DNA of 35,281 nucleotides from NCBI GenBank assembly GCA_027063065.1, contig JAMOSO010000041.1, forward strand, positions 1 to 35,281, read 5' to 3'. This DNA comes from Planctomycetota bacterium. Its GTDB lineage: Bacteria; Planctomycetota; JAMOSO01. Position 1 is the stretch's first letter. The number at the start of each line of letters is the position of its first letter. The notes beneath the pieces were generated by a model. The model saw only the letters and a program-made list of their open reading frames with translations, was not told the origin of the DNA and ran no database searches. Position numbers and translations under genes: made by a program. Positions 1-35,281 of the stretch are shown in pieces.

Positions 1-1503
1 TGGCGTAACAGCTTCGTTATAATTAGTGTCATCTTCAACTATAATAGAATTGTAACCATTATCTTTAATAGTATAGAACCATTTAGAGTCATTATTACCA
101 TCACTATCTACAACTCTAACAGCCATTCCTGCAAGTTCCCCAGGAACCATTGCAGTTGCCGTGCCAAGACCTCCATTAACGGAATACGCGCCACCTTTGC
201 CGGCAATTGATGATAATTTTAAATCCAATAATTTACTTCCAGGAATAAAAAATTCTGAGTGACTATCTTTATTATCTTCATCATCTACATCATCTACATC
301 TAATGACCCAATAATAGGATAAGTTAGCCCATTTGGTGCTAAAAATAAATAACCAGCATATTGATCTGAACTGCCAGGGTTTGGTCCAACGTCAGCGTGA
401 CTGCCTGTTGAAACAGTACCCCCTTCTATTACACCATCACTATACACATAATTTTGGGATCCTCCTTGGGTGTCTTCAGGGGTTTTAGGTGTTGTTGTAC
501 TGTTGTCACCCTTTTGTATATCGTTATTAAGAAAGGCTTCGGTATTTAAATCTCTTACACTCATACGCCCAACTTTAAGAGTTACTTTTGCAGTGGCAGG
601 ATCGCTTAGGTTTAGACCTAAGCCAGGTATGCCATAAAAATAATCGGTTGCAACAACAGTGTTTGAGTTGCCTTGTAGAGTAGCTTCGCTTGAATTTTCT
701 TTTTCTTCTACCAACCAACTAGGCGGAACATCAGTCATATTGCCAAATATTGTTAAAAAATGAGTTTCATCTTTTATGCCAGCCAAATAAGTATGGATAT
801 TTTCTACATTTTCTAAATGCCATTTTTCTATTGCGTTATCATCATCGTCCGGAAAAACAAAGTTAATTTTATCTGGTACATCAGCTAAAATAGTAGGTTT
901 TGTGTCTCTTGATTCAAAACTATTATAACCAATTAAATTACTATCTAATAGATGCTCTGGATTTATATTTGGATGTGTCTCATCAGGGTATCTGGCATAA
1001 ATACTTGCTGTTGTTTTGATTGTAGAATGTACACCAACAGAGCGTAGTAAAGCAGCTAAAGCTTCAGCAGAACTATCTGCGTAAGATACAGATGTTAAGA
1101 TTATGTTTTCGGTTACGACAGTTGCTTGTGGAGAAAGTTTAAAGGTTTTGGTATCAGTGTCATCAGTACAAGTTATAGTTACAATACCACCTAAATATTT
1201 TACAAATACATAAGATGGGTTAGCTGCTTTTAACAGTTTTCCACCTAATGTGATTTCGCCTGCATTAAAATCACCTAAAAGATCGACAAATTGAGTATCA
1301 CTAGTTCCAGTTATTTCCCAAGTCAAGTTGCCTGTTACACCGCCAACGGCAAGCAGTATGTTAGATCCTGTTGGTACTTGAATAGTACCATTGCGAGGTA
1401 ATTGTATTTCCAAGGCATTGGCACAATTTATTAAAAATATGGTGGTCAATAACAATGAAAATAATTTTTTACATATGTTTTTTGTTTTTTGTTTATAATA
1501 CAC
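1..1503 (-). CDS. Secreted Asp-rich protein of unknown function (3' end outside window)
   Basis: The frame is open from a GTG at 1503 to the left edge: 501 codons without a stop. The start is set by AGGAG six bases upstream of the GTG and by an in-frame TAG just before it. The product begins with a basic stretch (MYYKQKTKNICKKL), a hydrophobic core and a likely cleavage site at NCANA-LE, so it is probably exported. A lipobox is less likely because Asn precedes the Cys. The mature part is polar, rich in Thr, Asn, Gly and Asp, with beta-strand-like stretches, which suits a surface or periplasmic beta protein. Near residue 405-420 is a run of acidic residues (DVDDVDDED) encoded by a short 9-bp tandem repeat. 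I do not recognise a family. It has its own promoter downstream of the polyprenyl synthetase gene and reads the same way. Confidence 0.8.
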   Translation of the reverse strand, partial: MYYKQKTKNICKKLFSLLLTTIFLINCANALEIQLPRNGTIQVPTGSNILLAVGGVTGNLTWEITGTSDTQFVDLLGDFNAGEITLGGKLLKAANPSYVFVKYLGGIVTITCTDDTDTKTFKLSPQATVVTENIILTSVSYADSSAEALAALLRSVGVHSTIKTTASIYARYPDETHPNINPEHLLDSNLIGYNSFESRDTKPTILADVPDKINFVFPDDDDNAIEKWHLENVENIHTYLAGIKDETHFLTIFGNMTDVPPSWLVEEKENSSEATLQGNSNTVVATDYFYGIPGLGLNLSDPATAKVTLKVGRMSVRDLNTEAFLNNDIQKGDNSTTTPKTPEDTQGGSQNYVYSDGVIEGGTVSTGSHADVGPNPGSSDQYAGYLFLAPNGLTYPIIGSLDVDDVDDEDNKDSHSEFFIPGSKLLDLKLSSIAGKGGAYSVNGGLGTATAMVPGELAGMAVRVVDSDGNNDSKWFYTIKDNGYNSIIVEDDTNYNEAVTP

Positions 1504-1562
1504 CTATTTCTCCTAGGGAAAAGTGGTAGATACCCAGTATAGTGGTCATACAATAAATTTTC

Positions 1563-1590
1563 ATAATACCATAGTTTGATAAATCGTCAA
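1563..1590 (-). promoter_or_regulatory. Sigma70-type promoter of the secreted protein gene
   Basis: On the minus strand TTGACG (1585-1590) and TATTAT (1563-1568) are 16 bases apart. The TGG just before the -10 box makes it an extended -10. The predicted start of transcription is near 1556, giving a leader of about 50 nt that contains the AGGAG site. Confidence 0.65.
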
Positions 1591-1601
1591 CTAAAACAAA
1601 C

Positions 1602-3116
1602 TTAGACAATTTTGGATATTACTAGACTTAATAAATTTTGTAATTCTTTATTTTTGAGATTATTGAGATGGTTAATGGCTTGGGTTTTATAGTCATTTAA
1701 TAATTTAATAGCTTTTGGCTGTAAATTTAATCTTTTTGCTTCGTTTTGAATTATAACTTGCTGTGTTTGGCTTAATGTTTTACTTTGCCAAGCATTGTCA
1801 ATAATGGTTGATATGTTTTTATCACATTCTTGACGTACCATAGCTAACAAAGCAGAAGGTCGCATAGCAGCAATATCAGCACCACCATCATCGCCAAAAA
1901 AGTCAAGCATGTCATCTCTTATTTGAAAAGCAATACCTAAAGCATTACTAAACTTTTTTAATATTTTACATTGACTATCATCAGCGCCACCAGCAATAGC
2001 CCCTAAGCATAGTGCTACTTCAAATGCCGGTGAGGTTTTAAGTTTAAAAATATTTATTACTTTTTTTAAATTAATTGTTGTGGGTGTGCGCATCCAAGAT
2101 AATTCTTCACCCTGCCCTAAACTTAAATCTCTATGGCCATCTGCAGATACTTTAACCATACGTTGTATTTTTGCATTATCAAAAGTGGAGTTAGCCAGCA
2201 TACGATAGCCTTCTCCAATTAGATAATCTCCAACGTTTAAAGCTATTGGTACACCATAGCTAGTATGCATAGTGTCTTGACCGTATCTTTCGTCATCATT
2301 ATCTTCTATGTCATCGTGTATTAATGATGCTTTGTGAAAACATTCAACTGCTAATGCTACTTTTTTTATAGAATCGGGAGATGTTTTGTCTTTACTTAAA
2401 ATAGTATACACATAATATGCCAATAATGGACGCCATCGTTTGCCAGCAGTAGCGACCCAAGATATGCCAAGGTTTTCTGTTTCTGTAAAGTTGCTATTAA
2501 ATAATATATCTAAGTTTTCTTTGCTAAACCAAGTATTTACTTTATGTCTTGCAGTATTAAAATCAAAGTGATTATTGGTGCTTATATTTTTGATATGCAA
2601 AAAATCTTCTACCCAACTAATATCCTCAAGTTTATTATTATGTAAAACAAAGGCTATAACAGGTATTCCAAGAGCAGATATTTTTTGCCAGCCTTTGTGT
2701 AATATTTCAAAGTCTCCTATGGCTATAATAGCCTGATACTTTGTGCTACAAATAGCTTTTGATACGGCATTTTTGTCATCTATGTTTATGGTGGTAATGT
2801 TGTTGCTACAGGCAAGTTCTAAAATACTTGTACAATTTGTGTTGTGTGTGTCAGTTGGTAATAATAAAAGTCGCTTGGAGGTTTTTATACCTAAAACTGT
2901 GTCTCTCCATAATTCGTTTGAAATTTGCAGGCCAATATAAGCCTGCCAGTTAACTTGCCAACTTTTACGTTTTATGATTTCTAATGCATAATCAATAATG
3001 TCGTTTTGTGTAACTGGATTTTGAATGCCTCGTGAGGCTATTGTTTCTTTGACAACTGTGCAGATTTCCTGCCGAGTATTAAACTCGGCAGGAAATTGTA
3101 AAACATCTTTATTCAT
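1602..3116 (-). CDS. Polyprenyl (isoprenyl diphosphate) synthetase with DUF116-like N-terminal region
   Basis: The C-terminal ~290 residues are a class II trans-prenyltransferase, which condenses isopentenyl diphosphate onto an allylic diphosphate. Visible motifs are GKRWRP (about 225-230), the first Asp-rich motif DDIED (about 268-272) and the second, DDMLD (about 401-405). The small Ala five residues before the first motif is typical of enzymes making long chains, such as quinone side chains or lipid carriers. The family is usually about 320-340 residues; this one has 504. The extra N-terminal part (about 80-175) has the pattern of DUF116 (RLLLLP, then AIIAIGDFE, then GIPVIAFVL) but keeps few of its cysteines. 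ATG 3116 is preferred and overlaps the stop of the regulator upstream by 8 nt; a TTG at 3131 is an alternative. Neither has a good ribosome binding site, so translation is probably coupled. Confidence 0.88.
   Translation of the reverse strand: MNKDVLQFPAEFNTRQEICTVVKETIASRGIQNPVTQNDIIDYALEIIKRKSWQVNWQAYIGLQISNELWRDTVLGIKTSKRLLLLPTDTHNTNCTSILELACSNNITTINIDDKNAVSKAICSTKYQAIIAIGDFEILHKGWQKISALGIPVIAFVLHNNKLEDISWVEDFLHIKNISTNNHFDFNTARHKVNTWFSKENLDILFNSNFTETENLGISWVATAGKRWRPLLAYYVYTILSKDKTSPDSIKKVALAVECFHKASLIHDDIEDNDDERYGQDTMHTSYGVPIALNVGDYLIGEGYRMLANSTFDNAKIQRMVKVSADGHRDLSLGQGEELSWMRTPTTINLKKVINIFKLKTSPAFEVALCLGAIAGGADDSQCKILKKFSNALGIAFQIRDDMLDFFGDDGGADIAAMRPSALLAMVRQECDKNISTIIDNAWQSKTLSQTQQVIIQNEAKRLNLQPKAIKLLNDYKTQAINHLNNLKNKELQNLLSLVISKIV
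3064..3096 (-). repeat. Perfect 14-bp inverted repeat inside a coding region
   Basis: Arms 3064-3077 (atttcctgccgagt) and 3083-3096 are exact reverse complements, separated by 5 bases. In the mRNA the hairpin begins about 20 nt after the ATG of the polyprenyl synthetase gene. No U-tract follows, so it is not an ordinary terminator. Confidence 0.9.
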
Positions 3117-3678
3117 CCAGTGTTCGTTCAATTGCCGAAATTAGAGTTTCAGTGTCAAATGGTTTGTCTAACATACCATCTACCCCACTATCTTCTAAGC
3201 GTTTGCGTCCTTCATCGGTAATATGGCCAGAAACTACTAAAATTTTAATATCATCTGTTTCGGATGTTTCTTTTACTTTTTTAACAATCTCATACCCGTC
3301 CACATTAGGCATATTTAAGTCTAATAAAATTAGTCTAGGGTGTGCTGTTACAATGCGCATACCTGCTTCAAAGCTGTCGGTGCATATTTCATAGTCGTAT
3401 CCAGCTTCCATTAATGCATCGCGCATTACTTCTGCAACATTAGGTTCATCATCAATAATCATTATTTTGCATAGGCTATTTACCAAGTCGTCTGGAACTG
3501 GCATTTTAAATTCGGTTAAGAAGTTAATTAAATCCTTACGAATTACACGATTAGAACCGCCTGGCAACTGGTGTGCTTTTAATTGACCGTCACTAATCCA
3601 ACGCAATACTGTTTTAAAATTTACTTGACAATATTCTGCAATTTTTCGTGGCGATAATGGTTTTTCTCTTTTTTTCAT
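3109..3678 (-). CDS. Response regulator with N-terminal excisionase-type HTH and C-terminal receiver
   Basis: Residues about 8-56 form a MerR/excisionase-like DNA-binding domain (LSPRKIAEYCQV, then TVLRWISDGQL and a GGSNR wing). Residues about 70-189 form a CheY-like receiver with all key positions: the acidic pair D76/D77, phospho-acceptor D120 (LLDLNMP), S150 (VVSGH) and K172 (DKPF). It should therefore be a phosphorylatable transcription regulator. The order, DNA-binding first and receiver last, is the reverse of OmpR or NarL families. No histidine kinase is in the window. The start at ATG 3678 is chosen over an upstream ATG because GGAG lies 6 bases before it; the product has 189 residues. 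It is the first gene of a likely operon with the polyprenyl synthetase, whose start overlaps its stop. Confidence 0.88.
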   Translation of the reverse strand: MKKREKPLSPRKIAEYCQVNFKTVLRWISDGQLKAHQLPGGSNRVIRKDLINFLTEFKMPVPDDLVNSLCKIMIIDDEPNVAEVMRDALMEAGYDYEICTDSFEAGMRIVTAHPRLILLDLNMPNVDGYEIVKKVKETSETDDIKILVVSGHITDEGRKRLEDSGVDGMLDKPFDTETLISAIERTLDE

Positions 3679-3707
3679 AATCAGCTCCATTCAAATATAA
3701 AACGGAC

Positions 3708-3736
3708 AGAATATACAGCACCTAAACAAAAGTCAA
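3708..3736 (-). promoter_or_regulatory. Sigma70-type promoter of the HTH-receiver gene
   Basis: TTGACT (3731-3736) and TATTCT (3708-3713) are 17 bases apart on the minus strand, about 30 bases upstream of the ATG at 3678. The GGAG site lies in the resulting short leader. Confidence 0.6.
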
Positions 3737-4019
3737 CCCATGAACGAAAATATTTATAAATTTTAATACAAAAACTATGAAGTAATAATCTTATCATATG
3801 TGCCATCTTTTTTATATTAGCTAATATTTTATTTATTTTTGACAACAAGTCATCTCCCCTTTTAGCATGTCCCATGCTAGATTTTATCTAGTATAAGTTG
3901 TGATTGGGTAGTATTATGGCAATTTTTAGATATTATGCAAATTAGGTAATAATATCTAATATAAAGTTTTTATTGTATATTTAGTCAAATATATAATTGT
4001 GTTTATTTATTGGTGTGAG
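3737..4019. other. Divergent intergenic region with several palindromes
   Basis: This non-coding stretch lies between the minus-strand regulator and the plus-strand MCE operon. It holds a perfect 14-bp palindrome (3814-3827, atattagctaatat). It also has two overlapping hairpins that share bases 3877-3879: tagcatg/catgcta at 3863-3879 and ctagat/atctag at 3877-3891. An 11-bp inverted repeat (ttagatattat, 3926-3936 with 3949-3959) has a 12-bp spacer. These could be operators or an attenuator-like switch. I see no convincing gene. Confidence 0.6.
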
Positions 4020-4025
4020 TATACT
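3992..4025 (+). promoter_or_regulatory. Candidate promoter region of the MCE operon
   Basis: Two -10 boxes are possible. TTGTGT (3997-4002) with TATACT (4020-4025) has a 17-base spacer and would start transcription almost at the ATG (4034). TATAAT at 3992-3997 lacks a good -35 but would give a leader of about 30 nt. There is no clear Shine-Dalgarno sequence before 4034. Confidence 0.45.
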
Positions 4026-4033
4026 TAAATTCT

Positions 4034-4552
4034 ATGAAAAAGTTTTATTTATTAGTTTTTGCTTTGCTTATTTCTATATTTTTAAATGCTTGTAGTTTAT
4101 TACCTAAACCAGCATATACATCAATTAATCGTTATGATTTTGGTTTGATTTCATCGCACGCTTTAAAGAATATTAATAAAAATATTAAAGTTACATTGCA
4201 TGGAGTGCATCCTAGCAAGTTAGTATTTAGAGTTAATAAAAATCAAATCAAATATATGGAATATATGCGTTGGTCTTTTGCTTTAGATGATTTAATGACG
4301 GATTATTTGTCAATGTCGATTAAATGTAGTGCCGATACAATAAGCTTAAAGATATATAATTGGGAATATGATGTTCAAGCACAAAAAGTTGTTGCTGTAT
4401 ATTTATTAGATACATCAGCATCACAGCAGGTCTTAAAGCAAAGTGTTTCAGTTGTAAATACATCTCAACAAGGAATTATCAATGCGTTTACAGAGCTTAT
4501 ACAGCAAGTTTCTAAACAAATTAATACCAAAATAAATTGTGAGAAATTTTAA
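4034..4552 (+). CDS. ABC-transport auxiliary lipoprotein (PqiC-like)
   Basis: A 172-residue lipoprotein: the signal peptide ends in the lipobox LNAC, with Cys at about residue 20. The following sequence has the spacing of the ABC-type transport auxiliary (PqiC-like) family: a YTSINRYDFG segment, then YMEYMRWSFALDDLMTDYL, matching the family's Arg-Trp segment followed by an amphipathic helix. Such lipoproteins work beside MCE proteins at the outer membrane. Its position as first gene of a four-gene MCE operon agrees. Family membership is recognised by pattern, not by strong identity. The next gene starts inside its last codons. Confidence 0.72.
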   Translation: MKKFYLLVFALLISIFLNACSLLPKPAYTSINRYDFGLISSHALKNINKNIKVTLHGVHPSKLVFRVNKNQIKYMEYMRWSFALDDLMTDYLSMSIKCSADTISLKIYNWEYDVQAQKVVAVYLLDTSASQQVLKQSVSVVNTSQQGIINAFTELIQQVSKQINTKINCEKF

Positions 4553-5345
4553 AAAAGCAATAGCAGATATAGGTGTTTGGGGATGTGATTTAAAGCAAAA
4601 CACCTATAAAACCATATCGGTTTTGGGTGAGTTTGGATTGGCATTATTTAATGCAGTGCGTAACCCTAAACGAATTAGATACCATCAATGTCTTTATTAC
4701 TTTCAGCAAACTGGTTATGAGTCGCTTCCTATTGTGGTGATGATTTGTTTGCTAATGGGAGTTATTTTAGGGTTTCAAGCAGCTTTACAATTAAAACAGT
4801 TTGGGACTGATATATATGTTGCCGATTTAGTTGGGCTATCAATTGTTAAAGAACTAGGTCCTTTAATGGTAGCTATTATTTCTACAGGACGTGCAGGTTC
4901 ATCGTTTGCTGCAGAAATAGGTACAATGCGTGTCAATGAAGAAATAGACGCTATGGTTACGATGGGTATTGAACCAAATCGTTTTTTGTTTATACCTCGT
5001 TTAATTGCCATGATGGGTGCTGTGCCTATTTTAACAATATTTGGAAATTTATTTGGCATTTTAGGTGGCTTATTGATAGGTCGTTTTCAGTTGGGCATAC
5101 CAACTGTTACCTATATAAATCGGTCATTAGAAGTTTTAACACCTGCATATTTAATGGAGGGTTTGATAAAATCAGTTATATTTGCAATTTTAATCACAGT
5201 AATTGGCTGTTTGCGCGGTGTCCAAAGCGGTAATGATGCTCATGGTGTGGGTAGAGCTACAACCTCATCGGTTGTAACGGGTATTTTTTGGATTGTAATA
5301 TCAGATGCTATTATGACTACTTTATTTAGTATAGGTGGTGCTTAG
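4539..5345 (+). CDS. mlaE: MlaE-family ABC transporter permease
   Basis: A 268-residue integral inner-membrane protein of the MlaE family, the membrane part of MCE phospholipid transporters. The conserved core is easy to see: LMGVILGFQAALQL, then VKELGPLMVAII, STGRAGSSFAAEIGTM, and EEIDAMVTMGIEPNRF. Five or so hydrophobic segments follow the family layout. Translation probably starts at GTG 4539, overlapping the lipoprotein stop by 14 nt, with no clear ribosome binding site; this implies coupling. The length is normal for the family. It would pair with the ATPase encoded next to move lipids between the membranes. Confidence 0.92.
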   Translation: MRNFKKAIADIGVWGCDLKQNTYKTISVLGEFGLALFNAVRNPKRIRYHQCLYYFQQTGYESLPIVVMICLLMGVILGFQAALQLKQFGTDIYVADLVGLSIVKELGPLMVAIISTGRAGSSFAAEIGTMRVNEEIDAMVTMGIEPNRFLFIPRLIAMMGAVPILTIFGNLFGILGGLLIGRFQLGIPTVTYINRSLEVLTPAYLMEGLIKSVIFAILITVIGCLRGVQSGNDAHGVGRATTSSVVTGIFWIVISDAIMTTLFSIGGA

Positions 5346-6094
5346 TGTCTGTAATAGAAGTAAAAAATTTAACTATTGGATATGGCAATAATATAATATT
5401 GCAAGATTTAAACTTTGAAATAAAACAAAACGAGATTACCTTTTTAATGGGTGGTTCTGGATGTGGTAAAACTACTTTATTAAAACACCTTATAGGATTG
5501 TATCCCCCTATGTGTGGTGAAATTAAAATTTTTAATCAAAGCATAGTGAATAATAATATAAATGCAAAACGCAAGTTGATGCAAAGTTTTGGTGTACTAT
5601 ATCAAAGCGGTGCTTTGTTTGGTTCGATGACTTTGGCAGAAAACATTAACTTAGTTTTAGAAGAATGTAGTACGTTAAATGCTATTCAAAGACGCGAACG
5701 GGCTATTGAGAAATTATCTTTAGTAGATTTAGAAGAATTTGCCGACTATTATCCATCAGATATAAGTGGTGGTATGAAAAAACGAGCTGGCTTAGCAAGA
5801 GCTATGGCATTAAACCCTAAATTATTATTTTTTGATGAACCACAAGCAGGATTAGATCCTATTAGTTCTGCCGGTTTGGATAATTTGCTAAAAAATTTAC
5901 AAAGAGAAACAGGGGCAACATTTGTGATAGTCTCTCATGAGTTAGATTCTATATTTGCAATAGCAGATACAGTTTTTATGTTAGATAAAGATAGCAAATC
6001 TATAATAGCACAAGGAAACCCACATGATTTAAAACGAAACCCACCTAATAAATGGGTCAATCAATTTATGCATAGAGACCCGACAAGGAAATAA
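5345..6094 (+). CDS. mlaF: MlaF-family ABC transporter ATP-binding protein
   Basis: A 249-residue ABC ATPase. It has Walker A GGSGCGKTT (about 36-44), a Q-loop in LYQSG, the signature SGGMKKRAGLARA, Walker B LLFFDEP and the His switch in VSHE. The signature SGGMKKR and the downstream PQAGLDPISS are typical of MlaF-type ATPases that power MCE transporters. The GTG start at 5345 shares one base with the stop of mlaE (TAGTG) and has AGGTGG upstream. It acts at the cytoplasmic face with MlaE. Confidence 0.93.
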   Translation: MSVIEVKNLTIGYGNNIILQDLNFEIKQNEITFLMGGSGCGKTTLLKHLIGLYPPMCGEIKIFNQSIVNNNINAKRKLMQSFGVLYQSGALFGSMTLAENINLVLEECSTLNAIQRRERAIEKLSLVDLEEFADYYPSDISGGMKKRAGLARAMALNPKLLFFDEPQAGLDPISSAGLDNLLKNLQRETGATFVIVSHELDSIFAIADTVFMLDKDSKSIIAQGNPHDLKRNPPNKWVNQFMHRDPTRK

Positions 6095-6096
6095 TA

Positions 6097-6909
6097 ATGA
6101 ATGAAACAAACAATTTTAAAATAGGCTTATTTATTAGTGTAGGTATAGGTATTTTTATAGTGCTTTTATTTTTAGTTGGGTTACGTGATTATTTTGAAAA
6201 TAAATTTTCTATATATACTTATACATCCGAATCAGTACAAGGTTTGGAGATTGGTTCACCAGTTAAGTATCAAGGTGTTGGAATAGGTAAGGTTGAAAGG
6301 ATTTCAATCATCAAGAAAAATCGTATTCAAATTGAGATGTCGATACAGCCAAACTTGATTATGAGAAATTTACATTTTGATTCTGTCAGCTATAAATTTT
6401 TAGCAAATAATCAAAATAACCAAGAAATTTACAAGCGATTGGCTAACAATGTAGCACAGGGACTGCGTTGCAAGGTTGATTATGCAGGTATTACAGGGAT
6501 GAAATATGTAGAACTATATTATGCAGATAATAGCATACTAAATGATAATATAACATCAAAAGCAGATGGGTATATTCCATCTTCGAGATCTTCATTGGCT
6601 GGCACAGTTGGCAGTATGCAGGCAGTAATGCGTAAAATTGAAGCTATAGATTTTATTGGGATTGAAAAAGATTTGCGTGGTGCATTGGTGGCTATTAAAG
6701 ATTTGTCTAAAAATAAAGATTTGTTAAATTCATTAAAGTCTTTTAATACTGCAATGATAGAAGTTAAAAAAACAAGTGCAAATGTATCTAAAGAAGTTAA
6801 TACTGGCGGTTTAGAGCTAAAGAAGACTTTAAGGGCTGCCAAACTTCTTTTAGAAATGCTAGAAGAAGATCCCGCCAGTATATTATCAGGCAAACAAAAA
6901 CAGCGATAA
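6097..6909 (+). CDS. mlaD: MCE-domain substrate-binding protein (MlaD-like)
   Basis: A 270-residue protein with one N-terminal membrane helix (about 8-28) followed by an MCE domain (about 38-120) with the hallmark GLEIGSPVKYQGVGIGKV. It should sit in the inner membrane with the MCE ring in the periplasm and bind phospholipid. The C-terminal half is predicted helical and includes Lys-rich segments, as in longer MCE proteins that extend a tunnel. AAGGA lies upstream of the ATG, and the gene is 2 nt after mlaF. It has no MlaC or MlaB gene beside it; the lipoprotein at the start of the operon may take the outer part of the path. Its stop directly abuts the stop of the convergent ychJ. Confidence 0.9.
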   Translation: MNETNNFKIGLFISVGIGIFIVLLFLVGLRDYFENKFSIYTYTSESVQGLEIGSPVKYQGVGIGKVERISIIKKNRIQIEMSIQPNLIMRNLHFDSVSYKFLANNQNNQEIYKRLANNVAQGLRCKVDYAGITGMKYVELYYADNSILNDNITSKADGYIPSSRSSLAGTVGSMQAVMRKIEAIDFIGIEKDLRGALVAIKDLSKNKDLLNSLKSFNTAMIEVKKTSANVSKEVNTGGLELKKTLRAAKLLLEMLEEDPASILSGKQKQR

Positions 6910-7401
6910 TTACTTACCGCAACATTTTTTAAATTTTTTACCGCTACCACAATTACAAGGGTCATTACGGCCTTGCTTGGGTTGTTCGTTTATAATTGGT
7001 TTGACGTCTGCAACGAGTTCTCCGTCGTAAAAATACCAAATACCATCGTGTTTTTTAAATTCGCTGATTTCATGGTGTATATGATGTTCTCCAGAATTGT
7101 CATATTTAGCTATAAATTCAACAATGCCTTGTTCGTCATTTTCTTTGCCATCTTTTACATTGATTAAATCAAAACCATGCCACTCTGATTTATTTGCCCA
7201 TTCTCGTATATTGGATTGGTCTATAGAGTCTCTTGTGTCTGGATGACAAGAGTCAACAATATATTTAACTTTTGACAAAGTGAATGCTGTGTATCTAGAT
7301 CGCATCAATCTTTCAGCAGTAGGAACGGCTTTTGCGCCTTCAATATATGGTTCGCAACATGAGCTGTATTCTGTTTTACTTCCGCAAGGGCATAAAGCCA
7401 T
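6910..7401 (-). CDS. ychJ: YchJ family protein with two SEC-C motifs
   Basis: A 163-residue protein of the UPF0225/YchJ family. It has a Cys-rich SEC-C-type motif at each end: [13 protein letters not shown] at residues 4-16 and [13 protein letters not shown] near the C-terminus. These motifs bind zinc in SecA. The middle has the NTF2-like YchJ core ([40 protein letters not shown]). The cellular role is not established. The start is well supported by AGGAG 6 bases before the ATG. It is separated from the engB operon by a terminator and probably has its own promoter. Confidence 0.9.
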
Positions 7402-7440
7402 GGGTATCTCCTATAATAATTACAAATGGTTCAATACAAT

Positions 7441-7475
7441 ATGCAATTTTAATAAAATTTCAATTTAAAATATTA
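7441..7475 (-). promoter_or_regulatory. Possible promoter of ychJ
   Basis: On the minus strand TTGAAA and TATTGT occur about 16 bases apart within this stretch, some 40-65 bases upstream of the ychJ ATG. The -10 match is imperfect. A promoter is expected here because a terminator-like hairpin precedes it. Confidence 0.35.
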
Positions 7476-7504
7476 GCAGTATTGTATGATATGTAAAAAT
7501 AAAC

Positions 7505-7550
7505 AATAAAAATAAAAAGGAAATAATGGGGAACGTCAAAAGACGTCCCC
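7505..7550 (-). terminator. Probable intrinsic terminator of the engB operon
   Basis: Bases 7528-7537 and 7542-7550 form a GC-rich stem (GGGGACGTC with GACGTTCCCC on the minus strand, one bulged base) with a TTTT loop. On the minus strand it is followed by a T-rich stretch, ATTATTTCCTTTTTATTTTT. Its place, about 80 bases after the engB stop and before ychJ, fits an operon end. On the plus strand no T-tract follows. Confidence 0.6.
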
Positions 7551-7633
7551 GATGGGAAGTGGAGAATGTCATGGGACACCCTAACCAATTATTATATCGG
7601 CATAATAATGCGCCAACCTTAATGTTTTTTTAG
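7526..7633 (+). CDS. Possible 35-residue small protein (or part of a structured RNA)
   Basis: A short frame starts at ATG 7526 with AAGGA four bases upstream, the same arrangement as before mlaD, and ends with TAG at 7631. The peptide begins MGNVKRRPRWEVENVMGHPN and has a basic, Trp- and Pro-containing start and a hydrophobic end. Against it: the codons are G+C-rich for this genome (about 53% in the first 60 bases by my count), the first codons lie in the terminator hairpin of the opposite strand, and it overlaps the last 4 bases of engB. The GC-rich block may instead be a small structured RNA. I do not recognise a family. Confidence 0.3.
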   Translation: MGNVKRRPRWEVENVMGHPNQLLYRHNNAPTLMFF

Positions 7634-8286
7634 GCATTTAAAAAAGCAAAGCCATCACCTGTTTGGCGTTGGCGAGTTTCTTGTGTGCCACGCAAGTAAT
7701 CTGTTAATAAGCCTAACCCTTCTCCTGTATGAGCTGAGACCCAAAAAGTATCTTTTATGTTTATATCATAAGGTTTTAAGGCTTTGGAGATTTCCTTTTC
7801 ACGTTTGGAACGCATTTTTTGATTTTTTAAAGCGTCTTTTTTACTAAAAACTAAAGTATAATTAATACCTTCTCCTTGTAAAAACTCAAGGGTTTCTAAG
7901 TCTAAGTCGGTTGGTCCATGTCTGGCATCTAAAACTAAAACAGTTGTACTTATGTTTTGATCGCTAACTAAGTATGCTTGAATTAAATCAAATAATTCAA
8001 TTGTTTCTTCTCGTGGGCCATGTGCAAAACCATAGCCAGGTAAATCGGTTATAATATGTTTTATATCTTTCCAATTATAAAACACAATTTTACGAGTGCA
8101 GCCAGCTTTTTTTGAGCTTTGTGCAACATTTGCATGTACAAGAGCATTAATGAGTGATGATTTACCAACATTTGATCGCCCTAGCATTGGGATTCTGGCT
8201 TGGTTATATTCCAATAAATACTCGCCATTTAGCAAATTTGGTAATTGTTTAGGTGAACCAAGGGTGGTTATATATTCTACAGACAT
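7630..8286 (-). CDS. engB: Ribosome biogenesis GTP-binding protein EngB (YsxC/YihA)
   Basis: A 218-residue TRAFAC-class GTPase involved in late 50S subunit assembly. The motifs are G1 GRSNVGKSS (about 37-45), a G2 Thr in the GCTRKI segment, G3 DLPGYGFA, G4 SKKD (SKKD instead of the commoner TKxD) and G5 SAHTGEG. The length is close to the usual 195-215. It is the last gene of a seven-gene minus-strand operon, 27 nt after the DUF3859 gene, and is followed by the terminator. There is only a weak ribosome binding site (TTGGAT). Confidence 0.94.
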   Translation of the reverse strand: MSVEYITTLGSPKQLPNLLNGEYLLEYNQARIPMLGRSNVGKSSLINALVHANVAQSSKKAGCTRKIVFYNWKDIKHIITDLPGYGFAHGPREETIELFDLIQAYLVSDQNISTTVLVLDARHGPTDLDLETLEFLQGEGINYTLVFSKKDALKNQKMRSKREKEISKALKPYDINIKDTFWVSAHTGEGLGLLTDYLRGTQETRQRQTGDGFAFLNA

Positions 8287-8313
8287 TTTTAATCCAAAAA
8301 TTTTAAAAATATA

Positions 8314-8691
8314 TTAAACCATAATTAATGTCTTTTTGGCAACTTCTTTATTGTCTAACCAAGTTGTTAAGGTCCAGTTACCAATTTTATCTTGTAAGGG
8401 ATTCCAAAACGTATCGCCTAAAAAAAATCTAAAATCATTACTTCTAACATATAATTCTCCTGTAAATGGTTTTGCTTTATCACCATTTTCATTTTTAAAT
8501 GGAGGATGCTCTATTTTAAAAGTTATTTTTTTACCTTTTGCCTTTTTTATGCGTAATACATAGCCAAATTCTATATCCAAACCAACTGGTATTGTATCTG
8601 TAAATTTAATAATGGATGGTATTTCTTTTTTGCCAGTATGAGGGCTATACAGGCCATAGCTTTCTATGTTTATTTCTATCTTTTTAGCCAT
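8314..8691 (-). CDS. DUF3859 domain protein
   Basis: A 125-residue protein that fills one DUF3859 domain. Recognisable points are INIESYGLYS near the start, GLDIEFGYVLRI, FKIEHPPFKN, and GNWTLTTWLDN near the end, giving an all-beta, immunoglobulin-like pattern. Its function is unknown. There is no signal peptide, so it is probably cytoplasmic. ATG 8691 is preferred; it overlaps the stop of the upstream coiled-coil gene by 8 nt (GATGGCTAA), which suggests coupled translation. Confidence 0.72.
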   Translation of the reverse strand: MAKKIEINIESYGLYSPHTGKKEIPSIIKFTDTIPVGLDIEFGYVLRIKKAKGKKITFKIEHPPFKNENGDKAKPFTGELYVRSNDFRFFLGDTFWNPLQDKIGNWTLTTWLDNKEVAKKTLIMV

Positions 8692-9415
8692 CTGCTTGTA
8701 GTTCGGCAATTATAGTTTGATATTCTTTGATTTCTTCAAAATATCTGTGTAAATTATTTTGAATCCGATAGTTGTCTACTTCTGGCAAGTCTTTGATTTC
8801 TCTTGCAATTGATAAATATTGCATAGTTGAATCAATACTTTTGCCTAAATTTTCTATTGTGTGTTGTTTGTATTCTTGCAATTTGTTTTCTGTTGTTTTG
8901 TAGCTGACTAATTTGTCGTGTATATTGTTTTGCTCTGTACTGAGATCAGTTGAAAGATGTTTGAGTTTTATTATGCGATCTTCTGTCTTGCGTGAAGGTG
9001 GTAACGTCATTAATGAATCATATTCGGTATTGCTTGCTTTTATTTCCTCGGCTATTTCAATAAGTCTATTTTCTAAATATTCTGGTGTATCATTGCCGAG
9101 GGTGTTTTTTTCGATTTCCATTAAACGCTCATATTTATTTCTATACCATAAAACCACACATTGACAGAGTTTTAATCCAAGTAAAATTTGTAACTTCAAT
9201 TTTTGATATGCGTCTTTGCTGCCTTCTGAACCTTGATTGGCAATGCTTCCTAAGATAGATTGTGCCTCACGATATTCTTTTTCACCATTATATTTTAAGC
9301 CAGTTTCATATAATACTTGTGCTTTGCGCATCCCACTGCGAAAGGCTTTTTCTTCGGCGGATTCCCCAAGAAATAACCTTAACATAGCTAGGACTAAATT
9401 TTCAACAAAGTGCAT
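8684..9415 (-). CDS. Unknown helical coiled-coil protein
   Basis: A 243-residue protein I cannot assign. It starts with an amphipathic helix (MHFVENLVLAMLRLFLGES) and then is almost entirely helical and charged, with heptad-like stretches over about 100-205. A TPR-like stretch may be present early (ETGLKYNGEKEYREAQSIL). No catalytic motif is visible. AAAGGA lies about 13 bases before the ATG, a rather long spacing. It lies between the RlmK-like methyltransferase and DUF3859 genes and its stop overlaps the DUF3859 start, so the two unknown proteins may act together. Confidence 0.7.
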   Translation of the reverse strand: MHFVENLVLAMLRLFLGESAEEKAFRSGMRKAQVLYETGLKYNGEKEYREAQSILGSIANQGSEGSKDAYQKLKLQILLGLKLCQCVVLWYRNKYERLMEIEKNTLGNDTPEYLENRLIEIAEEIKASNTEYDSLMTLPPSRKTEDRIIKLKHLSTDLSTEQNNIHDKLVSYKTTENKLQEYKQHTIENLGKSIDSTMQYLSIAREIKDLPEVDNYRIQNNLHRYFEEIKEYQTIIAELQADG

Positions 9416-9455
9416 ATTTTTTATATTGTCCTTTTAAGTCTGATATGTCAATAAT

Positions 9456-10382
9456 TTATTTTGCTTTTTGTATACCCCAACATCTATGTGTGCCACCGCC
9501 GTGTTTAAAATCTTCACTGATTGTTTGTTTGCTAATTTCTTTTATTTGACAGTTGGCATTTATTAATTTTATATCTAGTTTAAATTTAGTTGAATTATTG
9601 CTAAAAAATAATTTACCATTTGGTTTTAAAAGTTTTAAACAGCCATTTACTAATTCTGGATAGTCTTTATCAACTGAAAAGAAACGCCTATTCATACGCT
9701 TAGAGTTTGAAAAAGTTGGTGGATCGCAAACTATAATGTCATAAAGTTTATTTGTGTGTATTTCGTCCTGAAGAAATGCTAAACAATCACGTTGTATAAA
9801 TCTATGCTGTGCGGTATCAATATTATTAATTTTAAAATTGCGCTTTCCCCATGTTAAATATGTATTTGACATATCAACAGTTGTGGTTTTAGCTCCGCCG
9901 ATGGCAGAATAAACAGAAAAAGCCCCTGTATAAGCAAATAAATTAAGCATAGTTTTATTTAATGATATTTCACCAACCATTTTGCGTGTAAGACGATGAT
10001 CTAAAAATAAACCTGTATCTAAATAATCACTTAGATTTACTTCAAATTTAAGATTAAATTCTTTTACTATTTGCGTGAAATTTTCGTTTTCAATTTTTTT
10101 ATATTGTTGCAATCCTTTTTGACGTCTTCTATCTTTGATAAAAATAGTAGATAAATCTATATTTAGGGCTTCACATATTTTGGTTTCTATTGTTTCTTGA
10201 AAACCTTTTTGTGTGGACTTGTTTGTTTCCCAAATCCAAACAACAACATTGCCATTGTACCAATCAATAGTTAGTGGGTATTCAGGTATGTCTTTATGGT
10301 AAATCCTAAAGCATTCAATATTTTGTCTTCTAGCCCATTTAGCTAAATGTTTATATCTTTTTTTTAATCTATTAATCAACAT
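9456..10382 (-). CDS. rlmK: Class I SAM-dependent rRNA methyltransferase, RlmK-like
   Basis: A 308-residue stand-alone homologue of the C-terminal half of RlmKL, which makes m7G in 23S rRNA. The N-terminal part matches closely (NRLKKRYKHLAKWARRQ, then DIPEYPL). Then come DYLDTGLFLDHR, the SAM-binding motif LNLFAYTGAFSVY, the acidic residue in VDMSNTYL, and the catalytic motif CDPPTFSNSKRM. The enzyme would act on the large ribosomal subunit. In enterobacteria this domain is fused to RlmL; here no RlmL domain is adjacent. Its start overlaps the stop of the release-factor-like gene by 11 nt. Confidence 0.88.
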   Translation of the reverse strand: MLINRLKKRYKHLAKWARRQNIECFRIYHKDIPEYPLTIDWYNGNVVVWIWETNKSTQKGFQETIETKICEALNIDLSTIFIKDRRRQKGLQQYKKIENENFTQIVKEFNLKFEVNLSDYLDTGLFLDHRLTRKMVGEISLNKTMLNLFAYTGAFSVYSAIGGAKTTTVDMSNTYLTWGKRNFKINNIDTAQHRFIQRDCLAFLQDEIHTNKLYDIIVCDPPTFSNSKRMNRRFFSVDKDYPELVNGCLKLLKPNGKLFFSNNSTKFKLDIKLINANCQIKEISKQTISEDFKHGGGTHRCWGIQKAK

Positions 10383-10743
10383 TTTTTATACCATATTTAA
10401 GAGATGTTTTTTTAGCCTTGCGTTTTTTTCTTAGTTTAATTTTATTTATTAAGCTTTGTTTGTTTGAGTTTGGATTATTATCTAACTTATCACATAGTAA
10501 TCTTCTTGCAAAAAACCTATTTAATTCTCGACTACGCCCCTGTTGACACTTGATTATATCTCCTGTTTTTGCATAGCTTAAAACTACACAAGAGGCTGTT
10601 TTATTGATTTTTTGCCCACCTTTGCCACCGCCTTTAATAAAATTTTCTTTAATATCATTTTCACTAATACCTAAATCAAGCATACGTCTTTGTAAAGCTA
10701 AATTTTTTTTTTCGGTGACGGGAAAGTTTTTAAAAGAACTCAA
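10372..10743 (-). CDS. Peptide chain release factor-like protein (GGQ domain)
   Basis: A 123-residue protein with only the catalytic domain of class I release factors: GGGKGGQKINKTASCVVL (about 38-55) carries the GGQ that hydrolyses peptidyl-tRNA. It lacks stop-codon-recognition domains and ends in a very basic tail (KLRKKRKAKK), as in ArfB/ICT1- and C12orf65-type ribosome-rescue factors. The first half of the GGQ loop is GGGKGGQ where GGPGGQ or GSGGQ is common. The start is probably TTG 10743, because GAGG lies 6 bases upstream; a GTG at 10753-10755 overlaps that site itself. It overlaps the Nif3-like gene by 14 nt. Confidence 0.85.
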   Translation of the reverse strand: MSSFKNFPVTEKKNLALQRRMLDLGISENDIKENFIKGGGKGGQKINKTASCVVLSYAKTGDIIKCQQGRSRELNRFFARRLLCDKLDNNPNSNKQSLINKIKLRKKRKAKKTSLKYGIKNVD

Positions 10744-11818
10744 ATTTATCCTCACATATTATAACTTTGCATTGTGTTGCATCGGCAATATTTTTTGCAC
10801 ATGCATAAAAAGGCGCACGCTCGCTTACTCCATGCCCCATTTGAATAATGGCTGTATTTGAATTGCGTGCATATTCTAGATCATGATATCTGATTTCTCC
10901 TGTTATATATATATCGCATTTGGCACGCACCGCATCTTTTATAAAATCTGTACCAGCACCACCGACAAAGCCTATTTTTTGTATGGGTTTGTCAATGTTG
11001 CCATATACTTTTTCTGGGTCATCTCCAAAAAAACTTTTAATGCAAGTTAATAATTGCTGTTTGTTTAAACTGGTAGGATGTTTGCCTATTGCACCGCATC
11101 CCCAAGAATCTATCTTGTTTTCTAGCTTATATATATCATAAGCAGGCGTTTCGTAAGGGTGCGTTCGCATAATAGCTTGAACGATATCACCTTTTTTATC
11201 GATGGGAAATATCATCTCTATGCGCTGTTCATTTACGCTTTCTTTTTGGCGTATTTTACCGATATATGGTTTAGCACCTTCAAGTGGCATAAAAGAGCCA
11301 CATCCTTCTGTAGTGAAATGGCAATGACTATAATTACCTATGCTACCAGCTCCAGCTGTGGCAAGTGTCTCAATTAGTTTGTCCGAATGTGTATTAGGGC
11401 AGAACACAACAACCTTTGCCAATGTGGTTGAGCCTATTTCTTTTAGCGGTTTAATATCTTTTATGCCAAAAGCTTGTAGCCCAAAATAACCCATTCCAAA
11501 TGGGTTATTGTCGTAAGATGTGTGCATAGAATATAGCGATATGTTGTTTTGTATACACTTTATTGCAATGGCACCATCGTTTGTATGATTTATAAGATTT
11601 TTAGTAGGTTTAAAAAATAATGGATGATGGCTTATAATAATTTGCGCGCCTTTATTTATGGCTTCTTCTACGGTTTCTAAAGTTATGTCTAGTGATAAGG
11701 CTATGGTGTGTATTTGGTTTTTTAATTGTATTTGTATACCAGAGTTATCCCAGTGGTACTGACGAAATTCAGGATATAAATTACGAATTTGTTTTAAAAT
11801 ATGTTGAATGTTACTCAT
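10730..11818 (-). CDS. Nif3-like dinuclear metal center protein
   Basis: A 362-residue member of the Nif3/YbgI/YqfO family, a ring-forming protein with two metals per subunit. The ligands are visible: ISHHPLFF (about 62-69), HTSYD (about 97-101) and, near the C-terminus, MGHGVSE (His and Glu). The longer form with a central PII/CutA-like insertion (about 130-235, ending in HPYETPAYD) is present, as in YqfO. The biochemical role is not settled. Its ATG overlaps the stop of the AsmA-like gene as ATGA, and its 3' end overlaps the release-factor-like gene. Confidence 0.92.
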   Translation of the reverse strand: MSNIQHILKQIRNLYPEFRQYHWDNSGIQIQLKNQIHTIALSLDITLETVEEAINKGAQIIISHHPLFFKPTKNLINHTNDGAIAIKCIQNNISLYSMHTSYDNNPFGMGYFGLQAFGIKDIKPLKEIGSTTLAKVVVFCPNTHSDKLIETLATAGAGSIGNYSHCHFTTEGCGSFMPLEGAKPYIGKIRQKESVNEQRIEMIFPIDKKGDIVQAIMRTHPYETPAYDIYKLENKIDSWGCGAIGKHPTSLNKQQLLTCIKSFFGDDPEKVYGNIDKPIQKIGFVGGAGTDFIKDAVRAKCDIYITGEIRYHDLEYARNSNTAIIQMGHGVSERAPFYACAKNIADATQCKVIICEDKFEFF

Positions 11819-12660
11819 TTTCTATCCTTGCGTATTTTTGATTTGTTTTTGATTCGCACGACATTAACTGTCGGGTGTGATATTGTGCCTTGTACCCATA
11901 TGGGTAAAAGCGATCCAGTATTGCTTAATACCTCAGATAGCAAATCACCTAATACAGGTACCATTTGTAATAATTGGTTTTTAGCTTTAATCCTAAATCT
12001 TAAATTTAATCTACCGTCATAATATATGCGTCCCCTGCCTATTATTTCAACGTCATCGCCAATTAGTTCTATACTTTTAAATTGCAAGGATCTGTTTTCG
12101 ATGTTGAATTTAATTCTGGCATCTGTGATACGTCTTTTTTTGTTTAAAGGTAAATCTAAGATGTCCTGTATTGCGACAACTAAGCCTAATGTTCCCAAGT
12201 CGCCATTGGTGAGTTCAAAGTACCCTTCGCCCTCCATGTTAAACTTTCTTTTATTTTGTATTGTAGGTTGTGTTCGCTCAGACGAAAATGTTAATTCACC
12301 ATTAATGTTGCCAGTATAATTATTTTTAAAGATAGCTTTATGGCGTGGTATTTTTGCCAAATTGATATTTTCAAAAACCAATTTAAAATCGGTCGCATTA
12401 GCACCTATTCTAAAATCGCCTCTAATTATACCGTCGTACATATTGCCTTTAGCTTTGCGTATTAATAATAAAGAGTCCTCGCTTTCGGCAAAGGCGGTGA
12501 TGTCTGTAGCTTTTAGATTGTGCCAAGTAATCTCAGACGAGTGTATTTTATTTTTATATAATATTAGATTAAAGTTTTTTGTTTGAGCAATGGTTACTTG
12601 TGAAATAGCTATAAAAATAACAAATATATAAATTTTTAACGATTTAATAGAAAATATCAT
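11815..12660 (-). CDS. Periplasmic AsmA-like C-terminal domain protein
   Basis: A 281-residue protein with a signal peptide (cleavage likely after VTIA, residue ~25). The rest is a series of beta strands. The segment MEGEGYFELTNGDLGTLGLVV, then DARIKFNIENRSLQFKSIEL and IIGRGRIYYDGRLNLRF, follows the AsmA/TamB-like C-terminal pattern found in proteins that bridge the inner and outer membranes and handle lipids or outer-membrane proteins. Its C-terminus (LLPIWVQGTISHPTVNV) is typical of that domain. It lacks the long N-terminal part of full AsmA. It is the first gene of the seven-gene operon to engB. Confidence 0.7.
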   Translation of the reverse strand: MIFSIKSLKIYIFVIFIAISQVTIAQTKNFNLILYKNKIHSSEITWHNLKATDITAFAESEDSLLLIRKAKGNMYDGIIRGDFRIGANATDFKLVFENINLAKIPRHKAIFKNNYTGNINGELTFSSERTQPTIQNKRKFNMEGEGYFELTNGDLGTLGLVVAIQDILDLPLNKKRRITDARIKFNIENRSLQFKSIELIGDDVEIIGRGRIYYDGRLNLRFRIKAKNQLLQMVPVLGDLLSEVLSNTGSLLPIWVQGTISHPTVNVVRIKNKSKIRKDRK

Positions 12661-12707
12661 GGGTTTTGTTTGTAGTCCTGTATGCGAATATATAATTTAA
12701 AATTATT

Positions 12708-12736
12708 ATCATATACTTTTTATGAATACCTTGCAA
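12708..12736 (-). promoter_or_regulatory. Sigma70-type promoter of the AsmA-like to engB operon
   Basis: On the minus strand TTGCAA (12731-12736) and TATGAT (12708-12713) are exactly 17 bases apart. Transcription would begin near 12701, giving a leader of about 40 nt before the ATG at 12660. Confidence 0.6.
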
Positions 12737-12799
12737 AATAGCATATTATTATACAATATAAGCTATTATTTTTTAAACAATTTATACAATAGGTGTAGT

Positions 12800-13090
12800 A
12801 TGCAATCACATTTTAAAACTCTTCACGATTTATACGATATTGGTTTTAGGCCTGAACAAATTGACAGGGCTCATAGCGCATTGATTTTAGGCGATGCAGA
12901 AAGTCGTATCGAAATTACTGATACTGAAGCTTGGGTGCCATGGAGACCTATTAAAGGTGGTAAAACTAAATATTTTTTAGTTGAGTTGGTAGTAGATGGA
13001 AAACCAGACCCAGACAAATGGTTTAGAACGTCAAAATTGTCAGAGATATTAGTTTGGCTAAAACAAAACTTGTTAAAAGATTATAAATAA
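12800..13090 (+). CDS. Small unknown protein upstream of gyrA
   Basis: A 96-residue, probably cytoplasmic protein with no signal peptide or membrane helix. I do not recognise a family. It has a helical start (HDLYDIGFRPEQIDRAHSALILGD) and a central acidic and Trp-containing part (TDTEAWVPWRPIKGG), followed by strands and a helix (SEILVWLKQNLL). ATG 12800 is chosen over an upstream in-frame ATG because AGGTG lies 5 bases before it. It reads towards gyrA, 161 nt away. Confidence 0.72.
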   Translation: MQSHFKTLHDLYDIGFRPEQIDRAHSALILGDAESRIEITDTEAWVPWRPIKGGKTKYFLVELVVDGKPDPDKWFRTSKLSEILVWLKQNLLKDYK

Positions 13091-13156
13091 TTGTGGCAGG
13101 TAATCAGTCAAGTTTTAAAATCAACCTAAGTTGTATTAATAGAGATACTTAGACAA

Positions 13157-13196
13157 TATAATACATCTTTCTTTTTATGATATAAAATACTATAAT
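13157..13196 (+). promoter_or_regulatory. Candidate gyrA promoter -10 boxes
   Basis: Two perfect TATAAT boxes lie at 13157-13162 and 13191-13196, both followed by ACA, but neither has a good -35 at the right distance. They lie 90 and 56 bases upstream of gyrA. The leader includes a small hairpin (GGGCT/AGCCC at 13223-13235) just before the AGGA site. Confidence 0.4.
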
Positions 13197-13251
13197 ACAA
13201 TTTTATTAAAATTTTGCGCTTTGGGCTTTAAGCCCTAAACTAGGATAAATT

Positions 13252-15753
13252 ATGCAAGAAAATGCCGGTCAAATTCAAGATGTGTTTATAGAAGACGAAT
13301 TAAAAGATTCTTATCTTATTTATTCGATGTCTGTAATTGTTTCACGTGCGTTGCCAGATGTGCGTGACGGTTTAAAGCCCTCTCAACGTCGCATTTTAGT
13401 TGCAATGAATGATTTGCATTTAAGTCCCCGTGGCAAATATCGTAAATGTGCTAAAATAGCTGGTGATACTTCTGGTAATTATCACCCACATGGTGAACAG
13501 GTTATTTATCCTACATTAGTTAGAATGGCACAACCTTTTTCAACTAGATATTTGTTGGTTGACGGTCAAGGAAATTTTGGCTCTGTGGATGGTGACACTC
13601 CTGCTGCCATGCGTTATACAGAAGCTCGTATGACCAATATAACCACAGATATGATGGAAGATATCGATAAAGAAACGGTTGATTTTAAGCAAAATTATGA
13701 CGAAAGTATGACAGAGCCTACTGTCTTGCCAGCTAAATTTCCAAATTTATTATGTAATGGCGCAACAGGTATTGCCGTCGGTATGACCACTAATATTCCC
13801 CCTCATAATTTTACTGAGGTTGCCAACGGTGTGGTGCATTTAATTGATAATCCAGATTGTTCTATTGATGATTTAATGCACTATATTCAAGGTCCTGATT
13901 TTCCAACGGCGGGTTTGATTTGTGGAACGCAAGGTATTAAAGACGCCTATCATACTGGTCGTGGTCGTGTGATAGTACGTGGTAAAGCGCATTTTGAAGA
14001 ATCAAAAAATGATAAAACAAAAATTGTTTTTACATCTATACCCTATTATGCCAATAAAGTTACAATCATTGAAAAAATAGTTGAAGCGGTTAAAACTGAT
14101 CGTATTTCAGGCATTGCAGATGTTAATGACGAAAGTGATAAAGAAGGTATGCGTTTAGTTATAGAAACTAAACGAGGTGAAGATCCAGATATTATTTTAA
14201 ATAAACTTTATAAGGTTACTCCATTACAAAGCACTTTTGGCTGTATTTTGTTGGCTTTAGTTAATGATCGTCCTCGTGTTTTAAATCTTAAAGAGATGTT
14301 ATCGGAGTTTTTGAAACATAGGGTTGAAGTTATTAGACGTAGAACTAGATTTTTATTAGATAAAGCCGAAGCCCGTGCGCATATATTAGAGGGTTTAAGA
14401 ATTGCTTTAGATAATATAGACGAAGTCATTGAAACTATACGATCTAGCCAAGACAAAGCCGAAGCTATTGCTAATTTAATGGCAAAATTTCAATTATCTG
14501 AATTGCAAGCTGATGCTATCGTGCAAATGCGTTTGTTGCGTTTGGTTGGATTGGAACGTGAGAAAATCGAAAAAGAATACCAAGATTTATTAGAAGAGAT
14601 TAAAGGCTACCAAGCAATTTTGGCTGATATTAATCTAGTATATGACATAATCAAAGAAGATATGCTTGAAATGAAAGAAAAGCATAAAGATGCTAGACGA
14701 TCTGAAATTGTAGCTCCAGTTGAAGGTTTTTCTATGGAGGATTTAATTGCCGATGAAGATGTATGTGTTACCATCAGTCATAATTCCTTTATTAAACGTA
14801 TGGATTTAGATACTTATAGAAGTCAACATAGAGGCGGTAAAGGTGTGCGTGGAATGAGTATGCGTGATGGTGATTTTATCGAAAACTTATTTGTTGCATC
14901 TAACCACAACTATATTTTATTTTTTACTAATATGGGTCAGGTTTACTGGTTACGCGTTTTTGATATACCAGAAATGAGTCGTACATCTAAAGGTCGTGCA
15001 TTAGTCAATTTATTGCAAATGCGTGACGGTGAAAAAATAGAAGCTATGATACCTGTTAAGGAATTTGATTCACGCGGTTTAATTTTAGCTACTAAAAAAG
15101 GAATTATCAAAAAAACAGCTTTAAATGCTTTTTCTCGTCCAAAGAAAAATGGAATCATTGCCATTCGCTTAGATGAAGGTGATGAAGTTGTTAGTGCTTT
15201 ATTAGCTGATGAATCCCAAGAAATAATTATTGCAACGCAAAATGGCAAAGCTATTAGATTTCCATCTTCAGATATTAGAGAATTAGGCAGAGCAACCCGT
15301 GGTGTTGGTGGTATCAAATTAAAAGGAGATGATGAGGTTGTATCTTTAGTGGCAACTAGCGAAAACCATAGTTTGCTAACTTTAACTGAATCAGGTATGG
15401 GTAAGCGTTCTGCTTTTGATAGTTATCGTTTACAAAGTCGTAATGGTAGCGGTGTAATCAATATGAAATTATCAGAAAAAACAGGTAAGGTTGTTAAGGT
15501 TTTAACAGTAACTGATCAGCATGATATTATGATGATTACAAAAGCTGGTATGGTTGTTAGAACCTCTTTAAAAGATGTGCGTATTATCGGGCGAGCTACC
15601 TCAGGTGTTAAAATATTAAGTTTAACAAAAGATAGCGATTGTTTAGTTTCTGTAGCTAAAATTGAAAATGAAGAACCTATTATTGATGAAGTTAGTTCAG
15701 AAGATGCGCAGGCGATACAAAATCAAACAGATATAGATAGCAATGATAAGTAA
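13252..15753 (+). CDS. gyrA: DNA gyrase subunit A
   Basis: An 833-residue type IIA topoisomerase subunit that breaks and rejoins DNA to introduce negative supercoils with GyrB. The N-terminal breakage domain includes [19 protein letters not shown] and the catalytic Tyr in AMRYTEARM (about residue 124). The C-terminal beta-pinwheel has a GyrA box (QHRGGKG, about 523-529), which supports gyrase rather than topoisomerase IV. The quinolone-resistance region reads [10 protein letters not shown]; compared with E. coli this puts Gln at the position of Ser83 and Pro at that of Asp87. AGGAT lies 6 bases before the ATG. gyrB is not in the window. Confidence 0.97.
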
Positions 15754-16825
15754 AATATTAAAATATATTACACTTTTTATTTTTATTATAAGTGGTTTTA
15801 ATGTTGCTTGCGCACAAGAAAAAACCCCTTTTGTAGCAAGTGTGCAAGCGACAAGTCTTAATGTTCGCACAGGGCGTTCAACGGGTCATCGTGTAGTTAG
15901 CACCTTAAAACATAACGATGAGGTTGTTGTGTATGAAATTCGTAATTCTTGGGCTAAGATTGCATTTCCTAAACCTTTATGGATTTATAAAAAATATATT
16001 CATATCCAAGGAAATTGGGCAACAGTAATAGGCGATAGAGTAAATCTGCGTGATTTAAAAACAGATAATGTTCGCTCTAGGGTTATCACGCAAGCAAGAC
16101 GAGGTGATAGATTAAAAATTAAAAAAATTACTAATGACTGGGTACAAGTTAATCCTCCAGAAGGTGCTTATGCTTGGGTATCTAAGAAATTTTTAAAATA
16201 TATATCAGCTTATCAAGTTTGGTTGGCTCAAAAAAGAGATGCTGAAGTTTACGAACATTTAATGAGTCAAGCCCAAAGTTTATTGGATGCTCAATTACAA
16301 ATATCACAAGAAACGGCTAGTTATCAAGAGGTGATTAGCTTGCTTGAACAAGCGAGGTTGTTAAGTAAAAATGATATGGATGTGCAAATAATAGATTTAA
16401 AAATAGCGCAGGCCAAGCATAATCAACAATTGGTTGATAAATTAAAAAAAATACGTGCCGATAAACAAAAAATGGCTTTAGATTTACAGTCAATGAAGCA
16501 AGAGTATCAAAAAGAAGTGGCTCAAAATTTAGCAGAAATTGCTAAATTAAAAGAATCAAAGATACCCACTTACCTCAGTGTTGGATGGGTATCTTCTGTA
16601 GGCAGATATTACAATCGCCCTGCATCTTTTAGATTAACAAAGGGTGCTCAAATTTTATATTATTTGGATAGTACGGCTTATGATTTAAATTTATACATTG
16701 ATAAGTGGGTGGGTATTAGAGGTAAAGTTGTTGATATTAAAAATTCGCCATTAAAATTAATTAAAGTAACACATATCGATATTTTAAGAGTAGGTGATAT
16801 GGGTTTTAAACTAAAAAACAATTAA
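15743..16825 (+). CDS. Exported protein with two SH3-like domains and a coiled coil
   Basis: A 360-residue protein with a signal peptide (cleavage about VACAQ, residue 24). Two bacterial SH3 domains follow: about 30-85 (SLNVRTGRSTGHRVV) and about 92-150 (RVNLRDLKTDNVRSRVI with AYAWVSKKFL). Such domains often bind cell-wall peptides. A long helical, probably coiled-coil part spans about 160-275, then a small beta domain (KWVGIRGKVVDI). It probably anchors to or senses peptidoglycan in the periplasm. It overlaps the end of gyrA by 11 nt with no clear ribosome binding site, so it is likely co-transcribed with and translationally coupled to gyrA. Confidence 0.78.
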   Translation: MISKILKYITLFIFIISGFNVACAQEKTPFVASVQATSLNVRTGRSTGHRVVSTLKHNDEVVVYEIRNSWAKIAFPKPLWIYKKYIHIQGNWATVIGDRVNLRDLKTDNVRSRVITQARRGDRLKIKKITNDWVQVNPPEGAYAWVSKKFLKYISAYQVWLAQKRDAEVYEHLMSQAQSLLDAQLQISQETASYQEVISLLEQARLLSKNDMDVQIIDLKIAQAKHNQQLVDKLKKIRADKQKMALDLQSMKQEYQKEVAQNLAEIAKLKESKIPTYLSVGWVSSVGRYYNRPASFRLTKGAQILYYLDSTAYDLNLYIDKWVGIRGKVVDIKNSPLKLIKVTHIDILRVGDMGFKLKNN

Positions 16826-16828
16826 AAT

Positions 16829-17641
16829 TTATAAATTTTCCCAGTAGTTTAAACGTTCTCTGATAAAACTTACCACTTTTTTATGCGCTTCTTTAGGTTT
16901 GGAGCTGTCGATTGGTTTGCCAAATTCAAAGCGTACTATTTTTTGTGGATTTAATAATCCAAAATCTTTTATATATGTCCCGTTACCCATAAAATCTGTT
17001 TTTAATGCTAGTGGAACTATAGGTACGCCAGCTTTAGATGCTAATTTAGCTCCTAAAGTATTAAATTCTTTTTCATCAAAAAAAGTAGTACGCGTTGACT
17101 GCGGAAAAATTACAACAGAATGTCCATTTTCAATATTTGTTTTACCACCGCCCAGTACAGCTTTTAAGTCTTCACGAGGATTAGACCGACCAACAGCAAT
17201 TGGATGGGTTGTGTTAATGATATAATGAAAAGCTGGATACCTAGTTAATGATTCTTTTAATACAAAGCTACCTTTACCGCCCAAAGTTATGATACTTGGC
17301 AATATCAAGGTTTCTATTAAGCTCATATGATTGCCAATAAAAACTACAGGAGATTGTCTTTCAACACAATATTCTGCCCCTTTAATATCAAATATTGCTC
17401 CTCTTTCTTCAGCTATTCTTAATATATTATATGAGGTTTGCCCCCATTGTTGGTCGCTGTACCACCCCTGTTTTTTTGCTTCCATAGAATTAACATATAT
17501 GTTGTAACCAGTTTTGGCATAAAACAATAAAGAGTTCAATGATGATTTATATAATGGAACATTGCAATATGTTGGTGTTGTGTAACTGCCTTGTGCTTGT
17601 AAAATGTTTGCAAAGTTTTTGTATTCTTTAATGTATTTCAT
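16829..17641 (-). CDS. PlsC-family acyltransferase (lysophospholipid acyltransferase)
   Basis: A 270-residue glycerolipid acyltransferase-like protein. Block I is NHMSLIET, i.e. HX4E rather than HX4D; block III is VVIFPQSTRT where FPEGTRS is typical; block IV is VPIVPLALK. It should transfer an acyl group to a lysophospholipid or related lipid at the inner membrane. Substrate cannot be read from the sequence. Its ATG overlaps the prfB stop as ATGA. The HX4E form is, to my knowledge, seen in a subgroup of the family, so activity is still likely. Confidence 0.82.
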   Translation of the reverse strand: MKYIKEYKNFANILQAQGSYTTPTYCNVPLYKSSLNSLLFYAKTGYNIYVNSMEAKKQGWYSDQQWGQTSYNILRIAEERGAIFDIKGAEYCVERQSPVVFIGNHMSLIETLILPSIITLGGKGSFVLKESLTRYPAFHYIINTTHPIAVGRSNPREDLKAVLGGGKTNIENGHSVVIFPQSTRTTFFDEKEFNTLGAKLASKAGVPIVPLALKTDFMGNGTYIKDFGLLNPQKIVRFEFGKPIDSSKPKEAHKKVVSFIRERLNYWENL

Positions 17642-18753
17642 TTTTTGTTTTTACCTTCTAACTTATAACGCAAAAATGCATCAATAAATGGTTGTAATTT
17701 ACCATTTAGAACGTCATCAACACTTGAACTTTCATGTAATGATCGTAAGTCTTTAATCATTTGATATGGCTGTAACACATAAGATCTAATTTGATTACCC
17801 CAAGAGATTTCGCCCTTTTCTCCATAAGCTGCTTGTAAATCTTTATCTTGTTTAGCTTGCTCTAACTGATAAATTTTTGCATCTAACATTTTTAATGCCT
17901 TGGCTTTATTTTTATGTTGTGAGCGTTCTTGCTGGCATTGCACAACAGCGCCTGTTGGAATATGAGTTATTCTTACGGCAGAATCTGTTGTATTAACATG
18001 TTGTCCTCCAGCACCAGAGGCTCGGTATGTATCGATGCGTAAATCATTTTCATTAATATCTACTTTTATAGAATCGTCTAAATCTGGTATAACATCCACA
18101 GAACAAAAAGATGTATGTCTGCGTGCGTTAGAATCAAAAGGAGATATACGCACTAAACGGTGTACACCAACTTCACTTTTTAAATAACCAAAAGCCATAT
18201 GGCCAGAAATCTTTAATGTTACACCTTTAATGCCTGCTTCATCACCGGGTAAATAATCGACTATTTCGCTTTTAAAACCAACATTTTGAGCATACATTTG
18301 ATACATTCGCATCAACATTTCAGCCCAATCACAGCTTTCTGTGCCACCTGCGCCGGCGTGAATTGCTAAATAGCAATCATTTTTGTCATGTTTGCCACTT
18401 AAAACTGTTTTTAATTCAAAGGCGTTTAAATCGTTTTGTAGTGAAACAGTTTCATTTGATAGTTCATCTAAGGCCATTTGATCGTTTTCTTCTTTGGCCA
18501 TTTCTAAAAGTTCCTCTGCATCTCTGATGCGAGTATCAATATCTATGATAGGGTCTAGAAATTCTTTAACAGATTTGACTTCGGCTATTATCTTTTGAGC
18601 ATTATCGTTGTCATTCCAAAAATCATTTTCATTCATTCTAGCGTCTAATTGTTGCGCTCTGGCACGAAGGTTTTTTTCATCTAAACTATTGCGCATAGTA
18701 TTTAATTGTTCTGTTAGCTCATTTAGTTTATTTTGTATTTCGTTAATATTCAT
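17638..18753 (-). CDS. prfB: Peptide chain release factor 2
   Basis: A 371-residue release factor that ends translation at UGA and UAA. The peptide anticodon SPF is present in VRISPFDSNARRH and the catalytic loop is GAGGQHVNTTDSAVRITH. The length and the helical N-terminal domain are normal. The frame is continuous through the place where many bacteria have a programmed +1 frameshift (about codon 25: ATG CGC AAT AGT TTA), so that autoregulation is absent here. It starts 3 nt after the HTH-EIIA gene, with no good ribosome binding site, so expression is probably linked to that regulator. Confidence 0.96.
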   Translation of the reverse strand: MNINEIQNKLNELTEQLNTMRNSLDEKNLRARAQQLDARMNENDFWNDNDNAQKIIAEVKSVKEFLDPIIDIDTRIRDAEELLEMAKEENDQMALDELSNETVSLQNDLNAFELKTVLSGKHDKNDCYLAIHAGAGGTESCDWAEMLMRMYQMYAQNVGFKSEIVDYLPGDEAGIKGVTLKISGHMAFGYLKSEVGVHRLVRISPFDSNARRHTSFCSVDVIPDLDDSIKVDINENDLRIDTYRASGAGGQHVNTTDSAVRITHIPTGAVVQCQQERSQHKNKAKALKMLDAKIYQLEQAKQDKDLQAAYGEKGEISWGNQIRSYVLQPYQMIKDLRSLHESSSVDDVLNGKLQPFIDAFLRYKLEGKNKK

Positions 18754-18756
18754 ATT

Positions 18757-19482
18757 TTAAATTTCTGATATGTGTTTTTCACATTTAATTAAGTATTCCA
18801 GTGCCTCATCAGGACATTCAACTTCTTTTAAAAATTTAATTGTTTCAGGCGTTAAAAGGCGGGCTAATCTGGAAAGCACATGTAAATGGTGACTATCATC
18901 AAGGCAGGCTATTAAAAAAAACAATTGCGTCATTTTTCCGTCAGTCGCACCAAAAGGTATGCCACGGTCAACCCGTGCAAAACAAACAATCGGTTCAGCA
19001 GTAGCATATTCAAGAGGACGTCTAGGATGTGGTATGGCTACTCCATTGGCAATAGCAGTAGAACACATTTCTTCTCTTTCTAATAAAGCGTCGCGTAATC
19101 CTTCACTGTCATATAACAAACCAGTTCTGTCTACTAACTTTACCATTTCTCTAATGACTGATGCTTTTGTCTTTGCACCAAAGTTTAATTCGATACTTGA
19201 AACGGTCATTAATTCAGTAACGACCATGTGTTTTAATTCCTCATCGGCATTGCTATCAACAACCACCTTACCCATGGCCTCTTCTAGTCCCTTTAGATGA
19301 TCATCGTCAATAGTATGTATATTATGATTATACCAGTCTATGACTTTAACCTTATTAAATCGCCATTGACCACCTATACGCTCCGCTGGCAATTCATTGC
19401 GTTGAGCCATTTTTTCAACCCGCCGCAAATTTAATCCAAGTGTTTTTGCAAATTCTTTAAGTGTAAAATTTCTAAAAGGCAT
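18757..19482 (-). CDS. HTH (excisionase-type) and PTS EIIA domain fusion regulator
   Basis: A 241-residue fusion. Residues about 5-52 are a MerR/excisionase-like DNA-binding domain (FTLKEFAKTLGL, then ELPAERIGGQWRF). Residues about 85-238 are a PTS EIIA-2 (PtsN/FruA type) domain with the phosphorylatable His in GVAIPHPR (about residue 150) and the usual FARVDRGIPFG and DDSHHLHVLSRLARLL. It probably binds DNA in response to phosphoryl transfer from the PTS. No EI, HPr or permease gene is in the window. It is the first gene of an operon with prfB and the acyltransferase. The mRNA looks leaderless because the -10 box is 7 nt before the ATG. Confidence 0.88.
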   Translation of the reverse strand: MPFRNFTLKEFAKTLGLNLRRVEKMAQRNELPAERIGGQWRFNKVKVIDWYNHNIHTIDDDHLKGLEEAMGKVVVDSNADEELKHMVVTELMTVSSIELNFGAKTKASVIREMVKLVDRTGLLYDSEGLRDALLEREEMCSTAIANGVAIPHPRRPLEYATAEPIVCFARVDRGIPFGATDGKMTQLFFLIACLDDSHHLHVLSRLARLLTPETIKFLKEVECPDEALEYLIKCEKHISEI

Positions 19483-19489
19483 AATTATT

Positions 19490-19498
19490 AGTATATCA
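19490..19498 (-). promoter_or_regulatory. Extended -10 promoter of the HTH-EIIA operon
   Basis: TGATATACT on the minus strand (TATACT at 19490-19495 with TGA at 19496-19498). It is 7 nt from the ATG at 19482, which places the transcription start at or next to the start codon. A convincing -35 is not seen. Confidence 0.55.
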
Positions 19499-19513
19499 GG
19501 GTTGTTAATAAAT

Positions 19514-19522
19514 TGCTACAAT
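19514..19522 (+). promoter_or_regulatory. priA: Extended -10 promoter of priA
   Basis: TGCTACAAT (TGC at 19514-19516, TACAAT at 19517-19522) ends 6 nt before the ATG at 19529, so the transcript probably begins at or next to the start codon. No Shine-Dalgarno sequence is present. Confidence 0.5.
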
Positions 19523-19528
19523 ACATAG

Positions 19529-21562
19529 ATGCAAAAAGATATTTTAGATTCTAGTTTATACGCAGCTATTGTAATAAATACACCGTTAAATAAAGTATTT
19601 CATTATTTAGTGCCATTAGCTATGCACGATAAAATCACCATCGGCAAACGAGTAAGAGTTTATTTTGGTAAACGTAAATTGATAGGCTTTTGTGTAGGGT
19701 TTAGTAATCAAATAGATTATGACATTACCAAAGTAAAACCTATTGTAGAAATTATCGATGAAAATCCATTATTGTCTTCTGATATGCTTGCATGGACAAA
19801 TTGGATTAGTAACTATTATGGCTGTGCATGGGGGCAGGTTTTAGATTCGGCATTGCCATCGGCAGTAAAAAAGCGAAAGCGCCCTCTTAAAAAAAAATTA
19901 CCTCCAGAATTAAGTGCTGAAATTGTTAAAGAAAAAAATCAAAATTTAATTTTAAACCTTCACCAAAATACGGCTGTAAAATCTATCATTTCCGCAGTTA
20001 ATCAGCAAAAATATAAAACATTTTTATTACACGGTGTTACTGGTAGTGGTAAAACAGAGGTATATATAAAAGCTATTGAAGAAGTTGTTAAAATTGGCAA
20101 ACAAGCAATTGTTTTAGTTCCTGAAATAGCTTTAACGCCTCAAACGGTTAAAAGATTTGCTAGTCGTTTTGAAAATATAGCAGTGATGCATTCTGATTTG
20201 ACAACAGCTCAACGGGCTAATGAATGGCAACAGGTTTATCAAAATAATGCGGATGTTATTATCGGTGCAAGATCTTGTATTTTTGCGCCTACTTCTAGAT
20301 TGGGAATAATTATTATTGATGAGGAGCATGAAACATCATTTAAACAAGATGAAGCACCGCGTTATCATGCGAGAGATTGTGCCATTAAGCGTGCATACCA
20401 AGAAAATGCCATTGTGGTTTTAGGTAGTGCAACACCGTCTTTAGAAAGTTTTTATAATGCTCAGATAGGCAAATACACCTTATTAGAATTACCAGAACGA
20501 GTTAGTCACCGGCCTTTGCCCAAGGTTAATATAATTGATATGCGTGAACAGTTTAAGCAATTTAAAAGAATGACAATTATTTCAAAACCATTAGAAGATG
20601 CTATGCATAAAGTTTTAATGCGTAATGAACAAATTATTTTGTTTTTAAATAGACGTGGTTATGCCACGTCTGCAAATTGCCCGCAATGTGGATATACGGC
20701 TAAGTGTAAAGCGTGTGAGGTATCTTTAACATATCATAAAAGAGAAGATAAATTAATTTGCCATTATTGTGGATTTTCAATAATGGCACCCAATAATTGC
20801 CCCGATTGTTTTTTGCCAGGTATCAAATTTAGTGGTTACGGTACCCAGCGTGTTGAGGAAGCTGTTAAAATGTTGTTTCCAGATAAAACTGTTACTAGAA
20901 TTGACAGTGATATAACCATCAAACGTAATAGGTGTGAAGAAATTTTAAATGATTTTGGTTCTGGTAATATTGATATTTTAATTGGTACACAAATGATTGC
21001 TAAAGGATTAGATTTTGCCAATGTTACATTAGTAGGTGTTATTGCAGCCGATGGAGCATTGCATTTGCCAGATTTTAGAGCGTCAGAGAAAACTTTTTCT
21101 TTGGTGTCACAAGTGGCAGGCAGAGCTGGCCGAGGAGAAAAAGGTGGCTCAGTAATTGTACAGGCAACTTTACCAGATCACTACAGCATCAAGTGTGTTG
21201 CAACTCATGATTATATATCTTTTGCTAAAAATGAATTAGAAACTAGAAAGCTATTTTCATACCCACCATTTTCTAGGCTATTGCGCGTAGTAGTACGCGG
21301 TCCTAATGAAGATAAAACAAGAGCTTTTATTAAAGATATTCACAATAAAATTAATGCGCTTGATGTTGTTAAACGTGGTGTTTTATTAGATTTTACTCCT
21401 TGTCCCATTGCAAAATTACGCACAGATTTTAGATTTCACTTTGTTTTTAAAAGCCCTGGTGTTTCCATAATCCAACAGATTATTAATGAATATTCTGATA
21501 TATTGAAATCCAAAAGTGATATGTATGTGGCTGTAGATGTTGACCCCATAAGTATGTTATAA
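19529..21562 (+). CDS. priA: Primosomal protein N' (PriA helicase)
   Basis: A 677-residue superfamily 2 DNA helicase that restarts stalled replication forks by loading the replicative helicase. The N-terminal DNA-binding domain is followed by Walker A GVTGSGKTE (about 169-177), Walker B DEEHE, motif LGSATPSLES, and a zinc-binding region with paired cysteines: CPQCGYTAKCKAC, CHYCG, CPDC. The C-terminal helicase motifs include GTQMIAKGLDF and QVAGRAGRG. It is somewhat shorter than the E. coli protein (732). It is divergently arranged to the HTH-EIIA gene with 46 nt between starts. Confidence 0.97.
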   Translation: MQKDILDSSLYAAIVINTPLNKVFHYLVPLAMHDKITIGKRVRVYFGKRKLIGFCVGFSNQIDYDITKVKPIVEIIDENPLLSSDMLAWTNWISNYYGCAWGQVLDSALPSAVKKRKRPLKKKLPPELSAEIVKEKNQNLILNLHQNTAVKSIISAVNQQKYKTFLLHGVTGSGKTEVYIKAIEEVVKIGKQAIVLVPEIALTPQTVKRFASRFENIAVMHSDLTTAQRANEWQQVYQNNADVIIGARSCIFAPTSRLGIIIIDEEHETSFKQDEAPRYHARDCAIKRAYQENAIVVLGSATPSLESFYNAQIGKYTLLELPERVSHRPLPKVNIIDMREQFKQFKRMTIISKPLEDAMHKVLMRNEQIILFLNRRGYATSANCPQCGYTAKCKACEVSLTYHKREDKLICHYCGFSIMAPNNCPDCFLPGIKFSGYGTQRVEEAVKMLFPDKTVTRIDSDITIKRNRCEEILNDFGSGNIDILIGTQMIAKGLDFANVTLVGVIAADGALHLPDFRASEKTFSLVSQVAGRAGRGEKGGSVIVQATLPDHYSIKCVATHDYISFAKNELETRKLFSYPPFSRLLRVVVRGPNEDKTRAFIKDIHNKINALDVVKRGVLLDFTPCPIAKLRTDFRFHFVFKSPGVSIIQQIINEYSDILKSKSDMYVAVDVDPISML

Positions 21563-21603
21563 TAATTGATTTTTGATACATTTAAATGTGCAATATCGCA
21601 AAC

Positions 21604-21631
21604 TTGAAATTTAGGCATATTTTGATATAAT
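21604..21631 (+). promoter_or_regulatory. Sigma70-type promoter of the small gene after priA
   Basis: TTGAAA (21604-21609) and TATAAT (21626-21631) are 16 bases apart, and TGA precedes the -10 directly, so it is also an extended -10. A leader of about 35 nt would carry the GGAAG site. Confidence 0.7.
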
Positions 21632-21672
21632 ACATATTCTTGTAATTTTACCATGATTGTTTGGAAGTACTT

Positions 21673-21948
21673 ATGATAGTTGAAGACAATGAAATCGTTA
21701 TAGATGATAATAATTATCAAATAATAAAAGGCTTAGATATAGCAGTGTTTCGCTCGGGTGAGTCCTTAATGTATACGAGCTTACTTGAGGATGGCACTCC
21801 AGAAACATGGTTTGATGAGGTTGACTCTATGATTGAATTTTCATGGGATGGTGATACAGAGAAAAAAAAGTATCAAAGTAAATTAAAACGAGCCATTGGT
21901 CAACTTGCTAAAATAGAAGAAGAACGCACCTATCCTTGTTTAAAATAA
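21673..21948 (+). CDS. Small acidic protein of unknown function
   Basis: A 91-residue acidic cytoplasmic protein. It begins MIVEDNEIVIDDNNYQI and looks alternately stranded, then has an Asp/Glu-rich middle (DEVDSMIEFSWDGD) and a helical Lys-rich C-terminal third (KKKYQSKLKRAIGQLAKIEEE). I do not recognise a family. The start ATG 21673 has GGAAG 5 bases upstream and a strong promoter. An in-frame TTG at 21661 is less likely. Its stop lies 2 nt from that of the convergent DUF1294 gene. Confidence 0.78.
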   Translation: MIVEDNEIVIDDNNYQIIKGLDIAVFRSGESLMYTSLLEDGTPETWFDEVDSMIEFSWDGDTEKKKYQSKLKRAIGQLAKIEEERTYPCLK

Positions 21949-21950
21949 TT

Positions 21951-22295
21951 TTATTTAATAGTTTCCACTATAATGGGTATATTTAAATATATAACTAAAC
22001 CTATTATGAGTTGTAATATTGTAATAAACCAATATTTAATCATAAATGATGATTTTTTTAATTTGTGATTAAATATTCGTTGTCCCAAAAAAGCACCTGG
22101 CGTAGATAAAAACAGCGAACATAGATGTAGTTGAATTTCTGGAATGCGTTGCATATTTTTAATAGCAGCAAATTTATCATAAGCATATAAAAGAAATATT
22201 ACTAAGTTAAAATTTATACAAATAGTTAATATATCGGTATTGGAAAAAAGATACCGATATATTAATCCAGTGCTTATAAATAAAAATATGTACAT
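21951..22295 (-). CDS. DUF1294 family membrane protein
   Basis: A 114-residue integral membrane protein with three or four hydrophobic helices. The DUF1294 signature is visible: YAYDKFAAI (about 38-46), then IPEIQLHLCSLFLSTPGAFLGQ, and FNHKLKKSSFMIKYW. The function of the family is unknown. The ATG directly follows the stop of the AsmA-like gene, and GGAAAG upstream serves as its ribosome binding site. Confidence 0.85.
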   Translation of the reverse strand: MYIFLFISTGLIYRYLFSNTDILTICINFNLVIFLLYAYDKFAAIKNMQRIPEIQLHLCSLFLSTPGAFLGQRIFNHKLKKSSFMIKYWFITILQLIIGLVIYLNIPIIVETIK

Positions 22296-23102
22296 TTACT
22301 TTCCAAATAGGCCTTTGAGACCTTTGATAAGTTTTAAACTTTTTTCTGTTTCTTTTTGTATTTGCTTACCTGCGGAAATAATATTTTGTGAGCTATTTTG
22401 CATTGCAGGTAAAGTGTTTTTGTTAAATTCTATTAAAATATAATTAATAACTTCAGCAATAGAAGTTTTATGTTTCTTACCTATATCATTTAAAGTCAAA
22501 GTGGGCAACGTTATTTGTTGTTTTAAAGTACCAAATTGCACAGAAGCAGTAGCATTGGCAATAACCAGTTTATCGATAACTATGGCCTTACCTTCTTTAT
22601 GTTTATCTATTTTTTTATGTTTATCTATAGAGTCAATTTGTTTTGGCGAGGTCTGTTTTGTATTATTATTTTTATTTGGCATATTTAAATTTAAAAATTC
22701 TTTTATATTTTTTTGTATTTGAGTGATATTACTATTTGTAAAATCACCCTCATAATTAATATTAGGTTTATTAATATTAATATTATAAATATGAACTGTA
22801 TTAGTATTTAGGCTAGCTAAATCTATTGATACAGAAATGTTTTTCATTTTAAATGCATAGGCACTTTTAAATCCGTCAGGATTGCCAATTTGTAAGTTTT
22901 TTAATGCTATTGAACCAGATAATGGTGAGATAGATACATCATCCAAGCTAACAGGTGCTTTTAAAATTGGCGTTGCCATTGTTTCAATAGCACCAGATAT
23001 TAAACTGCTAACATTATAAATGGCTAACGTAATAAAAAGTATACCCATAACAATAAAGGTACAAATAATTTTAAATACACATCCTAATTTTTTAACACTC
23101 AT
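22296..23102 (-). CDS. AsmA-like protein with N-terminal membrane anchor
   Basis: A 268-residue protein with one N-terminal membrane helix (about 9-36) and a periplasmic AsmA/DUF748-like part. The pattern ISPLSGSIALKNLQIGNPDGFKSA (about 57-80) followed by SVSIDLASLNTNTVHIYNININKPNI matches the start of AsmA domains. A low-complexity Lys-rich linker (about 140-170) has a duplicated IDKHK unit. The C-terminus is helical. Full AsmA proteins are far longer, so this is a short relative. It follows the exonuclease gene by 10 nt and precedes DUF1294. Confidence 0.7.
   Translation of the reverse strand: MSVKKLGCVFKIICTFIVMGILFITLAIYNVSSLISGAIETMATPILKAPVSLDDVSISPLSGSIALKNLQIGNPDGFKSAYAFKMKNISVSIDLASLNTNTVHIYNININKPNINYEGDFTNSNITQIQKNIKEFLNLNMPNKNNNTKQTSPKQIDSIDKHKKIDKHKEGKAIVIDKLVIANATASVQFGTLKQQITLPTLTLNDIGKKHKTSIAEVINYILIEFNKNTLPAMQNSSQNIISAGKQIQKETEKSLKLIKGLKGLFGK
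22596..22628. repeat. 15-bp direct repeat within the AsmA-like gene
   Basis: The sequence tttatgtttatctat occurs at 22596-22610 and again at 22614-22628, an offset of 18 bases. It encodes the duplicated IDKHK unit and probably arose by slippage. Confidence 0.8.
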
Positions 23103-23112
23103 ATTATAATCC

Positions 23113-23982
23113 TTATAATTTAAAATTTTCGACAGGTCTTACTGTTTCAACTTTTGCCAAATTTTTAGATGGATATATTTCAGAACCTAAAAAGCCCATT
23201 TCTAAATTGACATCAGTAATAGAAGAAAAACGTTTTTTCCAACATCTTTTGTCTGTATCCCACCAATATCGGCGTTGTTTTAATATATCTTTTTTATCTC
23301 GTTTTGCATTTTCAGCAAACACCCAATAAGTAGGCTTGTTTGATTCTTCCATAATTGTTTTAAAATATGTGTCGCCATTATCTGTAGCACTCATTTGAAT
23401 TAATTTTAATAGAGCGTCAACATCTGCTAAAGCACGATGTCCTTCATAAAAAAAACCATGAATTAACGCTAAACCCTCTTGTGATTGTACAGGAAAGTAA
23501 TCACGCCATGGAACATGATACCATGAACAGCCCCAAATAGTTTTTGTACTTTCCTTAGAATAACGATCTATAAAAGCACGATCAAATTGTGCATTATGAG
23601 CAATAATTAAACTGACATCATCAATATATTGATCAAACTCTTGCCAATTTATTTTATGTCCAGCAAGTTTTTTATCAGTTAAGCCTGTTATTTTAATAAT
23701 TATATCGCTTAATGGTTTTGTTGACTGTTGTAAAGCAGTATATGTCTGCCCTATCGATTTGATTTTGCCATTTTTAGAATTAAAAATAAATTTACGTACT
23801 GCGACTTCAATTATTTCATCTTGTTTTTTATCTAACCCTGTGGCTTCTATATCTAATATTGCGCCAATTCTATCATCTGTATCTAATTTTATTTGAGATA
23901 AATCTTCGCCTTTGCCAAAACCTTCAAATATATGAGCCGTAAAACTACGCCCATCATTAGACAATCCATTTCTTAAATTCAT
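23113..23982 (-). CDS. DnaQ-like 3'-5' exonuclease
   Basis: A 289-residue DEDDh-type exonuclease. ExoI is ILDIEATGLD (the DxE pair, about 42-52), ExoII is IIAHNAQFDRAF, and ExoIII is GHRALADVDALL with the catalytic His. It is not clearly the polymerase III epsilon subunit: the C-terminal ~90 residues are different, with Trp-rich stretches (RRYWWDTDKRCWKKRF), and may bind nucleic acid or a partner. A role in DNA repair or RNA processing is possible. GGAG lies 6 bases before the ATG. Confidence 0.88.
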   Translation of the reverse strand: MNLRNGLSNDGRSFTAHIFEGFGKGEDLSQIKLDTDDRIGAILDIEATGLDKKQDEIIEVAVRKFIFNSKNGKIKSIGQTYTALQQSTKPLSDIIIKITGLTDKKLAGHKINWQEFDQYIDDVSLIIAHNAQFDRAFIDRYSKESTKTIWGCSWYHVPWRDYFPVQSQEGLALIHGFFYEGHRALADVDALLKLIQMSATDNGDTYFKTIMEESNKPTYWVFAENAKRDKKDILKQRRYWWDTDKRCWKKRFSSITDVNLEMGFLGSEIYPSKNLAKVETVRPVENFKL

Positions 23983-24045
23983 GTAAGCTCCATACTTATA
24001 ATAAGTTAGTCTTATTTTAACAGTATGTGGAAGCTTTTAAAATTA

Positions 24046-24324
24046 CTAACTTGGAATAAACCCTCGTATTTTTGAAAATGCAAAAAGTTTTTTAGCATGT
24101 ATTTCTGGATGCCATACAGTAGAGCCTGGGCATGAATAATATTTTTGTCCTTGAATTATTTTAACATGTAAATAGTCAGGTTCATTAACTATTTTTTTAG
24201 TATTACGTTTAGCAATATCAGCAAGACTAGCACCTGTAGCTACTGTGGAAGTATTTACTGTTGGATCATCAAAATTATTAAGTAGTAAATTTATTTCTTT
24301 ATTTGACAATAATGGGTGTTGCAT
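24046..24324 (-). CDS. Small unknown protein with FliM-like N-terminal peptide
   Basis: A 92-residue protein. The start is firm: AAGGAG stands 6 bases before ATG 24324. The N-terminus, LLSNKEINLLLNNF, looks like the CheY-binding peptide of FliM (LSQxEIDxLL), but no flagellar or chemotaxis gene is near, so this may be chance. The middle is Thr/Ala-rich and the rest (IIQGQKYYSCPGSTVWHPEIHAKKL) has one Cys and Trp. I do not recognise a family. It lies 63 nt upstream of the exonuclease gene in the same direction. Confidence 0.75.
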   Translation of the reverse strand: MQHPLLSNKEINLLLNNFDDPTVNTSTVATGASLADIAKRNTKKIVNEPDYLHVKIIQGQKYYSCPGSTVWHPEIHAKKLFAFSKIRGFIPS

Positions 24325-24359
24325 AGAATGCTCCTTATAACACGATTTATATCGGATGT

Positions 24360-24376
24360 TCAAGAGATATTCTTGA
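24360..24376. promoter_or_regulatory. Possible operator palindrome between divergent genes
   Basis: TCAAGA (24360-24365) and TCTTGA (24371-24376) are exact inverted arms with a 5-base centre. The site lies midway between the small minus-strand gene (start 24324) and the heptosyltransferase gene (start 24425), where an operator would control both. Confidence 0.4.
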
Positions 24377-24411
24377 TTAAATAATAAATGTTTAATTATA
24401 AAAAAAAACCT

Positions 24412-24417
24412 TATAAT
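24412..24417 (+). promoter_or_regulatory. Consensus -10 box of the heptosyltransferase gene
   Basis: A perfect TATAAT ends 7 nt before the ATG at 24425; no -35 match and no Shine-Dalgarno sequence are seen. Transcription would begin at the start codon. Confidence 0.45.
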
Positions 24418-24424
24418 AAAATTT

Positions 24425-25450
24425 ATGTTAAGAATATTAATTATACGCACCACAGCTCTTGGTGATATTGTTCATACTTTTCCTGCCTTGATGGCTTTAC
24501 GTAATGCTTTTCCTAATTGTCATATAAGTTGGGTTGTTGAAAAAAGATTTGCTTCTATTTTAAAAAACATTAAAGAAATAGACGCTATTTATCCTATAGA
24601 GTTAAAGAATGGCTTATCAAAAATACTAGATGCAATTAAAATTTTGCAACAGCAACCTTATGATATAAGTCTTGATTTTCAGGGGTTATTAAAAAGTGCA
24701 TTAATTGGTGTTGCTTCAAAATCAATTAAAAGATTTGGTTTTTGTCCTCTCAATAGTCGAGAATGTGCTAATTTATTTTATAATAAACAGGTAGATAAGT
24801 TTTGTTCCACAGATAATATCACACAATTAAATAATGCTCTTGTAAAAGAATTATATTTTAATTTAACCAATAAAACATTGAATATAGATATTGGTTTTCC
24901 AAATTTTACAAGCGTGGATGACAAATTAAATATAGATAACTTATTAAATACTCATGTTATTAATAAGTTTGTATTGATTAATCCCGGTGGAGCTTGGCAG
25001 TCAAAATTGTGGTCTCCCAAATATTATGCCAGATTAATAGATGGTATAAAGACAAAATTCAATCTTAACAGCGTTTTAACTTGTTTTGGATCTGAACGAG
25101 AACTCGGTTTTAAAATAAATAAATATTTAGCTACCCCAGTACCGATTTTGGATGCGTTAACTTATACCCAACAAGCTGAATTGTCAAAACGTGCTTCAGT
25201 TGCCATAGGCCCTGACACGGGACCATTACATATTGCCCACGCAGTTAATTGTCCTACTATATTTTTGTTTGGGGCTAGCGATGCATGGCGTAATACGCCG
25301 TCTGGCAATCAAGCTTATCCAATTCAAGCGCCTTTAGATTGTAAACCTTGTTGGAAAAAGATATGCCCTAAATACTCTGAAACCAAATGTATGCAAAGTA
25401 TTAAGCCAGAACTAGTTTTAAATAAATTAAATAGTATTTTGGGTATTTAA
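24425..25450 (+). CDS. waaC: Glycosyltransferase family 9, heptosyltransferase I-like
   Basis: A 341-residue GT9 enzyme that should add heptose to the inner core of lipopolysaccharide at the cytoplasmic face of the inner membrane. The N-terminal start MLRILIIRTTALGDIVHTFPA is typical. The nucleotide-sugar-binding C-terminal half has INPGGAWQSKLWSP and IGPDTGPLHIAHAVNCPTIFLFG (about 265-288). A Cys cluster near the end (CKPCWKKICP) occurs in many GT9 proteins. The closest known role is WaaC/RfaC; WaaF or a related enzyme is possible. Its stop overlaps the sfsA stop on the other strand. Confidence 0.85.
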   Translation: MLRILIIRTTALGDIVHTFPALMALRNAFPNCHISWVVEKRFASILKNIKEIDAIYPIELKNGLSKILDAIKILQQQPYDISLDFQGLLKSALIGVASKSIKRFGFCPLNSRECANLFYNKQVDKFCSTDNITQLNNALVKELYFNLTNKTLNIDIGFPNFTSVDDKLNIDNLLNTHVINKFVLINPGGAWQSKLWSPKYYARLIDGIKTKFNLNSVLTCFGSERELGFKINKYLATPVPILDALTYTQQAELSKRASVAIGPDTGPLHIAHAVNCPTIFLFGASDAWRNTPSGNQAYPIQAPLDCKPCWKKICPKYSETKCMQSIKPELVLNKLNSILGI

Positions 25451-26127
25451 TTTTCAAAAAATTTTTCTGATTTAATAACTACAACATCATTTGGTGCTAC
25501 AGAGCAACGGTAACATAAAATTTCCACTCCTTGATTTTTTGCATCTATTAAGTTTTGTGAATATTTAAAATCTATATCCCATGCTGGCACAAAACCGCAC
25601 CCATCTTCTCGTTGGATAATAAAAAGCATTACACCACGATGGCCTTCTTTAACAATTTGTAATAGCTCTGCTATATGTTTGCGTCCTCGCTCAGTAGGCG
25701 CATCTGGAAAAGAAAATAAACCTTTATCTGTAACCATTGTGCAACTTTTTACTTCAATGTAACATTTATTATTATTTGTTTGAGCCAAAATATCTAAGCG
25801 GCTGTTACCATATTTTACTTCTTTAATATAGCTTTCATAACCAGAAAGTTCTTTTATCACACCTGATTTTATACCTATTAAAGCCACAGTATTAGCATAA
25901 GCAGCGTTAATACAAATCCACGTCTGACCATTATATATGTATTCTAAGGTATATTTTAATTTACGTTTTGGATTTTTGCTTATACTTAAAGCCACTTTCC
26001 ACCCAGCAGTGGCACATCCTGTCATTCTGCCAGAATTTGGACAATGCGCAGTGATGATATGACCATCGTCTAATATAATATCTGCTAAAAAACGCTTATA
26101 TCTTTTTATTAATTTACCAAAAATCAT
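25447..26127 (-). CDS. sfsA: SfsA family protein
   Basis: A 226-residue SfsA homologue, a family linked to sugar fermentation stimulation and reported as a DNA-binding or nuclease-like protein. The hallmark stretches are HCPNSGRMTGCA (about 28-39), SRLDILAQ with the nuclease-like YIEVKSCT (about 123-130) and PDAPTERGRKHIAELL. The substrate is not settled. It starts 1 nt after the uvrA stop and ends the seven-gene minus-strand operon. Confidence 0.93.
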   Translation of the reverse strand: MIFGKLIKRYKRFLADIILDDGHIITAHCPNSGRMTGCATAGWKVALSISKNPKRKLKYTLEYIYNGQTWICINAAYANTVALIGIKSGVIKELSGYESYIKEVKYGNSRLDILAQTNNNKCYIEVKSCTMVTDKGLFSFPDAPTERGRKHIAELLQIVKEGHRGVMLFIIQREDGCGFVPAWDIDFKYSQNLIDAKNQGVEILCYRCSVAPNDVVVIKSEKFFEN

Positions 26128-26128
26128 T

Positions 26129-28909
26129 TTAATTTATTAAAGCTTCTTTTAAAAATGGTGCCGTAATTGATTTATCAGCTTGTAAAATATCTTCTACTAC
26201 ACCTGCAAATATCACTTCGCCTCCATTTTCACCGCCTTCAGGACCTAAATCAATAATATAGTCGGCACATTTTATAACATCTAAATTATGTTCTATAACC
26301 ACTACTGTATTGCCCTTATCTACTAATTTATTTAGTATATTTAATAATTTATCTATTTCGGCAAAATGCAGTCCAGTTGTTGGCTCATCTAATATATAAA
26401 AAGTATTGCCAGTAGCCCGTTTACTTAGTTCGCTAGCAAGCTTAATTCTTTGAGCTTCTCCTCCTGACAAAGTGGTACTGCTTTGACCCAAAGTTAAATA
26501 TCCTAAACCAACTTCTACTAATAATTTTAGTTTATTATAAATAGCTGGGTAATCTTTAAAAATTTTTAAGGCTATAATTATTTCTGTATTAAGTAATTGT
26601 GCAATATTGAGACCTTTAAATTTTATTTCTAAGGTGTCTCTATTAAATTTAGAACCGTTACATTCTTGGCATTCTACAAACACATCACTTAAGAAGTGCA
26701 TTTCTATTTTTTTTGTACCCATACCTTGGCATGATTCGCATCTACCACCTTTGACGTTAAACGAGAATCTACCTGGTTTATAGCCTCTAATTTTAGATTC
26801 TCTGGTCATAGCATATAATTTGCGAATTTCATCAAAGAGTCCTATGTAAGTAGCAGGGTTTGAGCGACTGGTTTTACCTATAGGACTTTGATCTATTGTT
26901 ATTAACTTATCAATTTTATTAAAACCTTTTATTAAATCACATTTGCCAATTTTATGATGAGTTCGATTAATGGCATTATTTATATAAGGTGCTATCGTTT
27001 TATTAACTAATGTGCTTTTACCACTACCAGAAACACCAGTTACACATGTAAAAATACCAAGAGGAATTTTTACAGTAATATTTTTTAAATTATTTTGCCG
27101 GGCTCCAATTATTTGCAATTGTTCATTTGGGTTTACTTTACGTCTGTGTATAGGTATTTCTATTTTATTTTTTTGAGATAAAAATTTACCCGTTACGCTT
27201 TTTTTATTGCGTTTAATTTGTTTAGGTGTGCCTTTGGCTATAATTTCACCTCCATAGATACCAGAGTCTGGACCTACATCAATAATATAATCAGCTGATT
27301 CTATTATATCCTGATCGTGTTCCACCAATATTATAGAGTTATTTAAATCTCTTAAATTAATTAATGTCTGTATCAAACGTCTATTATCTCTGGGATGTAA
27401 ACCTATAGTTGGCTCATCTAAGACATAAGTAACACCTGTTAATTTTGAACCAACTTGTGTGGCCAACCTTATACGTTGAGCCTCTCCACCCGATAAAGAA
27501 TCACTGGTTCTATTTAAAGTTAAATAATTTAACCCTACATCTTGCATAAAATCTAAACGATTTTTAATTTCTTGAATAATATCTTTAGCAATAAATGTTT
27601 GCTCTTTATTTAATTTTAAATTTTTAAAAAAAATATTAGCCCGTTCAATACTTAAAGATGTGATATCTGCTATTCCATAGTCGCCTACTTTTACAGCTAA
27701 AGAAAAAGGGTTTAATTTTTGTCCATTACATTTGATACATGGAGCAACTGACATATAACCAAAAATTTTTTGTTTTACAAAATCACTATCCGTTTGTTGA
27801 TATCTACGCATTAAATTTGGTATAACACCTTCAAATTCTTTGCCTCCATATAACAAAGCATCTTTTTGCAGTTCAGTTAAATCATTAAAAATTGTATCTA
27901 AGTCTACTTGATATAAATGTGCATAGTCGCGTAGAGCACGACTATAATAAATTGCCATACGTTTAGTCTCATGACGCCACGCATCAATAGCACCTGATGA
28001 CAAAGATTTGTATTTATCTGGAACCACTTTATCAATATCTAACTCTGGCTTTGTGCCCATACCAAAACATTCTTGGCACGCCCCGTAAGGACTATTAAAA
28101 GAAAATGAACGTGGTTCTAATGAATCAAAACTTAATTGACATTTTGGACAAGCGAGTTTTTCTGAATATAAAAAATCTTGCCAATCTGATTTTAAATCAA
28201 TAGCACCAATCATTTGCGAATTACCAACCTGCAAAGCTAACTCTACACTTTCATTGATACGATTAATAATACCAGGTTTAATTTTTAATCTATCAATGAC
28301 AACTTCTATTGTATGTCTATGGGTTGATTTTAATTGCGGAATATTGGCTAATTCATATATTTGATTATCAATACGAACCCTAGTAAATCCTTCTTTCAAA
28401 ATCATATTTAGTATATCTTTATGTTGACCTTTTTTACCTTTTATTAGCGGAGCCAAAATATACAGTCTAGATCCTTTTTGCAAATTTAATAAAGAATCAG
28501 ATATTTGTTGAGCCGTTTGAGAGCTAACATCGCTTTGACATTTAGGGCAATGAGGTTTGCCAATACGGGCAAATAATAAACGCAAATAATCATATATTTC
28601 TGTCACAGTAGCAACTGTTGAACGTGGGTTAGCTGAACCTTTGCGCTGTTCAATGGCAATTGTTGGAGACAATCCTTCAATATGTTCTACATCTGGTTTA
28701 TGAGATGTCTCAAGAAACTGTCGAGCATATGAACTTAAGCTTTCCATATAACGACGTTGCCCTTCTCTGTATATAGTATCAAATGCTAATGACGATTTGC
28801 CAGAGCCGGATTTACCAGTAATAACTACTAATTTATTTTTTGGAATATCAATATCAATAGATTTTAAATTATGTTCTTTAGCGCCTTTTATGTGTATGAC
28901 ATTTGCCAT
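26129..28909 (-). CDS. uvrA: Excinuclease ABC subunit A
   Basis: A 926-residue UvrA, the damage-sensing ATPase of nucleotide excision repair. Both ABC modules are present: Walker A GKSGSGKSS (about 32-40) and GVSGSGKST, signatures LSGGEAQRIRLA and LSGGEAQRIKLA, and Walker B LDEPTIGLHP and LDEPTTGLHF. Zinc modules are CPKCQ...CQEC and CESCQGMG...CQECNG. The length is normal (about 940). Its ATG shares one base with the stop of the L,D-transpeptidase gene (TAATG). uvrB and uvrC are not in the window. Confidence 0.98.
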   Translation of the reverse strand: MANVIHIKGAKEHNLKSIDIDIPKNKLVVITGKSGSGKSSLAFDTIYREGQRRYMESLSSYARQFLETSHKPDVEHIEGLSPTIAIEQRKGSANPRSTVATVTEIYDYLRLLFARIGKPHCPKCQSDVSSQTAQQISDSLLNLQKGSRLYILAPLIKGKKGQHKDILNMILKEGFTRVRIDNQIYELANIPQLKSTHRHTIEVVIDRLKIKPGIINRINESVELALQVGNSQMIGAIDLKSDWQDFLYSEKLACPKCQLSFDSLEPRSFSFNSPYGACQECFGMGTKPELDIDKVVPDKYKSLSSGAIDAWRHETKRMAIYYSRALRDYAHLYQVDLDTIFNDLTELQKDALLYGGKEFEGVIPNLMRRYQQTDSDFVKQKIFGYMSVAPCIKCNGQKLNPFSLAVKVGDYGIADITSLSIERANIFFKNLKLNKEQTFIAKDIIQEIKNRLDFMQDVGLNYLTLNRTSDSLSGGEAQRIRLATQVGSKLTGVTYVLDEPTIGLHPRDNRRLIQTLINLRDLNNSIILVEHDQDIIESADYIIDVGPDSGIYGGEIIAKGTPKQIKRNKKSVTGKFLSQKNKIEIPIHRRKVNPNEQLQIIGARQNNLKNITVKIPLGIFTCVTGVSGSGKSTLVNKTIAPYINNAINRTHHKIGKCDLIKGFNKIDKLITIDQSPIGKTSRSNPATYIGLFDEIRKLYAMTRESKIRGYKPGRFSFNVKGGRCESCQGMGTKKIEMHFLSDVFVECQECNGSKFNRDTLEIKFKGLNIAQLLNTEIIIALKIFKDYPAIYNKLKLLVEVGLGYLTLGQSSTTLSGGEAQRIKLASELSKRATGNTFYILDEPTTGLHFAEIDKLLNILNKLVDKGNTVVVIEHNLDVIKCADYIIDLGPEGGENGGEVIFAGVVEDILQADKSITAPFLKEALIN

Positions 28910-29904
28910 TATTTTATGATGACAGTTGACTTTCGCGGAACCATTGCAAATAAATCTTCTACATCCTTATTAATTAATCTTACACAACCTCGTGATGCAG
29001 ATTTACCAATAGTTTCTGGATATAAAGTACCGTGAATACCATAGCCCTTTTCAGAAATTCCAATCCATCTAGTTCCTAATTCATTATCGGGCGCTCCTCC
29101 AGGAATAACCTTGCCTGCATAGGTCCATTCTGGATCAATTAATTTAGTTGTAACAATAAATGTTCCTTCAGGTGTGGAGTTCATTTTGCCTAGACCAATA
29201 TCATAAGCTTTAATAATATTTTTACCTAACATCAAATATAATTTATATTGTTTTTTTATAATAACTATACTAACCATTCCCAATGGTATTCTTAACTCTT
29301 GACCTATGCGTATATTAGTACTGGTTAAATTATTTACCTTCATAATTAACCCGTGGTTATGACCAAATAATTTGCCTATTTTAGCCAAAGAGTCACCTGG
29401 TTTGACCGTATATATCTGAAAATCTGAACCGTTTGCATGGTATATTAGATATTTATTTACTTCTTCCAGTTTATTAATTAAATCAGCTAATTTTTGTTTA
29501 TCTGTGCAAATAAAGATATTTTTTTGAATTAAATCTCTTACTTCCTTAAAGCGGTTGTATAATGGAGGTTCTTGTTTTACTATTTGTTGATATAACTCAT
29601 CAATATTTGTCATATCTATTTTTTGCGGTATTGTTTTTTTATTAGCATCTTGTATTTTAGCTTGTTTTACTACTTTTGGTAAAGTTTTAACAGTTTTTTT
29701 TATATCTTTAATAACGTGCTTTGTTTTAGATTTTGTTTGTGTAATAGGTGTTGGCAAAATTATATCTTGAATCGCTGTTTCTTGCTTAACAGGTTTTGTT
29801 TCTACTTCTTTATTGGAATGCCAATACCATGCCATGGCAATAAAACATATAAATATAATAGTTGGCCAAGGATTACTTTTTTTCTTATGTATCATAGAAC
29901 TCAT
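28909..29904 (-). CDS. LysM-containing L,D-transpeptidase (YkuD)
   Basis: A 331-residue envelope enzyme. One N-terminal membrane helix (about 13-28) anchors it, followed by a Lys/Thr/Pro-rich linker, a LysM peptidoglycan-binding domain (about 163-208: YTVKPGDSLAKIGKLF) and a YkuD catalytic domain (about 212-331). The catalytic Cys is in SRGCVRL, with the His in GIHGTLY. It should form 3-3 cross-links in peptidoglycan or attach proteins to it. GGAG lies 5 bases before the ATG. Confidence 0.93.
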   Translation of the reverse strand: MSSMIHKKKSNPWPTIIFICFIAMAWYWHSNKEVETKPVKQETAIQDIILPTPITQTKSKTKHVIKDIKKTVKTLPKVVKQAKIQDANKKTIPQKIDMTNIDELYQQIVKQEPPLYNRFKEVRDLIQKNIFICTDKQKLADLINKLEEVNKYLIYHANGSDFQIYTVKPGDSLAKIGKLFGHNHGLIMKVNNLTSTNIRIGQELRIPLGMVSIVIIKKQYKLYLMLGKNIIKAYDIGLGKMNSTPEGTFIVTTKLIDPEWTYAGKVIPGGAPDNELGTRWIGISEKGYGIHGTLYPETIGKSASRGCVRLINKDVEDLFAMVPRKSTVIIK

Positions 29905-29906
29905 TA

Positions 29907-30650
29907 TTACTCCATTGCCCCAATAAATGATATTGCTTTTGAAACAACAGAGGCACTAGCAGTATCAGTTACGGTGATTATTAAATTATATTTTTTGCCC
30001 TTTTGAACAGTTTTAGGTATGGTTAATCTACTTGTTAACCATAAATCTCTAATAGGGCTTTTAGGCTTAAATTGAATATTAGAAAAATTATCATTGCGGT
30101 ATAATGGTTCTCCTAATTCTGTAGAAATACTAATACCTACTTTTAAATCTATTTCCCATAAATCATTGTTTTTTACTCGCGTAAAATTATCCACTTCAGA
30201 ATAAATTAAAATTAATTGTCCAGGATAAAAATGATTTGTGTTAAATGGGTGATACATTCCAAAGCCCATAATTTTACGGCAAAATATAACTTTTGGTAAA
30301 CTAAGTTTTTTACCTTTTACAGCAACAGCTTTGATGTTTTCTAATTCTTTACTAGCTTCTTCGACCATATCCAGTTTAGAATAAATCTCATAGAATAAAG
30401 CACTGACAAAAGGATCTCTATCTTTGTTAGGTATTTTTTTTAATATAAAATATGCTTTACCATATTCGCCTAAAGCAATGTTTGCCACAGCTGATAATCT
30501 TTTTTCCGCTGTAGTAGAAGTCTTATTGTTTAAATTTTTTAATGCTTCTTTTAAGTCTGTTTGCGCACCAAATACAGCGGAAGATAAAATTATATTTAAT
30601 AAAAATATTATCACATAGATATTAAATATAATTTTATTGCTATTGAGCAT
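29907..30650 (-). CDS. Exported protein of unknown function
   Basis: A 247-residue protein with a signal peptide (hydrophobic stretch about 8-25, cleavage near FGA-Q). A helical, perhaps TPR-like part follows (ALGEYGKAYFILKKI, then FYEIYSKLDMVEEASKELE). The C-terminal half is beta-rich with YPGQLILIYSEVDNF, SISTELGEPLYRND and KGKKYNLIITVTDT. That arrangement resembles conserved hypothetical surface or periplasmic proteins of planctomycete-like bacteria, as far as I recall; no function is known. ATG 30650 is preferred, one base after the previous stop; an ATT-AAT-rich upstream frame would need a 38-nt overlap. Confidence 0.72.
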   Translation of the reverse strand: MLNSNKIIFNIYVIIFLLNIILSSAVFGAQTDLKEALKNLNNKTSTTAEKRLSAVANIALGEYGKAYFILKKIPNKDRDPFVSALFYEIYSKLDMVEEASKELENIKAVAVKGKKLSLPKVIFCRKIMGFGMYHPFNTNHFYPGQLILIYSEVDNFTRVKNNDLWEIDLKVGISISTELGEPLYRNDNFSNIQFKPKSPIRDLWLTSRLTIPKTVQKGKKYNLIITVTDTASASVVSKAISFIGAME

Positions 30651-30651
30651 A

Positions 30652-31167
30652 TTAATAATAATTAAGTGTAGTTGTTTTTTTGCATTCATACATCAATGTT
30701 TGGATATGTTGCATTTCAGCCTGCGCCCATTCCCCAGGATACTTATCTGATAAATCACTTATCATTTCTAAGGCATTTGATAATATTTCAGAGGCTTGCT
30801 CTTTTAATTGATTTGTTACTTTAGAATCGCTTGATGTCAGTGCTTGTTTAATTAATCCACGAGCTTTGTCAACCATTGCTAAAGCTTTTTTCATCTGCGG
30901 TCTTGCCGCAACAGGAGTGTTTTGCGTAGTAGAAAACCTTTTTTTATATTTTATTTTCTTTTTAGTTGCATCACCTGAACCCATAAATAATTTGATAATT
31001 AAAACTATGCCGATTAAAACAGCTCCAGGTCCAATAATCATATAAACCATTTTCTTTTTTTGTTCTTGCTCTTTGAGAAGGCGCTCTTTACGCATAGCCA
31101 AAGCTTTATCAGATAGACCGCTATTGCCAGTTTTATTTGTTGTTTTTGTTTTATTTTCTAACGCCAT
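30652..31167 (-). CDS. Single-pass membrane protein of unknown function
   Basis: A 171-residue protein. A charged cytoplasmic N-terminus (about 1-40, rich in Lys, Glu and Gln) is followed by one membrane helix (about 42-62: MIIGPGAVLIGIVLIIKLF), a basic stretch and a helical domain (about 90-165) with a Trp near YPGEWAQAEMQHIQ. I do not recognise a family. The start overlaps the end of holA by 17 nt; AAGGA lies 9 bases upstream. It is co-transcribed with the exported protein that follows. Confidence 0.72.
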   Translation of the reverse strand: MALENKTKTTNKTGNSGLSDKALAMRKERLLKEQEQKKKMVYMIIGPGAVLIGIVLIIKLFMGSGDATKKKIKYKKRFSTTQNTPVAARPQMKKALAMVDKARGLIKQALTSSDSKVTNQLKEQASEILSNALEMISDLSDKYPGEWAQAEMQHIQTLMYECKKTTTLNYY

Positions 31168-32068
31168 AAGTGAGATTCCTTTCGGTAGTGATATTTATAA
31201 TTAATTGTTCCATAATTAGCTCAGTTGTAGGTTGGGTTTTAATTAACCTATCTGTATGAGTTAAATGCTTAATAATATCTTCTAATGCACATTTACTAAA
31301 ACTATTAGCTTGCCTAGATAATTTTTCTTGATAAAAACCATTTGGCTTTTTTTGACTTTTTTTAAAGTCTAATAAACGCATAAAATGACTGGCCAATATC
31401 GCCACCATTGCGATTGGTTCAGTGCCATTTTGCAATTCTTTCCATAAGTTTGATAAAGCCTTGGTTCTGTCCTGTATCGCTACAGCTTCGACTAATTCGA
31501 AAACATCAGATTCGGCTGTTCTATCAATTAAATCTTTAACATTATTAACATCTATTTTGTCACCAGCAAATAGTTTTAAATTTTTAAGTTCATTGTCAAT
31601 TACTGCGAGTTGATTGCCTGTAAATTTAATTAACGTTAAAGAAGCTTCATGCGTAATATTGCCACCGTACTTACGAAATCTAGCTTGTATCCACTGTGGC
31701 AATTGATTGTTATAAACGATATTTGAAGTGTTACATATAAAATGGGATAATTTTTTAAAATTTTTTTGAGCTTCTTGTGCTTTTAATTGTACCTCGATTA
31801 TTAAATAATTAATATCGGGTAAATTTGCAATTAATTGTTGATCTTCAGAAGTTAATTTATTGGCTTTTTGTAAAACAATTAATTGTTTTGTTCCGAATAA
31901 AGAATAACTTCTTAATTTGTCTAAAACCAAATGGAAATCTTCTGAAATATAATCGTATTTACTAATTTCGACATCTTCCATTGATTCAATAATAGCATTC
32001 ACTGATTCTGTAATCAAAAAATCATCTTGAGCAACAACTATATGTATATGAGGTATTTTTTTACTCAT
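31151..32068 (-). CDS. holA: DNA polymerase III subunit delta
   Basis: A 305-residue HolA-like clamp-loader subunit, which opens the sliding clamp. The N-terminal Rossmann-like domain has VVAQDDFLITE, LRSYSLFGTKQLIVLQ and the usual Gly/Asn pattern; the middle has LPQWIQARF, and LTLIKFTGNQLAVIDNELKNL and the C-terminal helices with AILASHFMRLLDFK fit the family. It is recognised by pattern and length (family about 330-345), as delta diverges strongly. It lies 6 nt after the surA-like gene. Confidence 0.88.
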   Translation of the reverse strand: MSKKIPHIHIVVAQDDFLITESVNAIIESMEDVEISKYDYISEDFHLVLDKLRSYSLFGTKQLIVLQKANKLTSEDQQLIANLPDINYLIIEVQLKAQEAQKNFKKLSHFICNTSNIVYNNQLPQWIQARFRKYGGNITHEASLTLIKFTGNQLAVIDNELKNLKLFAGDKIDVNNVKDLIDRTAESDVFELVEAVAIQDRTKALSNLWKELQNGTEPIAMVAILASHFMRLLDFKKSQKKPNGFYQEKLSRQANSFSKCALEDIIKHLTHTDRLIKTQPTTELIMEQLIINITTERNLTYGVRK

Positions 32069-32074
32069 TCAAAG

Positions 32075-33034
32075 TTAGTTACCTGGGTTGAAAAACTTTA
32101 TATACGATTTTAATTTTAACTTCTTAATATATGCTTCAACTTTTTTACGATATTCTTGTTGATGAATTGCCATTCTAATTTTAGAAGCAACTTTAGCAAC
32201 AGGAGTTCTTTCTCCACCTTTACTTTCTAATAATTTGACTATATGCCAACCAATTGGTGATCTAAAAGGTCGACTGATTTCATTTTTATGTTTCATACTA
32301 AAACATACTTTTTCAAATACAGGAAAGTAGGTGTCTTTTTCGAAAAAATCTATAACGCCATTATTTGATTTAAATTGTCCTTCAGAATATTGCTTAACGG
32401 CATCAGTAAAACTTAAACCATTGATTATTTTGTTGTATACTTTTTCGGCTAATTGCTTAGCTTCTGTATCATCTCTATCTTCAGTGGCAATTAGTATGTT
32501 TTGTACTTTAACTCTCTGTTTAGTCTGATATTGATCAATATGCTGATAATAGTAATTTTGAATATGTGCTGGAGAAATATATATCGCCGGTTCTAATTCT
32601 TGACGCAAAAGCTTATCAATCATCATTTTTTCTCTAATTTCCTGACGCTGTTTTCTAATAGATAAACCTTGCTTACGTAAAATAGCATCTAATTTTGCTA
32701 TTGACCCCCCTGCCCTCTGCAACAAAGCATTAAAAGAACGTTCGACCTCTTTATTACTCACCATTATTTTTTGACGTTTTGCTTCTTGTAATAATAATTT
32801 ATTTTCGATAATTTGCATTAAGCGAATATTCCATAATTCATCTTTTTTTGATTCAAACACATCGGCGGAATATTGAGATTTTAATCTTTTTAGAATAGGA
32901 GCGATTTCTTGATCTATTTCAAATTTAGTGACAACTTCATTATTTATAATAGCTGCGATGCGATTTTCTTGTGAAGCGGCAAATAAAGTTGGTTGTAAAA
33001 ACAAAAACAATAAAAATATGTAATTTTTTAACAT
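32075..33034 (-). CDS. SurA-like periplasmic peptidylprolyl isomerase
   Basis: A 319-residue exported chaperone. A signal peptide (cleavage about LFAAS, residue 19-20) is followed by a SurA N-terminal domain (RIAAIINNEVVTKFEIDQ) and one parvulin domain (about 170-270: QNILIATEDRD, FTDAVKQYSEG, GWHIVKLLE). It should help outer-membrane proteins fold. SurA of enterobacteria has two parvulin domains; this has one. It is the first gene of the seven-gene operon; AAGGA lies before the ATG and a strong promoter is 36 nt upstream. Confidence 0.86.
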   Translation of the reverse strand: MLKNYIFLLFLFLQPTLFAASQENRIAAIINNEVVTKFEIDQEIAPILKRLKSQYSADVFESKKDELWNIRLMQIIENKLLLQEAKRQKIMVSNKEVERSFNALLQRAGGSIAKLDAILRKQGLSIRKQRQEIREKMMIDKLLRQELEPAIYISPAHIQNYYYQHIDQYQTKQRVKVQNILIATEDRDDTEAKQLAEKVYNKIINGLSFTDAVKQYSEGQFKSNNGVIDFFEKDTYFPVFEKVCFSMKHKNEISRPFRSPIGWHIVKLLESKGGERTPVAKVASKIRMAIHQQEYRKKVEAYIKKLKLKSYIKFFNPGN

Positions 33035-33069
33035 TTATTTTCCTTATATGGGATTTTTAGAGCCTTTTG

Positions 33070-33097
33070 ATTATATATTCAAAGGTTAAAAGGTCAA
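33070..33097 (-). promoter_or_regulatory. Strong sigma70-type promoter of the surA-to-sfsA operon
   Basis: TTGACC (33092-33097) and a perfect TATAAT (33070-33075) are 16 bases apart on the minus strand. The leader of about 30 nt carries AAGGA before the ATG at 33034. This is one of the clearest promoters in the window. Confidence 0.75.
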
Positions 33098-33171
33098 TGA
33101 AAACCTTGTTTTTTACCGCTAATATGATAGGATTCTAATTTCTTATATATTGCCCTCAGTTAGGAATATTT

Positions 33172-34107
33172 ATGCCCAATACGGCCACAGTCAGATATGG
33201 TTTAATGAAATTTATCGGCGATTTTTATTGTGATGCAGATAATCTATCTGTTGGTGATATGCTTATTTTGCGGACTACTCGTGGCATTGAAGTAGGCACT
33301 CTGTTAAGCCCTTTAAAACCTTGTGATACTAAAGTTGAACCAGACGCACCGCAAGTTCTTAGATTAGCAAATTCAAAAGATCGTCAAGTTTACGATGATA
33401 TGAAAAAAAATACACATGGAAAAGAAGTCGAATTTTGTTGTCAGCGAGTAAAGGCTTTAGGGCTTTCTATGAAAGTAATTGATGTAGAGCATTTATTTGG
33501 TAGCGGACGTATTATATTTTATTTTAGTGCTGATGGACGAGTGGATTTTAGAGCTTTGGTCAAAGAACTTGCCTCTGAATATAAAACCAGAATAGAAATG
33601 AAACAAATTGGTATTCGTGACGAAGCAAGAATTTTAGGGGAAATGGGTATTTGTGGCCGTAAATTATGTTGTAAATCATTCATAAAAGAGTTTGATCCTA
33701 TCGGCATGAAAATGGCAAAATTGCAAAAAGATTCTTTGGATCCTGTAAAAGTCTCAGGTCGTTGTGGGCGTTTAATGTGTTGCTTACATTTTGAATACGA
33801 AACATACAAAACTTTACAACGTGAATTACCTAGTAGAGGTAAACGTGTATTAACTAATGAGGGACGTGGTGAAGTTTTGAATATCAATTTAATTAGTGGT
33901 GAAATGTTGGTACGCCTTGAAGACAAAAGAATCATTAGCACTTTTTATAAAGATTTGCCAAAAGAACCAACTCCTGTAAAAACTATTCAAAAAGATAATA
34001 AATTTGGACGTGAAAATCATTCACATAAATTTAAAAACAATAAAAACCGTAATAAAAATCGCTCAAGTAATCATTTTAATAAAAATGACAAACACAACAA
34101 AAGTTAA
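33172..34107 (+). CDS. ricT: PSP1 domain protein (RicT/YaaT-like)
   Basis: A 311-residue PSP1-domain protein. In Bacillus the homologue RicT (YaaT) is part of an Fe-S-binding complex that affects RNA maturation. The PSP1 domain (about 50-200) carries the Cys-rich motifs GEMGICGRKLCCKSF (C at about 161, 165, 166) and SGRCGRLMCCLHFE (about 200-206). The last ~45 residues are Asn/Lys/His-rich and probably disordered, and the trpF start lies within their codons. AGGA stands 6 bases before the ATG. No ricA or ricF is adjacent. Confidence 0.88.
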   Translation: MPNTATVRYGLMKFIGDFYCDADNLSVGDMLILRTTRGIEVGTLLSPLKPCDTKVEPDAPQVLRLANSKDRQVYDDMKKNTHGKEVEFCCQRVKALGLSMKVIDVEHLFGSGRIIFYFSADGRVDFRALVKELASEYKTRIEMKQIGIRDEARILGEMGICGRKLCCKSFIKEFDPIGMKMAKLQKDSLDPVKVSGRCGRLMCCLHFEYETYKTLQRELPSRGKRVLTNEGRGEVLNINLISGEMLVRLEDKRIISTFYKDLPKEPTPVKTIQKDNKFGRENHSHKFKNNKNRNKNRSSNHFNKNDKHNKS

Positions 34108-34702
34108 GATTTGCGGAATAACTAGATTAGAAGATGCTCTCTTAGCAGAAAAATTAGGAGCTAATGCTTTAGGGTTTATTTTTGCCAAAAGCCCACGACA
34201 AATATCAGTAACAGATGCTGCTAAAATTACTAAACAATTATCACCATTTACTCACAGAGTAGGGGTATTTGTTAATCAAGAAATTGACATAATATTAAAT
34301 ACAGTTAAACAAGCTAAATTAAGCATAGTCCAATTACATGGCGATGAAGATACACGTATAATAAATGCATTACAGGATATCGTTACAATAAAAGCATTTC
34401 AGGTGAACCAAGATAGTGATTTTACTGAAATTGAAAAATGCCCAGCAGACGCTATCTTATTGGATGCTTATTCTAAAAAAGCAAGGGGTGGATTAGGCAA
34501 GGTTTTTAATTGGGATATAATCCCTAAAAAATTAAGAAAAAAAATCATATTAGCCGGTGGCATTGGGGCTGATAATGTTTTAAAAGCTATTAATAAAGTT
34601 TGTCCTATGGCTGTTGACGCTTCTAGTTTATTAGAAGACACCCCAGGTTGTAAAAATCATCAAAAATTAAAAGACTTTTTTAATCAAATCAAATTATCTT
34701 GA
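34085..34702 (+). CDS. trpF: Phosphoribosylanthranilate isomerase
   Basis: A 205-residue (beta/alpha)8-barrel enzyme for the third step of tryptophan synthesis. Visible are the catalytic Cys in VKICGITR (residues 7-14) and Asp in ILLDAYSKKARGGLGKVFNW, with HGDE and IILAGGIGADNV. Near the end DASSLLEDTPGCKN replaces the usual DVSSGVE...PGxKD. ATG 34085 is chosen because the protein family begins at this Met; the gene overlaps ricT by 23 nt with no clear ribosome binding site. No other trp gene is in the window. Confidence 0.93.
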   Translation: MTNTTKVKICGITRLEDALLAEKLGANALGFIFAKSPRQISVTDAAKITKQLSPFTHRVGVFVNQEIDIILNTVKQAKLSIVQLHGDEDTRIINALQDIVTIKAFQVNQDSDFTEIEKCPADAILLDAYSKKARGGLGKVFNWDIIPKKLRKKIILAGGIGADNVLKAINKVCPMAVDASSLLEDTPGCKNHQKLKDFFNQIKLS

Positions 34703-35281
34703 AGTTTGGCTCATCAAAAGAAATCTCACCTTTAGCATATGCTTGAATCGCTAACGGATATGCTTGGCGTTCTGCTTGCCTAACTTTTGCCCCTAATGTT
34801 TCTACCGTATCATTTTTGTCAACCAATACTTTTTTTTGTAGCACCATTGGTCCTGCGTCATATTTGTTATTTGCAAAATGTACTGTACAACCTGTCTCAT
34901 GTACACCTGCTTTTAATACCGCCGCATGAACTTTATCGCCATACATACCAACCCCACAAAAATTTGGTATTAATGCCGGGTGTATATTCATAACTTTTTT
35001 AGAGTATTCCGATGGAATTGTAAAAAAACACATAAAACCAGCCATAACAACAAATTCGGCATTATAAGCATTTAAAGTTTCAGTAATTTTATCACTAAAT
35101 TCTTTAGTTTTATTTTGGTAGTCTTTAGAAGGTATAACTACTAAAGGGATATTAGCCTGAGTGGCCAAATAACATCCTTTAACATTATATTTACTGGATA
35201 TAACAACTGAAAACTCAACATCTAGTTTGCCACTTTTTTGCCATTCTAACAAATTGGCAAATGTTGAACCTGAACCTGAAA
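34689..35281 (-). CDS. purN: Phosphoribosylglycinamide formyltransferase (5' end outside window)
   Basis: The open frame reaches the right edge with SGSGSTFANLL, which matches the GSGS substrate loop near the N-terminus of PurN, so only a few residues are missing. The enzyme formylates GAR in purine synthesis. The active-site Asn and His are in MNIHPALIPNF and the Asp in KYDAGPMV; GMYGDKVHAAVL and ETGCTVHF also match. Its stop overlaps trpF by 14 nt on the opposite strand. Confidence 0.95.
   Translation of the reverse strand, partial: SGSGSTFANLLEWQKSGKLDVEFSVVISSKYNVKGCYLATQANIPLVVIPSKDYQNKTKEFSDKITETLNAYNAEFVVMAGFMCFFTIPSEYSKKVMNIHPALIPNFCGVGMYGDKVHAAVLKAGVHETGCTVHFANNKYDAGPMVLQKKVLVDKNDTVETLGAKVRQAERQAYPLAIQAYAKGEISFDEPNFKII

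Follow-up and report, generated by a model that had tools for sequence, protein, structure and literature searches.

A GC-rich, hairpin-forming islet behind engB in a Planctomycetota genome as a possible structured 3′ untranslated region

The gap downstream of the GTPase gene engB holds a short GC-rich islet, which folds into three hairpins on the strand of that gene. We propose, at a probability slightly short of even, that engB transcripts carry this islet as a structured 3′ untranslated region, from which a 3′-end RNA of ~95-110 nt may arise. In favour of this reading, engB runs directly into the islet on the same strand. The fold by strand, the composition and the gene order are read directly from the DNA, and the open reading frames (ORFs) of the islet failed the tests for coding potential.

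According to the model that we favour, the islet would act as RNA, from the engB-sense (minus) strand. It would presumably be transcribed together with engB, and the three hairpins would form just past the engB stop codon, within the 3′ untranslated region. In the U-rich stretch after the last hairpin, transcription would stop, or the 3′ end might be trimmed back and protected, which would place the 3′ end of the RNA at hairpin 3. The remaining RNA, again of ~95-110 nt, could be set free, or could remain in the cell, as a small RNA, which might conceivably act in trans. We regard the islet as a modest lead and no discovery. If it yields a stable RNA, it would be a first regulatory-RNA candidate for a class that has one genome among those compared; if it is a transcript end only, it is ordinary.

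Location and composition of the islet

The islet was found in a stretch of 35,281 nt with 32% G+C, hereafter the window. Both of its neighbours are encoded on the minus strand. Upstream lies the engB/yihA/ysxC GTPase gene (7630-8286; TIGR03598 above cut-off), and downstream a gene of the ychJ family (SEC-C; 6910-7401; NF002449 and PF17775 above cut-off). The 228-nt gap between them (7402-7629), which follows engB and precedes ychJ, contains a GC-rich structured core of ~95 nt (7526-7620), which has 46% G+C and carries the three hairpins on the engB-sense strand. Its richest part (7526-7584) reaches 53% G+C, a value in the top 0.5% of all 59-nt segments of the window, genes included. Next to the core is an AT-rich stretch (7402-7524, 19% G+C) with promoter-like hexamers and the Shine-Dalgarno (SD) sequence of ychJ on the minus strand; the promoter matches are not above chance. 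The original prediction had described the whole block 7505-7633 as a GC-rich islet of about half G+C. The rich part exists but is narrower than that, since the block measures 37% and only 7526-7620 and 7526-7584 come near the quoted value. Directly upstream of engB, a protein of the DUF3859 family is encoded at 8314-8709 (minus strand), and the coding sequence that comes next after it (8684-9415) had no family above cut-off.

For comparison, a sample of 435 kb was assembled from the window and 400 kb of further sequence of this genome. Simple ORF calls yielded 394 genes in it, with 116 gaps that measured 60 nt or more. When gaps were ranked by their richest 59 nt, that of the islet was 8th of the 116. 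Twenty-one gaps reached at least 0.508 G+C, and 13 of them held either tRNAs (5 gaps) or small protein genes confirmed by Pfam (8 gaps: S18, FeoA, S16, S14, L35, L34, L36 and L31). The gap of the islet is among the remaining eight, which have no assigned gene. The expectation that GC-rich islets in an AT-rich genome often mark functional RNAs is borne out here, but such gaps mostly mark genes for either RNA or protein. Thus, G+C alone flags genes such as tRNAs and small ribosomal proteins in the gaps of this genome, a cheap search route.

GC-rich gaps of the AT-rich genome of 'Cand. Pelagibacter ubique' have been used likewise to seek structured RNAs (PMC2704228). The islet resembles those candidates as a GC-rich stretch with predicted stems in an AT-rich gap. 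However, that search drew on marine metagenome relatives, whereas the islet has no relatives among the genomes compared. Elsewhere in the sample, a purine-rich intergenic segment on the plus strand (L087:1030-1195) reaches up to 66% G+C and is followed by ten T; it had no Rfam match, and it folds no better than its shuffles (z 0.1).

Secondary structure of the engB-sense strand

The minimum free energy of the core (7526-7620) is -33.3 kcal/mol for the minus strand and -27.4 kcal/mol for its complement. Compared with dinucleotide shuffles, the minus-strand fold has a z-score of -3.3 (equalled by 1 of 200 shuffles), and -3.7 in a second run, while that of the plus strand is about -2. The minus-strand energy lies within the lowest 1.3% of intergenic 95-mers. 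Counting against an RNA, a z-score as low is found in 5% of intergenic windows, hairpins being frequent in the intergenic DNA of this genome. We dropped the difference in fold energy between the strands as evidence, since it is equally large in 38% of intergenic windows. Six of the 27 pairs in the minus-strand fold are G-U pairs, which would be A-C mismatches on the other strand.

In the order of transcription, hairpin 1 (7596-7617, minus strand) pairs GUUGGCG with UGCCGAU around an 8-nt loop, including three G-U pairs (pair probabilities 0.81-0.96). Hairpin 2 (7560-7587, minus strand) is formed by UGG-AGGGUGUC and GACAUUCU-CCA around the loop CCAU (0.73-1.0). Hairpin 3 (7529-7550, minus strand), an imperfect terminator-like stem, reads GGGGACGUC-UUUU-GACGUUCCC with the tail CATTATTTCCTTTTTATTTTTATTG; in DNA letters, it is GGGGACGTC-TTTT-GACGTTCCC (7550-7529), with 9 pairs and -15.1 to -15.9 kcal/mol. 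This is the good stem that had been anticipated in the block, and it was found at 7550-7529 (minus strand) with 9 pairs and -15.9 kcal/mol. In a context of 259 nt all three stems were stable in the ensemble, the base of hairpin 3 being weaker (~0.53). The second repeat of the original prediction, ATTATTAT/ATAATAAT, is present at 7588-7595/7602-7609 and consists of A and T only, but its arms overlap the G/C-richer stem 7617-7611/7602-7596, and the AT-only pairing is not favoured in the fold. Taken together, the minus-strand z-scores, the three ensemble-stable stems and the mostly genic nature of GC-rich gaps lend limited support to the suggestion that the islet is a structured RNA.

The plus-strand open reading frame

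An ORF of 35 codons with a ribosome binding site had been proposed for the plus strand. Both elements are there (7526-7633, ATG at 7526, AAGG in the SD position), and we judged the frame not to be coding. It is very unlikely that the islet encodes the corresponding protein of 35 amino acids (MGNVKRRPRWEVENVMGHPNQLLYRHNNAPTLMFF), whose gene would converge with engB and diverge from ychJ. The layout is tidy, with a gap of 19% G+C, an SD, an ATG at the GC-rich edge and a stop codon overlapping that of engB. Moreover, by the rule that accepts AAGG, an SD precedes 42% of called genes vs 4% of spurious ORFs. However, when real 35-codon pieces are scored alongside, the frame falls at the 5th percentile for codon log-likelihood and at the 1.7th percentile for synonymous codon choice; 30% of spurious ORFs attain its log-likelihood. 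G+C at third positions (GC3) is 0.46 vs 0.24 in genes, a value reached by 0.6% of pieces, and fits a base-pairing constraint better than a protein constraint.

The start site also argues against translation. The start codon abuts a stem of a kind absent from 99% of SD-led genes, and the start region (-20..+40) folds at -15.1 kcal/mol, which 0.8% of SD-led genes reach. The translation had no Pfam or PHROG match. A frame of this size is unsurprising by chance, as gaps of the sample hold 48 ATG-initiated ORFs of 30-60 amino acids, five of them with an SD. Codon use and start-site folding thus speak against the small-protein alternative of the original prediction. Two minus-strand ORFs of 35 and 42 amino acids were rejected as well, because their codon scores are below all real pieces and they had no Pfam or PHROG match. 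Elsewhere in the window, an open frame of ~90 amino acids (21674-21948, plus strand) occupies the gap 21563-21950 and falls below the listing cut-off used.

Relatives and known RNA families

None of 4227 Rfam families (among them 6S, SRP, riboswitches, Spot 42 and CsrB/C) matched the islet at its gathering threshold, and the best sub-threshold match at relaxed thresholds was Aar (26 of 60 bits, E 0.06). The genome holds no second copy of the islet. DNA searches against 98 genomes of the phylum, phages, plasmids and viral contigs gave no matches or AT-rich chance matches. A single-sequence covariance model run against 392 genomes of the phylum returned two weak matches at chance level (E 0.05 and 0.14), and EngB used as bait for related loci found no close relative. 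No other genome in the comparison belongs to the class of the source genome, and the searches within the phylum covered its other classes. The lack of any homologue or Rfam match in these searches counts against the proposed RNA.

Divergent housekeeping RNAs were considered and rejected. The window contains no tRNA or tmRNA, and the genome has its SRP RNA, RNase P RNA and tmRNA at other loci. A search of the genome for 6S RNA found none, but the islet, too short for it and made of three separate hairpins, does not qualify.

Small RNAs derived from the 3′ ends of mRNAs have been reviewed (PMC9438474). Like them, the islet follows a stop codon immediately and shares the strand of the gene, with a last hairpin followed by U-rich sequence; the position directly 3′ of the engB stop and the structured predicted 3′ end are those of a 3′-UTR-derived small RNA. 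It differs in its imperfect terminator and in having no conserved seed, and as an RNA it is a prediction from sequence. In gamma-proteobacteria, spf lies beside engB and csrC in the next gap (PMC3295665). The likeness to these Spot 42 (spf) and CsrC loci next to engB/yihA is restricted to the position of a small-RNA gene near engB. The other neighbours differ (no polA in the window), there is no Rfam match, and the lineage is distant, with a 16S rRNA ~75% identical to the nearest records of the plasmid collection, which are enterobacterial.

The transcript end and alternative readings

Hairpin 3 forms a GC-rich stem-loop on the strand from which engB would be read, at a distance of 79 nt from the stop codon of that gene. 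It shares with the intrinsic (Rho-independent) terminators of this genome a stem followed by U-rich sequence on that strand, but those terminators lie 22-37 nt after stop codons (eight in the sample) and have U at 5 of the first 5 and 7-8 of the first 8 tail positions. Hairpin 3 has no immediate U-run (T at 2 of 5 and 5 of 8). Two further U-run terminators stand farther off, at 147 and 176 nt, with tRNA genes in between. Since distant terminators occur only where tRNA genes intervene, the 79 nt before hairpin 3 leave room for an RNA element, and hairpins 1 and 2 take up this space. Based on its distance and on the few U at the start of its tail (2 of 5), hairpin 3 is an untypical, at best imperfect, terminator, although the comparison rests on a small sample and palindromes without U-runs stand at other gene ends of this genome too. 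The terminator that the original prediction suggested for the engB operon is on the right strand, but its anatomy is unlike that of the genome's own terminators.

A minority chance goes to an ordinary transcript end, in which hairpin 3 would serve the engB operon as a plain, somewhat degenerate intrinsic terminator, while the remainder of the islet would be incidental and without a role. Strand, strong stem and U-rich stretch are as this would require, hairpins are common near gene ends in this genome (41 of 138 ends), and among hairpins that follow gene ends in the window hairpin 3 is the strongest, barring one palindrome inside a coding sequence. Yet the tail and the distance depart from the U-run terminators, and the GC-rich stretch and the two upstream stems are left unexplained. 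We give a slightly smaller chance to the possibility that the DNA behind engB encodes a structured non-coding RNA of ~100 nt that is specific to this lineage and has its own regulatory function. It is unlikely that hairpins 2 and 3 constitute a small-RNA gene in its own right, transcribed from a promoter within the islet. A candidate, TTGGCG-17-AATAAT, is suitably placed (7616-7588, minus strand), sigma-70-like hexamers are readable before tRNA-Met and rpmH in this genome, and engB adjoins small-RNA genes in gamma-proteobacteria (PMC3295665); nevertheless, promoter-like sites number 9 vs 8.4 expected from shuffles, and the Rfam models of Spot 42 and CsrC were not matched.

The islet might also belong to the gene downstream, as a switching 5′ leader of ychJ in which GGGGA (7550-7546) can pair with the upstream UUCCC (7558-7554) and not within hairpin 3. 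The alternative stem is present, and the base of hairpin 3 is only ~53% formed in context. We consider this highly improbable, as the competing hairpin is weak, at -5.0 kcal/mol against -15.9 kcal/mol for hairpin 3, and as hairpin 3 is separated from ychJ by an AT-rich stretch of ~120 nt that contains promoter-like sites. Least credible is descent from a REP-like or other mobile palindromic element, be it as a remnant or as a non-autonomous copy. The GGGGACGTC palindrome resembles the ends of some Y1-transposase elements, a lead only. The islet has one copy in the genome, the genome has no Y1 transposase gene (PF01797), and the phages and plasmids searched gave no match. In this genome, a mobile element is largely refuted.

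Two other palindromic sites were observed. In a similar gap on the minus strand (L097:8364-8633), a 17-pair hairpin, TGAAAGGGGTGTTTCGC...GCGGAACACCCTTTTTG, stands 83 nt after a stop codon, and its tail is rich in U but forms no run. In the window, the near-perfect palindrome ATTTCCTGCCGAGTTTAATACTCGGCAGGAAAT (~3064-3096, minus strand, -23.3 kcal/mol) falls in the first codons of a polyprenyl-synthase-like coding sequence (1602-3131) and just after a response-regulator coding sequence (3109-3690). Either the start of the former is misplaced, or the element lies within a coding region.
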